A DNA stretch of 64,000 nt, from contig JALCNP010000011.1 of assembly GCA_022649135.1 (NCBI GenBank), forward strand, positions 1 to 64,000, read 5' to 3'. The position numbers and the translations under genes were made by a program. Below, piece after piece: positions 1-64,000 of the stretch. A model generated the notes under the pieces. The model was not told the DNA's origin, ran no database searches, and saw only the letters and a list, made by a program, of their open reading frames with translations. The DNA comes from Bifidobacterium sp. Lineage in GTDB: Bacteria; Actinomycetota; Actinomycetes; Actinomycetales; Bifidobacteriaceae. The number at the start of each line of letters is the position of its first letter. Within the stretch, counting starts at the first letter, position 1.

Positions 1-7601: not shown

Positions 7602-8510
7602 ATGGTCGTTGATCGCTGTGATGGGGTGACGTTTCATGTGCTGGAGAAACGCGATTTCTCGTGGCTGCATCGCTATGGACGGGCTTTGTCGTGCATAGAC
7701 GAGACGGGTTCGGGATGTCTGTGTTTCGTCATGGGGGATTCTCGCCGAAAGGTGTTCTGCAAGGTTGCGGGGGCCGGAACGATCCATGCCGATGTAAGCC
7801 CGCAGGAGTCGGTCTGCACCCTGGTCCGCGCCATGCGGGTCTACGATGATCTGCGACATCCGCATCTCGCCTCCGTGATCGAGCACTATCGCCATGAGGA
7901 TCTCTACGTCGCCGTGTATGAATGGGCGAAAGGCGAATGCCTATGGGACCATTGGAATTTCGAACGCTATTCGCGCAATGCGTCGCTGCGCTCGCCGTCC
8001 CGGCGCTTCCTGGCCCTTCCGGTGGAACGCCGGCTTGCCGCCGTGGAGGTCCTGTTCTCGTTCCTGTCCCACTGCGCAAGAAGGGGCTATGTGGCGGTCG
8101 ATTTCTATGACGGCAGCATCATCTACGATTTCGACTCCGACACCACCACCATCTGCGATGTCGATCTGTTCCGCAGGGGGCCGGTGATTAACACGGTGGG
8201 GGAGGAGTGGCCCGGAACGAAACGATTCAAGGCCCCCGAGGAGTATGCGCGCGGATCCGTCATCGACGAGCGGACCATCGTCTTTACGCTGGGCGCCATG
8301 ATATCGGATTTCTTCGGTCCCGCAAGTGCCGCCGATATGGAGAGCCGATATGAGAACAACCGGTTTTGTGCAGGTCCGCCGGCCGTGTGGCAGCTGGGCG
8401 ACGCCTGCCGCGAAACGGTGATGAAGGCGACCGATCCTCGCAGGGAGACGCGTTTCGGGACCATTGATGAATTCCACCATGCATGGATCCGGTCCGTGGC
8501 GGCTCGCTGA
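7602..8510 (+). CDS. Protein-kinase-like protein, divergent
   Basis: The 302-residue cytoplasmic protein has the order of landmarks of a eukaryotic-type kinase fold but is strongly diverged. It has a beta-strand lysine in KVFCKVAGAG (K54), helix-C-like text with a Glu (PQESVCTLVRAM), a hinge YVAVYEWAKGECL, a catalytic-loop-like GYVAVDFYDGSIIYD (D167 in place of the HRD Asp, with Ser where the loop Asn is expected) and CDVDLF (D186/D188) in the position of the DFG motif. EEWPGTKRFKAPEEY then corresponds to the activation segment with an APE-like triplet. There is no glycine-rich loop and no membrane segment. It may be an active atypical kinase, a small-molecule phosphotransferase or a pseudokinase. 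I cannot name a substrate. It is transcribed divergently from the K+ channel. Confidence 0.65.
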   Translation: MVVDRCDGVTFHVLEKRDFSWLHRYGRALSCIDETGSGCLCFVMGDSRRKVFCKVAGAGTIHADVSPQESVCTLVRAMRVYDDLRHPHLASVIEHYRHEDLYVAVYEWAKGECLWDHWNFERYSRNASLRSPSRRFLALPVERRLAAVEVLFSFLSHCARRGYVAVDFYDGSIIYDFDSDTTTICDVDLFRRGPVINTVGEEWPGTKRFKAPEEYARGSVIDERTIVFTLGAMISDFFGPASAADMESRYENNRFCAGPPAVWQLGDACRETVMKATDPRRETRFGTIDEFHHAWIRSVAAR

Positions 8511-8525
8511 AAAGAGTGTGCTGCC

Positions 8526-8542
8526 CCATGGCCTGGCCATGG
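8526..8542. terminator. Short hairpin between convergent genes
   Basis: A 7-bp perfect stem with a 3-base loop (CCATGGC-CTG-GCCATGG) lies just past the kinase-like gene, between it and the convergent VOC gene. It could serve as a weak terminator; there is no T-tract. Confidence 0.3.
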
Positions 8543-8681
8543 CCCCATGGCATCTTGCCGGTACGCTGTCCCCTGACGCCCCCCGTGGCGCTCTCTGACG
8601 TGTGACGGAGGGGCCGCGTGACGAATCGGTGGGAGGGTCCGCAATCGCATGCGCTGGATGCCGGGTGCCGGATGGCGTGTG

Positions 8682-9095
8682 TCAGAGCGAACCGGAGGCC
8701 GATCCGTTCGGCGAATAATCGTGCATAACCGCCTCGATGTTGTTTCCGTCGGGATCAAGGATGAAGCACGCGTAATATCCGGGATGGTAGGTGCGTGGCC
8801 CTGGTGCGCCGTTGTCCCGGCCTCCCGCGGCGAGACCGCAGCGGTGGAATTCCTGGACATCGCGCGTGGTGCCTGCATGAAATGCGAGGTGTAGGGGTGC
8901 GAGCGGAGCCTCGGAGGGTGAGAGCCACAGATCCCCGCCCGGGTCTCCGGCCGATCCGCGCTCCTTGAAGCTGACGACGTCGTCGGTGTTGAATTTTCTT
9001 TCGTATCCCAAAGGGCCCAGAAGACGAGAATAGAATTCGGCGGATCTATGCAGATTGCTGACGTGGAGAGTCATATGGTCTATCATGCCTTGCAT
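8682..9095 (-). CDS. VOC family (glyoxalase/dioxygenase-like) protein
   Basis: A 137-residue protein of the vicinal-oxygen-chelate superfamily. The opening IDHMTLHVSNLHRSAEFYSRLL is the classic first beta-alpha module with a metal-ligand His, LAPLHLAFHAGTTRDVQEFH supplies the middle His, and YACFILDPDGNNIEAV is the signature second-module strand ending in the metal-binding Glu. The three metal-binding residues of the fold therefore appear intact. Members include lactoylglutathione lyases, antibiotic-binding proteins and dioxygenases, and the sequence does not say which. The ATG at 9095 or the one at 9086 could start translation; both have modest ribosome-binding sites. It is convergent with the kinase-like gene. 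Confidence 0.85.
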   Translation of the reverse strand: MQGMIDHMTLHVSNLHRSAEFYSRLLGPLGYERKFNTDDVVSFKERGSAGDPGGDLWLSPSEAPLAPLHLAFHAGTTRDVQEFHRCGLAAGGRDNGAPGPRTYHPGYYACFILDPDGNNIEAVMHDYSPNGSASGSL

Positions 9096-9269
9096 CCTAG
9101 TCCGGTGGGAGGAATCGGCATGGGTGTAACGTGTCTATATGGGTGTGGCGGAAAGCGGCGGGGTGTGGTGCGGGACGGAGGTGTGGCGGTGGTGTCGGGG
9201 CGACACGGGGCGGTCCGTAGCCAGAAATGACGTGTGAGGGAACGGCTCTGGCCGTCGCCGGTTCCTTCG

Positions 9270-9749
9270 TCAGAGAGTCTTGGCTGATTGCGTCGGCTGA
9301 TCCTGCGCTGGTTGATCGAGAGGATGCCGGCCGGATTGTTCCGGGGGCTGTGGTTGTGGTTGCTGATCCAGACCGGTCTGCCGCTGCGGCGACGCGGTTC
9401 GATCCCGATATCGCGTCGAATCCGCAGCCGCCCAGACCGGGGATTCGGGCGGGGAGCTCGGTCTGTTCACCGACTGGTCCCGCGCCTGTTCTCGTTCCTG
9501 GTCCCGCGCCTGCGCCTGGGATTGCAGTTGCGCCTGAACCTGCATGACCTGAAGCTTCTGGCGCTCGAGGGCCAGAAGCTTTTCGTGGTATTCCTCCGAT
9601 TCCTCGACCTGGTATTTCAGCATCGAATTATCGATGCCGCGGCGAATCACGGCGCTAAGGAAGAAATAAAGAAAGATCCAGAACAGAACGACAGCCGCCA
9701 CCGTACCCGCAATGATGATGACGATGTAGTCCACAGCCTGACCCAACAT
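9270..9749 (-). CDS. Single-pass membrane protein with coiled coil and Gln/Pro tail
   Basis: The product of about 159 residues has one N-terminal membrane helix (DYIVIIIAGTVAAVVLFWIFLYFFL), a charged heptad-rich coiled coil (VEESEEYHEKLLALERQKLQVMQVQAQLQ), and a long low-complexity tail rich in Gln, Pro, Arg and Asp (QARDQEREQARDQ, QPQPQPPEQ, DQPAQDQPTQ). The ATG at 9749 is chosen because it has a strong GAGGGGAG ribosome-binding site and puts the hydrophobic helix right at the N terminus. The open frame upstream adds 18 unhydrophobic residues. The tail is probably cytoplasmic and disordered. No family is recognised. Similar small proteins are often called hypothetical in bifidobacterial genomes. 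Confidence 0.7.
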   Translation of the reverse strand: MLGQAVDYIVIIIAGTVAAVVLFWIFLYFFLSAVIRRGIDNSMLKYQVEESEEYHEKLLALERQKLQVMQVQAQLQSQAQARDQEREQARDQSVNRPSSPPESPVWAAADSTRYRDRTASPQRQTGLDQQPQPQPPEQSGRHPLDQPAQDQPTQSAKTL

Positions 9750-9893
9750 ATGCGGCTCCCCTCGTGGTCTGTTTCCCCGCGGTTTGCTTATGCAGGAACA
9801 CAACGATTTTATAACACCGCGGGTCGGATGGGGAATTATGACCCCAGATGTTTCCGTGAGGCGGGCGCCTTCATGGAACAGGGTGCCAGTAGA

Positions 9894-11051
9894 TCAGAGG
9901 TCGCGTATCGCGCTCTGTACGACGGCTATGCCTTCGCCGAGCAGCGCAATGTCGTTGCCGCATGCGCATCGACGTACCGTGCAATGTCGCGCAGGATTCG
10001 ACGGCCCGCTCTTCGTGAGGCTTGTCTCCACGGTCTGCAGCAGAGTCGGCCCGACGATATCCGGTGGGCCGTATACGGCAATGTCGTCGATGTCCAGCAG
10101 ATTGACGGGGAAGGCAAGCGCTTGTGCGAGGAATGCACCGGACTGGGACAGAATCCCCGTTCTGTCTTTCGATTGCAGCATCCGCTGACGTATTGCCGCC
10201 GTTGAGACAAACGATTCGAGGCATCCGTGTTTTCCGCATGCGCATAGGGGGCCGTTGACGTCCATGGTGACATGTCCGATTTCCCCGGCCTGATGGTGAA
10301 CACCCAGAACGGCCGCGTCGTCGATGAGCAGCGATGCGCCCACCCCGAGAGTGAGCTGAACGAACAGGGTGTTGGGCGTCCCCTTTCCGAAGTAGCGCTC
10401 GGCAAGCAGTGCGCTGTGCGCGTCGTGGTTGATGATCGCGGGTCTTCCGAGGGCGGCCTCAAGCATTGCTCCCAGGTCGACGTTTTTCCAGTTCAGGCTT
10501 GTCGAGGTAAGCACTGTGCCGTTGCCGTCGACGATGCCGGGAACGGCGACTCCGAACCCCAGAATCTCGCCTGGTGCCTGGTGGGAAAGGTTTTTGCAGA
10601 GGTCAAGGACCTTGTCAGGGGTGATGTCCGAGGGACGTCCGACAGGCAGCTCGGATCGTTTCATCGTCGAACCAGTGAGATCGAGGATTGCCGCGGTGAC
10701 GAGGTAGGGGCGCGAAAGATCAACGCTGATAACGCACCAGTGCCTGGTGTCGACTTGCAGAAGCGTTCCTTTTTTGCCCCGTCCGAGCTGTTTCCCCGGT
10801 CCGATCTCCTGGAGTATCGAGGCGGATTCCAAATCCGACACCACTTGGGAGACCGAGGCTTTTGACAGTCCCGTTGTGCGGACTATGGCGGCACGGGACA
10901 GTTGCGTTGACGGGAACAGCTGGCTGAACACCATCATCCTGTTGCTGATGCGAACATCCGATGGCGCCGCTTTTCTCGCCGATCGCATCAGGGGAGCGAG
11001 TGTGGGTGACGCAAACGGGTGGTCTGAACCGTTCGATGTGTGCAGTGCCAT
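9894..11051 (-). CDS. ROK-family transcriptional regulator (NagC/Mlc-like)
   Basis: A 385-residue ROK repressor. An N-terminal winged helix-turn-helix (about residues 35-95; QLSRAAIVRTTGLSKASVSQVVSDLE) precedes the sugar-kinase-like ROK fold. The latter includes the zinc-binding cysteine motif CACGKHGCLES and the signature HHQAGEIGHVTM. The ATG at 11051 has an excellent GGGAGG ribosome-binding site; the longer frame has none. The gene is divergent from the ROK kinase-nagB-nagA operon, with AT-rich repeats and palindromes between them, so it most likely represses that operon (and perhaps itself) and is released by an amino-sugar ligand. That assignment follows from position and family, since ROK effectors cannot be deduced from sequence alone. 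Confidence 0.85.
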   Translation of the reverse strand: MALHTSNGSDHPFASPTLAPLMRSARKAAPSDVRISNRMMVFSQLFPSTQLSRAAIVRTTGLSKASVSQVVSDLESASILQEIGPGKQLGRGKKGTLLQVDTRHWCVISVDLSRPYLVTAAILDLTGSTMKRSELPVGRPSDITPDKVLDLCKNLSHQAPGEILGFGVAVPGIVDGNGTVLTSTSLNWKNVDLGAMLEAALGRPAIINHDAHSALLAERYFGKGTPNTLFVQLTLGVGASLLIDDAAVLGVHHQAGEIGHVTMDVNGPLCACGKHGCLESFVSTAAIRQRMLQSKDRTGILSQSGAFLAQALAFPVNLLDIDDIAVYGPPDIVGPTLLQTVETSLTKSGPSNPARHCTVRRCACGNDIALLGEGIAVVQSAIRDL

Positions 11052-11166
11052 GTTCCCTCCCGTTGTTTGGCGGCTGTTCGCTTTTCTGTATTCCATCGCA
11101 CCGCTGATTCTATGGCGGTGTCGCATGATCGAGGATACAACGAATCGGTGTTCATGTTTCATATTT

Positions 11167-11180
11167 TATTGTTTACAATA
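11167..11180. promoter_or_regulatory. Palindromic operator candidate upstream of the ROK regulator
   Basis: TATTGT and ACAATA flank a TT dinucleotide, making a 14-bp palindrome 116 bases upstream of the ROK regulator start, inside an unusually AT-rich divergent intergenic region. AT-rich palindromes of this kind are typical ROK repressor sites. Confidence 0.4.
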
Positions 11181-11332
11181 CGAACTTATTAGATTTTTCT
11201 TGATTCCGTTTGGGGCGCGGAGAATTATTCCAGCAGTTTTGTCTGAGTTTCCGGTGTGTTGAAAAATGTTCTTTGACAGTCGTATGTTTCATGGATGTTC
11301 CGCATGTCGTCGCTGTCATCATCCTCATGTAT

Positions 11333-11378
11333 TAATTAGATTAGATATTGAACTAATTAGATTATGAGTGCCTATAAA
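11333..11378 (+). promoter_or_regulatory. Promoter with phased direct repeats ahead of the nag operon
   Basis: An 11-bp sequence TAATTAGATTA occurs at 11333-11343 and again at 11354-11364, exactly 21 bp (two helical turns) apart. Between and after the copies lie a TTGAAC box (11348-11353) and a TATAAA box (11373-11378). The repeats therefore bracket the -35 element and enter the spacer, as expected for repressor sites. The spacing between the boxes is 19 bp, slightly long. Confidence 0.5.
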
Positions 11379-11410
11379 TGCAGTGGTGCTCGATGCAAGA
11401 GGAGTGGGCT

Positions 11411-12418
11411 ATGGGTGGTCGGACGTCTGCGGTGCGAGTCGGCGTCGATGTGGGTGGGACCAAGACGCTGTGCGTTGTGGTGGATGAGAGCGGCACCATC
11501 ATCGCCCGTGTCAGGGAACCGACGCTGCCTTGGGAACGCAGCGTATCCGCCACTGTCATACTGGCCGTGAACAAGACGCTTGACATGGCGTGGAGTCGCT
11601 TCGGTCGGCGTGAACGAGATGATGGTCCCGGCGAACCGAAACTTGTCTCCGTCGGGATAGGCATCCCCGGAATGGTCGATCACCGCACCGGGAAGGTCCA
11701 TCAGGCGGTCAACCTCGGGAGTGGCGTCGGCGACATTGGTGATGCCGTGCGAGACGCGTTTCATGTTCCGGTGACAGTTGATAATGATGTCAATGCCGCG
11801 GCGATGGGAGTATACCGATATTGCTGTCCGGGCTCGCGTGAACTGGTGTTTCTCAACTTGGGAACCGGCGTCGCTGCGGGGATCGTGCTGCAGGGCAGGC
11901 TTTTCCGTGGGATGTCCGGGGTGGCAGGGGAGATCGGCCATGTTCCGTTGGATCCGACAGGTGCCCTATGCCGGTGTGGGCAGAGAGGATGTGCCGAAAC
12001 GATGGTCTCCGGTCATGCGCTCTCGCGCATCTGGCCGGTGAGCAAGGGGTATCCCGGTGAGGATCTTCTTCTCCGTGCGCGCGACGGTGAGGTCCGGGCT
12101 GTCGAAGTATGGCATGGCTTCGGCCTTAATGTGGCGAGGCTTATTGAGATGATCACCGCGACATTCGATCCCGCCGACATTTTTATCGGCGGCGGGGTGA
12201 GCTCGATCGGGGACCCGCTGATGAGGGTGATTCGTCATGGGATATCACGTCTCGAGAGCGAATCATCCTTCGTTCGATCGCTTGATATGTGCGACAGAAT
12301 CCATCTCGCCGATCAAGACATTCCGGTGGGGGCTCTAGGCGCGGCTTTCCTCTCGGAGGAACCGGTGGCGCTCAGGGCGTCGCACGAGATTCGTCCATCA
12401 TACAAGCAAGGAGAATAG
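11411..12418 (+). CDS. ROK-family sugar kinase
   Basis: The 335-residue protein is a ROK kinase without a DNA-binding domain. It opens with the phosphate loop VGVDVGGTKT, has the SVGIGIPGMVDHRTG segment, the catalytic Asp in PVTVDNDVNAAAMG, the GTGVAAGIV adenosine-side motif, the ROK zinc site CRCGQRGCAET preceded by VAGEIGHVPLD, and a C-terminal IFIGGGVSS loop. It should phosphorylate a hexose or N-acetylhexosamine with ATP in the cytoplasm. The GGAG ribosome-binding site fits the ATG at 11411. It is the first gene of an operon: nagB begins two bases after its stop and nagA follows, which favours N-acetylglucosamine or N-acetylmannosamine over glucose as substrate. Confidence 0.85.
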   Translation: MGGRTSAVRVGVDVGGTKTLCVVVDESGTIIARVREPTLPWERSVSATVILAVNKTLDMAWSRFGRRERDDGPGEPKLVSVGIGIPGMVDHRTGKVHQAVNLGSGVGDIGDAVRDAFHVPVTVDNDVNAAAMGVYRYCCPGSRELVFLNLGTGVAAGIVLQGRLFRGMSGVAGEIGHVPLDPTGALCRCGQRGCAETMVSGHALSRIWPVSKGYPGEDLLLRARDGEVRAVEVWHGFGLNVARLIEMITATFDPADIFIGGGVSSIGDPLMRVIRHGISRLESESSFVRSLDMCDRIHLADQDIPVGALGAAFLSEEPVALRASHEIRPSYKQGE

Positions 12419-12420
12419 AA

Positions 12421-13209
12421 ATGGCGGAGATAATCATTGTCGACAACGAGGATGAGGCCGGCGAACTTTACGCGCGGTGCGTGATCGACCTGGTGCGAAA
12501 CAGGCCGGACGCGGTGCTGGGGCTCGCTACGGGCTCCAGCCCATTGGCGGCCTATCGCCATCTGGCGCGGCATGTGCGCGATGAGCATATCGATGTGAGC
12601 CGGGTGAGGGGATTCGCGCTCGACGAATACGCCGGGCTCGACCCGGCCACCAGCCAATCGTATCGCAGCACCATCACACGCACCGTCGTGCAACCTCTTG
12701 GCCTTGACCCCCACCTCGTTCATACGCCCGATGGCGGTACTGATACGCTTGCAACCGCAGGGCGCGACTACGACAGGGCCATCGCCGACGCCGGGGGAGT
12801 GGACATCCAGATTCTCGGAATCGGAACCGACGGACACATCGGATTCAACGAGCCGGGCTCCTCGCTCGCCTCCGGCACCCGGATAAAGACCCTGGCCGAG
12901 CAGACGCGGAAAGATAACGCGAGGTTCTTCGACGGCGACGTCGACAAGGTTCCCACCCACTGCATCACCCAGGGAATCGGGACGATTCTGAAGGCTCGAC
13001 ATCTTATCCTGCTGGCCTTCGGCGCGGGGAAGGCCGAGGCCATAGCCGAAACCTGCGAGGGAGGGATATCCTCATTCTGCCCGGCATCCGCGCTTCAGCT
13101 TCATCCCCACGCCACGATCATCGTGGATGGGGCGGCGGCCTCCCGCCTGCGTCACAAGGACTACTACGCATACGCATTCGCGCACAAGCCTCAGTGGCAG
13201 GAGCTGTGA
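12421..13209 (+). CDS. nagB: Glucosamine-6-phosphate deaminase
   Basis: NagB converts glucosamine 6-phosphate to fructose 6-phosphate and ammonia, feeding amino sugars into the bifid shunt. The 262-residue length is standard. Visible family motifs are LGLATGSSPLAAY (phosphate binding), FALDEYAGL with catalytic Asp68, and GIGTDGHIGFNEPGS with Asp137, His139 and Glu144 of the catalytic relay. The C-terminal allosteric tail of the enterobacterial enzyme is short here, as in many Gram-positive forms. A strong AAGGAG site precedes the ATG, and the gene starts two bases after the ROK kinase stop, so the two are in one operon with nagA. Confidence 0.95.
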   Translation: MAEIIIVDNEDEAGELYARCVIDLVRNRPDAVLGLATGSSPLAAYRHLARHVRDEHIDVSRVRGFALDEYAGLDPATSQSYRSTITRTVVQPLGLDPHLVHTPDGGTDTLATAGRDYDRAIADAGGVDIQILGIGTDGHIGFNEPGSSLASGTRIKTLAEQTRKDNARFFDGDVDKVPTHCITQGIGTILKARHLILLAFGAGKAEAIAETCEGGISSFCPASALQLHPHATIIVDGAAASRLRHKDYYAYAFAHKPQWQEL

Positions 13210-13229
13210 TCGTCGAGACTCGTCCCGGT

Positions 13230-13246
13230 CCCCGATCGGATCGGGG
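13230..13246. terminator. Small hairpin in the nagB-nagA spacer
   Basis: A 7-bp GC-rich stem with a 3-base loop (CCCCGAT-CGG-ATCGGGG) sits 20 bases after the nagB stop. It may attenuate read-through into nagA or protect the nagB mRNA. There is no T-tract. The rest of the 289-bp spacer holds no convincing gene. Confidence 0.3.
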
Positions 13247-13498
13247 GCATCGCACACGGGGCGTGGCCCCCGAATACGTCGCGCTTTCCCGGCGTGGAGC
13301 GCCGCACGTCGTGCGCGGGTCTGCGCTTGATCAGGGTGGTGCAGCGTCCTCCTGTTGCCGACCGGCCGAGGTTGGAAGGAGGATTCGGATGGCCGTGGAC
13401 GTAGTGGGATTTCGTGAGACGGCAATACATGAGACGGCGGTCCACGAGGTGAATCCAGGAATCGGAATTGGACGAATCGGAATCAGTAAGGAGAAGCA

Positions 13499-14806
13499 AT
13501 GGTAGACAACGACATGGAGGAGAGACGTCGGGTGGTCTCCCGCATAGCCTGCGCATGGAAGGCGAAACCAGGCAGAGTGGCCATCCGCAATGCACGGAAG
13601 ATCGATGCGAGGGGGGTGAGGGACCATTTCTGGGTCGTGTGCGACGGCGGCGTGATTCTTGCCACAGGGAACGGCGACGACGACTATGAGTCGTGCCGTC
13701 GGGCGATCGGGTTCGGCTCCGCAGACATCGATTCGTCGCCGGATGCTGCTGTCGGCGCTACGGCCGATGTCACGACCATTGATGCCAAGGGCGCCCTCCT
13801 TACGCCAGGGTATATCGACATTCATTCCCACGGGGCCTGGGGGAGCTCGTTCGACGACGGCCCCCAGGGCATCGCCATGGCTCGCGCGGGACACATCGAG
13901 CATGGAACCACCCGGCAGGTCCTGTCGCTGATCACGAACCCGATTCCCGCGATGGTGGGCAGCATCGGCAATGTGTATGCCGCGATGGGGGAGCGCCCTG
14001 ACATCCTCGGTTCCCATCTCGAGGGCCCGTTCCTTGCGCCGTCGAGAAGGGGGGCGCACAATCCGGCCGATCTGAAGGACCCGGCTCCCGACGTCGTCGA
14101 TGCCCTGCTCGACGCCTCGCGGCACAGCATCCGCCAGATCACCATAGCCCCGGAGCTCGAGCATGGCATCGACGCGATACGGCGGTTCCGCGCGTCAGGT
14201 GTGGTTCCGGCGATAGGCCACTGCGATGCCGACTATGATACGGCGCTTCGGGGATTTGACGCCGGGGCGCAAATCCTGACCCATGTGTTCAACGCCATGA
14301 ACGGCATCCATCACCGCGCTCCCGGGCCCATCCCGGCCGCCGTCGAGGATCCTCGGGTCACCATCGAGCTGATCAACGATGGCTTCCATGTGCACGATCC
14401 GGTGGTCAGGCTCGCCTTCGATCTCGCGCCCCACCGCATAGCGCTCGTCACCGATGCCATGGCCGCCACCGGATGCCCGGACGGCGCCTACAAGCTCGGA
14501 TCCCTTGACGTCAATGTCATCGATGGCCACGCCCGACTTGCATCCAATGGGGCGATCGCCGGTTCCACCCTGGTTCTGGAGGAGGCCGTGCGCCGCGCGG
14601 TCATGGTTCTGGGCATGGATGCCGTCGAGTCGGTCGAGGCTGCGACGCTCACCCCCGCGCGCGCCCTGGGGCTCGACGGGCCCAACCCGGTCACGGGAGC
14701 CCCTCTGGGCCTTATCGCTCCGGGGTATGCGGCCGATATGCTGCTGACGGACAGGAACACCTGGAATGTCATGCATGTGTGGTGCGCGGGGCATCGATTG
14801 AAATAG
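13499..14806 (+). CDS. nagA: N-acetylglucosamine-6-phosphate deacetylase
   Basis: NagA removes the acetyl group from GlcNAc 6-phosphate, supplying NagB. The 435-residue amidohydrolase shows the metal-binding HSHG motif (DIHSHGAWG), GSHLEGPF with the metal Glu, GHCDADYD and LTHVFNAMNGIHHR with the two histidines and the substrate loop, and the catalytic Asp in LVTDAMAATG. It is somewhat longer than E. coli NagA because of an N-terminal extension and an insert near residues 60-90. An AAGGAG ribosome-binding site precedes the ATG. The gene lies 289 bp downstream of nagB in the same direction, so it may be read both from the operon promoter and on its own. Confidence 0.93.
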   Translation: MVDNDMEERRRVVSRIACAWKAKPGRVAIRNARKIDARGVRDHFWVVCDGGVILATGNGDDDYESCRRAIGFGSADIDSSPDAAVGATADVTTIDAKGALLTPGYIDIHSHGAWGSSFDDGPQGIAMARAGHIEHGTTRQVLSLITNPIPAMVGSIGNVYAAMGERPDILGSHLEGPFLAPSRRGAHNPADLKDPAPDVVDALLDASRHSIRQITIAPELEHGIDAIRRFRASGVVPAIGHCDADYDTALRGFDAGAQILTHVFNAMNGIHHRAPGPIPAAVEDPRVTIELINDGFHVHDPVVRLAFDLAPHRIALVTDAMAATGCPDGAYKLGSLDVNVIDGHARLASNGAIAGSTLVLEEAVRRAVMVLGMDAVESVEAATLTPARALGLDGPNPVTGAPLGLIAPGYAADMLLTDRNTWNVMHVWCAGHRLK

Positions 14807-14933
14807 CCGCTTTCTCGACCGTCGTCGTGAGCTCCCGTGCTCTCGCTCCCGTGTCGCGCACCTGCTGATTTTGACTGGCTTTGCAACGGTAGTAGTTTGT
14901 ATTGCGAGGGATCGATACGAGAAAGCGGTGGAT

Positions 14934-15155
14934 ATGAAAAGACTACCTATCATCATCGGGGCGATCAGCCTGGCTTTGGGCGCGGTGAGCATGGCGCTGG
15001 TGAACTTCGAACCGATTGCGGCCGGAGTGTGCGGGTTGGGTGCCGGCGTGCTGGGATTGGCATGCGGGCTGTATGAGAATTCCACGGTGGGCTCCGACGG
15101 CCGGCCCGCACAACGGCTCCAGACCGAGCATGATGATGCGCCGGGTTCCGACTGA
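14934..15155 (+). CDS. Small two-helix membrane protein
   Basis: The 73-residue product has two hydrophobic helices (LPIIIGAISLALGAVSMALVNF and AAGVCGLGAGVLGLACGLY) joined by a short turn, then a polar tail. I do not recognise a family. The ATG at 14934 puts the first helix at the N terminus behind a GCGGTGG ribosome-binding site. A longer frame starting at 14871 is less likely. It is followed by a strong bidirectional hairpin. Confidence 0.55.
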   Translation: MKRLPIIIGAISLALGAVSMALVNFEPIAAGVCGLGAGVLGLACGLYENSTVGSDGRPAQRLQTEHDDAPGSD

Positions 15156-15199
15156 TCCGGTGCCGGCCGGTGTCTCGTGGCATCGATGCCACGGATATG

Positions 15200-15245
15200 A
15201 CTGTGGGCTGTTGCGTTGCTTCCCGGCAACGCAGCAGCCCACAGT
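15200..15245. terminator. Bidirectional hairpin terminator
   Basis: A 20-bp stem with a single G-T wobble and a 6-base loop (left arm 15200-15219, right arm 15226-15245; begins ACTGTGGGCTG) stands between the rightward small membrane gene and the leftward isomerase gene. The position and stability argue for a terminator serving both, though T-tracts are absent. Confidence 0.65.
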
Positions 15246-15272
15246 CGATTATGGCTCTCGCCTGCGGTCGGC

Positions 15273-16514
15273 TTACTTCGCCGCGTTTTTGATGGCGGTG
15301 CAGATTGACACCGCCGGGTCGACGAACGAGATCAGCGTCGACTGGAAGGCGTGGTAGAGGTCGGACTTGCCCGGCCACACCGTGCCGATGACCTTGTTGT
15401 CCTTGTCCAGCTGGTGGAACCATGAGCCGCCCTGATGGTCGATGAGATGCTCGTCCACGTACCGGGCGAACGTCGAGTACCAATCGAGGTACTCGACGGA
15501 TCCCGTGGCGTGGAACAGCGTCGAGGAGGTGTTGAGCCCCTCGGCGAGGGTCCAGTGCATGCGGTCGGTGACGACGGGCCTGCCCTTCCAATCCGTGGTG
15601 TAGGCCAGCCCGATGGTGCCGTCCGCGTTCCACCCATCCTCGACCGCGCGGTGGAACAGATGCTCCGAGGCCTCGATGTAGGGTCGTGCCCCTTCGCGGT
15701 TGGGGTAGAAGCTCAGCGCCCATTGCGTGATGAGGCGGGCCCATTCGATTCCGTGGCCCGGTGTGGCGCCGTAGGGCTTGAACTGATCGTCTTTCTTGTC
15801 GGCGTTGAATTCGAGGTCGGCGACCCAATTCTCGTTGAAATGCTCGGGTATGCGCCATTCGTTGTCGCGTGCCCACTGCACGACGTGGTCGATGATGCGT
15901 CCGGCGCGGACGCGGTAGGAGATGTTCCCCGTGGCGTCGGCCACGGCGAGGAAGGCCTCCGTGGTGTGCATGTTGGCGTTGAGGCCGCGGTAGGGGTCGA
16001 GCGTGGTGAATTCGGTGTTCCAGGTGTCGACCGCAAGACCGGTCTTGTCGTCCCAGAACCTCTTGTCAAAGGTGGCGAGCGCCTCGTCCAGCAGCTCCCT
16101 GGCTCCGGGGCGTCCGGCGAGGAGGGCCGAGGATGCGGCGAGGATGACGAATGCATGCGTGTAGCAGATCTTGTCCGCGGCGTGGCTGCCGTCCTCGTTC
16201 ACGAACGGATACCAGCCGCCGTTCGCGTCGTCGTGCAGAATCCCCGTCAGGCCTCTGAGCCCGGCGTCCGCGAGCGCATCGGCGCCCGGGTAGCCGAGCA
16301 GCGATGCTATGGAGTAGACATGCGTCATCCGGCCGGTGATCCATGTCTGGATTCCCTGCGAGGGATCGATGCCGCCGTTGTCGTCAAGCCATCCCGAGCC
16401 CCCCTGGGGCGCGGGGAAGTGCCTGCCGAAGTTCAGCAGCTCGTATGTCTCGGACGCCATGAAGATTCTGTTGGCCTGTGTTCCGAGCCGATACTTTGGA
16501 TTTACTGTGTTCAT
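15273..16514 (-). CDS. AGE-family aldose-ketose isomerase (YihS/mannose isomerase-like)
   Basis: The 413-residue alpha/alpha-barrel protein of the N-acylglucosamine 2-epimerase superfamily most resembles YihS. Shared blocks include GWLDDNGG, TWITGRMTHVYSIA, GGWYPFVNEDG, YRGLNANMHTTEAFLAV, IPEHFNENW, the active-site GATPGHGIEWARL and GTVWPGKSDLYHAF. YihS-type enzymes interconvert mannose and fructose (and lyxose/xylulose or sulfoquinovose) without phosphorylation or nucleotide. The operon context, a ROK regulator and a PfkB sugar kinase directly upstream, fits mannose to fructose followed by phosphorylation. It starts 54 bp after the kinase stop, with a good AGGAGGAAAC site. The active-site histidines appear to be present. 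Confidence 0.85.
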   Translation of the reverse strand: MNTVNPKYRLGTQANRIFMASETYELLNFGRHFPAPQGGSGWLDDNGGIDPSQGIQTWITGRMTHVYSIASLLGYPGADALADAGLRGLTGILHDDANGGWYPFVNEDGSHAADKICYTHAFVILAASSALLAGRPGARELLDEALATFDKRFWDDKTGLAVDTWNTEFTTLDPYRGLNANMHTTEAFLAVADATGNISYRVRAGRIIDHVVQWARDNEWRIPEHFNENWVADLEFNADKKDDQFKPYGATPGHGIEWARLITQWALSFYPNREGARPYIEASEHLFHRAVEDGWNADGTIGLAYTTDWKGRPVVTDRMHWTLAEGLNTSSTLFHATGSVEYLDWYSTFARYVDEHLIDHQGGSWFHQLDKDNKVIGTVWPGKSDLYHAFQSTLISFVDPAVSICTAIKNAAK

Positions 16515-16568
16515 TGTTTCCTCCTGGATTGATGTCCTGATGATGATCTGTGCTCTGTACGGCCGGAC

Positions 16569-17480
16569 TCAGCGTCCTGCCTGGGCGAGATAGTCGGGGA
16601 TGCGCTCCGGGTACTGCGGCCAGGCGCCGTCCTGGGTGCAGACGAATGCCGCCGTGTTGACCGCGGCTCGATGCGCCTCGACGAGGCTTGCCCCCGTGAG
16701 GATCTTCGCCGCGAACGTTCCGGAGAAGGAGTCCCCGGCGCCGACGGTGTCGCGCACCTCGACCTTGGGCGTCCGCACCGTCGAGACCTCCCCGGACTTC
16801 GAGATGATGGTGCTGAACTCGGATCCTGCGGTGAGGATGATGTAGTCCAGGCCGCATGTCGTCAGAATCCGGCGGCATGCATCCGTGTCGGAATCGTCGT
16901 GGATGTCGAACATGTCCCGTATGAGAGCGAGCTCGTCGTCGTTGAGCTTGAAGATGGTCGCCTTCGCGAGCAGCTCTTCGATCAGGGCCCGTGAATACTG
17001 GTCGCCGCGCAGATTGATGTCGAAGAACTTCATCGCCCCGGGCTTGGTGTGGTCGAGCAGGTCGACGATGGTGTCATGGGATTGCGCGGAGCGCAGCCCG
17101 AGCGTTCCGAAGCATACGGCATCCGCGTGTTCCACGGCGCCGGTGAGCTCTTCGCTCGGACGGATGTGGTCCCATGCCACGTTCTTGACGATGGTGTATT
17201 GCGGAATGCCGTTCTTCAGAGCCACGGCCACTGTGCCCGTGGGCCACTCGTTATGCTGCAGGATCGAGTCGATTCCGGCCTCGCGCGTCGCCTCGGCAAG
17301 CTCGTCTCCGAGCTCGTCGCGTCCCACGGCGCTGATGGCACGGCCGTCCGCTCCGTTCATGGAGGCATGGTAGATGAAGTTCACCGGGGCTCCGCCCGCC
17401 CGCTTCCCGCTGGGAAGCATGTCCCACAGAAGTTCCCCCAGGGAGAGGACGACTGGTTTGGAATCAGTGTGTTGAGTCAT
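16569..17480 (-). CDS. PfkB-family carbohydrate kinase (probable fructokinase)
   Basis: The 303-residue ribokinase/PfkB-family kinase opens with VVLSLGELLWDMLPSGKRAGGAPVNF, the sugar-binding lip with the GG hinge, and closes with DTVGAGDSFSGTFAAKIL, the signature 2 motif holding the catalytic Asp. The N-terminal pattern (GELLWD, APVNF) is that of fructokinases rather than ribokinases. It would phosphorylate fructose to fructose 6-phosphate. The ATG at 17480 is chosen because the family N-terminus starts there. It lies 49 bp downstream of the ROK regulator stop and 54 bp upstream of the isomerase, so the three form one operon. Confidence 0.88.
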   Translation of the reverse strand: MTQHTDSKPVVLSLGELLWDMLPSGKRAGGAPVNFIYHASMNGADGRAISAVGRDELGDELAEATREAGIDSILQHNEWPTGTVAVALKNGIPQYTIVKNVAWDHIRPSEELTGAVEHADAVCFGTLGLRSAQSHDTIVDLLDHTKPGAMKFFDINLRGDQYSRALIEELLAKATIFKLNDDELALIRDMFDIHDDSDTDACRRILTTCGLDYIILTAGSEFSTIISKSGEVSTVRTPKVEVRDTVGAGDSFSGTFAAKILTGASLVEAHRAAVNTAAFVCTQDGAWPQYPERIPDYLAQAGR

Positions 17481-17529
17481 GTGGTGTGCCTTTCGTTGAT
17501 GGTTGGTGACGTTCCCGGCGGCATGGCCG

Positions 17530-18732
17530 CTATGCAACGTCGAAGAATGTGGATGGATGGTTCAGGATCTGCGTGATCGCCACGGAGGCCGCGCCGCAGA
17601 TCGCGGCATCCGTGGGAAGGGCCGATATCGTGATGCTCGTCGCCGACCTCAGTTCCGGAATCACGCGCTCGTCGACGACGTCCTGGGCGGCCCGCAGGAG
17701 CAGATCTCCCCCCTGCGCCACTATGTCGCCGATCACGATGCGCTCGGGATTGAAGGAGTTGATGATCGTCACGCATCCGTATCCCACGTATTCGCCGATT
17801 GCCTTCACCATCGACGCGGCCCGCCCGTTTCCGTCGCATGCCTCGCGGAAGAGGGCGGCACAGGCCTGCGCGTGCGTCATCGTCTCCGCTGCGGGAACGA
17901 GGTCGCCCGAGCACAGGGCCTCGTGGATGGCCACCGCCGAGCAGTAGCGCTCGAGGCATCCCACGTTCCCGCAGTCGCACGGACGCCCGTGGACGTCGAT
18001 GCTCACATGCCCGATCTCCGTCGCCGTTCCCTGCGCCCCGTTGATGACATGCCCTCCGTCGATGACGCCGAGGCCCACTCCTTCCCCCAGCAGATAATAG
18101 GCGAGGTTGTCGCAGGGCCCGGCGGGATCGAAAAGGTACTGGGCCAGCACCCCGGCACGCGCGTCCTGCTCGATGAACACCGGAACCGCGAAGGCGTGCA
18201 GGAACTCCTCTCGCAGATTGATGGTCCTCCAGCCCTGCATGGACGAGACCACCGCCGTGCGGCCGGTTGATCTCAGATAGGGGCCGGGCACGGCCATCCC
18301 GATGGCCATGATGGTGTCGTCGTGGGCGAGCAGCTCCTCGATAGTGCTCCGGATGGAGTCGAGCGTGCGGTGGATGGTCGACTCCTTCACCGGGGGAAGC
18401 TGCTCCAGGGAGACCCGGTTCCCGTCGAGGTCGAATACGCCGACGCTCACCAGGCTTCGTGCGAATTTGACCCCGATGACGTGGAAGCGCTTCGAATCGA
18501 GTGCTATACCTATCGATCGGCGGTTCTTGCTTCCCTCGATGCTGCCCGTCTCCTGAATGACATCGGCCTCGATGAGCCTGGCCGTGATCTTGGTGATCGC
18601 CGCCGGGGTCAGGCCGAGGGCTTTGGCGATCTGCGCCCGGGAGCTTACTCCTTCATGGTAGAGGTAGTGGAGTATCCGGGAACGGTTCGATTCGGAGATG
18701 GATGCCTGAGACGCATGGCTGACACCGCTCAT
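17530..18732 (-). CDS. ROK-family transcriptional regulator
   Basis: A 400-residue ROK repressor heading the kinase-isomerase operon. The winged helix-turn-helix (ESNRSRILHYLYHEGVSSRAQIAKALGLTPAAITKITARLIEA) occupies residues 15-60. The ROK fold follows, with IGMAVPGPYL, the GEGVGLGVIDGG segment, GTATEIGHVSIDVHG and the zinc site CDCGNVGCLERY. The ATG at 18732 follows a GAAGGGG site. An in-frame ATG seven codons earlier is less well placed. It probably autoregulates its own operon, and perhaps the divergent ABC importer, through the ATTAAC-type palindrome 80 bp upstream. The inducer is unknown but is likely to be mannose, fructose or a phosphate derivative. Confidence 0.85.
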   Translation of the reverse strand: MSGVSHASQASISESNRSRILHYLYHEGVSSRAQIAKALGLTPAAITKITARLIEADVIQETGSIEGSKNRRSIGIALDSKRFHVIGVKFARSLVSVGVFDLDGNRVSLEQLPPVKESTIHRTLDSIRSTIEELLAHDDTIMAIGMAVPGPYLRSTGRTAVVSSMQGWRTINLREEFLHAFAVPVFIEQDARAGVLAQYLFDPAGPCDNLAYYLLGEGVGLGVIDGGHVINGAQGTATEIGHVSIDVHGRPCDCGNVGCLERYCSAVAIHEALCSGDLVPAAETMTHAQACAALFREACDGNGRAASMVKAIGEYVGYGCVTIINSFNPERIVIGDIVAQGGDLLLRAAQDVVDERVIPELRSATSITISALPTDAAICGAASVAITQILNHPSTFFDVA

Positions 18733-19150
18733 ATTCTGCCCCTTCGCATGCATGTTTCCGGCATTGCTGCATAGCCGTTGTTCCGTCGGTGGACTGAACT
18801 TCGTTCATATATTAACCATGTTAATACCTGATTTCAACTCGACACGGCCGTGCGTGGCGGATCCCCTTCCGTCGCGTGCCTCCCTGCGGCCACGGTGCCC
18901 TCGCCGACGTCGGGACCGCCGCCCGTCACGCCGCGATGCCGGTGCGCACGGCTTCGTGCGACGCCTTTCCCTCACCGGATCCTCGCACCGAGACCGTATG
19001 GAATCGCGGTTCGGCGGCCGTCCGACCGCCGAAGCTGACGCGCAGATGGAAACGAAGGGTTAACAAAGCATATTCATAATGGAAACTTAGCTTGGGATTC
19101 TGCCTTGAGAAGGCGCGAGACCGGCTTGCACAGAAGAAGAGAGGATTCTC
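18733..19150. other. Divergent regulatory region
   Basis: This 418-bp gap separates the leftward ROK operon from the rightward ABC importer. It contains one AT-rich palindrome (18811-18825) near the ROK gene, a GC-rich 8-bp hairpin at 19010-19033 (TTCGGCGG and CCGCCGAA) and an AT-rich stretch at 19060-19090 next to the importer, where its promoter is expected. No credible gene is visible. Confidence 0.5.
18811..18825. promoter_or_regulatory. ROK operator candidate (ATTAAC-CAT-GTTAAT)
   Basis: Perfect 6-bp inverted arms separated by three bases form a 15-bp palindrome in an AT-rich patch 79 bases upstream of the ROK regulator start codon. The shape and composition suit a ROK repressor site. 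It could control the regulator operon and the divergent importer. Confidence 0.5.
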
Positions 19151-20779
19151 GTGAGATACCAGAAACTAACGGCGGCCATCGCATCCGTCGCAGCGCTGGC
19201 TTCGCTCGCCGCGTGCGGCGGCGTCAAAAGCGATGCGGGTGATGCGAGCGGTTCGGCCATCACCATCGGCACCACCGACAAGATCGTGAGCCTTGATCCT
19301 GCGGGCTCATACGACAACGGATCATACGCGGTCCAGATCCAGGTGTTCCCGTTCCTGTACGCCCAGAACTACAACACGTCGAAGCTCAGCCCCGACATCG
19401 CCGCAGACGACGGCACCTGGAACGCGGACGGCACCCAGTTCACCGTCAAGATCAAGCCCGGCATGAAGTTCGCCAACGGCCACACCCTGGACGCCAAGGA
19501 CGTGAAGTTCTCCATGGACAGGATCAAGAAGATCAACGACGAGAACGGGCCCTCCTCGCTGCTGGCCAACATCGAATCGGTGCAGGCGCCCAACGCCACC
19601 ACCGTCGTGTTCACGGACAGCGTCCCCTACGACGTCACGCTCAAGCAGGTGCTCTCGAGCCCGGCCGGGCCCATCGTCGACGACCAGGTCTTCTCCGCGG
19701 ACAAGCTCACCAGCGCGGACGCCATCGTCAAGGCGGACGCCTTCGCGGGCCCGTACAAGCTCACCTCATTCAAGCTCAACGAGGCGCTGTCCTACGCGAA
19801 GAACCCGAACTACAAGGGGCTGACGCCCGCCAAGAACTCGCAGGTCGACGTCAAGTACTTCGCCGACGCCTCCAACCTCAAGCTGGCCGTCCAGCAGGGC
19901 CAGATCGACATCGCCTATCGCTCCCTCACCCCGACCGACATCCAGAATCTGTCGACGAACAAGAAGGTCAAGGTCATCAAGGGGCCCGGCGGCGAGGAGC
20001 GTCTGCTGACATTCAACATGAAGATACAGCCCTATGGCGAGTCCCAGCCCAACGCGAACAAGGCCAAGGCCGCCGCCGTCCGCCATGCAGCCGCCGACCT
20101 GATCGACCGCGAGGCCCTGTCGACGAAGATCTACAAGGGCACCTACACCCCGATGTACTCCTATATCCCCGACGGGCTCGCCGGCCATGAGGACACGCTG
20201 AAAACGGCCTACGGCGACGGAAACGGGAAGCCGAGTCTGGAAAAGGCGAAGAAAGCCCTCAAGGACGCCGGCGTCAGCACCCCCGTGGACCTCAAGCTGC
20301 AGTACAACGGAGACCACTACGGCGCCTCCTCCGCCGACGAGTACGCGGCGATCAAATCGCAGCTCGAGCAGGGAGGCCTGTTCAAGGTCGACCTGCAGCA
20401 GACCGAGTGGACCCAGTTCAACAAGGAGCGAGTGGTCACCAAGGATTCCGACGGCTCCTACCCCGCCTACCAGCTGGGATGGTTCCCCGACTATTCCGAT
20501 CCCGACAACTACCTCTCGCCCTTCTTCCGGGACGGGAACTTCGTCAACAACGGATACTCGAACCCGGAGGTCAACAGTCTGATCATCAAGCAGGCGGGGG
20601 AGAAGGACCCCAGTGCTCGCAACGATCTGCTGAAGAAGATCCAGCAGCTTGAAACCGAGGATCTGTCGACCATCCCGCTTCTGCAGGGGGCGCAGGTCGC
20701 CGTCACCGGCACCAACATCCACGGGGTCGTTCTCGATGCCTCGTTCAGATTCCGCTACTCGTCCGTGACGCGATCCTGA
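19151..20779 (+). CDS. ABC transporter substrate-binding lipoprotein (family 5)
   Basis: A 542-residue family 5 (oligopeptide/dipeptide-type) binding protein. The N terminus is a lipoprotein signal with lipobox LAACGG and lipidated Cys22, so the mature protein is tethered outside the membrane. Family landmarks include TIGTTDKIVSLDPAGSYDNGSY, WNADGTQFTVKIKPGMKFANGHTLDAKDVKFS (the SBP_bac_5 signature) and YQLGWFPDYSDPDNYLSPFF near the end. The ligand could be a peptide, but family 5 proteins also bind nickel, glycosides or oligosaccharides. It is the first gene of a four-gene importer operon followed by two permeases and a double ATPase. Confidence 0.9.
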   Translation: MRYQKLTAAIASVAALASLAACGGVKSDAGDASGSAITIGTTDKIVSLDPAGSYDNGSYAVQIQVFPFLYAQNYNTSKLSPDIAADDGTWNADGTQFTVKIKPGMKFANGHTLDAKDVKFSMDRIKKINDENGPSSLLANIESVQAPNATTVVFTDSVPYDVTLKQVLSSPAGPIVDDQVFSADKLTSADAIVKADAFAGPYKLTSFKLNEALSYAKNPNYKGLTPAKNSQVDVKYFADASNLKLAVQQGQIDIAYRSLTPTDIQNLSTNKKVKVIKGPGGEERLLTFNMKIQPYGESQPNANKAKAAAVRHAAADLIDREALSTKIYKGTYTPMYSYIPDGLAGHEDTLKTAYGDGNGKPSLEKAKKALKDAGVSTPVDLKLQYNGDHYGASSADEYAAIKSQLEQGGLFKVDLQQTEWTQFNKERVVTKDSDGSYPAYQLGWFPDYSDPDNYLSPFFRDGNFVNNGYSNPEVNSLIIKQAGEKDPSARNDLLKKIQQLETEDLSTIPLLQGAQVAVTGTNIHGVVLDASFRFRYSSVTRS

Positions 20780-20880
20780 CACATCGCAGACACCGGCGAT
20801 ACAGGGGATTGCACCGTTGTTCGGCGCAATCCCCCATATCGTCTTCATGACCAGACCATCTCCAGCAAGGAGCTTGCTCA

Positions 20881-22008
20881 GTGACACAAGGCAATTCGGA
20901 CAGTGGGGCCGTCGAGGCGGCCGGGGGGCCGGCGGATGCCAGGCCGGGCGACGGGGCGCGTGCCCACGTCACGAAAAACAGGATATCCGGCGGATTCTTT
21001 CGGTTCCTCATCGTCAGATTTCTCCTGATAATCCCCACGGTGTTCATTCTTGTCACCATCGTGTTCTTCGTGATGAGGGCCACGGGTGATCCGATCTCGG
21101 CGGCGATGGGGGGTCGCCTGACGCCGCAGGAGCTGCACAGGCGCATCCATGCGGCGGGCTACGACAAGCCCCTGATCGTGCAGTATCTGCACTATCTCTC
21201 CGATCTTCTGCACGGGAACCTCGGAACGACGCTCACGGACAACCAGCCGGTGAGTTCGATACTCATGCGCTACGGTGCCGCCACCCTGGAGCTGTCCCTG
21301 CTGTCCATCGTGGTCGCGCTCGTCTTCGGCATAGTCTTCGGCCGCATCGCGGCGCGGCACCGCGACCACGCTGCCGACGCGGGCATCCGCATATTCGCCA
21401 TCCTGTGCTATGCCACCCCCGTGTTCTTCCTCGGGCTGGTGCTCAAGCTCATCTTTTCCGTATGGCTCAACGTCCTGCCCAGCTCGGGACGCTCCGACCT
21501 CGCCTCCGAGATGCAGTTCAACCGGCTGGTCTCGCCCACGGGCCTGTACATCATCGACGCCCTGCAGCTGGGAAACATGCAGGTGCTGCTCGATGTGCTG
21601 CGCCACGCTGTCCTCCCCGCCCTGGCCCTCGGGCTGCTGACCGCGGGCGTCTTCATCCGGCTGGTGCGGACCAATGTGATATCCACCTACACGTCCGGCT
21701 ATGTCGAGGCGGCCCGGTCGCGAGGCGTCTCGGAGAAGAGACTGCTGTCGAAGCACGCATGGAAGCCGGCGCTGATACCGATCATCACCGTGATGGGCAT
21801 GCAGATCGCCATGATGCTCGCCGGGGCCGTGCTGACCGAAACCACCTTCGAATGGAAGGGGCTGGGCTTCATGCTCTCCCAGTATCTGAAGGCGCGGGAC
21901 TTCGTCGCGGTCCAGGGGATCGTCATTCTCATCGCCGTCATCGTATCGTTGGTCAACTTCATCGTGGACGTGATCAGCGCCCTCATCGACCCGAGAGTGA
22001 GGTACTGA
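20881..22008 (+). CDS. ABC transporter permease (DppB/OppB type)
   Basis: A 375-residue inner-membrane permease of the binding-protein-dependent family. The N-terminal 40 residues are cytoplasmic and low-complexity (GAVEAAGGPADARPGDGARA), longer than usual for DppB. A first helix (FLLIIPTVFILVTIVFFVMRATGDP) and a periplasmic domain follow, then the transmembrane domain with the EAA coupling loop YVEAARSRGVSEKRLLSKHAWKPALIP that contacts the ATPase. It starts at GTG with a clear AAGGAG site and ends one base before the next permease. Confidence 0.9.
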   Translation: MTQGNSDSGAVEAAGGPADARPGDGARAHVTKNRISGGFFRFLIVRFLLIIPTVFILVTIVFFVMRATGDPISAAMGGRLTPQELHRRIHAAGYDKPLIVQYLHYLSDLLHGNLGTTLTDNQPVSSILMRYGAATLELSLLSIVVALVFGIVFGRIAARHRDHAADAGIRIFAILCYATPVFFLGLVLKLIFSVWLNVLPSSGRSDLASEMQFNRLVSPTGLYIIDALQLGNMQVLLDVLRHAVLPALALGLLTAGVFIRLVRTNVISTYTSGYVEAARSRGVSEKRLLSKHAWKPALIPIITVMGMQIAMMLAGAVLTETTFEWKGLGFMLSQYLKARDFVAVQGIVILIAVIVSLVNFIVDVISALIDPRVRY

Positions 22009-22009
22009 C

Positions 22010-23161
22010 ATGGCGCAGAACAATGCGGACAGGGTCACGGTTCCCGAGGACGAAAGGCTGGATGATCTCAGGGTCAGCGCCAGGCCGTCGCTGATATCCC
22101 GCATCCCGCTGCTCAAGGAGGTCCGGATCGCGGTGGGCTGGCAGAAGGGCATGCTGGTGACTGGTCTGCTCATCAGCGCCTTCTTCCTGCTTCTGGCCAT
22201 ATTCGCCCCGGCCATCGCCCCCTACGGGTACGCCCAGCTCAAGGACTCGCATGGGGTCGCCTTCCCCACGCAGGCCCCGCCGAGCGCACGGCACATATGG
22301 GGAACCACCGTCGGGGGCTTCGACGTGTTCAGCAGAACCGTCTGGGGCGCACGCACGGCCATCATCGCGATCGTCATCGCGGTGGTCCTCTCCATTTTCG
22401 TGGGCGTTCTGCTCGGTCTGGTCTCCGGATACTTCGGAGGCTGGATCGATCGCGTCCTCGTCGTCATCGCCGACGCCATCTACTCGTTCCCCTCGCTTCT
22501 GCTGGCCATCCTCATGGCGATCATGATCTCCGGAGGGCAGTCGAGCCTGTGGGGCGGCATACTCGCGTCGGGCATCTCCATAACCGTGGTCTACATACCG
22601 CAGTATTTCCGCACGATCCGTGCCGAGGTCCTGCGCATCAAGGGCTCCGCCTACGTGGAGTCGGCCAAGGTGGTGGGGGCCTCGACGTGGAGGATCATGA
22701 CGAAGCACCTGCTGAAGAACTCCACCCGCACGCTGCCCGTGATATTGACGCTCAACTCCTCCGAGGCGATTCTCACGCTCGCCGGGCTGGGCTTCCTCGG
22801 ATTCGGAATCGAACCCACCGCGGCGGCCGAATGGGGGTACGACCTGAACCGATCGGTGAGCGACGTCACCGCCGGCATCTGGTGGACGTCCATATTCCCC
22901 GGAATGGCGATCGTGCTTATCGTGTTGGGAATAACCCTCGTGGGGGAATCGCTGAACGATCTGGCCGACCCCCGGCTGCGCACCAGAAAGTCCGCCGGCG
23001 AGGTGATCGGTTCCATCGAGGACACCTCGGTGGATCCCAGCGAGAAGCCCAGCTCGGACAACGAGGTGCTCGCGCAGATCCAGGCGGAGCACAGGGCGAC
23101 CGCCCTCGGCCAGGGGACGAAGGACGACCATACGATCGTGAAGGAGGACACCCATGAGTGA
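22010..23161 (+). CDS. ABC transporter permease (DppC/OppC type)
   Basis: The 383-residue partner permease has a cytoplasmic N terminus, a first helix near residues 45-65 (MLVTGLLISAFFLLLAIFAPAIAPYGY), the DppC-type HIWGTTVGGFDVFSRTVWGAR segment, several more helices, and the EAA loop YVESAKVVGASTWRIMTKHLLKN. A 60-residue charged C-terminal extension (about residues 325-383) is longer than in typical DppC. It begins one base after the first permease stops and overlaps the ATPase gene by 8 bp, so the proteins are probably made in step. Confidence 0.9.
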   Translation: MAQNNADRVTVPEDERLDDLRVSARPSLISRIPLLKEVRIAVGWQKGMLVTGLLISAFFLLLAIFAPAIAPYGYAQLKDSHGVAFPTQAPPSARHIWGTTVGGFDVFSRTVWGARTAIIAIVIAVVLSIFVGVLLGLVSGYFGGWIDRVLVVIADAIYSFPSLLLAILMAIMISGGQSSLWGGILASGISITVVYIPQYFRTIRAEVLRIKGSAYVESAKVVGASTWRIMTKHLLKNSTRTLPVILTLNSSEAILTLAGLGFLGFGIEPTAAAEWGYDLNRSVSDVTAGIWWTSIFPGMAIVLIVLGITLVGESLNDLADPRLRTRKSAGEVIGSIEDTSVDPSEKPSSDNEVLAQIQAEHRATALGQGTKDDHTIVKEDTHE

Positions 23162-24974
23162 GAAGGCATCGCAGGATACGTCCGCGACCACCGCTCGGCA
23201 GGACCCTGCGCCGCAGGCCACCGGTCCCACGGACACGGCGCACGTGGCGGCCACGATCGCCGCCGATGCGGACGCATCTGCAGGCAGCATCGCGGACATC
23301 AGGGATCTCAGCGTGTCCTTCATGACGGACGCCGGCTCCATCACGGCCATCGACAAGGTGAACTTCACCGTGCCGCGCAGAACCGTCGTCGGAGTCGTCG
23401 GAGAGTCGGGTTCGGGGAAATCGGTGACTGCGCGGTCTGTCATCAAGCTTCTCCCCTCCACGGCGACGACGGCGGGAGCCGTGTATCTTTCCCGCCGCGA
23501 CGGTTCGGGAATGCTCGACGTGCTCTCCCTCTCCGGGGAGGACCTGCGGCGCATGCGCGGCAGCGAGGCGGCCATGGTCTTCCAGGAGCCGAACTCCGTG
23601 CTCAACCCCGTGTACACGATCGGATGGCAGATCGAGGAGGGGCTGCGGGCCCACGGCCTCAAGGACCGCAGGGAAAGACGTGCGAAGGCGATCGAGATTC
23701 TCTCCAAGGTCGGCATCCCCGATGCGGCCACGCGAATCGACTACTATCCCCACCAGTTCTCGGGCGGGCAGAAGCAGCGCATCGTCATCGCCATGGCCCT
23801 GGTCCTCAACCCCGGGCTGATCCTCGCCGACGAGCCGACGACCGCACTGGATGTGACCGTTCAGGCGGAGATACTCGATCTCCTGCGCCTGGCACGGGAC
23901 GAATTCAACGCCAGCGTGCTCATCATCACGCACAACATGGGGGTCATCGCCGACATCGCCGATCAGGTTGTCGTCATGTACCGCGGTCACGTCGTCGAAC
24001 AGGGCGATGTGGAGCAGATCTTCTACCATCCGAGCGATCCCTACACGAAGAGGCTGCTTGCCTCGGTGCCGCGCATCGGCCAACGGCTGGTGGTCACCGA
24101 TGATCGCGGTGAGGTGCTCGAACGAGGCGAGGATTGGAGAAGCCAGCCTGTCGTCGTCGAGGCCAAGGATCTGACCATAACCTATCCGGGGCACATGATG
24201 CAGCCGGATTTCGTGGCGGTCGACGGCGTCGATTTCGCGATTCACCGCTCCGAGGTGCTCGGACTGGTCGGCGAATCCGGTTCCGGAAAGTCAACAACCG
24301 GTCGTGCGATCGCCGGGCTCCAGAAAGTGTCCGGCGGGTCCCTCAGGGTCCTCGGGGTGGAGATGAACGGCGTCAGGGAAAGAACATTCAAACCGAAGCG
24401 CGCCGAGATAGGATTCGTCTTCCAGGATCCGGGAAGCTCCTTCAACCCCCTGATGACGATCGCGCAGAACGTCGCCGAGCCGTTGATCGTCCATGGAAGA
24501 TATTCGTCGACGGCCGATGCTCGGGACTACGTCGGGGATCTCCTGGAGATGGTCCAGTTGCCGCGCACGTATATGAACAGGTTCCCCCACGAGCTGTCCG
24601 GCGGGCAGCGTCAGCGGGCATCCCTTGCCAGGGCCCTCGCCCTCAAGCCCTCGCTGCTGATAGCCGACGAGCCGACCTCGGCCCTTGATGTCTCGGTGCA
24701 GGCGAAGGTGCTGGAACTGTTCAAGAAGCTGCAGATCGAGATAGGCTTCGCCTGCCTGTTCATCACGCATGATCTCGCCGTTGTGGATATGCTGTCCGAC
24801 CGCATCATGGTGATGCACAAGGGCAGGATCGTGGAGCACGGCGATTCGGACGACATCATGGAGCGCCCGCGCAATCCGTACACCCGCAAGCTGCTCGCCT
24901 CGCTGCCCGTCCCCGATCCCCGGGAGCAGCGCAGGCACCGCGAGCAGCTGCGTGAGCTGCTCGCCCGGGAGTAA
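23154..24974 (+). CDS. Fused oligopeptide ABC ATPase (DppD-DppF in one chain)
   Basis: The 606-residue protein carries two complete ABC modules. Module one has Walker A GESGSGKSVT, signature FSGGQKQRIVIAMAL and Walker B LILADEPTTALDV. Module two has GESGSGKSTTGR, LSGGQRQRASLARAL and LLIADEPTSALDV. Each has its H-loop His (LIITHNMG; LFITHDLA). Both sites therefore look catalytically competent. Oligopeptide-type C-terminal extensions (YHPSDPYTKRLLASVP; RPRNPYTRKLLASLP) follow each module. Such fusions replace separate D and F subunits in actinobacteria. The first 45 residues are Ala/Thr-rich and probably disordered. It is the last gene of the importer operon, followed by GC-rich inverted repeats. 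Confidence 0.93.
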   Translation: MSEKASQDTSATTARQDPAPQATGPTDTAHVAATIAADADASAGSIADIRDLSVSFMTDAGSITAIDKVNFTVPRRTVVGVVGESGSGKSVTARSVIKLLPSTATTAGAVYLSRRDGSGMLDVLSLSGEDLRRMRGSEAAMVFQEPNSVLNPVYTIGWQIEEGLRAHGLKDRRERRAKAIEILSKVGIPDAATRIDYYPHQFSGGQKQRIVIAMALVLNPGLILADEPTTALDVTVQAEILDLLRLARDEFNASVLIITHNMGVIADIADQVVVMYRGHVVEQGDVEQIFYHPSDPYTKRLLASVPRIGQRLVVTDDRGEVLERGEDWRSQPVVVEAKDLTITYPGHMMQPDFVAVDGVDFAIHRSEVLGLVGESGSGKSTTGRAIAGLQKVSGGSLRVLGVEMNGVRERTFKPKRAEIGFVFQDPGSSFNPLMTIAQNVAEPLIVHGRYSSTADARDYVGDLLEMVQLPRTYMNRFPHELSGGQRQRASLARALALKPSLLIADEPTSALDVSVQAKVLELFKKLQIEIGFACLFITHDLAVVDMLSDRIMVMHKGRIVEHGDSDDIMERPRNPYTRKLLASLPVPDPREQRRHREQLRELLARE

Positions 24975-25013
24975 CGCGGCGACCCCTCGGGCGGGATGGA
25001 GTCGGCACCGTCA

Positions 25014-25050
25014 CCCGTCCCCTCCGAGGGGTCGAGCGCAAGGGGACGGG
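25014..25050 (+). terminator. GC-rich hairpin after the importer operon
   Basis: Arms CCCGTCCCCT (25014-25023) and AGGGGACGGG (25041-25050) form a 10-bp perfect stem. A competing 10-bp stem joins 24981-24990 with 25024-25033. These lie between the importer and the convergent NUDIX gene and probably end transcription; there is no T-tract. Confidence 0.45.
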
Positions 25051-25121
25051 GACCGTGCGGATGGGGCGTCATGCGCGAGATTGGGGTTCGTCGCTGTATG
25101 GTTTCGGCAGCGTATGATTCG

Positions 25122-25643
25122 TCAGCGTATGGCTCCATCGAATGAGAACTGGGCGTGGCTGTCTCCCTGAGCGGCGCGGTTCTTGTAACGTCGGACGTAT
25201 TCCAGTCTTTCCACCGTCGTCTCGGCGAGGGGACGGGGAAGGCCGTCGGGAGGGAACCATCCGACGGCCAGGCTCTCCTCGTCACCCACGAACGGGATGT
25301 CGTTTCCTCCAGGGGCCAGCGTGCACAGGAAGAGATGATCCATGTACATCGCCCGGTCGCCGTTCTTATAGGCGACCACATGGGTGGAGGACTTGACGGA
25401 GACAAGATCCGTGGCGACGGCGTCGATTCCGGTCTCCTCCTTTATCTCCCGGGCGACCGTGTCCGCAGGCTCCTCGCCGGGTTCGTTGATCCCGTAGACC
25501 AACGCCCATTCGCCCGTGTCCGAGCGCCTCGCGAGAAGGATCCTGCCGTCACGATCCTCGACATACCCGGTGACGCCGGTCAGCCACAGAAGATCATGCC
25601 CGATGGAGGCGCGAAGGCGTACAACGAATTCCGGAGTCGGCAT
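25122..25643 (-). CDS. NUDIX hydrolase
   Basis: A 173-residue pyrophosphohydrolase with an intact Nudix box: GINEPGEEPADTVAREIKEE followed by TGIDAV, matching GX5EX7REUXEEXGU with all catalytic glutamates. The N-terminal part (LLWLTGVTGYVEDRDGRILLARRSDTGEW) resembles the ADP-ribose and nucleoside-diphosphate-sugar members, and the domain is followed by a short C-terminal helix. The substrate is not predictable. The ATG at 25643 lies only five bases after the pepP stop codon, so the two genes are co-transcribed. The open frame extends further upstream inside pepP but without a ribosome-binding site. Confidence 0.88.
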   Translation of the reverse strand: MPTPEFVVRLRASIGHDLLWLTGVTGYVEDRDGRILLARRSDTGEWALVYGINEPGEEPADTVAREIKEETGIDAVATDLVSVKSSTHVVAYKNGDRAMYMDHLFLCTLAPGGNDIPFVGDEESLAVGWFPPDGLPRPLAETTVERLEYVRRYKNRAAQGDSHAQFSFDGAIR

Positions 25644-25648
25644 CGACG

Positions 25649-27241
25649 CTACGCCTTTGCCCGGGCGCGTTCGTCCATCCATTGTTCGACCTCGTCGATC
25701 TGCTTGGGAATGCCCGAGGAGATCCACTGGGGGCCGTTCTCCGTCATCAGGACGTCGTCCTCGATGCGGATTCCGATACCCCGCATCTGGGGAGGCAGCA
25801 GAAGGTCGTTCTGTGCGAAATACAGGCCGGGTTCGATGGTGAAGATCATGCCCGGGGTGATCTTCGCCTCCTGGTACGACTCATAGCGGGCCTGGGCGCA
25901 GTCGTGGACGTCAAGCCCCAGATGATGGGCCACGCCGCAGGCCAGCCAGCGGCGGTGCTGCTGGCCGTCGGGGGAGAGGGACTCCTCCACGTCGACGGGC
26001 AGCACGCCCCAGTCGTGCAGCCTGGTGGCGATGACGCGCATGCAGGCATGATGGATGTCCGAATACGTCGCTCCCGGCCGGGCCGCCTCGAACCCGGCCT
26101 GCTGGGAATCCAGCACCGCCTGGTAGAGCTTGCGCTGCAACGGGGTGAATCGTCCGCCGACCGGGAAGGTGCGGGTGATGTCCGCGGTGTACAGGCTTTC
26201 GACCTCGACCCCGGCGTCGATCAGCAGCATCTCGCCGTCCTCGACGACCCCGGTGTTGCGCATCCAATGCAGAATCGGCGCGTGCCTGCCCGACGCGACG
26301 ATCGTGTCGTATCCCACCTCGTTCCCCAGCTCCCTCGCGACCGAGTTGAAGGCCCCCTCAAGCATTCTCTCCGACCGGGGCCTGCCGATCACGGCGGGCA
26401 GATCCTCGAGGATGCGGTCGAAGCCCCGTTTGGTCGCGGAGACGGCCTTGCGCATCTCGCGAATCTCAAAGGAATCCTTGACCATCCGCGCTTCGGAGGC
26501 GAATTCGTGAAGCGCGTCGTCGGCCTGCGTGCCATCGTCTCCGCCGTCGAACCCATGCGAGGAGCGTATCCCCTCGACCAGGGACGTGACCGAGGGGTCC
26601 GCCTCGCGAATGACGCGCAGCCGCACCGCACCGCTCTCCGTTCCGACATCCTTTCCCAGGGAATCGGGAAGCTGGCTGATGTCGTGGGTCTCGATCCCCG
26701 TCATGCGCTCGAGCTCGCGCAGGCCGGCACGCGGGCCCACCCAGTATTCCCCGTAATGGGGATCGCGATAATAATCCTCGGTGCTGTTGTCCGCTCGGGG
26801 GGCGACGAAAAGCATCGGCGTATGGGTGGCCCCGGAATCCCCGTCGTCGCCCTGCACCGCCGGATCGAGGACAAGCACGGCCCCCGCCTCGTAGTCCTGG
26901 CCCAGACCCGTGTAATAGGAAAAGGCGCTGTCCGGACGGAAGGCGTAGTCGCAGTCGTTGTTGCGGACCTTGGGCTGGCCCGCCGGAATGACGATGCGTT
27001 CTCCCGGGAAGCGCTCGCCCAGCCTGCGCAGGCGCTCGCCCGTGTAGCGGCTCGATTCGAGCGGCTGGATGTCGGGCTCCTGGTTGTCCCAGCCCGTGGT
27101 CATGAACTTCTTGAATGTCGGGCTGTTGGGCCTCAGCGACCGGTTGTTCACCCGATCCTGCATCGGCTGGCTGGCTCCCGGTGCGGACGCATGCTCCATG
27201 CTTTCGTATTCCCTGTCCTGCTGCGTGATCACTTCACTCAT
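25649..27241 (-). CDS. pepP: Xaa-Pro aminopeptidase
   Basis: The 530-residue metalloaminopeptidase cleaves N-terminal residues preceding proline. The N-terminal creatinase-like domain (about residues 50-250) precedes the pita-bread catalytic domain, whose metal ligands are all visible: two Asp in LLIDAGVEVESLYTADITRTF, His in VAHHLGLDVHD, Glu in FTIEPGLYF and Glu in GIRIEDDVLMTENG. These five ligands bind two metal ions, usually Mn2+. The ATG at 27241 has an AGGGAGA site. Length is normal for actinobacterial PepP. It is the first gene of a two-gene operon with the NUDIX gene and is divergent from folC. Confidence 0.93.
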   Translation of the reverse strand: MSEVITQQDREYESMEHASAPGASQPMQDRVNNRSLRPNSPTFKKFMTTGWDNQEPDIQPLESSRYTGERLRRLGERFPGERIVIPAGQPKVRNNDCDYAFRPDSAFSYYTGLGQDYEAGAVLVLDPAVQGDDGDSGATHTPMLFVAPRADNSTEDYYRDPHYGEYWVGPRAGLRELERMTGIETHDISQLPDSLGKDVGTESGAVRLRVIREADPSVTSLVEGIRSSHGFDGGDDGTQADDALHEFASEARMVKDSFEIREMRKAVSATKRGFDRILEDLPAVIGRPRSERMLEGAFNSVARELGNEVGYDTIVASGRHAPILHWMRNTGVVEDGEMLLIDAGVEVESLYTADITRTFPVGGRFTPLQRKLYQAVLDSQQAGFEAARPGATYSDIHHACMRVIATRLHDWGVLPVDVEESLSPDGQQHRRWLACGVAHHLGLDVHDCAQARYESYQEAKITPGMIFTIEPGLYFAQNDLLLPPQMRGIGIRIEDDVLMTENGPQWISSGIPKQIDEVEQWMDERARAKA

Positions 27242-27438
27242 GACATCTCCCTGTATTGCTGTGATTTCGCCTGTCAACGTCACCATCCTAGCCTCAGTGC
27301 GGGCACATGCATGTTGCGCCCCGCGAGGACGGACGCCCGTCGGCGGTCATAGGCGGCACGAATCCCTTCTGAGCGTACTCGTTCAGGCGCTGGCCTAAAA
27401 TAATGCCCGGCAGTATTCCCGATTGAGGACGAGGTCTT

Positions 27439-28953
27439 ATGTCATTGGAGCATCCGAATCTGAGCAGCATTCGCACCGTTGAACGCGATATCATGCGCCG
27501 AGCGCCGGAGCATAACTTCACGAATCTCAATCTCGACCGTCTGACGATGATGCTTGACCTTCTCGGGCACCCGGAGCAGTCGTTCAGGGTGATCCACATC
27601 ACCGGAACCAACGGCAAGGGATCCACCGCCCGCATGGCCGAGGCGATCTGCCGGGCCTACGGGCTGAGGACGGGGCTCTACACCTCGCCGCATCTCGAGC
27701 GCATCAACGAGCGCATCGCCATCGACGGCCGGCAGCTCAGCGACGAGGCCTTCGTCGATGCCTACACGCAGATCAAGGATCTCGTCGACATCATCGACGC
27801 GAAATCGGCACGGTCGGGAGGTCCCGCGATGAGCTTCTTCGAGGTTCTGACCTCCATGGCCATATGGGCCTTCGCGGATGCGCCCGTCGATGTTGCCATC
27901 GTGGAGGTCGGAATGGGGGGACGCTGGGACGCCACCAACGTCCTTGATGCCGACGCGGCCGTGATCGGGCCGGTGGACATGGACCACATGCAGTGGCTGG
28001 GGGACACCGTGGAGAAGATAGCCACGGTCAAGGCCGGGATCATCAAACCCGGATGCACGGCGATCATCGGGGCACAGCCCCATGAGGAGAAGGTCATGCC
28101 GATTCTCATGCGGGAGGCGAGGGAGAAGGGCGCGGACGTGGTCCGCGACGGCCGGGAGATGGAGGTGCTGTCCCGGGTGCCGGCGGTCGGCGGGCAGCTG
28201 GTGTCCCTGCGCACGCCCAACGGCACGTACGAGGAGATTCCCGTCGCAAAGTTCGGAGCGCATCAGGCCCACAACGCGCTCGCAGCGCTCGCCGCCGCCG
28301 AGGTCGTCATCCCCGTCAACGGCGCGCTCAACGCGGATCTGGTGTCCGAGGCCCTGGGCGCGGTCAAGGTGCCCGGGCGCATCGAGCAGATCAGGACGTC
28401 GCCGACCATGATCATCGACGGCGGGCATAACGTGAACGCCGCCCAGGCCCTGCGCGCTGCCATCGAGGAGAACTACAGCTTCCAGCAGCTGGTCGGAGTG
28501 ATCTCCATGATGGCCGACAAGCAGGTCGAGGAATATCTCGGCGTTCTCGAGCCGATACTCACCGAGGTCGTCATCACCGAGAACTCATGGCGCGGACGCG
28601 TGATGCCCGCGCGTGACCTGGAGAAGATCGCCGTGGGCGTGTTCGGCCCCGACCGGGTCCGCCGTGTGGATTCCCTCCCCGATGCGATTCAGACGGCGGT
28701 GGACATGGTCGATTCCCAGGACGAGCTCGGCATCGGCTATGGCCGGGGGATCGTGATCTGCGGAAGCTTCGTCACCGCCGGAGACGCCAGAATCCTGCTT
28801 AAGGAGCATTCCGATCCCACGCTGGCGAAGCCGAAGGGCGAGAGGGTCAATCCCAACCTTTCCGACGGTGATTCCCCGGATTCCGGTTCCGGTGTCGGCG
28901 GTTCCGGGACCCCGGGTGCGTCCGGGCGGACAAGCGGCGATGTGATCGACTGA
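27439..28953 (+). CDS. folC: Folylpolyglutamate synthase/dihydrofolate synthase
   Basis: FolC adds glutamate to dihydropteroate and then to folates, retaining them in the cell. The 504-residue Mur-ligase-type protein shows the ATP loop HITGTNGKGSTA (residues 53-64), the TSPHLERINERI omega-loop typical of FolC, VEVGMGGRWDATN with the metal-binding Glu and His/Asp region, VDMDHMQWLGDTVEKIATVKAGIIK, and the C-terminal IDGGHNVNAAQAL. The last 40 residues are Gly/Ser/Pro-rich and probably disordered, an addition not seen in E. coli FolC. The stop is 13 bp ahead of smc, so the two form a transcription unit. Confidence 0.93.
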   Translation: MSLEHPNLSSIRTVERDIMRRAPEHNFTNLNLDRLTMMLDLLGHPEQSFRVIHITGTNGKGSTARMAEAICRAYGLRTGLYTSPHLERINERIAIDGRQLSDEAFVDAYTQIKDLVDIIDAKSARSGGPAMSFFEVLTSMAIWAFADAPVDVAIVEVGMGGRWDATNVLDADAAVIGPVDMDHMQWLGDTVEKIATVKAGIIKPGCTAIIGAQPHEEKVMPILMREAREKGADVVRDGREMEVLSRVPAVGGQLVSLRTPNGTYEEIPVAKFGAHQAHNALAALAAAEVVIPVNGALNADLVSEALGAVKVPGRIEQIRTSPTMIIDGGHNVNAAQALRAAIEENYSFQQLVGVISMMADKQVEEYLGVLEPILTEVVITENSWRGRVMPARDLEKIAVGVFGPDRVRRVDSLPDAIQTAVDMVDSQDELGIGYGRGIVICGSFVTAGDARILLKEHSDPTLAKPKGERVNPNLSDGDSPDSGSGVGGSGTPGASGRTSGDVID

Positions 28954-28966
28954 ACGGCCACAGGGA

Positions 28967-31900
28967 ATGTATCTCAAGGAACTCACCCTCAAGGGGTTCA
29001 AATCATTCGCATCAGCCACGACGCTGAGATTCGAGCCGGGCATCACCGCCGTCGTCGGACCCAACGGGTCGGGGAAATCCAACATCGTCGACGCGCTGAC
29101 ATGGGTGATGGGCGAGCAGGGGGCCAGAAACCTGCGCGGCTCCACGATGGAGGACGTGATCTTCGCCGGCACCTCGAAACGTCCGCCTCTGGGTCGCGCC
29201 CAGGTGTCGCTGACCATCGACAACGCCGACCATACCCTCAACATCGACTATTCCGAGGTGACCATAACCCGGACGATTTTTCGCAACGGCGGTTCGCAGT
29301 ATGCCATCAACGGCTCCGCGTGCAGGCTCCTCGACATTCAGGAGCTGCTGTCGGACACCGGTCTCGGGCAGCAGATGCACGTCATAGTCGGCCAGGGACG
29401 CCTCGATTCGATACTTCGCGCGGACCCGAGCGGCCACCGGGCGTTCATCGAGGAGGCCGCGGGAATACTCAAGCACCGCAAGCGCAAGGAGCGCGCGCTT
29501 CGCAAGCTCTCCAACACGCAGACGAATCTTTCCCGGCTTGACGATCTTCTGCGCGAGCTGCATCGACAGCTTGGTCCTCTGGGCCGACAGGCGCGCATCT
29601 CCAGAAGGGCGGAGCGCATCCAGCTGTCGCTTCGCGACGCCCAGTCGCGTCTGTATGCACAGGACGCCAGCGAGCTGACGGCCCGGCGTGAGCGTCTCAA
29701 GACCGAACTCACGCAGGTGCGCTCCAGACTTGGCGACATGCAGGCGGATCTTGCCCGCGTCAAGGTCCGGATCGATCAGGTGGAGGCCCTGAGCTCCCGA
29801 TCCAGTCCGGACATGGCGGCGATCAACCAGACGTGGCATGACATGTCGCAGATTCAGGAGCGACTCAGGGCCGTCTCCTCCCTCGCGCAGGAGAGATCGA
29901 GGTCGCTGCGCGGCCAGATCACGACCAATGCGGGGGAGGATCCGGACCTGCTTGCGAAGAGGGCGGCGGAGCTCGAGCTTCAGGCCACGGTGCAGGAGAG
30001 AACGGTCTCCGACGCCCGGCTTCGCCTGGACAGGGCCGTGGAATCGCGTGCGGGAACCGAGAAACAGCTTGCATCGGTGCGGCAGACGCTGACGGAACTG
30101 AGAAAAACGAACCAGAAGAGGGAAAGCCGCATATCCCAGTTGAAGGAGCTGATCGCCAGGGAGGAGGGCGCGGTCCAGCTCGCGCGGACGCGCATGAAGG
30201 ATTTTCATGCGCAGCGCACTGACGTCGCCGCACGAACACAGGAGGCGAAGGAGCGATGCGAGGAGTTGGAGCGGCAGATGGACGCCGACCCGGATGACGG
30301 GGGAGCCTCGCTCGAAAACGCTCGAACCGTGCTGCGCACGAGACAGAACGAGCTTGACGATCTGCTCGCCCGGCAGCGCGATGTGGATTCGCGGATCATA
30401 TCCCTGCGGGCCAAGGCCGATGCCCTGCGCGATACTCTGGGAAGTCGCAATGCCACGGGGGCCCTGCAGAAGGACGAGAACGTCGCCGCGCTCGGGCGCC
30501 TCTCGGACTTCATCCGCGTGTCCGAGGGGTGGGAGGAGGCCGTCGCCCATGCCTTGGGGAGCTTCGCCAGCGCGATCATCGTTCCCGGGCGGGACACCAT
30601 GCTGCACGCTCTCGAGACGGCATGCTCCCAGCATCTGGGACGTGCGGTCGTCCTGCATCCGATCCAGGGGGATCCGATTGCACCTGATGCCCCCTCGGGA
30701 AGTGTCGGGGCCCTCGTCCATGGAAATCCCCAGGCGGATGACCCCGAGCAGGTCCGGCGTGTCGTCGCGGCCGTGCGCCTGCTTCTTGGCTCAATCGCCG
30801 CGGTGCGGGACAGGAACGACGCCGTGGAGGCCGTGAAGGGCGGCATGTGGAGGGCGGCGGTGACCCAGGCGGGGGAGCTCATCAACCCCGTGGGGGCCAT
30901 CGGCGGTTCGTCCCTCTCCCAGAGCGATCTCTCCCTGGCGGCAAGGAGGGACAAGGCCCTGGCCGAGGTCGAGAGCCTGAGGTCCCAGGCCTTGGATCTG
31001 GCGCGACAGGTCGAGGAATCCACAGCGGTCAGGGATCGTCAGAAGTCGAGTGTGGAGCTTCAGACCACCAGACGCACCGAGGCGGCCATGAAGGCTCGTC
31101 AGCGCGAGGATCTGCTTCGCTCCGCGAAGAAGACCCTGGAAACGCTCGCCCGGCAGGAGTCGGCCGTCGCCGATCGGTTGCGCGGCGCCGAAGAGGATGG
31201 TGACAGCCACACCCTGCGCGTCAATGATCTCAAGACCGCATTGCACACCCAGGAGACCAACGGCGAAACGGAGATCAACTTCGATGAGCTGACCGGGCGT
31301 GAGCGGGGACTGGAAGCTCAGCTGAACGCGACTCGTGAACGGGAGATGGGCGAGAAAGTCGCGTGGAGCACGGCGAACGGAACGCTGGATTCTCTTCGCA
31401 GACAGGTCTCTCTTCTGCGTGACAACGCCGAGAGGGCCCGGCAGAGGCGCGAGCGGATCCAGGCGCTCAATGACAGGCGGACCCGACAGGCCGATCGCAT
31501 CGACCGCGTCGCTTCGGACGCAGCGGCGGTTTCCCGGATCGTGGGTCATGTCATCGTCACGATCGACGAGCGGCGGGAGACTATGCAGCAGGAGGCGTCG
31601 AGCCATGACGACGAGTTGAAGGATCTGCGTGGGCGCCGCGACGGCATCGAACCCGTCCTCGCCGATCTGCAGAGGCATGAGCATGAGCTGGACGTGAGGC
31701 GTGAACGTCTCGCCGCCTCGTATGGGCAGCTCACTCAGCGGATCTCGGATGATCTTGCCATGAGCGTCGAGGAGCTGGTGGCGAATTACGGGCCGGATCG
31801 TCCCGTTCCCGTGTTGGACGACGACGGACGGCCCGTGCCTCTCGAGAACGGTGGGCACGAGAGGGATGACGGGCAGGAGGGGAGTGGCGGTCACCCGGGC

Positions 31901-32644
31901 GAATACGGCGAGGACGATGAGACCCTGTCCCGCATCCGGACGATGCCCTATGTGAGATCCGAGCAGCAGTCCCGTCTGGAGAAGGCTCGCCGTGACCTCA
32001 AGGCCCTGGGCAGAGTCAATCCGCTGGCCACGGAGGAGTACGACGCTCTGCAGGAGCGCAACCAGTATCTCAACGATCAGCGCAACGATGTGGCGAAGGG
32101 CCGGGATGACCTGATGCAGCTCATCAAGGATCTGGATTCCACGATGGTGCAGGTCTTCTCCGATGCCTTCGACGACACCGCGCACGCTTTCGAGCACGTC
32201 TTCTCCACGCTGTTTCCGGGTGGCACCGGACGTCTGCGCTTGGAAAACCCCGACGACATGCTGACCACGGGGGTTATCGTGGAGGCCAGCCCGGCGGGGA
32301 AACGCGTCAAGCAGCTCAGTCTGCTGTCGGGAGGGGAGCGCTCGCTGACGGCGCTCGCGCTTCTCTTCGCCATCTTCACGGCCCGTCCCAGTCCGTTCTA
32401 CGTGATGGACGAGGTCGAGGCGGCGTTGGACGACGTGAACCTGACGCGTCTCATCCACGCCTTCGACGAGCTTCGGCGGCATGCCCAGCTCATCATCATC
32501 ACCCATCAGCAGCGCACCATGGGCATTGCGGACGCCCTGTACGGCGTGACCATGCGCGCCGACGGCGTTACGGCGGTGCTGAGTCAGAGGCTTGACCGCG
32601 AGGGCGTCGGCGACGACGGGGCGGGGGCCTCGAACGAGCGATGA
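28967..32644 (+). CDS. smc: Chromosome segregation protein SMC
   Basis: The 1225-residue condensin ATPase organises and segregates the nucleoid with ScpA and ScpB, encoded about 20 kb downstream. The N-terminal ATPase half has Walker A VVGPNGSGKSN (31-39), then a long coiled coil (about 170-490), a hinge (about 500-660), the return coiled coil, and the C-terminal half with signature LLSGGERSLTALALLF and Walker B FYVMDEVEAALDD. A Gly/Asp/Glu-rich insert near residues 945-985 (GGHERDDGQEGSGGHPGEYG) interrupts the return coil and is unusual. The ribosome-binding site is weak (AGGGA), consistent with coupling to folC just upstream. Confidence 0.95.
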   Translation: MYLKELTLKGFKSFASATTLRFEPGITAVVGPNGSGKSNIVDALTWVMGEQGARNLRGSTMEDVIFAGTSKRPPLGRAQVSLTIDNADHTLNIDYSEVTITRTIFRNGGSQYAINGSACRLLDIQELLSDTGLGQQMHVIVGQGRLDSILRADPSGHRAFIEEAAGILKHRKRKERALRKLSNTQTNLSRLDDLLRELHRQLGPLGRQARISRRAERIQLSLRDAQSRLYAQDASELTARRERLKTELTQVRSRLGDMQADLARVKVRIDQVEALSSRSSPDMAAINQTWHDMSQIQERLRAVSSLAQERSRSLRGQITTNAGEDPDLLAKRAAELELQATVQERTVSDARLRLDRAVESRAGTEKQLASVRQTLTELRKTNQKRESRISQLKELIAREEGAVQLARTRMKDFHAQRTDVAARTQEAKERCEELERQMDADPDDGGASLENARTVLRTRQNELDDLLARQRDVDSRIISLRAKADALRDTLGSRNATGALQKDENVAALGRLSDFIRVSEGWEEAVAHALGSFASAIIVPGRDTMLHALETACSQHLGRAVVLHPIQGDPIAPDAPSGSVGALVHGNPQADDPEQVRRVVAAVRLLLGSIAAVRDRNDAVEAVKGGMWRAAVTQAGELINPVGAIGGSSLSQSDLSLAARRDKALAEVESLRSQALDLARQVEESTAVRDRQKSSVELQTTRRTEAAMKARQREDLLRSAKKTLETLARQESAVADRLRGAEEDGDSHTLRVNDLKTALHTQETNGETEINFDELTGRERGLEAQLNATREREMGEKVAWSTANGTLDSLRRQVSLLRDNAERARQRRERIQALNDRRTRQADRIDRVASDAAAVSRIVGHVIVTIDERRETMQQEASSHDDELKDLRGRRDGIEPVLADLQRHEHELDVRRERLAASYGQLTQRISDDLAMSVEELVANYGPDRPVPVLDDDGRPVPLENGGHERDDGQEGSGGHPGEYGEDDETLSRIRTMPYVRSEQQSRLEKARRDLKALGRVNPLATEEYDALQERNQYLNDQRNDVAKGRDDLMQLIKDLDSTMVQVFSDAFDDTAHAFEHVFSTLFPGGTGRLRLENPDDMLTTGVIVEASPAGKRVKQLSLLSGGERSLTALALLFAIFTARPSPFYVMDEVEAALDDVNLTRLIHAFDELRRHAQLIIITHQQRTMGIADALYGVTMRADGVTAVLSQRLDREGVGDDGAGASNER

Positions 32645-32705
32645 GGGGACCGGGACGGGAGAACGCGGCACCTGCTCAACGCGCGTCCCCCCGTGCGATT
32701 CCTGT

Positions 32706-33434
32706 CTAGCTGCCCCGGTTCTGATTGCGCAGCTCGCGCGCCTTGCGCACGGTGTCGACCGCAAGCACCGCCTGAGCGTCGATGATGGGAAGATCGGGCA
32801 TGGGGAATGCCTCGTTGAGGACCGACAGCTCCGTGCAGCCCAGTAGGACGACGTCGCAGTGATGGTTCTGCAGCATCGCGTTGACGGTGTGCAGATATCG
32901 TTCCCTGCTGAACACCCCGGTGTCCTTGACGTCATGATAGATCAGATAGCTGATGTCATCCTGCAGGTCTGCATCGGGCCTGACGAATTCGTAGCCGGCC
33001 CTCTCCAGAGGGCTGCGGTAGATGCCGGAGGACAGGCTGCCCTCCGTTCCCATGAACCCCACGCGCGGGTGGGTCGCCGCCGGGAAGCTGCGCTGCATCT
33101 GCGCGACGGCACCCAGAGGCATGTGCATGATCGGGACGGGCGTGAGAGCCTGGAGCCGGTCGAAGAAATAATGGGCGGTATTGCACGGCAGGGTGATGAA
33201 GGATGCCCCTATCAGCGTCGCCTGGCGGATGTCGTCCGCAATGGAGTCGAACGGATCCTCGGAGGTCCGACCGAGGATGAACTCGGTTCTGTCGGGCACG
33301 CTTGCGTCGTTGAAGACGACGTAGTCGAGAAAGTCCTGATCCCTGTGCGCATCGGTCGCGGCATCAAGAAGGCGTATGTAGCTTTCGGTCGCCAACGTCC
33401 CCATACCGCCGAGAACAGCAAAGAACCTTTTCAC
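32706..33434 (-). CDS. Aspartate/glutamate racemase family protein (probable aspartate racemase)
   Basis: The 242-residue protein is a cofactor-independent Asp/Glu racemase. It starts RFFAVLGGMGTLATESY, the aspartate-racemase N-terminus, and carries both catalytic cysteines: ITLPCNTAHYFFD and VVLLGCTELSVL. It would interconvert L- and D-aspartate in the cytoplasm. The true start is a GTG at 33434 with a perfect AAGGAG site, overlapping the ligase stop codon (GTGA). It is the last gene of a wall-synthesis operon, directly after a D-aspartate-ligase-type ATP-grasp enzyme, so its job is probably to make the D-Asp for the peptidoglycan side chain. Confidence 0.88.
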   Translation of the reverse strand: MKRFFAVLGGMGTLATESYIRLLDAATDAHRDQDFLDYVVFNDASVPDRTEFILGRTSEDPFDSIADDIRQATLIGASFITLPCNTAHYFFDRLQALTPVPIMHMPLGAVAQMQRSFPAATHPRVGFMGTEGSLSSGIYRSPLERAGYEFVRPDADLQDDISYLIYHDVKDTGVFSRERYLHTVNAMLQNHHCDVVLLGCTELSVLNEAFPMPDLPIIDAQAVLAVDTVRKARELRNQNRGS

Positions 33435-34675
33435 GCCAGATCTCCTTTTTGCTTGAAATACTGCGCATAACGCCGTTTGTAAATCGAGAACATGTGACGG
33501 ATCATCAGCCAGCGCAGAGGATTCATGTCGCGGGAATACTCCAGCGTCGTCCCCCAGTCTCCCGAGGCCAGCATGGACAGGCCCCGACGCTTGTCGTCCC
33601 CGTCGCTGACATACCTGCGGAAGATGGAGCGGGGAATCTCCAGCCACAGTTTGGAGCCCCGGCCGAACAGCGTGTTTCCGTCGAAGACGGTGTCCTCCAC
33701 GAGATCGTCGACGAAGCATGCGGCGAGATTGAAACCGTTCAGGGTGACGAAATAGCTGCTTCGCCCCTGGCGCAGGTTGATCTCGAACAGTTTGTATTCG
33801 CCGTCGCGCTCGTCGAACTTCATGTCGAAGTTCGCGACGCCCTCATAGCCGATATCTTCCAGGAAGGCCTTGATCTCAGTGAAAAGCGTCTCGTTGTAGT
33901 CCGGGATGATGGCCGCGTAGTTCCCCACGGCCTCGGGGGTGGGGTCCTCGAGGAGGGGGTGGCCCAGAAACATCATGCGTACCCGGTGATGCTGGTCGAC
34001 ATAGGCGTTGAGCACCCTCATGCGCGAATCGTCGCCGGGTATGAAGTCCTGGATGACCATGGTGCCTTCATAGCCCGCGTCATAGGAGAGGTTGATGAGC
34101 ATGTCGAGCTCGACGGGATCCTCGATGATGAAGGCCTTCTTGCGCCCAGGGAAATCGATGTCCAGCCATGCCGCGCTGTCGGAGGGCTTCATGGCCACCG
34201 GATAGTCGAAGGGGAGGTCCTTGTAGTCGCCGCGGACCACGGCCTCGCGATCCATCACCACGGTTTTGGGGTGGGGAAGGCCGTGCTTCTCGCAGATCTC
34301 GTAGAACGTGTTCTTGTAGCTCAGCGCCCGGGTGAGTCGGGGATCCAGCGTGTTGAACACGAAGTAGCGTCTGAGCTCGTTGCCGCAGGCGCTGAGGAGA
34401 TTGGCGTAGGCGTCCCCGCAGGGAATCAGCAGCAGTGTCGTGTTGGGGTGCCGCATCGTCATGCGTTTGCCCAGGTCGAGCATGGTCGTGCGGAACGTAT
34501 CCAGTTCCGAGAACTTCGGCACGATGTTCACCTGGATGATGCTGCTGAATTTGGTGGGGGAGAGCTGGAAGTGAGCGAACGCTATCGACGTGATGCCGTA
34601 TTCCTCGTGAAAGGCGCGGGCCATGCCGTACGCGTTGATGTCGCTGCCGAGCAAAATCGGTTGGAACTGCTTCAT
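33431..34675 (-). CDS. ATP-grasp ligase, probable D-aspartate ligase
   Basis: The 414-residue ATP-grasp enzyme resembles the Enterococcus faecium D-aspartate ligase Asl(fm), which joins D-Asp to the side-chain amine of residue three of the peptidoglycan stem. Close matches, from memory of that family, include PILLGSDINAYGMARAFHE at the start, VIQDFIPGDDSRMRVLNAYVD, GHPLLEDPTPEAVGNYAAII, NFDMKFDERDGEYKLFEIN with metal-binding acids, and NLRQGRSSYFVTLNG. The C terminus is basic (NPLRWLMIRHMFSIYKRRY), perhaps for membrane contact. It lies between the MurE-like pair and the racemase in one leftward operon. The gene overlaps the racemase start by four bases. Confidence 0.87.
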   Translation of the reverse strand: MKQFQPILLGSDINAYGMARAFHEEYGITSIAFAHFQLSPTKFSSIIQVNIVPKFSELDTFRTTMLDLGKRMTMRHPNTTLLLIPCGDAYANLLSACGNELRRYFVFNTLDPRLTRALSYKNTFYEICEKHGLPHPKTVVMDREAVVRGDYKDLPFDYPVAMKPSDSAAWLDIDFPGRKKAFIIEDPVELDMLINLSYDAGYEGTMVIQDFIPGDDSRMRVLNAYVDQHHRVRMMFLGHPLLEDPTPEAVGNYAAIIPDYNETLFTEIKAFLEDIGYEGVANFDMKFDERDGEYKLFEINLRQGRSSYFVTLNGFNLAACFVDDLVEDTVFDGNTLFGRGSKLWLEIPRSIFRRYVSDGDDKRRGLSMLASGDWGTTLEYSRDMNPLRWLMIRHMFSIYKRRYAQYFKQKGDLA

Positions 34676-34810
34676 AATTATTTACCTTACCTCGAAGTCT
34701 GTGCGAAGGCGCGAGGATCCCTCGCGCTCCGGTGCGGTGCGGGCCGCGCGGGTCCGCCGCCATTCTCGCTGATCATGGTCGGTGGGCCCGCGTTCGCGCG
34801 CCCCGCGCGA

Positions 34811-36379
34811 TCATCTATCCGCCGCCCCCAACGCGCGGGCGAGAACGGTCGCATCCCCCGCGAAGGGCACCGACCGGCCCCGGACGATGTTGTGCTTCTC
34901 GCTGCCCTTGCCGATGACCAGTATGATGTTGAAGCGCTCCGGATGGCTCCGCGCATCCGCGACCGCCGCTTCGATCGCCTCCTCGCGGGGTATGACGATG
35001 CGCGCCTGTGCATGCGGATCGCTGACGTGGGAGAGCATCTCCAGGGCGATGCTGCCGGGATCCTCGAAATCGGGGTCGTCGGTCGTGAAGACGAAGGACT
35101 CGACGCCCCCCAACGCGCCGGCCACGATGCCCCTGCGGCGATCGAGGGCCTTTCCGCCGGTGGAACCCGAAACCAGGATGATGCGGGGGTTCCTGTTTGC
35201 GTATTCGCGTCGTATCTCCCGCACGAGGGCTTTGGTGCTGGCGTAGTTGTGCGCGAAATCCACGTATCCGACGAGGCCGTCGGCCCCTTCTATCTTCTCC
35301 ATGCGCCCGGGAACCTGCACGGTCTCGATTGCCGACAGGGCGGGGTCGGTGGGCAGGATTCCGGCCGCGAGAGCCAGTGCGATGGCCGCTACGGCGTTTT
35401 CCCGGTTGAATGCGCCGTGCATGGCGAGCCGGTAGGAGCCCACGGGTCTGTCCCTCTCCTCGACGCTGAAAAGCATCCCGTCGTGCGGATCCTCGGTTGC
35501 GGTGATGGTGGCGGGGGTGTGGTGGTGGTTGTCGTGCAGGGCGAAGGTGGTGGTGGGTATGCGTGCGGCGCGGGCGTCCTGGGCGATGAGGTCGGCGTGC
35601 TGGCAGTCGGCCCCGAGCACGAGGGCGCGGCTGTTGGCGGTGATGCGGCGCTTGCAGTACAGATAGTCCTCGAAGGTGGGGTGCTCGATGGGGCTGATGT
35701 GGTCGGGGCTGATGTTGAGGAAGGCCCCCACGTCGAAGGTCAGCCCGTAGACGCGCTCGACCTTGTAGGCCTGGGAGGAGACCTCCATGATCAGGTAGCG
35801 CATGCCGTTGTCGGCCGCGTCCCGCATCATGCGGAACAGGTCGAGGCTTTCGGGCGTGGTCAGCTCGGACTCGCGGTAGGTGCGGCCGTCCAGGCAGTTG
35901 TCCACGGAGGACAGGAGCGCGGCCCTGCCGTGGCTGTGGGCGTTGAGGATGGCCTGGGTGAAGTAGGCGGTGGTGGTCTTGCCCTTGGTTCCGGTGATGC
36001 CGATGAGGGTGAGGTCCTCCTGGGGGCGTCCGTAGAACTCGGCGGCGAGCAGGCTCATGGCCCGGCGCACGTCGTTGACGATGATGCCGGGGGCGCGGGT
36101 GTGGTCGGCGTAGCTGGTCTCGGCCACGTAGGCGGCCAGGCCCCTGTCGTCGACGCCGTCGAGGTATCGGGGCTCGAAGCGGCCCTTGATGAAGAGCATG
36201 GAGCGCGGGCCCACCCGCCGCGTGTCGTAGGTGACGGCACCGATGGGGTCCCGGTCGCCGTCCACGTCGTCGGCGTCGAGGGTCCACGTCCCGCCCGCGA
36301 TCACCTCGCGGAGCAGGCCGCACCCGCCCAGAAGATCAACTGCACGTGCAAGTGTCAATGCTGGCTGTGGCCTGTCCAT
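34811..36379 (-). CDS. MurE-like UDP-MurNAc-tripeptide synthetase, copy A
   Basis: The 522-residue Mur ligase should add the third amino acid to UDP-MurNAc-L-Ala-D-Glu. The N-terminal UDP-binding domain and central domain with the ATP loop IGITGTKGKTTTAYF are identical in amino acids and apparently in DNA to copy B, from 35499 to 36357. The remaining 230 residues differ: the region of the amino-acid-binding motif reads FTTDDPDFEDP, of the DDP type seen in Lys/Orn enzymes rather than the DNPR of diaminopimelate enzymes. The glycine-rich GSTGGKALDRRRG is kept. This supports Lys or Orn as substrate (inference). ATG 36379 follows a purine-rich site. It lies 136 bp from the ligase and follows copy B in the same operon. 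Confidence 0.85.
   Translation of the reverse strand: MDRPQPALTLARAVDLLGGCGLLREVIAGGTWTLDADDVDGDRDPIGAVTYDTRRVGPRSMLFIKGRFEPRYLDGVDDRGLAAYVAETSYADHTRAPGIIVNDVRRAMSLLAAEFYGRPQEDLTLIGITGTKGKTTTAYFTQAILNAHSHGRAALLSSVDNCLDGRTYRESELTTPESLDLFRMMRDAADNGMRYLIMEVSSQAYKVERVYGLTFDVGAFLNISPDHISPIEHPTFEDYLYCKRRITANSRALVLGADCQHADLIAQDARAARIPTTTFALHDNHHHTPATITATEDPHDGMLFSVEERDRPVGSYRLAMHGAFNRENAVAAIALALAAGILPTDPALSAIETVQVPGRMEKIEGADGLVGYVDFAHNYASTKALVREIRREYANRNPRIILVSGSTGGKALDRRRGIVAGALGGVESFVFTTDDPDFEDPGSIALEMLSHVSDPHAQARIVIPREEAIEAAVADARSHPERFNIILVIGKGSEKHNIVRGRSVPFAGDATVLARALGAADR
35499..36357. repeat. 859-bp direct repeat, left copy
   Basis: This stretch, the 5' half of MurE copy A, recurs at 37164-38022 at a constant offset of 1665 bp with no difference that I could find by comparing lines and two reading frames. 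The divergence at both ends is abrupt, suggesting a recent gene conversion or duplication tract. Confidence 0.85.
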
Positions 36380-36478
36380 ATGTGTCGGTTTCTTTTCTCT
36401 TCTTCGCAATCCGTCCGCGTGTCCGAGAGAACATAGTAGACAAACCCGGTTCAATCAGCAACCGGCCATGATGTATCT

Positions 36479-38029
36479 TCACACCGTACACAGGCGGCGT
36501 GCGATCGCGTCGTCGCCCTCGTAGGGCACATGGCGGTTGCGGTCCTTGATCCAACGCTCGTCCCCCTTGCCGATGACGAGCACGACGTTGCGGCGGTCCG
36601 CATGGGTCCGCGCGTTCCGGATCGCATCCTCGACGGCGGCGGTGCGGTCCAGGATGATCTCCGACTGCACATCGGGGTTGCGCACATGCGAGAGCATGGT
36701 CCGGCAGATGTCCTCGAAGGGTTCCGTGTCGGTGTCCTCGCTGGTGAAGACGAAACGGGCGATCCGGTCTTCGCAGGCCCTGACGATCTCCTCGCGCCTC
36801 CCGTACGCCTTGTTTCCGGCGGCTCCGGTGACCATCGTGATGCGCGGGTCGTCGCTTCCGAAACGTTCCTGGACGAAATCGAGAAGCGCCGTCACCGAGC
36901 TGTAGTTGTGCGCGTAGTCCACGATCACCAGTGTCGGGGACTGCGCGTCGCTGAACTCCTCCATGCGTCCCGCGATGCGCACCTTCTCCATGGCGTGCAG
37001 GGATTGGGGGTCCTCGGCGTCCACGCCCAGTTCGTGGACGATGCATACGGCGGCCGCCGCGTTCGCATAGTTGAATGCACCGTCGATGGACAGGCTGAAC
37101 GTCGCGTCGCTGCCGTTGCGCGTCCTGATGGTGCAGGAGTTGTGCGTGATGTCCAGCTGACGGGCGGTGATGGTGGCGGGGGTGTGGTGGTGGTTGTCGT
37201 GCAGGGCGAAGGTGGTGGTGGGTATGCGTGCGGCGCGGGCGTCCTGGGCGATGAGGTCGGCGTGCTGGCAGTCGGCCCCGAGCACGAGGGCGCGGCTGTT
37301 GGCGGTGATGCGGCGCTTGCAGTACAGATAGTCCTCGAAGGTGGGGTGCTCGATGGGGCTGATGTGGTCGGGGCTGATGTTGAGGAAGGCCCCCACGTCG
37401 AAGGTCAGCCCGTAGACGCGCTCGACCTTGTAGGCCTGGGAGGAGACCTCCATGATCAGGTAGCGCATGCCGTTGTCGGCCGCGTCCCGCATCATGCGGA
37501 ACAGGTCGAGGCTTTCGGGCGTGGTCAGCTCGGACTCGCGGTAGGTGCGGCCGTCCAGGCAGTTGTCCACGGAGGACAGGAGCGCGGCCCTGCCGTGGCT
37601 GTGGGCGTTGAGGATGGCCTGGGTGAAGTAGGCGGTGGTGGTCTTGCCCTTGGTTCCGGTGATGCCGATGAGGGTGAGGTCCTCCTGGGGGCGTCCGTAG
37701 AACTCGGCGGCGAGCAGGCTCATGGCCCGGCGCACGTCGTTGACGATGATGCCGGGGGCGCGGGTGTGGTCGGCGTAGCTGGTCTCGGCCACGTAGGCGG
37801 CCAGGCCCCTGTCGTCGACGCCGTCGAGGTATCGGGGCTCGAAGCGGCCCTTGATGAAGAGCATGGAGCGCGGGCCCACCCGCCGCGTGTCGTAGGTGAC
37901 GGCACCGATGGGGTCCCGGTCGCCGTCCACGTCGTCGGCGTCGAGGGTCCACGTCCCGCCCGCGATCACCTCGCGGAGCAGGCCGCACCCGCCCAGAAGA
38001 TCAACTGCACGTGCAAGTGTCAGAGCCAT
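36479..38029 (-). CDS. MurE-like UDP-MurNAc-tripeptide synthetase, copy B
   Basis: The 516-residue paralogue of copy A is the first gene of the operon. Its UDP- and ATP-binding part (LTLARAVDLLGG to TPATITA) is identical to copy A, including the ATP loop GTKGKTTT and the carbamylated-Lys region YLYCKRRITAN. The C-terminal third differs: VTGAAGNKAYGRREEIV replaces the expected charged GGDRD-type loop, and the specificity region reads FTSEDTDTEPFEDI, unlike DNPR (diaminopimelate) or DDP (Lys) types. It could therefore use a different amino acid or a modified precursor, or be regulatory. A GAAAGG site precedes ATG 38029. Which copy is the housekeeping MurE cannot be told from this window. Confidence 0.83.
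   Translation of the reverse strand: MALTLARAVDLLGGCGLLREVIAGGTWTLDADDVDGDRDPIGAVTYDTRRVGPRSMLFIKGRFEPRYLDGVDDRGLAAYVAETSYADHTRAPGIIVNDVRRAMSLLAAEFYGRPQEDLTLIGITGTKGKTTTAYFTQAILNAHSHGRAALLSSVDNCLDGRTYRESELTTPESLDLFRMMRDAADNGMRYLIMEVSSQAYKVERVYGLTFDVGAFLNISPDHISPIEHPTFEDYLYCKRRITANSRALVLGADCQHADLIAQDARAARIPTTTFALHDNHHHTPATITARQLDITHNSCTIRTRNGSDATFSLSIDGAFNYANAAAAVCIVHELGVDAEDPQSLHAMEKVRIAGRMEEFSDAQSPTLVIVDYAHNYSSVTALLDFVQERFGSDDPRITMVTGAAGNKAYGRREEIVRACEDRIARFVFTSEDTDTEPFEDICRTMLSHVRNPDVQSEIILDRTAAVEDAIRNARTHADRRNVVLVIGKGDERWIKDRNRHVPYEGDDAIARRLCTV
37164..38022. repeat. 859-bp direct repeat, right copy
   Basis: The right copy of the repeat shared with 35499-36357. It covers codons 3 to about 288 of MurE copy B. 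Recombination between the copies would delete 1665 bp and fuse the copy B start to the copy A C-terminal domain, leaving one intact chimaeric ligase gene. Confidence 0.85.
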
Positions 38030-38153
38030 GATGATGTACCTTTCGTAGAAATCACAACTCGAATATCGTAAAAAGGGCGATGAGGAGAATTCGGATGGAA
38101 CTCCGGGGAAACGCTGGTGTTTTGCTGAAAGTTGTCGATGTGCGGCCGCCGCG

Positions 38154-38894
38154 TTACAGCCAGGTGTCGTGGATGGGCCGCCGGCCCCGACCGGCGAGCC
38201 AGCGGTTGAAGGAATCCTGCCATTGGGTGTGCGCCTCGCGCTGCCATGCCATCAGCTCGCCGACGGTGAGTCTGGCCACCTGCGGGTACAGGGTGCTCAT
38301 TGCGGGCAGCAGATCGACGGCGGCCACCGTGTCCGCGGTGGCGTTATGGAAATCGCCCAGGGGCTCGACCCCGTAGTATCGCGTCGTGTATTCCAGGGTT
38401 CTTTTCCCGGCGCGTTTGGAAACCGCCCGGTCGATGACCAGCGGATCGACGACCACGAGATCGTCCAGCGACGGAAGGTTCCAGCGTTCCAGATCCCCGT
38501 CGAGCATACGCACGTCAAAAGGCGCGTTATAGGCGAGCAGGGGGATGCGTTTGCGTTGCGCCAGGGAGATGATGCCCCGTATGTCGGCAAGTGCGTCGTG
38601 CGGCTCCTGGCCGTGGCTGGACAGGAAGGCGTCGCTGAATCCGTTCACCTCGCTCGCCTTGGGATTCATGGGGCGATGGGGATTGATGATCCATTCGGCC
38701 GTCACGTCGTTGTTGTGGGCGTGGTCCGGGTCCCGAAGCACCAGCGTCGCCGAGACGATGGCGTCGCTGGTGGGGCGTGTGCCCGTCGTCTCCGTGTCGA
38801 AGCCCAGAAGCCATGACTGCGAAAGGGGGGTGATGTCGTTCTGATCCGGAGCCAGGGAGATGGCGTCGGCGAACGACCGCATCGAAAAAGTCAT
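38154..38894 (-). CDS. 3'-5' exonuclease, DnaQ/DEDDh family
   Basis: A 246-residue RNase T/DNA polymerase III epsilon-like exonuclease. The four DEDDh motifs are present: Exo I LLGFDTETTGTRP (Asp, Glu), Exo II LLAYNAPFDVRML (Asp) and Exo III with HNATADTVAAVDLL (His and Asp). The rest of the chain is ordinary for actinobacterial homologues, with no extra domain. It could proofread, degrade small DNA or mature RNA. The start at ATG 38894 puts the catalytic strand near residue 30 and has a GGGG-type site. The open frame continues far upstream but without a plausible start. It is upstream of and in the same direction as the MurE-like operon, and divergent from the sigma factor gene. Confidence 0.87.
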   Translation of the reverse strand: MTFSMRSFADAISLAPDQNDITPLSQSWLLGFDTETTGTRPTSDAIVSATLVLRDPDHAHNNDVTAEWIINPHRPMNPKASEVNGFSDAFLSSHGQEPHDALADIRGIISLAQRKRIPLLAYNAPFDVRMLDGDLERWNLPSLDDLVVVDPLVIDRAVSKRAGKRTLEYTTRYYGVEPLGDFHNATADTVAAVDLLPAMSTLYPQVARLTVGELMAWQREAHTQWQDSFNRWLAGRGRRPIHDTWL

Positions 38895-38969
38895 GTCCCC
38901 ATTGTGCGCCGGTAAAACGACAAACGGCGGTGCGACATGCACGCGGGAAACCCCCGCCGTGAGAATAGA

Positions 38970-39674
38970 ATGGTGTGCGTGACGAACGAGCAGACAGAGA
39001 CGGTGGAGCATAAGCGCAGGCGCTTTGAGGAGCTTGCCATGCCCGCTGTGAACGTGCTGTACCGGCAGGCAATGAAGCTGACGAACAACACGCAGGATGC
39101 GCAGGATCTTGTGCAGGATACGTTCGAGCGCGGGTTCAAGGCGTTTGACAGCTTCCAGGAGGGAAGCAACTTCGAGGCGTGGATGACGACGATCGAACGA
39201 AATTCGTTCTTCAACCAGTATGCGAAGTCGAAGCGGCGGCCGCAGAGGGCGAACGATTCCACGGGGGAGTATGACGACTGGGACATCTATTCGGCTGCCG
39301 AGCATTCCGCGGAAGGACTCAAATCCGCGGAACAGGAGTATCTTGACGCCTTCGCCCCGCAGGAGATCATGGCGGCCCTGGCCTCTCTTCCCGCCGACCG
39401 GCGACAGGTGTTCATCGATGCCGCCATTGATGGGAAGAGCTACAGCCAGGTTGCCGCCGAGCAGGGGGTGAAGATTGGCACGGTGATGAGTCGCCTGAGC
39501 CGTGCGAGGGCGCAGCTCAAGCGTGAACTTGCACAGTATGCCGCGGAGCGCGGCTACGCCAAGGCTCGAACCTCGCTGCCGCGTTCACCGTCCGCGAACC
39601 GCGAAGACGGCGGGACCGTCCATAATGGGAGTGAGTCCAGTCAGGTCGCATATAAGGAGCGGTTGCATGAGTAA
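38970..39674 (+). CDS. ECF sigma factor (SigH/SigR-like)
   Basis: The 234-residue protein is an extracytoplasmic-function RNA polymerase sigma factor of the SigH/SigR group. Region 2 reads LYRQAMKLTNNTQDAQDLVQDTFERGFKAF and NFEAWMTTIERNSFFNQYAKSKR, and region 4 reads ALASLPADRRQVFIDAAIDGKSYSQVAAEQ followed by GTVMSRLSRARAQLKRELA, the helix-turn-helix for the -35 element. A basic, low-complexity tail of about 40 residues follows. Related factors respond to disulfide or redox stress under a zinc anti-sigma partner. The ATG at 38970 is preferred over 38937. Its stop overlaps the next gene by 8 bp, the usual sigma/anti-sigma arrangement. Confidence 0.9.
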   Translation: MVCVTNEQTETVEHKRRRFEELAMPAVNVLYRQAMKLTNNTQDAQDLVQDTFERGFKAFDSFQEGSNFEAWMTTIERNSFFNQYAKSKRRPQRANDSTGEYDDWDIYSAAEHSAEGLKSAEQEYLDAFAPQEIMAALASLPADRRQVFIDAAIDGKSYSQVAAEQGVKIGTVMSRLSRARAQLKRELAQYAAERGYAKARTSLPRSPSANREDGGTVHNGSESSQVAYKERLHE

Positions 39675-39999
39675 GCAGGTTGAGCACCATAGCGAGATCT
39701 CCGTAACGCGGCGCATCGGCGCGGGCTTGGATCGCACGGACATTCAGGTCACCCATATGAGCGTGACCCGGTTCGGCGCCGACGACCCTGCCGATGATGA
39801 TGAGGAGCCGCAGGGCTTCGATCCCGATTCCTGCTGCGATGATGTGGAGAAGGCCCTGATCGCTTCGTTGCGAGCCTATCTGCGCCCCCAGGTCGCTCCC
39901 CGCTGCCTGTTCACCCGGTTGGAGGCGACGCTGGACAAGTGCTGCCTGCGCGAGGAGCGGGGCATGGAGTCCCCCTGGCCGGGAAGAGCCGACGTGTAA
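39667..39999 (+). CDS. Putative anti-sigma factor partner (RsrA-like, degenerate)
   Basis: The 110-residue product starts 8 bp before the sigma factor stop, the arrangement of RsrA-type zinc anti-sigma factors. The central segment DPDSCCDDVEKALIASLRAY corresponds in spacing to the first Cys and amphipathic helix of RsrA, and CLFTRLEATLDKCC to its second part, but the diagnostic HxxxCxxC zinc motif is absent: the His is missing and the cysteines are CC pairs. It may bind metal differently or sense redox through those pairs. The N-terminal 50 residues are acidic and low-complexity. Identification rests mainly on context. Confidence 0.65.
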   Translation: MSKQVEHHSEISVTRRIGAGLDRTDIQVTHMSVTRFGADDPADDDEEPQGFDPDSCCDDVEKALIASLRAYLRPQVAPRCLFTRLEATLDKCCLREERGMESPWPGRADV

Positions 40000-40033
40000 T
40001 CGCGTCAGGGGATGGCCGCAGTCGCGAAATACA

Positions 40034-40081
40034 CGAGGGGCCGGGATCCGCAGGATTGTTCCTGCGGATCCCGGCCCCTCG
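40034..40081. terminator. Strong 22-bp hairpin after the sigma operon
   Basis: Arms 40034-40055 and 40060-40081 are perfectly complementary (core GGGGCCGGGATCC) with a 4-base loop. It lies 34 bp after the anti-sigma stop and before the convergent bL37 gene, so it likely terminates transcription of the sigma operon. It lacks a T-tract. Confidence 0.7.
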
Positions 40082-40201
40082 GCGCTGGTGCCGTGCGGCG
40101 CCGAAGCCTATCCTCCGTTCGCGTCATCCGTCGCCGGTGATGTCCCCGCCCCTTCCGTGGGGAAGAGGGGATGCATCCGGGTCAGGGGACGATGACGGGA
40201 A

Positions 40202-40276
40202 TCAGGCGTTCGGCCTTTTGCCGTGGTTGGCGGCCTTCTTGCGGCGATCCTTGCGCTTACGTCCGCGCATGCCCAT
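40202..40276 (-). CDS. Ribosomal protein bL37 (24 residues)
   Basis: This very short gene encodes a Lys/Arg-rich 24-residue protein beginning MGMRGRKRK and ending ANHGKRPNA. It matches actinobacterial bL37, a small protein of the 50S subunit seen in mycobacterial ribosome structures. A perfect AAAGGAG ribosome-binding site lies eight bases upstream, strong support for real translation. It is often missed because of its length and stands alone here, between the sigma operon and the aldose epimerases. The symbol is not standardised, so none is given. Confidence 0.85.
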   Translation of the reverse strand: MGMRGRKRKDRRKKAANHGKRPNA

Positions 40277-40352
40277 AATGGACTCCTTTACTCACGATTG
40301 ATAAGCCTACGGGATTATCGCACATGTGTGCGACTTGCCGCAAGTCGCGGTC

Positions 40353-41303
40353 TCAGATGTCCTCGGCCCGATAGGTGATGGTCGTCGCATAATCCTCTCC
40401 CGGCCGCACCCTCACGAGATTTTTCCCGCTGCGGAAGGCGTCGGCGTAGGCAGTCATCGGTTCGACCGCCACGCCGGCCTGGTGGATGCCTTCGGGGAAT
40501 CCCGTTCCCGTGCATATCTGCCAGGCGTTGATCGTCTCGTCTCCGGTCAGGGTGACCTTCAGACCATCGGGTCGGGTGAAGACGGCTGAGGTGCCGCCGT
40601 GCGCATCGCGCTCCACCCCGGTCCACGCGTCGTCGAAGACGTGGTTGAGCAGCGCGGGATTCGAGCGGAGGTCGAAGGGTGTGCCGTCCACCGGCTCCTC
40701 TCCGGTCGGCAGCAGTCGTGCGTCCACGGTGACGTGTCGTGCACAGTGCAGCTCCACTCGGCAACGGTCGTTGTCCGCGTCGATCGCATCGCCGGTGGCG
40801 TGGCCTCCGTTGGAGAGCCAGGGGTGTATCCCGAACGCCCATGGGGCCTCGACGGAATCGTCGTTGTGCACGCGGACGGTCTGCGACAGTCCCCGCTCGC
40901 TCAGCGCGTAGGTGGCCGTCACGGTGATGTCGAAGGGGTACCCGGCGAGGTCGGGGGCCCTCCACGACAGGGTGACGTGCGATTCGCCGAGGTCCTCGAG
41001 CTTCCACATGTATCGATATGAATACCCGTGCAGCGCCGTATGCCGGTCGACCTCGTCGATCGGCATCTGATAGGTGGTTCCGTTGAACTCATAGGAGCCA
41101 TCCTTCACGCGGTTGGGGTACGGGGTGAGTATCCAGCCGTTGCTGCACGGGATAAGCCGGTCGGGGTCGAAGGGGACGACGATGTCCCTGCCCTTCCAGG
41201 TCAGCCTGCGCAGGCTGGCTCCCAGTTCGGTGACGGTCGCCCGCCATTGGCCTGCGCTGATGGCGTACTGGTTGCCCGTTCGTGGTTTTCTTGGTGTTGA
41301 CAT
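40353..41303 (-). CDS. Aldose 1-epimerase family protein, copy 1
   Basis: A 316-residue galactose-mutarotase-like protein. The beta-sandwich landmarks are TELGASLRRLTW at the start, LTPYPNRVKDGSYEFNGTTYQMP, HTALHGYSYRYMW with the catalytic His, AFGIHPWL with the second His, and a late GIHQAGVAVEPMTAYADAF containing the acidic residue expected near the end. It should interconvert alpha and beta anomers of a hexose or act as a glucose-6-phosphate 1-epimerase. It starts at ATG 41303 with an AAAGGA site. The gene immediately upstream is a paralogue (copy 2), about 100 bp away in the same direction, so they are probably co-transcribed. Confidence 0.87.
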   Translation of the reverse strand: MSTPRKPRTGNQYAISAGQWRATVTELGASLRRLTWKGRDIVVPFDPDRLIPCSNGWILTPYPNRVKDGSYEFNGTTYQMPIDEVDRHTALHGYSYRYMWKLEDLGESHVTLSWRAPDLAGYPFDITVTATYALSERGLSQTVRVHNDDSVEAPWAFGIHPWLSNGGHATGDAIDADNDRCRVELHCARHVTVDARLLPTGEEPVDGTPFDLRSNPALLNHVFDDAWTGVERDAHGGTSAVFTRPDGLKVTLTGDETINAWQICTGTGFPEGIHQAGVAVEPMTAYADAFRSGKNLVRVRPGEDYATTITYRAEDI

Positions 41304-41406
41304 GGTGTTCTTTCCTTTCGGACGGTGATGCGTCGCTTGCTGATGTTCCCGGATGCCCGGGCGCCGCGGCACGCCGGTGCGCCGCGGCCTGTTACCGCTC
41401 ACAATT

Positions 41407-42360
41407 CTAGCGCTGCGCGACCTGGTAACGCACCGTGGTCGAATACGAGTCCCCGGCCGGTATCGACACCAGGTGGGCTCCGGTGCGGAAGGCGTTCGCC
41501 GGGGCTGTCATGGGTTCGACCGCGATTCCCGCGGGATGCTCGTCGATCGGGGCGCCCGTGGCCGTGTAGCACTGCCATGCGTTGACCGTGCGATCCGCGA
41601 TGATGCTCACCTCCACGCCATCCGGTCTGGTGAACACCGCAGCCGTCGTCCCGTCCTTGCCTCTGGCCACGTCCACCCACGCATCGTCGAAGGTGCGGCC
41701 TTCAAGCGTGGGGGAGTCGCGCAGGTCATAGACGCCCGTGACGGGTTCGGTCCCCACGGGGATGAGACTGTCGTTGACGGTCACATGCGTGTCCGCATCG
41801 ATGCGCAGCCGGCATCTCTGCGAGTCCGCGTCCCGTTCGGCGGCCGTTTCCCCGTTGCCGCCGTTGGCGAGCCAGGGGTGGAAGCCCAGGGCCCACGGCG
41901 CCGTCCTCGAATCGTTGTTCGTGGCGGTCACGGTGGCGCTCAGGCCCCGTTCGTCGATGGCATAGGTCGCCTTCAGGGAGAGGTCGAACGGGTATCCGTC
42001 CAGATTCGGGAACCGCAGGGATTGGGTTACGCTGGTCTCCGTCAGGCATTCGAGACTCCAGAAGTATTGATAGGCGAATCCGTGGTTGGCGTTGTTCCGG
42101 GGCTTCGGGGTCTGCTCGTTGACGGGCACGCGGTAGTGGCTCCCGCCGAAGTCGTATTCGCCGTTTTCCATGCGGTTCGGCCACGGGGCGAGGATGTATC
42201 CGTTGCATGTGGGGGTGAGATCGTCCTGGCCGAAGGGACACAGCACCGGCTTCCCCGAGTGGTCGAAGCGGCGTATCTTCGCGCCGAGCTGGCATATGAC
42301 GGCGGAGAGTTCCCCCGCATGGATGCAATATTGGTTTCCTGTGCGAGCCTGTGTGCTCAT
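41407..42360 (-). CDS. Aldose 1-epimerase family protein, copy 2
   Basis: The 317-residue paralogue of the neighbouring epimerase shares its segments throughout: TGNQYCIHAGELSAVICQLGAKIRRF, CNGYILAPWPNRMENGEYDFGGSHYRVPVNE, NANHGFAYQYFWSLE with the catalytic His, ALGFHPWLANGG with the second His, and IAVEPMTAPANAFRTG. The copies differ enough that the duplication is old and substrate ranges may differ. A GAGG ribosome-binding site lies just upstream of ATG 42360. It is the first gene of the pair and divergent from ispH. Confidence 0.87.
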   Translation of the reverse strand: MSTQARTGNQYCIHAGELSAVICQLGAKIRRFDHSGKPVLCPFGQDDLTPTCNGYILAPWPNRMENGEYDFGGSHYRVPVNEQTPKPRNNANHGFAYQYFWSLECLTETSVTQSLRFPNLDGYPFDLSLKATYAIDERGLSATVTATNNDSRTAPWALGFHPWLANGGNGETAAERDADSQRCRLRIDADTHVTVNDSLIPVGTEPVTGVYDLRDSPTLEGRTFDDAWVDVARGKDGTTAAVFTRPDGVEVSIIADRTVNAWQCYTATGAPIDEHPAGIAVEPMTAPANAFRTGAHLVSIPAGDSYSTTVRYQVAQR

Positions 42361-42617
42361 CGTTCACCTCATAGTGATAGTCGTGTGTCGCGGTGGGTCA
42401 TGCCGGCGTCGGCTTCTCCGTGGCCGGACGACGGCCGGCTGCAGGCGGTATGACTCCCGTGCCGAAGATTCGTCTCTCATCGTAGTGCGTCGCCGACGCG
42501 TTGTGTCGGAGCCGAACGAAAACGCATGTCGTTGTGCAGCGCTCGTGAGGCTATCGTGCAGGTCGGCGCCATCGACGCGGTCCGGCAATACACTGGTGCA
42601 TGAGGAAAGGACGTGAC

Positions 42618-43718
42618 GTGGATTCACAACGAGAGGGCGGCGGGCGTATTCTCATGGCAGATCCCCGGGGTTTCTGCGCCGGGGTCGACCGGGCGATTCT
42701 TGCCGTCCGCACCATTCTGAGCTCCGCCCGCGCACGCGACGATGCCGATCGGCACGGGCTCCCCGTCGTCTACGTGCGTCGCCAGATTGTTCACAACCGG
42801 CATGTCGTCGAGGAGCTGGCGGCGCAGGGCGCCGCGTTCGTGGAGGAACTCGGTGACATTCCCGATGAATCCGTGCGTGCCGGAATCCCCGTGGTGTTCT
42901 CCGCGCACGGCGTGTCGCCGGAGGTCCAGGCCGAAGCCTCGAGAAGGGGCATGACCATGGTCGACGCCACCTGCCCGCTGGTGAGCAAGGTCCATCGTGA
43001 GGTCGTGCGCTATGTGCGGGAGGGATATGAGGTCGTCTACATCGGTCATCGGGGACATGACGAGGCCATCGGCGTGGTGGGGGAGGCGCCCGGCCATGTT
43101 CACCTTGTCTGTGGCCCTGAGGACGTCGAGGCCCTGCGGTTCCCGGATTCGCAGCCTCTGGCCCTGCTGACGCAAACCACGCTGAGCATGGATGAGACGG
43201 AGGATCTCTGCGCCATGCTGACCAGGCGTTTCCCCCGTATCGAACAGCCTGCGAGTTCGGACATCTGCTATGCCACCTCCAACAGGCAACGGGCTGTGAA
43301 GCTTGTCGCCCGGCAGTGCGATGCGATGGTGGTGGTGGGTTCGGCGAACTCCTCGAATTCCGTACGCCTCGTGGAGGTCGCCCAGGAGACGTTGGGAAGT
43401 CGTGGATTCGCCCATCGGGTGGACGATGCCGGGGAACTGGACATGGCATGGTTCCACGGCTGCCATGTCATCGGAATCTCCTCGGGGGCATCGGTTCCGG
43501 AAAACCTCGTCGGACGGGTCGTCGATGTTCTGAAGGAATGGGGATTCACCGACGTGTCCCGTGTGGGGGCCGGCCGGGAGTCCATGCATTTTGTCCCGCC
43601 GTCGTCACTGCGCCGATGGCAGGACACGGAGGCGGGCGGCGTGCCGGTCGCCTCGCCGGATTCGCGTGCCGGTGGCGGCGGCTCTCACCAGGTGCCGATG
43701 CGGGCCGTCATCGCGTGA
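42618..43718 (+). CDS. ispH: 4-hydroxy-3-methylbut-2-enyl diphosphate reductase
   Basis: IspH (LytB) is the last enzyme of the non-mevalonate isoprenoid pathway, making IPP and DMAPP. The three cysteines of its iron-sulfur cluster are visible: DPRGFCAGVDRAI, VDATCPLVSKVHRE and SDICYATSNRQRAVK. The substrate-binding signature VVGSANSSNSVRL and the histidine segments YVRRQIVHNRHVVEEL and FSAHGVSPE are also present. The 366-residue protein has a short Gly/Ser-rich tail. The GTG at 42618 has a GGAAAGGA site; an ATG at 42600 has none. Its 3' end overlaps the convergent ybaK gene by 34 bp. Confidence 0.93.
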   Translation: MDSQREGGGRILMADPRGFCAGVDRAILAVRTILSSARARDDADRHGLPVVYVRRQIVHNRHVVEELAAQGAAFVEELGDIPDESVRAGIPVVFSAHGVSPEVQAEASRRGMTMVDATCPLVSKVHREVVRYVREGYEVVYIGHRGHDEAIGVVGEAPGHVHLVCGPEDVEALRFPDSQPLALLTQTTLSMDETEDLCAMLTRRFPRIEQPASSDICYATSNRQRAVKLVARQCDAMVVVGSANSSNSVRLVEVAQETLGSRGFAHRVDDAGELDMAWFHGCHVIGISSGASVPENLVGRVVDVLKEWGFTDVSRVGAGRESMHFVPPSSLRRWQDTEAGGVPVASPDSRAGGGGSHQVPMRAVIA

Positions 43719-44191
43719 AGCACGGTGACCAGATCACGGGGATCGACTCCGATGTCGAATCCGCGCTTGCCTCCGGAAACCAGAATCATGTCGTAGGCAA
43801 GGGCGCTTTCGTCGAGTACCGTCTCATGTCTCGTCTTCTGCCCGAAGGGTGATATTCCGCCCACGACGTAGCCGCTTTCGCGCTGTGCGACCGTGGTGTC
43901 GGCCATCGATGCCTTTTTCTCGTGGACGGCGGCCGCCAGGGCCTTGAGATCCACATGCCCGCTGACAGGCACCACGGCGACCACTCGTTTCGTCCCCGTG
44001 TCGGCGATCAGCGTTTTGAACACCTGACGTGGATCGATCCCCAGTTTCTCGGCGGCCTCCACCCCGTAGCCCCCATCCATATGGTCCGTTGAATGGTGGT
44101 ATTCGTACAGTGTGAATGCTACCGCGGCGCGTTCCAGCTGCATGGTGGCGGGGGTTGATCCCTTGCCTTTTCCCGTGGGTGTTTTCTTCAT
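43685..44191 (-). CDS. ybaK: Cys-tRNA(Pro)/Cys-tRNA(Cys) deacylase
   Basis: The 168-residue YbaK/EbsC-family protein removes cysteine mistakenly loaded on tRNA-Pro. Landmarks are the opening STPATMQLERAAVAFTLYEYHH, EAAEKLGIDPRQVFKTLI, VVAVVPVSGHVDLKALA with the catalytic-core Lys region, and VGGISPFGQKTRHETVLDE, the GG(I)SP-G motif diagnostic of the family. The ATG at 44191 is preceded by a basic run MKKTPTGKGKG and a purine-rich site. Its 3' end overlaps the ispH gene on the opposite strand. Confidence 0.9.
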   Translation of the reverse strand: MKKTPTGKGKGSTPATMQLERAAVAFTLYEYHHSTDHMDGGYGVEAAEKLGIDPRQVFKTLIADTGTKRVVAVVPVSGHVDLKALAAAVHEKKASMADTTVAQRESGYVVGGISPFGQKTRHETVLDESALAYDMILVSGGKRGFDIGVDPRDLVTVLHAMTARIGTW

Positions 44192-44325
44192 ATGGCGACG
44201 CCTCGTTCCTTGGCCTGACGGCCGTCCCCGTTCGTGCTGCGGGGTGCTTGCATAACCGCCGTCCCCATATTTGGATGGGGACGCGACATGGGTCCCCATC
44301 GTCGGCCGGGGGACTGTCGCCGTAT

Positions 44326-44375
44326 GTCAAAAGCGGTTTTCCGCACGGCATGCCGTGCGGAAAACCGCTTTTGAC
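44326..44375 (-). terminator. Perfect 50-bp palindrome after gap
   Basis: A 50-bp perfectly self-complementary sequence (centre CCGCACGGCATGCCGTGCGG) lies 80 bp past the gap stop and upstream of ybaK. The arms contain AAAA/TTTT runs at their tops. It would form an exceptionally stable hairpin and most likely ends transcription of gap. Confidence 0.7.
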
Positions 44376-44454
44376 TTTCCCTCTACGGGATTCCTGCCGA
44401 GGCCTCAGCCCATCCGTGGTCGTCCTGCGGACACCCGACGGCCGGCGAGTGGGT

Positions 44455-45507
44455 TCACTCGGAAATCTCGGCGAAGTAGAGGAGGGTGCGGATCATGTTC
44501 GACGTGAATCCGTACTCGTTGTCGTAGAAGGAGACGGTGCGAACCAGCTGCGCATCGCCGGAGGTGTTCACATCGGTCTGCGTCGGGTCGAAAACGCCGC
44601 CGTGGGTGTCTCCGATGATGTCGGAGGTCACGATGCCGTCGGCGTTGTATCCGAAGTAATCGGTGTCGGAGAACGCCTCTTTGAAGGCGTTGTTGATGTC
44701 CTCGACCGTGACCTTCTTCTCCAGCTCGGTGGTGAGCTCGGTGACGGAGCCGTCGGGGATGGCGACGCGCTGGGCGTGGCCCTGCAGCTTGCCGTCCACG
44801 GAGGGAACGACCTTGCCGATGGCCTTTGCGGCGCCTGTGGAGTGCTCGATGGTGTTGATCGCCGCCGCGCGGTTGTTGCGGCCCTTGGTTCCGCGGGGTC
44901 CGTCAAGGATCATCTGCGTGCCGGTATAGGCGTGGATGGTGGTCATGAACCCGACCTTGACGCCGAACTTGTCGTCAAGCAGCTTGACCATGGCGGCAAG
45001 GGAGTTCGTGGTGCAGGAACCTGCGGACACGATGACGTCCGAGGACTTGAGGATGTCCTGGTTGACGCCGTACACGACGGTGGGCACGTCATCCTTGGCG
45101 GGCGCGGAGATGAGAACCTTCTTCGCACCGGCGTCCAGATGGGCCTGGGACTTCGCGGCGGAGGTGTAGAACCCGGTGCATTCGAGCACGTACTCGACAC
45201 CGTCGTTCTTCACCCACGGGATGTTCCGGGCGTCCTTCTCCGCGTACACCGTGTACTCCTTGCCGTCCACGACGATCGAGGTGTCGGTGGAGGTGACCTC
45301 GACCGGAGTGCCGTCATCGTGACGGAAGGTGCCGTGCGTGCTGTCATACTTCAGCAGGTATGCCAGCATCGACGGCGTGGTGAGATCGTTGATGGCCGCA
45401 ACCTCGATGTCACCAGCCTGGCCACCACGAGCCTGAAGCTCGAAGATGCGGCGGAATGCGAGACGACCAATGCGACCGAAACCGTTGATACCAATCTTTA
45501 CTGTCAT
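44455..45507 (-). CDS. gap: Glyceraldehyde-3-phosphate dehydrogenase
   Basis: The 350-residue cytoplasmic enzyme makes 1,3-bisphosphoglycerate with NAD+ in the lower part of the bifid shunt. The N-terminal nucleotide-binding motif is [16 protein letters not shown], the active-site nucleophile is Cys in [13 protein letters not shown], and the partner His lies in [16 protein letters not shown]. The C-terminal domain ends [20 protein letters not shown], typical for the family. Codon choice is narrow and biased, as for a highly expressed gene. It is transcribed on its own, leftward, with a large palindrome behind it. GAPDH of bifidobacteria can also appear at the surface, which cannot be read here. 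Confidence 0.96.
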
Positions 45508-45599
45508 GAATATCTCCCTTAGGGATCAGGCCCAGATACGTGACTTGCGTAGCGCGGCCATTGTTTACCAACACCGTTCACTCTAATGCGTCGTCTGTA

Positions 45600-45983
45600 C
45601 TAGAGCAACGCGCCGGACCATGTCTCGGCATCGAATCCGACAAGAACTTTGTGAGCGCTCACAACGATCGGACGCCTCACCAGCATGCCGTCGGTCGCCA
45701 GTGTTCTGAGGGCCTCGTCGTCGCTCATGCCGGGGAGTCTGTCCTTCATGTCGAGCGCGCGGTACGCCCTCCCGGAGGTGTTGAAGAACCGGCGGACGGG
45801 CAGCCCGCTGGCGGCATGCCACCTCCGAAGCTCGTCATAGGAGGGGTTCTGCGTCGAGATGTTGCGTTCCCGGTATCTCACGCGGTTGGCCTCCAGCCAG
45901 GCGCGCGCCTTCGCGCATGTCGAGCAGCGTGGATAGCACACGAAAAGCGCGGCCTTCGCGCCGATGGCGGATTTTTCGTCCAT
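45600..45983 (-). CDS. ArsC/Spx/MgsR-family protein
   Basis: The 127-residue thioredoxin-fold protein of the ArsC/Spx family begins ALFVCYPRCSTCAKARAWLEAN with a CxxC pair (Cys-Ser-Thr-Cys), then YRERNISTQNPSYDELRRWHAASG, VRRFFNTSGRAYR and GMLVRRPIVV, the family's closing Arg-Arg-Pro. It could be a glutathione- or thiol-dependent reductase or an Spx-like RNA polymerase binder. The intact CxxC points to redox sensing. The ATG at 45983 has an AAGGAG site. A perfect 16-bp palindrome (45649-45664) falls inside its 3' coding part. Confidence 0.85.
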   Translation of the reverse strand: MDEKSAIGAKAALFVCYPRCSTCAKARAWLEANRVRYRERNISTQNPSYDELRRWHAASGLPVRRFFNTSGRAYRALDMKDRLPGMSDDEALRTLATDGMLVRRPIVVSAHKVLVGFDAETWSGALL

Positions 45984-46098
45984 GGATGAATCTCCTTGTC
46001 TCACAGCGGATCCCCGCTGAATTGGGGGCGCCGTCGCGCCGACGGTGCTCGGCATGCTCCGGCGATGCGGGGCCGGTCGGCGGTTCGGGTCGTGCGCA

Positions 46099-46836
46099 TC
46101 AGGTCGCCGACGTGTGCAGAACAGCGGACACCCGGGTGTCGAGCTCGCCGAGGCCGCCGTCGAACGCATGGTACAGCGTGACCGTGGGGAGGGATGTCCG
46201 CATGGGGAATGTCACGATGAGAGTGCCGTGCCGAACGTTGATCGCGGCGTCGCTGTCGGGCAGGAACTCGTTGCTCACCCCCTGTACGATGCTGTTGGTC
46301 AGCCGGGCGTGGCGCAGCTGGTATTTCATCCCGGGCTCGTTGACGTCCGTGGAGACGTCGCTGTGGGAGAACACGGAGACCATGTTTCCCGGCGTGCATT
46401 CGTGCGCCGGGAAGGCGAGCTCGCCGTCGGTGACGGCGCACACCACGGTCCCGTCCCCGTACAGATAGCCGATCGCTCCATGCCGCGAGAGCAGGGACAG
46501 CAGCTGGATGTTGGCGATGGTGTGGTCGATCCTGCCCCCCAGACCCCCGTATATGTGGAATTCGCGCGCGCCGCGGGCCCACCCGACCTTGAGCGCCGAG
46601 AACATGTCGGGATCGTCCTTTTCCGCGGGAAGGGTGATGATTCCGGCGTCCGTGGGCAGCGATCCCCGGACGGAGTCGAAATCCCCGATGACCACGTCCG
46701 GACGTATGCCGAACTCCCGCGCGTGATCGAGTCCTCCGTCGGCGGCGATGACGTGGGGGTGGTTCGCCGGCATCTCCGGCGGCCCGTAGTATTGTCCGGC
46801 GCCGAGTATCAGACATGGTGGGTTTGCTGCTCTCAT
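46099..46836 (-). CDS. Thiamine diphosphokinase
   Basis: The 245-residue enzyme transfers pyrophosphate from ATP to thiamine, giving the cofactor thiamine diphosphate, needed in bifidobacteria by phosphoketolase. Motifs are AADGGLDHAREFGIRPDVVIGDFDSV (nucleotide- and metal-binding aspartates), PAEKDDPDMFSALKVGWARGA and IYGGLGGRIDHTIANIQLL, the GGR(I/L)DH signature. The C-terminal substrate-binding beta domain (GNMVSVFSHSDV and GMKYQL segments) is intact. The ATG has only a weak ribosome-binding site. The ArsC-like gene lies about 115 bp downstream in the same direction. Confidence 0.9.
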   Translation of the reverse strand: MRAANPPCLILGAGQYYGPPEMPANHPHVIAADGGLDHAREFGIRPDVVIGDFDSVRGSLPTDAGIITLPAEKDDPDMFSALKVGWARGAREFHIYGGLGGRIDHTIANIQLLSLLSRHGAIGYLYGDGTVVCAVTDGELAFPAHECTPGNMVSVFSHSDVSTDVNEPGMKYQLRHARLTNSIVQGVSNEFLPDSDAAINVRHGTLIVTFPMRTSLPTVTLYHAFDGGLGELDTRVSAVLHTSAT

Positions 46837-47001
46837 GCCTGCAACTGTATAACCAATCGGATCCGGGCGTGCAATGCGGGCGCAACGTCGCGGATATGTG
46901 GCGGTTGTAAGGTGAATTCACGTTCGGACGCGGATGACACGCGAGATTGCTATCCTGATGTGTGCGAACCTTAACGGTTCTTGTGGAGGAGGAAAGCAAA
47001 T

Positions 47002-48888
47002 ATGTGCGGAATCGCCGGATTCATCAACGACGCGCCGATTGACGCCAAACGTTCGGTACTGAAGAGAATGACCGACATCATCGCCCATCGCGGCCCGGAT
47101 TCCGAGGGGCACTATGTCGACGATCACGCGGCACTGGGTTTTCGGCGCCTGAGCATCATCGATCTGGGGGGAGGCGATCAGCCGATCTACAACGAGGATC
47201 GCAGCATGGCCATCACCTTCAACGGCGAGATCTACAACTACCAGCCCCTGCGCAAGCAGCTGATCGACCTGGGCCATGTCTTCACGACCAACTCGGACAC
47301 CGAGGTGCTGCTGCACGGATATGAGCAGTGGGGGGTCGGGCTTCTCGACAGGATCCGCGGGATGTTCGCATTCGTCATCTGGGACAGCGCGAAGCAGGAG
47401 CTTTTCGGCGCGCGCGACCATTTCGGAATCAAGCCCTTCTACTATGCGACCATGAACGGCACGTTCATGTACGCCTCCGAGATCAAAAGCATGCTGGTCC
47501 ATCCGGATTTCGTCAAGCGGCTCAACACCCAGGCGCTCAAGCCGTACATGACCTTCCAATATCCGGCGATTCCGGAGACGTTCTTCAAGGGCGTCTACAA
47601 GCTCAAGGAGGGCCACTACTTCACCTACCGCAACGGCGTGATGGACATCCACGAATACTGGGATCCCGCATTCGGCGAAACGAAGCGCAACCTCGACGAT
47701 CTCGTCGACGACATCGACAGGACCGTCGTCGATTCCGTCGCGGCGCATCAGATCGCCGACGTCGAGGTCGGCTCCTTCCTATCCAGCGGCGTCGACTCAA
47801 GCTATGTCGCTGCCGTCGCCCGACCGCAGCACACGTATTCGATCGGCTTCGGGAACGGGTCGTATAACGAATCGCAGCAGGCGAAGCAGCTTGCGGACAT
47901 CATCCACCTGAACAACACCTCCGAATCCCTGTCCGGGGAGGAGGCCTTCGAATACTTCCCCCAGATCCAGTGGCATCTCGACGAACCCGATTCGAACCCC
48001 TCCTGCGTGCCCCTGTTCTTTCTCTCCGAGCTCGCCTCGCGCGATCTGCGCGTCGTGCTCAGCGGGGAGGGGGCCGACGAGCTTTTCGCCGGATACATCG
48101 ACTACGGAGTCCATACGAAGTCCAAGGTCATCAAGGTCGTGACGCGTATGCTCGGCCATCTTCCGCGCAAGGCGCGGTACGCCATCGCCCATTGGGCGAA
48201 GGGCAGGACCTTCCACGGGGCCTGGCATCTCTATGCGAACCTCGCCCCCGCCGAGGAAAGCTTCATCGGCCAGGCCAGGGTCTTCGCGGAGTCCGAGGCC
48301 TCGGCGCTGCTCACCCCGGCCTTCCGCGACGCCCCGAGCGTGAAGTCCATCGTGGACTCCACGTATTCGCGCGTTCGCGGCAGCGGCATCTCGGAGCTCA
48401 AGAAGAAGCAGTACCTTGATCTCCACCAGTGGATGCCGGGGGACATTCTCCTCAAGGCGGACAAGCTCACCATGGCCCATTCCCTCGAGCTTCGCGTCCC
48501 CCTGCTCGACAAGGAGCTGATGGGCGTCGCGGAGAAGGTCCCGACCAAGTACCTCATCAATGACAGCAATACGAAATTCGCCTTTCGACAGGCGGCGGCG
48601 AGGCATCTTCCCAAGGCGTGGTACGACCGCGAGAAGCTGGGCTTTCCCGTCCCGATCCGACAGTGGCTGCGCGAGGACAAATACTACAGGCTCGTCCGCG
48701 GCGTGTTCGAGCGGGACTATGTTCCGCGCTTCTTCGACCAGAAGGCCCTGCTGCGGATGATAGACGACAACTACGCGGGGAAGGTCGACGCACGGCGCAA
48801 GATTTGGACCGTGTACTCATTCCTGACATGGTATGACGTCTACTTCGTCCACGACGGAGCCAAGCCGGCGCCCCTGAAGATCGACTGA
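47002..48888 (+). CDS. asnB: Asparagine synthase (glutamine-hydrolysing)
   Basis: The 628-residue enzyme makes asparagine from aspartate, glutamine and ATP. The start is fixed at the ATG of MCGIAGF, because Cys2 must become the N-terminal nucleophile of the class II glutaminase after Met removal; a GGAGGAGGAAAG ribosome-binding site agrees. The glutaminase domain (2-210) carries RGPDSEGHY, FNGEIYNY and SDTEVLLHGYEQWG; the synthetase domain has the ATP loop SFLSSGVDSSYVAA and, later, LSGEGADELFAGY. The C-terminal EKLGFPVPIRQWL is typical. Length fits the AsnB type. It lies 166 bp from the divergent thiamine diphosphokinase gene. Confidence 0.94.
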   Translation: MCGIAGFINDAPIDAKRSVLKRMTDIIAHRGPDSEGHYVDDHAALGFRRLSIIDLGGGDQPIYNEDRSMAITFNGEIYNYQPLRKQLIDLGHVFTTNSDTEVLLHGYEQWGVGLLDRIRGMFAFVIWDSAKQELFGARDHFGIKPFYYATMNGTFMYASEIKSMLVHPDFVKRLNTQALKPYMTFQYPAIPETFFKGVYKLKEGHYFTYRNGVMDIHEYWDPAFGETKRNLDDLVDDIDRTVVDSVAAHQIADVEVGSFLSSGVDSSYVAAVARPQHTYSIGFGNGSYNESQQAKQLADIIHLNNTSESLSGEEAFEYFPQIQWHLDEPDSNPSCVPLFFLSELASRDLRVVLSGEGADELFAGYIDYGVHTKSKVIKVVTRMLGHLPRKARYAIAHWAKGRTFHGAWHLYANLAPAEESFIGQARVFAESEASALLTPAFRDAPSVKSIVDSTYSRVRGSGISELKKKQYLDLHQWMPGDILLKADKLTMAHSLELRVPLLDKELMGVAEKVPTKYLINDSNTKFAFRQAAARHLPKAWYDREKLGFPVPIRQWLREDKYYRLVRGVFERDYVPRFFDQKALLRMIDDNYAGKVDARRKIWTVYSFLTWYDVYFVHDGAKPAPLKID

Positions 48889-48911
48889 CGGATTCCGCCC
48901 GCACGCTGGCC

Positions 48912-49043
48912 CCGTGCCCGTGAGCCGGGGTGCGTCGCATCGGACACCCCCCCGTGAGGTGCCGCGCGCCCGTGAACCGGGGTCGCTCGGGTGGCAGGTA
49001 GGAGCCGACGGGCATCGAGGTGCCGCGCGCCCGTGAATCGGGG
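48912..49043. repeat. GC-rich imperfect repeats upstream of the infC leader
   Basis: The 27-base unit GAGGTGCCGCGCGCCCGTGA plus seven bases occurs at 48956-48982 and, with one mismatch, at 49017-49043, exactly 61 bp apart. A shorter related copy (CCCGTGAGCCGGGG) lies at 48917-48930. They fill the space between asnB and the infC promoter. No gene is visible here. Confidence 0.55.
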
Positions 49044-49103
49044 ACGTGCGGGTCTACCGTGCGGTGCCTCCCTTTGGCGTGTCCACCGCCAGGGAGGGGG
49101 GTG

Positions 49104-49342
49104 TGGTATGCTTGCCTACGGCTTGAGAAATCAAGAAAGCGGGTGAATCCCCACCTGGAAGCTTTGCATGGCTTCGGGTTCACGGACAAGAACCGGTTCT
49201 TGCCGCTGCGTGCGCATGATGCGCCGATGGCTGGCGAAGGAATCGACCGAGCGCGTATCGGCGTTCGAAGGTTTGCCCTGAATTCGCTGCATGCATGGAC
49301 GGCGTCGGGATCGATTCGCTTAGGAATACAAGGATTGGAGTC
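49104..49342 (+). promoter_or_regulatory. infC-rpmI-rplT promoter and structured mRNA leader
   Basis: An extended -10 element TGGTATGCT (49104-49112) precedes a leader of roughly 225 nt with no gene. It holds several perfect hairpins: CTTGA-GAAA-TCAAG with a GNRA-type loop (49122-49135), the 16-bp palindrome CAAGAACCGGTTCTTG (49187-49202) and GCGCAT-G-ATGCGC (49212-49224). Such leaders upstream of infC commonly mediate feedback by IF-3 or L20 (known from other bacteria); its class here is unknown. Confidence 0.55.
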
Positions 49343-50008
49343 ATTATTAGCGACGAACCACGCATAAACGACGAGATTCGCGTCCCCCAGGTGCGTCTGA
49401 TCGGCCCGAACGGCGAGCAGGTGGGGGTCATAGCGACCTCTGTGGCATTGAACCTGGCGAAGGAGGCAAACCTCGATCTCGTCGAGGTGGCACCGAACGC
49501 GAAACCTCCCGTTACCAAGCTCATCGATTACGGCAAATACAAATACAACGAGAAGATCAAGGCCCGTGAGGCCCGCCGTAATCAAAGCACGGCCGAGATC
49601 AAGGAGATCCGTTTTCGCCTGAAGATCGACGACCACGACTTCGAGGTCAAGAAGGGCCATGTGACGCGCTTTCTCACCGGCGGGGACAAGGTCAAGGTGA
49701 CCATCATGCTCCGTGGTCGCGAGCAGTCGCGACCGATAGGCGGAGTCGAGCTGCTGCAGCGTCTGGCCCAGGAGGTCGGGGATTACGGGACCGTCGAGTC
49801 CACCCCCAAGCAGGAGGGCCGCAACATCATCATGACGCTGGCCCCCAAGGGCAAGAAGGTGCACACGCAGTCCGAACAGCGTCGGCGCGGCGCCGAATCC
49901 CGCGCGGGACGGCAGGCTCGCCAGGCCGCCCGCCTCTCCTCGAAGAAGACGGATGACTCCCCGAAACCGGCGGATCATCAGGACTCCCCGGCGGTGACAA
50001 CCGCCTAG
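49343..50008 (+). CDS. infC: Translation initiation factor IF-3, probable AUU start
   Basis: IF-3 binds the 30S subunit and checks start codons. The protein (about 221 residues) matches the family from [26 protein letters not shown] on, through [25 protein letters not shown] in the linker, to [21 protein letters not shown] in the C domain. No ATG or GTG with a ribosome-binding site lies at the family N-terminus; instead ATT ATT (49343-49348) is preceded by AAGGAT at a proper spacing. A rare AUU start, which IF-3 discriminates against, allows autoregulation in other bacteria. An ATG at 49295 would add 16 residues but has no such site. A basic, low-complexity 40-residue tail extends the C terminus. 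Confidence 0.9.
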
Positions 50009-50113
50009 ACACGGAGGGCCCGGCACGGCGTGGGCATACCAGACCGCCGGAGGGGCCTGTCGTAAAACATGCACACCATATGATGTGACATTCCCATTAC
50101 AAGGAGGGCAGCA

Positions 50114-50308
50114 ATGCCGAAGATGAAAACCAATTCCGCCGCTTCCAAGCGCGTCCGTGTCACTGGCACGGGCAAGCTGATGCAGGCCGGAAGCGCCATG
50201 CGTCACAACCTCGAGCACAAATCGGCTCGCAAGCGTCGGGCCCTGTCGACGGACCAGGTGCTGGCTCCGGCACAGAGCAAGAACATGAAGAAGCTGCTCG
50301 GCCGCTGA
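50114..50308 (+). CDS. rpmI: Ribosomal protein bL35
   Basis: A 64-residue, Lys/Arg-rich 50S protein: [20 protein letters not shown] at the start, [12 protein letters not shown] in the middle and KKLLGR at the end, all typical of L35. An AAGGAGG site lies upstream of the ATG. It is the middle gene of the infC-rpmI-rplT operon, 105 bp after infC and 45 bp before rplT. Confidence 0.97.
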
Positions 50309-50353
50309 ACCCGGATCGAACACAGAACGTCAACAGAAAGCTGAGGAAAAACT

Positions 50354-50737
50354 ATGGCACGTGTCAAACGCGCAGTGAACGCTCATAAGAAGCGTCGCGT
50401 TGTTCTGGATCGGGCTTCTGGCTATCGTGGCCAGCGCTCCCGTCTGTATCGCAAGGCGAAGGAGCAGCTGCTTCACTCCTTCAACTACAATTTCCGCGAC
50501 CGCAAGGCGCGCAAGGGTGATTTCCGCAAGCTGTGGATTCAGCGCATCAACGCCGCGGTCCGTGCCGAGGGCATCACCTACAACCGCTTCATCCAGGGGC
50601 TGCGGCTCGCCGGTATCGAACTTGACCGGCGTGCCCTTGCCGAGCTCGCCGTCAGCGATCCCGACACCTTCACGGCGATTGTGGACGAGGCCAAGAAGGC
50701 CCTGCCGCAGGACGTGAACGCACCGGTAGCCGCGTGA
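50354..50737 (+). CDS. rplT: Ribosomal protein bL20
   Basis: The 127-residue 50S assembly protein starts [29 protein letters not shown] and has the family's [23 protein letters not shown] and [25 protein letters not shown] segments. Length is slightly above average because of a short acidic tail ([18 protein letters not shown]). L20 often represses its own operon through the leader RNA, which fits the structured region upstream of infC. A classical terminator follows. Confidence 0.97.
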
Positions 50738-50784
50738 CTCCACGGGCGAACGCCCGTGCGTCCCGGTGATCGATGATCATGCTC

Positions 50785-50807
50785 AGCCCCGCATGTGCGG
50801 GGCTTTT
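50785..50807 (+). terminator. Rho-independent terminator of the infC operon
   Basis: A perfect 9-bp stem AGCCCCGCA/TGCGGGGCT with a 2-base loop, followed by a run of T (50804-50807), lies 47 bp after rplT. It is the clearest intrinsic terminator in the window. Confidence 0.85.
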
Positions 50808-50930
50808 GCACATCCGGAGGTTCCGCCGGTCCGCGTCACGCAGGCGCATGCCTTTGGCCGCGCCATGGGTGCGCGCCGCAGCGGCGGCTTTCACGACAGC
50901 CCCGCGGGAGAACGGGGGAAGAGGCCTATC

Positions 50931-51920
50931 ATGACTGCTATGGGAACTGACGAATTCTATCGGGACGACGGGCGCGATGGCGCCGGGATGCGCGGGGATG
51001 ACGATGGGTTCGATTCGCTGCTGAAGGGTTTTCTGGCGCATGTCGGCATCGAACGCGGGTTGGCCGCGGCTACGGTCCAGGCCTACGGCTCGGACATCGG
51101 CCGCTACGTGGAGTGGCTCCGGTCCCGCTCGCGCTCGGATCTGGGCGAGGTCGGGCGCCAGGACGTGGAGGATTACATAGCGTATCTCGATTCTCTCGGG
51201 GAGGGAGCGAGAAGCAAGGCCCGGCGTTTGGCGAGCATACATGAGTTCCACAGGTTCGCGTTGGCCGAGCATGTGGTGGGCGATGATGTTTCCGCGGCGG
51301 TGAAGGCGCCGAAGGCCGCGCAGATGCTTCCCGATGTGTTGAGCGTCGACGAGGTGTCCCGATTGATGCAGGAGGCCGACATGCACGGCAGCGGCGATCC
51401 CGTGGTGCTCCGCGACAAGGCGCTTCTGGAATTCATGTACGCCACGGGTTGCCGTGTCTCGGAGGCGACGGGGTCGAACATCGGGGACATCGACATGCAG
51501 CAGAGCGTCGCCCGGCTGACGGGCAAGGGGTCAAAGCAGCGTCTTGTTCCGGTCGGAAGCTTCGCCCATGATGCCCTGGCGCGATATCTGTCCGAAGGGC
51601 GGCCCGTCCTGGAGCGTCGGGCGCGCAACGATCCGGACCGTCTGGCGGTTTTCCTCAACAAGCGTGGGCGCCGGATCTCCCGCCAGTCCGTATGGGACAT
51701 AGTGCGGATCGCCGGGCAACGGGCGCACATCGGCCGTCCGGTGCATCCCCACACGCTGCGGCATTCGTTCGCCACCCATCTCATCCAGGGGGGTGCGGAC
51801 GTGCGCACCGTGCAGGAGCTCCTTGGCCATGCATCGGTCACGACGACGCAGATATATACGCACATCAGCCCGGAGACGCTGATGGAGGCCTATCTCCTCG
51901 CCCATCCCCGTGCGCGCTAG
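50931..51920 (+). CDS. xerD: Tyrosine recombinase XerD
   Basis: The 329-residue site-specific recombinase resolves chromosome dimers with XerC at dif. The N-terminal core-binding domain (about 25-115; LLKGFLAHVGIERGLAAATVQAY) precedes the catalytic domain with Arg in YATGCRVSEATG, Lys in LTGKGSKQRLVPVG, the HxxR pair HPHTLRHSFATHL, His in LLGHASVTTTQ and the nucleophile Tyr in IYTHIS. The start is the ATG with a GGGAAGAGG site; a longer frame upstream runs into the rplT terminator. The first 25 residues are acidic and variable. It heads a cluster with parA, scpA and scpB. Confidence 0.92.
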   Translation: MTAMGTDEFYRDDGRDGAGMRGDDDGFDSLLKGFLAHVGIERGLAAATVQAYGSDIGRYVEWLRSRSRSDLGEVGRQDVEDYIAYLDSLGEGARSKARRLASIHEFHRFALAEHVVGDDVSAAVKAPKAAQMLPDVLSVDEVSRLMQEADMHGSGDPVVLRDKALLEFMYATGCRVSEATGSNIGDIDMQQSVARLTGKGSKQRLVPVGSFAHDALARYLSEGRPVLERRARNDPDRLAVFLNKRGRRISRQSVWDIVRIAGQRAHIGRPVHPHTLRHSFATHLIQGGADVRTVQELLGHASVTTTQIYTHISPETLMEAYLLAHPRAR

Positions 51921-52041
51921 TCCGGCGGCGGACCCAGGACTGATGGCGGGTCGCATGCCACGGGCGGGGCTGACCCCGCATGCGGGGAAGGAGCCGTCCG
52001 CGATGGCGCCGTATAGGTGGGGACTGGGCCATAATGGGGGT

Positions 52042-53052
52042 ATGAGGAGTTCATGGAACGAGACGCGCACGGAGCGGGACGGCGGAGCCCGGGATGCGGA
52101 TGAGGAATCGCATGCCGAGGCGTTCAGGCAGGGGACACTGCCCATGGCCGGGACGATCAGGGGCGGTTCGCGCCGAGTGGCGGTGAACAGGCCTGTTGAT
52201 AAGGTGAACGGTATGCCTACGGATTTGCTTGGACGTGATTATGAGACTTTCCCCGCGCCGGAACCATTGCATCAGCATGGTCCCGCGCGGGTCATCGCGA
52301 TGTGCAATCAGAAGGGCGGTGTGGGCAAGACGACGAGCTCCATCAACATCGGCGGCGCCCTCAGCCAGTATGGGCGACGGGTGCTTATCGTCGATTTCGA
52401 TCCGCAGGGGGCTGCCACCGTCGGTCTGGGAATCAACGCGAATGCGGTGGACAACACCGTGTACACCGCGCTGTTCGATTCCTCGATCGATCCTCACTCC
52501 ATCGTGCAGCATACGCAATTCGAGAATCTGGACGTCATGCCCGCGAACATCGATCTTTCCGCGGCCGAGGTCCAGCTGGTCACCGAGGTCGGGCGCGAGA
52601 GAATCCTCGACGGCGTGTTGCGTGGCCTGAAACCGGATTACGATGTCATCATCATCGACTGTCAGCCGTCCCTGGGTCTTCTGACGGTGAATGCGCTCGC
52701 CGCCGCCGACGGGGTGATCATCCCCGTCGCGGCCGAGTTCTTCGCCCTGAGGGGCGTCGCGCTGCTGATGCAGTCCATCGACAAGGTCCAGTCCCGCATC
52801 AATCCCGACCTTCAGGTGTATGGCGTCCTGGTGACCATGTTCACCAAGACGCTGCACTGCGAGGAGGTTCTTCAGCGCATCTACGAGGCCTTTCAGGGCA
52901 AGGTCTTCCATTCGGTCATCTCGCGTTCGATCAAGCTGCCCGATTCCAATGTCGCGGCGGCCCCGATAACCGTTTATGCTCCAGGGCATAAGACCGCGAA
53001 GGAGTATCGAGAGGTGTCTCGGGAGCTCATCACGAGGGGAATCGTCGCATGA
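52042..53052 (+). CDS. ParA-family partition ATPase (Soj-like)
   Basis: The 336-residue ATPase has a 75-residue variable N terminus, then the deviant Walker A NQKGGVGKTTSSINI, switch/Walker A' VLIVDFDPQGAATVGLG, Walker B VIIIDCQPSLG and the ALAAADGVIIPVAAEFFALRG loop. It resembles the chromosomal Soj/ParA of the smc-scp locus in actinobacteria rather than the ParA next to oriC. It may help load or separate chromosomes. The start is uncertain; the ATG at 52042 has a weak GGGG site and others lie downstream (52141, 52212). It sits between xerD and scpA, the order conserved in actinobacteria. Confidence 0.87.
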   Translation: MRSSWNETRTERDGGARDADEESHAEAFRQGTLPMAGTIRGGSRRVAVNRPVDKVNGMPTDLLGRDYETFPAPEPLHQHGPARVIAMCNQKGGVGKTTSSINIGGALSQYGRRVLIVDFDPQGAATVGLGINANAVDNTVYTALFDSSIDPHSIVQHTQFENLDVMPANIDLSAAEVQLVTEVGRERILDGVLRGLKPDYDVIIIDCQPSLGLLTVNALAAADGVIIPVAAEFFALRGVALLMQSIDKVQSRINPDLQVYGVLVTMFTKTLHCEEVLQRIYEAFQGKVFHSVISRSIKLPDSNVAAAPITVYAPGHKTAKEYREVSRELITRGIVA

Positions 53053-53093
53053 TCACGGCACTCGTCGGATATCGCGCAGACCGGCGGTAGGCG

Positions 53094-53942
53094 ATGGACG
53101 GCTTTGTGCCCGACGGGGACGACGGATCCGAAGGCCATGGACTTTCGGGATTCACCGTCAGCCTTGACGTCTTTTCCGGGCCGTTCGACGCTCTGCTTTC
53201 CCTCATCGCGGGCAGAAGGCTTGAACTCACCGAGATCTCCCTGTCGGCGATCACCGATGAGTTCCTGGCCTATGTCCGAACCCTGGATGTCGCCAGCAAC
53301 ATGGATGAGGCGAGCGCTTTCCTCGATGTCGCCGCGATTCTCGTCGAGGCGAAAAGCGCCGCCCTGCTGCCGGATTCTGATGACGGGCAGCGCGACGAGC
53401 AAAGCCTGGAGGCCCTGCGCGAGCGTGATCTTCTATTCGCCCGTCTTGTCCAGTATCGGGCCTTCAAAGAGGCCGCCGGGGACTTTTCCCGTCGCATCGA
53501 CCGCAACTCCGGGCGTTTCGCCCACCAGCCGGATCTTGACTCCGCGGTGCTCCGATCCCTTCCCTCGTTGGACTGGACGGTGACACCGCGGGATCTGGCT
53601 CTTCTGGCGGCTCGTGTTTTCGAGAACGCCCCGACTCAGGAGATGTCCGTTCGCCAGCTGCATGTCCCCTTGGTGGATTTGCATAGGCAGTCCCTCATCG
53701 TGCGGGGCATGCTGTCCCGTCTTCCCCGGGGCGAATCGCTGTCCTTCGAGCGGATAGCCGCCGGTGCCGCGAACACCCTGGAGGTGGTGGCCCGTTTTCT
53801 TTCGGTTCTTGTGCTTTTCAAACAGGGCAAGATCCAATTCAGACAGGAGAAGGCATTCTCGCCCCTGTATCTTCGCTGGGTGGCCACAGGGGTCGATTCG
53901 GATGCCTCCGACATGATGATCAGTGAGAGGGATTTCGCGTGA
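53094..53942 (+). CDS. scpA: Segregation and condensation protein A
   Basis: The 282-residue kleisin bridges the SMC dimer head domains. The start of the fold is FTVSLDVFSGPFDALLSLIAGRRLELTEISLSAITDEFLAY, the classic ScpA N-terminal helices that contact the SMC neck. ASAFLDVAAILVEAKSAALLP follows, and the C-terminal winged helix (VARFLSVLVLFKQGKIQFRQEKAFSPLYLRW) binds the SMC cap. Length and order are normal. It starts 41 bp after parA and overlaps scpB by four bases (GTGA), showing translational coupling. Confidence 0.93.
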   Translation: MDGFVPDGDDGSEGHGLSGFTVSLDVFSGPFDALLSLIAGRRLELTEISLSAITDEFLAYVRTLDVASNMDEASAFLDVAAILVEAKSAALLPDSDDGQRDEQSLEALRERDLLFARLVQYRAFKEAAGDFSRRIDRNSGRFAHQPDLDSAVLRSLPSLDWTVTPRDLALLAARVFENAPTQEMSVRQLHVPLVDLHRQSLIVRGMLSRLPRGESLSFERIAAGAANTLEVVARFLSVLVLFKQGKIQFRQEKAFSPLYLRWVATGVDSDASDMMISERDFA

Positions 53943-54925
53943 GTGACGGTGAACGTGGCGGCGGCACGGAGACGACCGGTATGGCGGCCGACGGGAATGT
54001 CGGCGATGGCGGAGTGAATGCGGCGATGAACGCGGGCGGCGGTCGCGGCGATGACGCGCACGGCCATCCGGTGACGCTTCGGCGACAGGAGGACGAGCAG
54101 CCCTCCGGTGGAACCGACGAGCGCCCGGAATACGTGGATTTCAGCGTCGAGGACTTCCCCGGTGGTCTCCAGGGGTGTCTCGAGGCGATTCTCATGTCCT
54201 GCGACCAGCCTCAGCAGCCCCATGATCTTGCCCGTGTTCTGGCGGTCGATGACGATGCCGTGATGGACGCTCTCCGTCGGATCCGTGCCCGGTATGAGGC
54301 AGGCGCCGGACCGGGGAATGCCGTCTGCGGCTTTGAGCTGCACTGCTCCGCGCGGGGATGGCAGTTCTGCAGCAGGCCGGAGTATGAATCGGTGGTCGCC
54401 GCGTTCGTTCATGACGGGCAGACCGCGCATCTTTCGCAGGCGGCGCTGGAGGTGCTGTCGGTGGTGGCGTACAAGCAGCCGGTGACGCGCGCCGGAATCG
54501 CCTCAATTCGTGGGGTGGCGTCGGATCGCGTCGTGCGGTCCCTGTGCATGCGCGGCCTGATCCGCGAACAGGGCGTGGACGAGGATACCCGTGCGGCCTT
54601 GCTGGTCACCACGGATGTCTTTCTGGAGAACATGGGGTTGCCCTCTCTGGATGATCTGCCGTCCCTGGCGCCTTTCCTTCCCAGTGTCCACAGCGTCATC
54701 GACGAGGCCGAGGACCATGGAGGCAGGCTCCGCGACGACGGAGGGTTCGACGGGAATCTCGGCGGCAGTCGTGATGGGGGTGTCGACGTCGGTGTCGACG
54801 GGAGTGCCGGCGGGAGTGCCGGCGGGAGCTTCGACTCGAGTGCCGACAGGAGCCGCGACGGGAGTGCCGGCGGTAATCCCGACGGGGGGAGCGGCGACGG
54901 GAGCCGTACGGGGGGACGTGTGTAG
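53939..54925 (+). CDS. scpB: Segregation and condensation protein B with repetitive tail
   Basis: The 328-residue partner of ScpA starts at GTG overlapping the scpA stop. The conserved winged-helix pair occupies about residues 65-255 (GGLQGCLEAILMSCDQPQ, LSQAALEVLSVVAYKQPVTRAGIASIRGV, LLVTTDVFLENMGL). Flanking it are a 60-residue Gly/Asp-rich head and a 70-residue C-terminal tail of Gly, Ser and Asp repeats (GSAGGSAGGSFDSS) encoded by near-identical GGGAGTGCCGGC units. ScpB from most bacteria lacks these; the tail is probably disordered. Confidence 0.92.
   Translation: MSDGERGGGTETTGMAADGNVGDGGVNAAMNAGGGRGDDAHGHPVTLRRQEDEQPSGGTDERPEYVDFSVEDFPGGLQGCLEAILMSCDQPQQPHDLARVLAVDDDAVMDALRRIRARYEAGAGPGNAVCGFELHCSARGWQFCSRPEYESVVAAFVHDGQTAHLSQAALEVLSVVAYKQPVTRAGIASIRGVASDRVVRSLCMRGLIREQGVDEDTRAALLVTTDVFLENMGLPSLDDLPSLAPFLPSVHSVIDEAEDHGGRLRDDGGFDGNLGGSRDGGVDVGVDGSAGGSAGGSFDSSADRSRDGSAGGNPDGGSGDGSRTGGRV
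54780..54890 (+). repeat. Short tandem repeats in the 3' end of scpB
   Basis: Repeated GTCGACGG and GGGAGTGCCGGC units encode the Gly/Ser/Asp tail. Two exact 12-base copies of the latter stand in tandem near 54802-54825. Such tracts can expand or contract by slippage in multiples of three bases without breaking the frame. Confidence 0.55.
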
Positions 54926-55050
54926 GGCGTAACGCAGCAGTAACGACCGGGGCGCTTTCAGGCATCATGCGGGCGGCGGGGAGCGTTCCCCAGCCGTCTC
55001 CCGATCCGGGCGCGTCCTCCGTGACGGCGATTGACATTCCTTCACTTATA

Positions 55051-55082
55051 GTCATCATGACCAAAAATAGTGATATGATGAC
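55051..55082 (+). promoter_or_regulatory. Candidate NrtR operator
   Basis: GTCATCAT at 55051-55058 and ATGATGAC at 55075-55082 are exact inverted repeats 16 bp apart, and ATAGT occurs twice in the AT-rich interval. The site is 85 bp upstream of the NrtR-like start, well placed for autoregulation of the nrtR-niaP operon. It differs from known NrtR boxes, so binding is only inferred. Confidence 0.4.
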
Positions 55083-55166
55083 GCTGATGCACGGTTTTCT
55101 TCATGCATCGTCCGTCCGCGAGGCGGTCGGATCGACAATGTGCCGATAATGGGAAAGGTGCGGGAC

Positions 55167-56051
55167 ATGGGGTGCGCGAACGTCAGCGAAAGAAGATTCC
55201 AGCCGCCGGAGGTCGGGACCTCGGTCGTGATTCTCTCGCTGGACCCCGCGCGGCGTCCGGACGGCGGCGAGTCCGGTCTGAACCGCCTGTGGATGCCGCT
55301 CGTCCGACGCACCCGTCAGCCGTTCCATGGGCTGTGGGCGTTGCCCGGAGGTTCCCTGCGCGCCGGACTCTCCCTCGAGGAGGATGCCTATCTCGCCGTG
55401 GAATCCACCACGAGCCTGCACCCTCGCTATATGGAGCAGCTCTACGCTTTTGGAGATCCGAACAGATCCCGGGGAGGGCTTCCGATGGTGTCCATCGTGT
55501 ATTGGTCCCTGGTCGGGCGTCGGGAACTGGAAGGCTGCGAGGAGCGGGAGAACGTCCGGTGGTTCGACGCGGGGGCGCTGCCCGAGCTGGCGTTTGACCA
55601 CCGGATGATCGTGGACTACGCGCTTTCCCGGCTTCGTTCGAAAATCGAATATCCCGACATCGCCACAAAGCTGGTCGGTCCCACATTCACCCTGCGCCAG
55701 CTGCACCGGGTATACGAGGCAGTGACCTCCACATCCATGGATCTGGCGAATTTCCGGCGAAAGATGTTGTCCTGTGGTGAGCTGGAGGACACGGGAGACA
55801 AAATCAGCGAAGGCCGGCAGCGGCCGGCCACGCTCTATCGATACGTCCCCCGCTCCTCGTCGGGCATGACGCTTCCCTGGGGAGCCGCGGGGTCGGGTTT
55901 GTCCGCAGAGCGGATGGATAGGCTCCACCGGCATATGGAGGAGGAGAAGAAGGGTCGGGACGGGTCGGGGAACGTGGACGGATCCCGGGACGATGACGCC
56001 CTGTCCCCGTTGATGACATCGCACAGGGTTATGGAGAGCCGCCCCCGATAG
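55167..56051 (+). CDS. nrtR: NrtR-like NUDIX-fold transcriptional regulator
   Basis: The 294-residue protein has an N-terminal NUDIX fold (about 10-150) and a C-terminal winged helix (about 160-245; LVGPTFTLRQLHRVYEAVTSTSMDLANFRRKM). The Nudix box reads GGSLRAGLSLEEDAYLAVES, in which the catalytic REUXEE part is lost, as in NrtR repressors that bind ADP-ribose instead of hydrolysing substrates. NrtR controls NAD metabolism, and the next gene is a niacin permease, which fits. The ATG at 55167 has an AAAGG site; GTG 55140 and ATG 55149 are alternatives. A 60-residue acidic tail follows the winged helix. Confidence 0.85.
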   Translation: MGCANVSERRFQPPEVGTSVVILSLDPARRPDGGESGLNRLWMPLVRRTRQPFHGLWALPGGSLRAGLSLEEDAYLAVESTTSLHPRYMEQLYAFGDPNRSRGGLPMVSIVYWSLVGRRELEGCEERENVRWFDAGALPELAFDHRMIVDYALSRLRSKIEYPDIATKLVGPTFTLRQLHRVYEAVTSTSMDLANFRRKMLSCGELEDTGDKISEGRQRPATLYRYVPRSSSGMTLPWGAAGSGLSAERMDRLHRHMEEEKKGRDGSGNVDGSRDDDALSPLMTSHRVMESRPR

Positions 56052-56122
56052 GGCGGGACCGCGTCACCCGTTCGACGCGGTCGCAGAGTTTTTGGCAATC
56101 CGAAAAGGAGAGAGGGCAACAC

Positions 56123-57502
56123 ATGACTGAACAATCGACCGCACCGGCATCCGCCGGCGTGCGGACGTCCGAAAGGCCCGATGGGCTGACAAGGAACGCG
56201 CGGCTCGACCGTCTGCCGCTCAACAAGGCGCACCGCAGACTGCTGGTCGCCTCGGGAATCGGATGGGCTTTCGATGCCATGGATGTGGGGCTTGTCTCCT
56301 TCGTGGTGGCGGCCATCGCGGCGGATCCCCATTTCAATCTCAATTCCTCCGAAAAGGCGTGGGTGCTGTCCGTGGGATTCTTCGGAATGGCCATCGGAGC
56401 CGCCGCGGGAGGTCTCATAGCCGATCGTGTCGGACGCAAGACGGTGTTCTCGGCAACGCTGGTGATCTTCGGCCTGGCGAATGCCGGGATGGCGTTCTCC
56501 TGGTCGTTGGGCGCCCTGCTGGTGGCGCGCTTCATCATAGGGCTGGGTCTGGGGGCCGAGCTGCCGGTCGCCTCCACGCTGGTCAGCGAATTCTCCCCGA
56601 CCCGTCAGCGCGGCCGGATGACCGTGCTCCTCGAATCGTTCTGGGCGGTTGGCTGGATCGTGGCGGCATCCATCGGCTATGTCGTGATTCCCAACACCGG
56701 CGACTGGGGATGGCGCTGGGCGCTGCTTATCGGGGCGCTGCCTCTGCTCTACGCGATCGTGACGCGCATGCGCATCCCGGAATCGGTGCGTTTCCTGGAA
56801 TCCCAGGGGCGTGACGAGGAGGCCGAAAAAGCCGTCCGCTACTTCGAGGAGGCCGGGGGAGTGGCCCCGGTCCTCTCTCCCCGCGGAGTGCCGCTTGCGA
56901 GAATCAGGGCGCGCGAGCTTGTCGTCGGACGATACCGCAACCGGACCATCATGATCTGGCTCACCTGGTTCTTCGTGAATTTCTCCTATTACGGGGCGTT
57001 TACATGGATGCCCTCCCTGCTCGCGGACCAATTCGGCTCCCTGACGAAATCCTTCGGGTACACGCTGACCATCTCGCTCGCCCAGCTACCCGGGTATTTC
57101 CTTGCGGCCTGGCTGGTCGAGATCTGGGGCCGGCGCAGGACGCTGAGCGTTTTTCTCGCCGTGTCGGCGGTCTCCGCGTTCCTCTTCTCGCAGGCCGGAT
57201 CGGTCGCCGCCGTGCTGTGCTTCGGCATGCTGCTCTCCGCATCCAACCTCGGGGCGTGGGGGGTCCTGTATGCGGTGACGCCGGAGATATACCCGACCCG
57301 TCTTCGCGCCGCCGCCGCCGGCGCCGCCGCATCGTGCGGTCGTGTGGCGGGAATCATCGCGCCACTTCTGGTGCCGTGGTTCCTCGCCCTGGCCGGAGGC
57401 GACAAAGTGACCGCGTTCATCGTGTTCGCCATGGCCTTCGCCGTGGCGTGCCTGTGCGCGCTCGCCCTTCCTGAACGCACCGGAAGGCGGCTCGAGGACT
57501 GA
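56123..57502 (+). CDS. niaP: Niacin (nicotinate/nicotinamide) permease, NiaP-type MFS transporter
   Basis: The 459-residue major facilitator has 12 predicted helices. It closely follows NiaP/YceI of Bacillus at diagnostic points: GIGWAFDAMDVGLVSFVVAA, GLIADRVGRKTVFS, GLGLGAELPVASTLVSEF, MTVLLESFWAVGW, NFSYYGAFTWMPSLL, LAQLPGYFLAAWLVE and NLGAWGVLYAVTPEIYPT. It should import niacin for NAD synthesis by salvage. It lies 71 bp downstream of the NrtR-like regulator in the same direction. A GAAAAGGAGAGAGG site precedes the ATG. Confidence 0.9.
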   Translation: MTEQSTAPASAGVRTSERPDGLTRNARLDRLPLNKAHRRLLVASGIGWAFDAMDVGLVSFVVAAIAADPHFNLNSSEKAWVLSVGFFGMAIGAAAGGLIADRVGRKTVFSATLVIFGLANAGMAFSWSLGALLVARFIIGLGLGAELPVASTLVSEFSPTRQRGRMTVLLESFWAVGWIVAASIGYVVIPNTGDWGWRWALLIGALPLLYAIVTRMRIPESVRFLESQGRDEEAEKAVRYFEEAGGVAPVLSPRGVPLARIRARELVVGRYRNRTIMIWLTWFFVNFSYYGAFTWMPSLLADQFGSLTKSFGYTLTISLAQLPGYFLAAWLVEIWGRRRTLSVFLAVSAVSAFLFSQAGSVAAVLCFGMLLSASNLGAWGVLYAVTPEIYPTRLRAAAAGAAASCGRVAGIIAPLLVPWFLALAGGDKVTAFIVFAMAFAVACLCALALPERTGRRLED

Positions 57503-57663
57503 GCGTCCGTCGTCATCGCGGGGCGCAGAGAGCCGGTCGACGAAAAAATCGTACACTGTCGAGTCGCATCTGTAATGTTGTGTCGGTTTGAGTGTAGGTA
57601 CAGGTGGTTCAATAATCCGGTGCCCATAGAAAGCCAGGAGAATGAACATTAAGAGAGGTTTCG

Positions 57664-59586
57664 ATGGCGGTTCGCGGTGATATTAGAAATGTGGCAATAG
57701 TGGCTCACGTCGATCACGGCAAAACCACGCTGGTGAATGCGATGCTCCAGCAGTCGCATGTGTTCTCCGAGCGCGAAGTTGTCCCCGATCGAGTGATGGA
57801 CTCCAATGCCCTCGAACGGGAAAAGGGCATCACCATCCTGGCCAAGAACACGGCCGTGCAGTACACCGGTCCGCTCGCCGCGAAATACGGGCATCCGGAG
57901 GGAATCACCATCAACGTGATCGACACCCCGGGGCACGCCGACTTCGGCGGAGAGGTAGAACGCGGAATCTCCATGGTCGACGGCGTGGTGCTTCTCGTGG
58001 ACGCCTCCGAAGGGCCTCTGCCGCAGACGCGCTTCGTGCTGCGAAAGGCGTTGGAGGCGAAGCTTCCGGTGATCCTGTGCGTCAACAAGGTGGATCGCCC
58101 CGATGCGCGCATCTCCGAGGTCGTCAGCGAATCGACCGATCTGCTTCTGGGACTGGCGCAGGACGTCACCGAGGAGGGCGTGGATCTCGATCTCGATTCC
58201 CTGCTTGACCTGCCGGTGATCTATTGCGCCGCGAAGGCCGGATACGCCTCGACCAAGCAGCCGGATGACGGAGGAATGCCGGACAACAAGGATCTTGAGC
58301 CCCTGTTCGAGGCCATCATCTCCAACATCCCCGCCCCCCAATACGAGGAGGGCGCCCCCCTGCAGGCGCATGTCACCAACATCGACGCCTCGGATTATCT
58401 GGGGCGCCTGGGCCTGGTGCGCATCTACAACGGAACGCTTGCCAAAGGCAGGCAGTACGGGCTGTCGCGCGTCGACGGAACCGTCGAGAACTTCAAGCTC
58501 ACCGAGATTCTGCGGACCAAGGGCCTGGACCGTTTCCCCGTGGAGGAGGCGGGTCCCGGTGACATCGTCGCCGTGGCGGGAGTGAACGACATCATGATCG
58601 GCGAGACCATCGTCGATCCCAACGATCCCAAGCCGCTGCCGCTGATCCATGTCGACGATCCGGCGATCTCCATGACGTTCTCCACGAATGATTCGCCTCT
58701 CGCGGGCACCGAGGGCAAGGATCACAAGCTCACGGCCCGCATGATCAGGGATCGTCTCGACAAGGAGCTCATCGGCAACGTGTCCATCAAGGTCCTGCCG
58801 ACCGACAGGCCCGACGCCTGGGAGGTCCAGGGTCGTGGCGAGCTCGCGCTGGCCATCCTCGCCGAGCAGATGCGGCGCGAGGGGTTCGAGCTTACGGTGG
58901 GGCGCCCGCAGGTGGTGACGAAGATCATAGACGGCCATATCAACGAGCCCATGGAAAGCACCACGATCGACGTTCCCGAGGAGTACATGGGCACGGTCAC
59001 CCAGCTGATGGCCGACCGCAAGGGACGCATGGAGTCCATGAGCAACCACGGATCGGGATGGGTGCGTCTGCAGTTCACGGTTCCCTCCCGCGGTCTGATC
59101 GGATTCCGCACGGCGCTGCTGTCCTCCACACGCGGAACGGGAATAGCGAGCTCCATCTCGGCCGGGTACGCCCCATGGGCCGGTCAGATCGTCACCAGGC
59201 AGAACGGCTCCATGGTCTCCGACCGGGCCGGGATCGCCACCCCCTACGCCATGCAGCGACTTCAGGCCCGCGGTAATTTCTTCGTCGAGCCGCAAAGCCC
59301 GGTGTACGAAGGCCAGATCGTCGGCATCAACAACAAGCCCGATGAGCTGGATGTGAATATCACGCTGGCGAAGCATATGACCAACATGCGCTCCGCGACG
59401 GCGGACGTTCTGGAAACCCTGACACCCCCGATCGTCATGAGCCTGGAGGAATCCCTGGATTTCGCCAATGAGGACGAATGCGTGGAGGTCACCCCGGAGT
59501 CCATCCGTGTGCGCAAGATCCTCCTCAGCCGCGACGAGTGGTACAAGTGGCGCGCCAAGCAGCGTCGCCAGAACAACAACGCCTGA
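57664..59586 (+). CDS. typA: Ribosome-associated GTPase TypA/BipA
   Basis: The 640-residue translational GTPase acts on ribosome assembly and stress adaptation. The GTP-binding domain has G1 AHVDHGKTTLVNAML, G3 DTPGHADFGGEVERG and G4 NKVDRPDARISE; the EF-G-like domains and the BipA-specific C-terminal domain (VTQLMADRKGRMESM, RGLIGFRTALLSSTRGTGI) follow. A GAGAGG site precedes the ATG. It is slightly longer than in E. coli. The gene is separate from the niacin operon, 161 bp away. Confidence 0.95.
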   Translation: MAVRGDIRNVAIVAHVDHGKTTLVNAMLQQSHVFSEREVVPDRVMDSNALEREKGITILAKNTAVQYTGPLAAKYGHPEGITINVIDTPGHADFGGEVERGISMVDGVVLLVDASEGPLPQTRFVLRKALEAKLPVILCVNKVDRPDARISEVVSESTDLLLGLAQDVTEEGVDLDLDSLLDLPVIYCAAKAGYASTKQPDDGGMPDNKDLEPLFEAIISNIPAPQYEEGAPLQAHVTNIDASDYLGRLGLVRIYNGTLAKGRQYGLSRVDGTVENFKLTEILRTKGLDRFPVEEAGPGDIVAVAGVNDIMIGETIVDPNDPKPLPLIHVDDPAISMTFSTNDSPLAGTEGKDHKLTARMIRDRLDKELIGNVSIKVLPTDRPDAWEVQGRGELALAILAEQMRREGFELTVGRPQVVTKIIDGHINEPMESTTIDVPEEYMGTVTQLMADRKGRMESMSNHGSGWVRLQFTVPSRGLIGFRTALLSSTRGTGIASSISAGYAPWAGQIVTRQNGSMVSDRAGIATPYAMQRLQARGNFFVEPQSPVYEGQIVGINNKPDELDVNITLAKHMTNMRSATADVLETLTPPIVMSLEESLDFANEDECVEVTPESIRVRKILLSRDEWYKWRAKQRRQNNNA

Positions 59587-59739
59587 CGCGTCGCGCCCCG
59601 CGTGCTTGCCGGTGCCCCCGCCTCCGTCCCCGTCCAGGGGAGAGGCGGGGGCATTCTCTTCCTGTGTCGCACAGGGCGGGGGCTCCCATAAATGAACACC
59701 GTGTTGCGGCCCTTGCCGCAGAAGGGGCATACTGAAGCC

Positions 59740-60225
59740 ATGGCTACAAATAGCGAACGCAGTGAGCTTCCCTGGACGCATCGGCAGAACCGCGCCGTCA
59801 GACTGCTGCTGTGCATGGCCGCTGGAATCGCCAGTGCGGTGGTGGGCACACTGGCCCATCGCATGGGTGCCGAACAGAACGTTCCCTACGGCCTGGTGCT
59901 GGCGCTGGCGATCATCGGGCTGTCGACGTGGTGCGCACGATCGAGGTCGGGGGCGGTCGGACTTGCCGTCCATCTTGTCTTCTCATCCATCACGGCGTGG
60001 GGGATGGCAGCGGCCGGTCCGGGCGGGGATGCGATCACCCCCATCGGGTTCGGCGGGTCGGTCCCGTTCATGAGCGAGCATGCGGGATATATATGGCTTG
60101 TGGGCATGCTGGTCATACAGCTGGTGCTGTTGGTTCTGCCCGGCCGATGGTTCGTTCTCACGTCGGACGGGAACCGTGATGCGCCGAGCGGCGCACGGCG
60201 CTCCACCATGGTGCAGCGTCCATGA
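59740..60225 (+). CDS. Four-helix membrane protein, unknown
   Basis: The 161-residue protein has four hydrophobic segments (about residues 20-40, 50-66, 72-90 and 115-134), a basic N terminus and a polar tail. I do not recognise the family. Its stop overlaps the ATG of pheA by four bases (ATGA), so it is translated with pheA and probably tyrA. The link to aromatic amino acid synthesis could be incidental. The ATG at 59740 is favoured because the family-like hydrophobic part begins soon after it. Confidence 0.65.
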   Translation: MATNSERSELPWTHRQNRAVRLLLCMAAGIASAVVGTLAHRMGAEQNVPYGLVLALAIIGLSTWCARSRSGAVGLAVHLVFSSITAWGMAAAGPGGDAITPIGFGGSVPFMSEHAGYIWLVGMLVIQLVLLVLPGRWFVLTSDGNRDAPSGARRSTMVQRP

Positions 60226-61211
60226 ACCGCACGCTCTACTATCTTGGTCCTCGCGGATCGTTCAGCCATCAGGCCGCCGAGGCCGCGGCTCGGCTTCTGG
60301 GCAGGGACGGGTCCTCCGTCGGCACCGAGCCTCTGGACGAGGTCCCCGACATCCTCCACGCGGTGGAGACGGGCATGGGATGGGGCATCATAGCGTGGGA
60401 GAACAACGTCGAGGGGTATGTGATGCCCAATCTCGATGCGCTCATCGATGCACGGGACATCGTGGGATTCCTCCGCGTCGGAGTGGACATCAGCTTCGAT
60501 GCGTTTGTCAGGGACGATTCATCGGACGGCGAAACCTCCGCGGCACTGAGCGAGGTGGCGGCGCATCCCCATGGCCTTGCCCAATGCGGGCGGTTCATCC
60601 GGCGGCACGGATGGCAGACGCGTCCGGCCGCGTCCAATGCCGCGGCATGCAGGGACCTGCAGCCGGGACAGGTTGCCTTGGGTCCTTCGATCTGCGGGAC
60701 ACTGTACGGGCTGCGCACCTATCAATCGCATGTGCAGGACTATGAGGCGGGCCGCACCGAATTCCTCGTGCTGGGCAGACGCCGGCAGGCGGACGAGCTG
60801 CTGGCTCCCATCACAGGCGCATATCCGGGCGACATCGAGACGATCATCAGCTTCATCCCGGTCAACACCGGTCCCGGCGTTCTGGCTGATCTGCTCGACC
60901 TCGTGCGCGACGCGGGACTGAACATGACCAGCTTCATATCCCGTCCCATCAAGGGGCATGGGGGAACGTACAGCTTCATCGCAACGGTGGATGCCGCCCC
61001 GTGGCAGCCCCGTTTTACCCATGCGCTGGATGCGGTGCTCGCGCATGGCGATTGGGTGAAGACGCTGGCCGTCTACCCCCGGCGGGAGCGTTCGAACCCT
61101 CCGGTGGATGTACGGACGCTTCCTCATGGAGGGGTCCGAATCGAGGCGGACCGTTGCGCAAACGGTGATGACATGGAGATTGCCATGCGGCGAGAGCTGC
61201 TGTGGCGGTAA
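60222..61211 (+). CDS. pheA: Prephenate dehydratase
   Basis: The 329-residue protein converts prephenate to phenylpyruvate in phenylalanine synthesis. The N terminus LYYLGPRGSFSHQAAE, the WENNVEG segment (usually IENS-EG) and the C-terminal ACT domain (about 205-280; FIPVNTGPGVLADLLDLVRDAGLNMTSFISRPIKGHGGTYSF) are clear. The usual catalytic Thr-Arg-Phe reads RTEFLVLG, i.e. Thr-Glu-Phe, which is odd. There is no chorismate mutase part. It is coupled by ATGA to the membrane protein upstream and lies 10 bp ahead of tyrA. Confidence 0.87.
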   Translation: MNRTLYYLGPRGSFSHQAAEAAARLLGRDGSSVGTEPLDEVPDILHAVETGMGWGIIAWENNVEGYVMPNLDALIDARDIVGFLRVGVDISFDAFVRDDSSDGETSAALSEVAAHPHGLAQCGRFIRRHGWQTRPAASNAAACRDLQPGQVALGPSICGTLYGLRTYQSHVQDYEAGRTEFLVLGRRRQADELLAPITGAYPGDIETIISFIPVNTGPGVLADLLDLVRDAGLNMTSFISRPIKGHGGTYSFIATVDAAPWQPRFTHALDAVLAHGDWVKTLAVYPRRERSNPPVDVRTLPHGGVRIEADRCANGDDMEIAMRRELLWR

Positions 61212-61221
61212 GGGCGAAGCG

Positions 61222-62280
61222 ATGATGGACGGGGAAGTCACGGGTGTCCGGACGGTCGGCATAGTGGGGCTTGGGCTGATCGGCGGTTCGCTTGCACTGC
61301 GCCTGATCCGGGCGGGTATCGAGGTTCATGCATGGAACCATACGGACCGCCCCTACGCCGCCGCGCGTGCGGCCGGAATTCGCTGCGAGCCCGGGCTGCG
61401 GCAGCTTGCGCAGCTGCGGCCCGATCTGATTGTGCTGTGCAACCCTCTCAGGGCGATGCCGCAGGTGCTTGAGGCGGTGGGGCCCTTCGTCGACGAGCGG
61501 GCCACCACGCTCAGCGATGTGGGAAGCGTCAAGGGCCAGGTGCGCAAACAGGTGCGGGAGGCGGGCCTGGCCGGCTGCTACGTCGGTGCCCATCCCATGG
61601 CCGGGAACGAGTTGTCGGGATTCGGAGCCGCGGACCCCGGATTGCTCGACAACGCCCTGTGGGCCGTGGACGTCGATTCCCAGACCGATTATGGTCGATT
61701 CCTCGCCGTGTCCTCGATGATCACGAACGGTCTCGGCAACAGGATGATAGTGCTGGACGACCGGACCCACGACCGTGCCGCAGCGATGATCTCGCACATG
61801 CCGCACGCTGTGGCGACGTGCCTGATCAACATGCTGTGCGACGACCCCGACCGCAATGTCGCCGCCGCGCTCGCCGCGGGGAGCTGGAGGGACATGACAC
61901 GCGTAGCCCTGACGGATCCCGATCGCACTCGAGCGATGATCGAGGAGGATGACGCGAACGTCGCGGCTCTACTCCATGATCTTGCCGGCCGCCTGACCCG
62001 TCTCGCCGACGATCTTCAGAGGTCGGACGGTGATGCCCTGGCCGATTTCTTCTCCCGGGGACAGGATTTTCGTGACTTCAAGAGGAGAGTCGGCCATTCG
62101 GGTGCCGGTGGCGGCTCGCGGTCGGCCGGGCCGGGCGATGAATCGCCTCGCGAGGCCGACATGCGCCTCGATCCTCTCACATGGCGTGACGATCTGCTGT
62201 TGTCCGCCCGGCGTGGAGAGAACATCATCTCGTTCATCTCTCCCCGTCATGTCAGGATTCGGACGAACAACGCGATGTGA
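61222..62280 (+). CDS. tyrA: Prephenate dehydrogenase
   Basis: The 352-residue enzyme makes 4-hydroxyphenylpyruvate from prephenate for tyrosine synthesis. The Rossmann motif is TVGIVGLGLIGGSLALRLIRAG. The catalytic His lies in GCYVGAHPMAGNELSGFGAA; LSDVGSVKGQV and the MISHMPHAVATCL helix follow. The ATG at 61222 follows the pheA stop by 10 bp and has a purine-rich site. The frame continues upstream inside pheA, but only from here does it match the family. Nested hairpins overlap its end. Confidence 0.92.
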   Translation: MMDGEVTGVRTVGIVGLGLIGGSLALRLIRAGIEVHAWNHTDRPYAAARAAGIRCEPGLRQLAQLRPDLIVLCNPLRAMPQVLEAVGPFVDERATTLSDVGSVKGQVRKQVREAGLAGCYVGAHPMAGNELSGFGAADPGLLDNALWAVDVDSQTDYGRFLAVSSMITNGLGNRMIVLDDRTHDRAAAMISHMPHAVATCLINMLCDDPDRNVAAALAAGSWRDMTRVALTDPDRTRAMIEEDDANVAALLHDLAGRLTRLADDLQRSDGDALADFFSRGQDFRDFKRRVGHSGAGGGSRSAGPGDESPREADMRLDPLTWRDDLLLSARRGENIISFISPRHVRIRTNNAM

Positions 62281-62357
62281 GACGCCTTGTTCGTCCGTAT
62301 CCTGACATGCCTTCCCGGACCCGTGCGCGGGAAGGCATGTCAGGATATGGGTCCGGG
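62248..62357. terminator. Nested, mutually exclusive hairpins after tyrA
   Basis: Arms 62248-62270 and 62287-62309 pair over 23 bp with one mismatch. The second arm overlaps 62299-62316, which pairs perfectly (18 bp) with 62329-62346. A further 9-bp pair (CCCGGACCC/GGGTCCGGG) joins 62314-62322 with 62349-62357. Only one of the two main hairpins can form at a time. They lie between convergent tyrA and the small conserved gene and probably terminate both. Confidence 0.6.
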
Positions 62358-62358
62358 C

Positions 62359-62601
62359 TCATCGACTGCGTTCGGGAACGGGTTTGAGTCTGGCGATGCG
62401 CGCAGCGTCGATCGTGACGATCTGCTCGGGCCGTGAACCGTTGGCGGCGGCATCGCGCTGCAGAACCAGACGCGAGCCGTCCCAGGAAAGCACATGTCCG
62501 ACGAAATCCCTCCACGACGTGCGATGCGTCGTGGGATCGATCCCTTCATCCGTACGCACCACGATGCGGGCCCCGGGTGGAATGAACGAGGGAAGACTCA
62601 T
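62359..62601 (-). CDS. Conserved small protein (DUF6725-like)
   Basis: The 80-residue product (MSLPSFIPPGARIVVRT..., then TSWRDFVGHVLSWDGSRLVLQRDAA and VTIDAARIARLKPVPERSR) resembles a small actinobacterial domain, possibly DUF6725, whose SH3-like beta pattern is also found at the N terminus of some GNAT acetyltransferases. The family name is from memory and should be checked. Function is unknown. A GGAGG-type ribosome-binding site precedes the ATG. It is convergent with tyrA and shares its hairpins. Confidence 0.7.
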   Translation of the reverse strand: MSLPSFIPPGARIVVRTDEGIDPTTHRTSWRDFVGHVLSWDGSRLVLQRDAAANGSRPEQIVTIDAARIARLKPVPERSR

Positions 62602-62682
62602 ATCAGCGCCTCCTTGTCCTCATGTACGCTACGTATGCACGCCATGACTGCGCGGCCGACATATGCGCTCCGAGCGCCGGTG

Positions 62683-64000
62683 TCATTCGCTGGCGACCGC
62701 GTCGAGCACGGGTTTCTTCAGGGCCCTGGTCGCCGGCGACACGCTGGCGACCATGCCGACGACGATGGACAGCACGAGGAACGCCAGCAGCTGCATCCAG
62801 GGAACCGACAGAACCTCCAGCCCCTGGTTCGCGTACACCACCCGAATGATCGCCCCGGCGCCCACGCCGACGAGAAGACCCAGGATCGTTCCGAACACGG
62901 AGATGATGGATGCCTCTATGGCCAGCATTCCGCGCACCTGCCCCCGGGAGGTGCCGATCGCCCGCAGCAGGCCGATCTCCTTCGTCCTCTCCGAGACGCT
63001 GAGAGCGAGAGTGTTCACGATGCCGAATATGGCAATCACGATGGACAGGGCGAGAAGCGCATAGAGAATGAGCATGATCTGGTCGATCATCGAACTGATG
63101 ACCGATTTGTATTCGTCATGGTTCATCACGGTGACCACATAGTAGGATTTCACGGATTTCTGCAGACGTTTCTGCAGCTGTGCAAGATTCTCTCCGCGAT
63201 TCGCCGATACGAACATCTGGAGGGTGATCATGGTCGATGGCGTGCCAAGCTTGTCGCCAACGGTGTCGTTCACGATCACTCCGTCTCGGTAGACGGAGTT
63301 CGTCACGATGGCTCCGATCGTGAGCCTCTCCGTTGTCGTCTGCGTCGTCGTGACGATGAACTGCCGCGGATCCACGTTCTTCGCGGCGGCCATCTCCTTC
63401 TGCGCCCCCGCCAGGTCGTGGGCGGCGGTCAGCTTCTGCACTTTCGCCTGCACCTGTGCGGCGTAGTCGCCTTGAGCCTTCTGCGTGGCGGTTTTGTCGA
63501 CGACGGTGTTCCGGGTGGTGACCGTGACGCGTTCCCCGACATGCCAGTCGCGGTCGTCGGCGATGTTCTTGCCGACGACCAGCTCGCCGGATCTCAGGGC
63601 CTTCGATGCGTCGCCGGATGAGGATTGCGCCTGGAAGACGTCGGTGAAGAGCCCCTTCTGGCTGGCTATGGTGGTCCCCTTGATTTTTCTCCCGTTGTAG
63701 GTGACGTCGAGTATGAGACGGTTCGCGACCGTTGATTTGACGCCGGAGACATGCTGTATCGCCGTGATCGCGCCCTGGGGGATCTGGCGTGAGGACGCCG
63801 AGGAGACGGCGAAATCGGCCTTCATCCCCGTATCGATCAGGCTGGAGACGGATGACTTCGCGGAAGCCGCCACGACGGTCAGGCAACTGACTATGGCGAT
63901 TCCGACGAACAGGGCCGCGGCCGTGTTGGCGGTTCGTCTCTTGGAACGCGAGAGATTGCGTGTGGAGAGACGGCCGGTGACGGGGAAGATGTGTGAGGGA
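62683..64000 (-). CDS. FtsX-like ABC permease, C-terminal part (cut by window edge)
   Basis: The partial gene enters from beyond 64000 and covers at least 438 residues up to the stop. Its start in the window reads RLSTRNLSRSKRRTANTAAALFVGIAIVSCLTV, the conserved cytoplasmic-to-membrane boundary of the second half of MacB/FtsX permeases. A large extracytoplasmic domain follows (about 250 residues, with a Gln/Ala/Lys-rich helical part), then three helices (MLILYALLALSIVIAIFGIVNTLALSVSERTKEIGLLRAIG is the FtsX core). The ATPase partner should lie outside the window. It likely works in envelope export or stress response. Confidence 0.87.
   Translation of the reverse strand, partial: PSHIFPVTGRLSTRNLSRSKRRTANTAAALFVGIAIVSCLTVVAASAKSSVSSLIDTGMKADFAVSSASSRQIPQGAITAIQHVSGVKSTVANRLILDVTYNGRKIKGTTIASQKGLFTDVFQAQSSSGDASKALRSGELVVGKNIADDRDWHVGERVTVTTRNTVVDKTATQKAQGDYAAQVQAKVQKLTAAHDLAGAQKEMAAAKNVDPRQFIVTTTQTTTERLTIGAIVTNSVYRDGVIVNDTVGDKLGTPSTMITLQMFVSANRGENLAQLQKRLQKSVKSYYVVTVMNHDEYKSVISSMIDQIMLILYALLALSIVIAIFGIVNTLALSVSERTKEIGLLRAIGTSRGQVRGMLAIEASIISVFGTILGLLVGVGAGAIIRVVYANQGLEVLSVPWMQLLAFLVLSIVVGMVASVSPATRALKKPVLDAVASE

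Follow-up and report, generated by a model that had tools for sequence, protein, structure and literature searches.

The two ligases described here belong with the MurE enzymes (TIGR01085), represented by those of Staphylococcus aureus (4c12/4c13) and Mycobacterium tuberculosis (2xja), in which the specificity loop reads DNPR or DNPA. According to PMC3829189, the DNPR motif binds mDAP, whereas in S. aureus MurE the ε-amine of Lys is held by Asp406 together with Glu460, and Orn is taken with 400-fold lower specificity; the paper attributes Lys incorporation to lysine supply rather than to specificity of the pocket. A second described system is AslA/Aslfm with RacD in Lactococcus and Enterococcus, racD and aslA lying in one operon in L. 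lactis (PMC4155827). For Bifidobacterium, PMC11382707 gives wall types 3alpha, 3beta and 4gamma, and PMC11209152 gives L-Lys-Gly for the wall of B. breve and L-Orn for B. lactis. No table of wall types by Bifidobacterium species was found in a literature search, and the enzyme basis of walls with both Lys and Orn was not described in the titles among the matches listed. Older chemotaxonomy reports walls that contain lysine as well as ornithine for many bifidobacteria; the wall type of B. pullorum is Lys-D-Asp and that of B. dentium Lys(Orn)-D-Asp. Gene conversion between tandem paralogues is generally marked by paralogues more alike than orthologues, runs of identical silent sites and abrupt ends. 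The locus studied here shares these marks but differs in that they are largely limited to the N-terminal half of the protein (here called the chassis), the specificity head having diverged genus-wide.

The window (the whole stretch of Bifidobacterium DNA analyzed, 64,000 nucleotides) carries two tandem murE genes on the reverse strand: the upstream MurE-B (36479..38029; 516 aa) and MurE-A (34811..36379; 522 aa if translated from the ATG at 36379, though a TTG at position 36454 could also serve as start). Both proteins score above the cut-offs of PF08245 and PF02875 (Mur_ligase_M and Mur_ligase_C in MurE-B) and have the P-loop GTKGKTT. Their predicted folds find MurE 2xja and 4c12/4c13 as best structure matches (Z 37.9-38.8, rmsd 2.4-2.9, 471-479 residues aligned; MurE-B against 2xja: Z 38.8, rmsd 2.6, 474 aligned; MurE-A against 4c12: Z 38.8, rmsd 2.5, 474 aligned). 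As modeled, then, both are full-length MurE-type ligases with a complete predicted fold, shared with the known family over some 475 residues, from which the window departs in having two tandem copies with a common front half. Against TIGR01085 (cut-off 257.3 bits, a threshold for naming and not for a trait) MurE-B scores 265.8 and MurE-A 253.2, and MurE-A scores 754.6 against NF001129, a model named for mDAP addition (cut-off 762). The best-scoring NCBIfam model for both carries an mDAP-ligase name, which is contradicted by the loops aligned with DNPR of E. coli: DDPD in MurE-A (residues 434-437; 35069..35080, reverse strand) and EDTD in MurE-B (residues 431-434; 36728..36739, reverse strand). 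The DNPR loop with its mDAP-carboxylate-binding Arg is found in neither window protein, and the equivalent of Glu460 is kept in both.

Downstream on the same strand lie a probable D-aspartate ligase of the ATP-grasp type (AslA/Aslfm-like; 33431..34675; 414 aa) and, adjoining it, an Asp/Glu racemase (32706..33419, start not settled; PF01177 and TIGR00035 above cut-off) that is a probable source of D-Asp. The ATP-grasp protein has no Pfam match at E≤0.001, and its NCBIfam matches all fall far below cut-off; its one match to a solved structure (E 0.058) was not credible. It has ATP-grasp homologs in five of six Lactobacillales genomes (43-53% identity), with a racemase adjacent in three of the five within flanks of ≤1.5 kb, and one Lactobacillales genome (L183) also has the order murE-ATP-grasp-racemase. 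This layout resembles the racD-aslA operon as given in PMC4155827, but the window's putative ligase gene is clustered with two murE genes. Gene order and common strand suggest that the cluster is one operon serving wall-precursor synthesis.

Base-by-base comparison of 37164..38022 in MurE-B with 35499..36357 in MurE-A (both reverse strand) found 859 of 859 nucleotides identical at an offset of 1665, bearing out the apparently perfect repeat of the initial annotation. This is the maximal exact run and it ends abruptly on both sides, as the initial annotation had also noticed: each 50-base step beyond it holds 21-42 differences. The 2.37-Mb draft genome contains exactly two copies of the tract, each of them within contig C11, and the remaining genome matches to it are two short ones (36 and 52 bases). 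Between the repeats lie 806 nt (36358..37163, reverse strand) that take in the C-terminal half of MurE-B, which has diverged, then the gap and the beginning of MurE-A; together with one repeat copy these make up the 1665 bp removable by recombination. In MurE-B the tract begins at the third codon and stops within codon 289. That point lies in the Mur middle domain (Mur_ligase_M, residues 123-330), where residues 287-293 are predicted to form a beta strand, and ~65 residues upstream of the C-terminal domain (354-489). The diverged part (34814..35498, reverse strand, in MurE-A, where it is of A type by sequence comparison and C-domain tree) therefore comprises the whole of domain 3, which the initial annotation had singled out as the amino-acid-binding domain, and also the end of domain 2, which it had not.

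At 212 of the 213 codons that vary silently in the family the two window copies are the same, whereas A and B genes from different genomes agree at 57-69% of same-amino-acid codons, so that the identity goes far beyond chance or constraint on the protein. Throughout codons 3-289 the window's paralogs are closer to each other than to their orthologs, silent sites included. A permutation test on this pair (P = 0.0089) is uninformative since nearly all sites match. Tandem pairs of full-length MurE genes occur in 15 of 112 genomes of the genus, that of the window included (B. callimiconis and B. vansinderenii being two additional named species), and in part of them conversion has recurred. Silent identity was clustered between the own A and B genes in 8 of the 14 other tandem genomes (P ≤ 0.0036; 20,000 permutations) and in 7 of 14 on a repeat with 2,000 permutations, against 3 of 182 cross-genome control pairs; 6-7 of the 14 pairs thus gave no significant tract in these tests. 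In nine of the 14 the own A-B run exceeded every one of the 26 cross-genome runs involving either gene, and in five it was not the longest; exact runs in relatives reached 200 and 239 nt. In 8 of 14, at least one 30-codon window placed the own paralog above the best ortholog of both genes. Given these tracts and the few positive controls, the window is the extreme case of a recurrent conversion that spares the two heads. The recent conversion of the UDP- and ATP-binding half suggested in the initial annotation is thus well supported, and the comparison with related genomes makes the window its strongest example among several related species. It is also worth noting that high identity in MurE-B residues 183-242 is partly due to plain conservation.

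Separate trees of the N-half and of the C-domain, an approach already named in the initial annotation, were built carefully from 66 of 118 MurE rows (the 52 omitted being 48 of 75 single-B rows and the four of L015 and L016). The C-domain tree has an A clade of 24 rows and a B clade of 42 rows, each with support 100/100. Identity in domain 3 is 43-44% between A and B, 67% within A and 58% within B. Domain 2a, the most conserved region among all MurE copies, has 68-69% between A and B of other genomes, 72% within A and 75% within B, and in the N-terminal half A-B divergence barely exceeds that among orthologs. By these alignments and trees, the A and B heads are two old genus-wide clades. The loops follow the same division: DDP[ND] in 25 of 25 A-type MurE and EDTD in all 15 tandem B, the two loops differing in 15 of 15 pairs, with EDSD found in B. 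callimiconis and B. vansinderenii. By loop type, B precedes A in all 14 other tandem genomes, with ATP-grasp and racemase genes close downstream in 11 of them. B-type MurE stands alone in 76 of 101 examined loci and A-type in nine; B. subtile (L101) is a single-A species. In the C-domain tree, long branches join at window MurE-A and L086, and window MurE-B falls just outside the main tandem-B clade. A DDPx loop was also present in all 14 Lactobacillales outgroups examined (out of 34 loci). A Lactobacillales origin of the A head is unsupported, as A and B heads group together inside Bifidobacteriaceae in quick trees of 54 rows.

The history that we consider probable is one of old paralogs, B and A, whose chassis has been homogenized by repeated conversion while the specificity heads were kept distinct. 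The cluster would comprise these two paralogs, B then A, followed by the probable D-Asp ligase and Asp racemase; conversion between the neighbors would repeatedly copy N-terminal UDP-MurNAc/ATP-binding stretches wherever DNA similarity permits, and would halt where the genes are too dissimilar, here at MurE-B codon 289. The chassis would thereby be homogenized and the heads stay distinct, the last event in this genome being apparently recent and spanning the whole alignable half. That strong selection on the protein could hold the N-halves alike with no conversion at all is scarcely conceivable; domain 2a is indeed well conserved in all copies, but the agreement of silent positions, and a break in identity that falls within a codon, reject it. 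Collapse of similar copies into one consensus during assembly is very unlikely: the genome is a draft of 33 contigs, but the window is free of N, both copies lie inside one contig with no third copy elsewhere, copies as divergent as those of other species (58-91% nt identity in parts of the N-half) should not merge, and weaker tracts occur in the single-contig genomes L001 and L003. The lineage might instead have recently undergone a modular swap, the other reading offered at the outset, or a partial duplication, with one copy of a duplicated MurE receiving a foreign C-terminal half. This would account for the abrupt end and the different heads; the placement of window MurE-B would even allow an independent origin of the tandem in this lineage. 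It is nonetheless quite improbable, since both heads fall within old Bifidobacterium clades and the B-A order, with the genes that follow it, is shared with other genomes.

Crossing-over between the repeats might instead act as a switch, joining the B promoter and the shared N-half to the A head and leaving a population of mixed wall types. The geometry of perfect direct repeats 806 bp apart allows the 1665-bp deletion, making such a switch possible, and the layout expected of its product (a single A-type MurE with ATP-grasp and racemase) occurs in L084, L085, L087 and L088. However, L085, L087 and L088 carry A-type N-halves and so are not B-A chimeras, and B. pullorum DSM 20433 lost MurE-B by internal deletion and not by repeat recombination. 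In the best tree the N-halves of L083, L084 and L086 fall outside the A N-half clade despite their A-type C-domains, hinting at chimeric origin, but the AU test does not reject plain A-type N-halves (L083: P = 0.168; L084: P = 0.449; L086: P = 0.197) and lends that origin no support. We regard the switch as unlikely. A wider version, in which a shared chassis serves two exchangeable heads (Lys; Orn/Lys), conversion keeps the chassis recombinogenic and loss of 1665 bp yields Lys-only cells, seems unlikely and is offered as speculation; if true, it would be a natural recombination-driven change of wall chemistry, with some single-A species as fixed end states. A doubtful but tenable alternative is that both enzymes have equal specificity, the second merely adding dose or regulation: both lack the DNPR Arg and keep the Glu460 equivalent, and many loci have one MurE type only, but the loops differ in every tandem pair and the split of domain 3 is old and maintained.

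Under the history of old paralogs with a homogenized chassis, A and B differ in the C-terminal domain, the part of MurE that chooses the residue at position three of the stem peptide. The canonical DDPx loop of MurE-A, shared with the 14 Lactobacillales outgroups, suggests that it adds L-Lys. MurE-B may be the ancestral enzyme, accepting Orn and Lys, because EDTx puts Glu where an Asp of S. aureus MurE holds the Lys ε-amine. Together the two could set mixed Lys/Orn walls, the Lys or Orn stems then receiving a D-Asp bridge. EDTx loops are also present in species regarded as having Lys walls, which counts against this specificity part of the explanation. So does the lysine-supply conclusion of PMC3829189. 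The same chassis with a different head offers a direct test of Lys versus Orn choice, and the locus is a clean natural case of conversion that homogenizes one region of a protein but leaves alone the region that determines its function.

Neither trees nor mean identities settle the donor, and hence the direction, of the conversion in the window. Joining the window tract to the A N-half clade gave P = 0.37 in the AU test, and its mean nucleotide identity was higher with tandem B (71.2) than with A (70.3) or single B (68.2), although the best individual match was a single B (76.8). Segments of the tract disagree, residues 4-85 being slightly A-like and 86-182 B-like. Among the relatives, one 30-codon conversion window, in L007, lay outside the chassis half.

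The two tandem murE genes are both encoded on the minus strand, with MurE-B (38029-36479) first in gene order, followed by MurE-A (36379-34811), an ATP-grasp gene (34675-33431) and an Asp/Glu racemase gene (33419-32706, start approximate). The perfect 859-bp repeat with abrupt ends claimed in the initial annotation was confirmed by base-by-base comparison of the draft assembly: 859/859 bases were the same between 35499-36357 and 37164-38022, with 21-42 differences per 50-base step beyond the tract. Zero differences in 859 bases set a 95% upper bound of ~0.35% on divergence between copies (rule of three), and that the copies are perfectly, not just nearly, identical depends on the assembly being right. 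Just two copies of the tract are present in the draft genome (2.37 Mb, 33 contigs), and contig JALCNP010000011.1 holds them both. The tract starts in codon 3 of MurE-B and ends in codon 289, where a beta strand is predicted close to the Mur middle domain's end, ~65 residues ahead of the C-terminal domain.

A MurE match (E ≤ 1e-30) was found in 111 of the 112 same-genus genomes searched, and 15 of the 112 carried two full-length adjacent copies (own genome included in both counts); a sixteenth, G064, has the pair with a broken B. The other genomes having a MurE match numbered 110, and loci were retrieved from 100 of them. Classed by the type of loop that the C-terminal specificity domain (head) has at the place of E. 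coli DNPR, the genes were ordered B-A in 14/14 other tandem genomes. Nine of the 100 retrieved genomes had an A-type MurE alone. Two more tandem species, B. callimiconis and B. vansinderenii, were found by name, with a B loop of EDSD rather than EDTD. In B. pullorum DSM 20433, MurE-B (L109, 4204-5060) is a pseudogene with an internal frameshifting deletion (approximately the first 205 residues are left, and the last ~50 codons lie in another frame), beside open A, ATP-grasp and racemase frames. The sole MurE of genome G085 (L016, 4051-5622), presumably an essential gene, is split across two overlapping frames, through either a frameshift or a sequencing error. Among the literature matches listed (titles and abstract starts, subscription literature being largely outside scope), no title dealt with a pair of murE genes in this genus, and an earlier description may exist.

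The C-domain tree (66 of 118 MurE rows) separated 24 A-type from 42 B-type rows with 100/100 support, placing the MurE-A of the window among A and its MurE-B among B but outside the main tandem-B clade, with the caveat that the long branches of the former and of L086 join. With outgroups, both heads fell within Bifidobacteriaceae. Divergence reaches slightly beyond the amino-acid-binding domain to which the initial annotation assigned it, taking in the last part of domain 2 (residues 289-345), which behaves as domain 3 does: A-B identity between different genomes was 35-37% there (A-A 46%, B-B 45%) and 43-44% in domain 3 (A-A 67%, B-B 58%), versus 68-69% in domain 2a (A-A 72%, B-B 75%) and 53-56% in domain 1 (A-A 61%, B-B 58%). 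Near within-type identity in the N-half against an old split in domain 3 suggests, from sequence comparison, either that the front half has been homogenised repeatedly or that heads were exchanged early with front halves mixing since.

Nucleotide identity between own A and B in the 14 other tandem genomes was 58-74% (residues 5-100), 70-91% (101-200), 69-80% (201-288), 48-74% (289-345) and 53-64% (346-513), with longest exact runs of 32-200 nt; the longest in the two species added by name measured 171 and 239 nt. In 8/14, one or more 30-codon windows showed the own paralogue closer than the best orthologues of A and of B alike, and in L007 one such window lay past the front half (residues 303-332). 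Silent-codon identical runs exceeded permutation at P ≤ 0.0036 in 8/14 (20,000 permutations) or 7/14 (2,000) own pairs, compared with 3/182 cross-genome A-B control pairs, and at P ≤ 0.05 in 10/14 versus 25/182. The own run was longer than all 26 cross-genome runs in 9/14 genomes, and was not the longest in L003, L005, L009, L011 and L013 (5/14). In the window, 212/213 silent-variable codons agree, and the permutation result (P = 0.0089) is uninformative because nearly all sites match. Either gene may have been the donor of the tract: forcing the window's N-half into the A N-half clade cost 7.8 log units and was not rejected (AU P = 0.37). Three loci (L083, L084 and L086) have A heads, but the best tree leaves their N-halves out of the A clade, the pattern expected of products of the 1665-bp deletion proposed in the initial annotation; placing them in the A clade was nevertheless not rejected (AU P = 0.168, 0.449 and 0.197, respectively). 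The six remaining single-A rows carry A-type N-halves.

Both proteins contain Mur_ligase_M and Mur_ligase_C, and their AlphaFold models had mean pLDDT of 90.7 and 89.7. Counting matches <1 Z apart as ties, the top solved structure was M. tuberculosis MurE 2xja for MurE-B (Z 38.8, rmsd 2.6, 474 aligned) and S. aureus MurE 4c12/4c13 for MurE-A (Z 38.8, rmsd 2.5-2.6, 474 aligned). The top NCBIfam model for both carries an mDAP ligase name (MurE-B over the cut-off, MurE-A 7 bits below), despite EDTD in MurE-B and DDPD in MurE-A at the DNPR position. Loops were DDP[ND] in 25/25 A-type rows and EDTD in 15/15 tandem B; the 75 single B loops comprised 60 EDT[DNVE] or EDSD, 13 DDP[DN] and 2 DDTN. Single-B loci L044, L047, L051-L053, L057 and L094 combine a DDPD loop with ATP-grasp and racemase genes, seemingly a second, separate appearance of the DDP loop. 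Lactobacillales outgroups had DDPx in 14/14 loci examined (of 34), retrieved with two peptide patterns, one being T[LTM]DDP[ND]xED; none of the 14 loops fits that pattern, so the shared DDP was not made by the search. Single-B species thought to be Lys-walled also bear EDTx loops, and MurE-B is therefore better seen as relaxed rather than strictly assigned. In S. aureus MurE, the Lys epsilon-amine is held by Asp406 (first residue of DNPA) and Glu460, and Orn is accepted with 400-fold lower specificity (PMC3829189). A Glu at the Asp406 place would, we infer, bring the acid one carbon closer and suit Orn. The Glu460 equivalent is present in 24/25 A (Asp in one), 15/15 tandem B and 75/75 single B rows.

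A close ATP-grasp gene (≥50% identity) lay near murE in 17/25 loci with an A-type MurE versus 14/76 without (100 loci plus the window; kinship ignored). Single matches to this gene occurred in 5/6 Lactobacillales genomes (43-53% identity), with a racemase adjoining in 3/5, resembling the single operon shared by aslA and racD (PMC4155827). At L009, L011, L012, L050, L054, L055 and L083, a distant ATP-grasp (~35-38% identical) lies near murE and a close D-Asp-ligase-like gene was not found; judging from sequence, these may serve another bridge amino acid. Very long open frames lie antisense to the genes of the wall cluster and to an SMC-like one (33449-36436, plus strand, 995 codons; 30791-32935, minus strand, 714 codons), probably as a codon-bias effect of GC-rich DNA. 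Two adjoining related genes (40353-41402 and 41407-42360, minus strand), aldose-1-epimerase-like by eye, form a second tandem pair near the MurE pair, with a 67-nt stretch 73% alike and no long identical tract reported. A perfect palindrome with overlapping 28-nt arms (44326-44375) lies close to a gene resembling GAPDH by eye.
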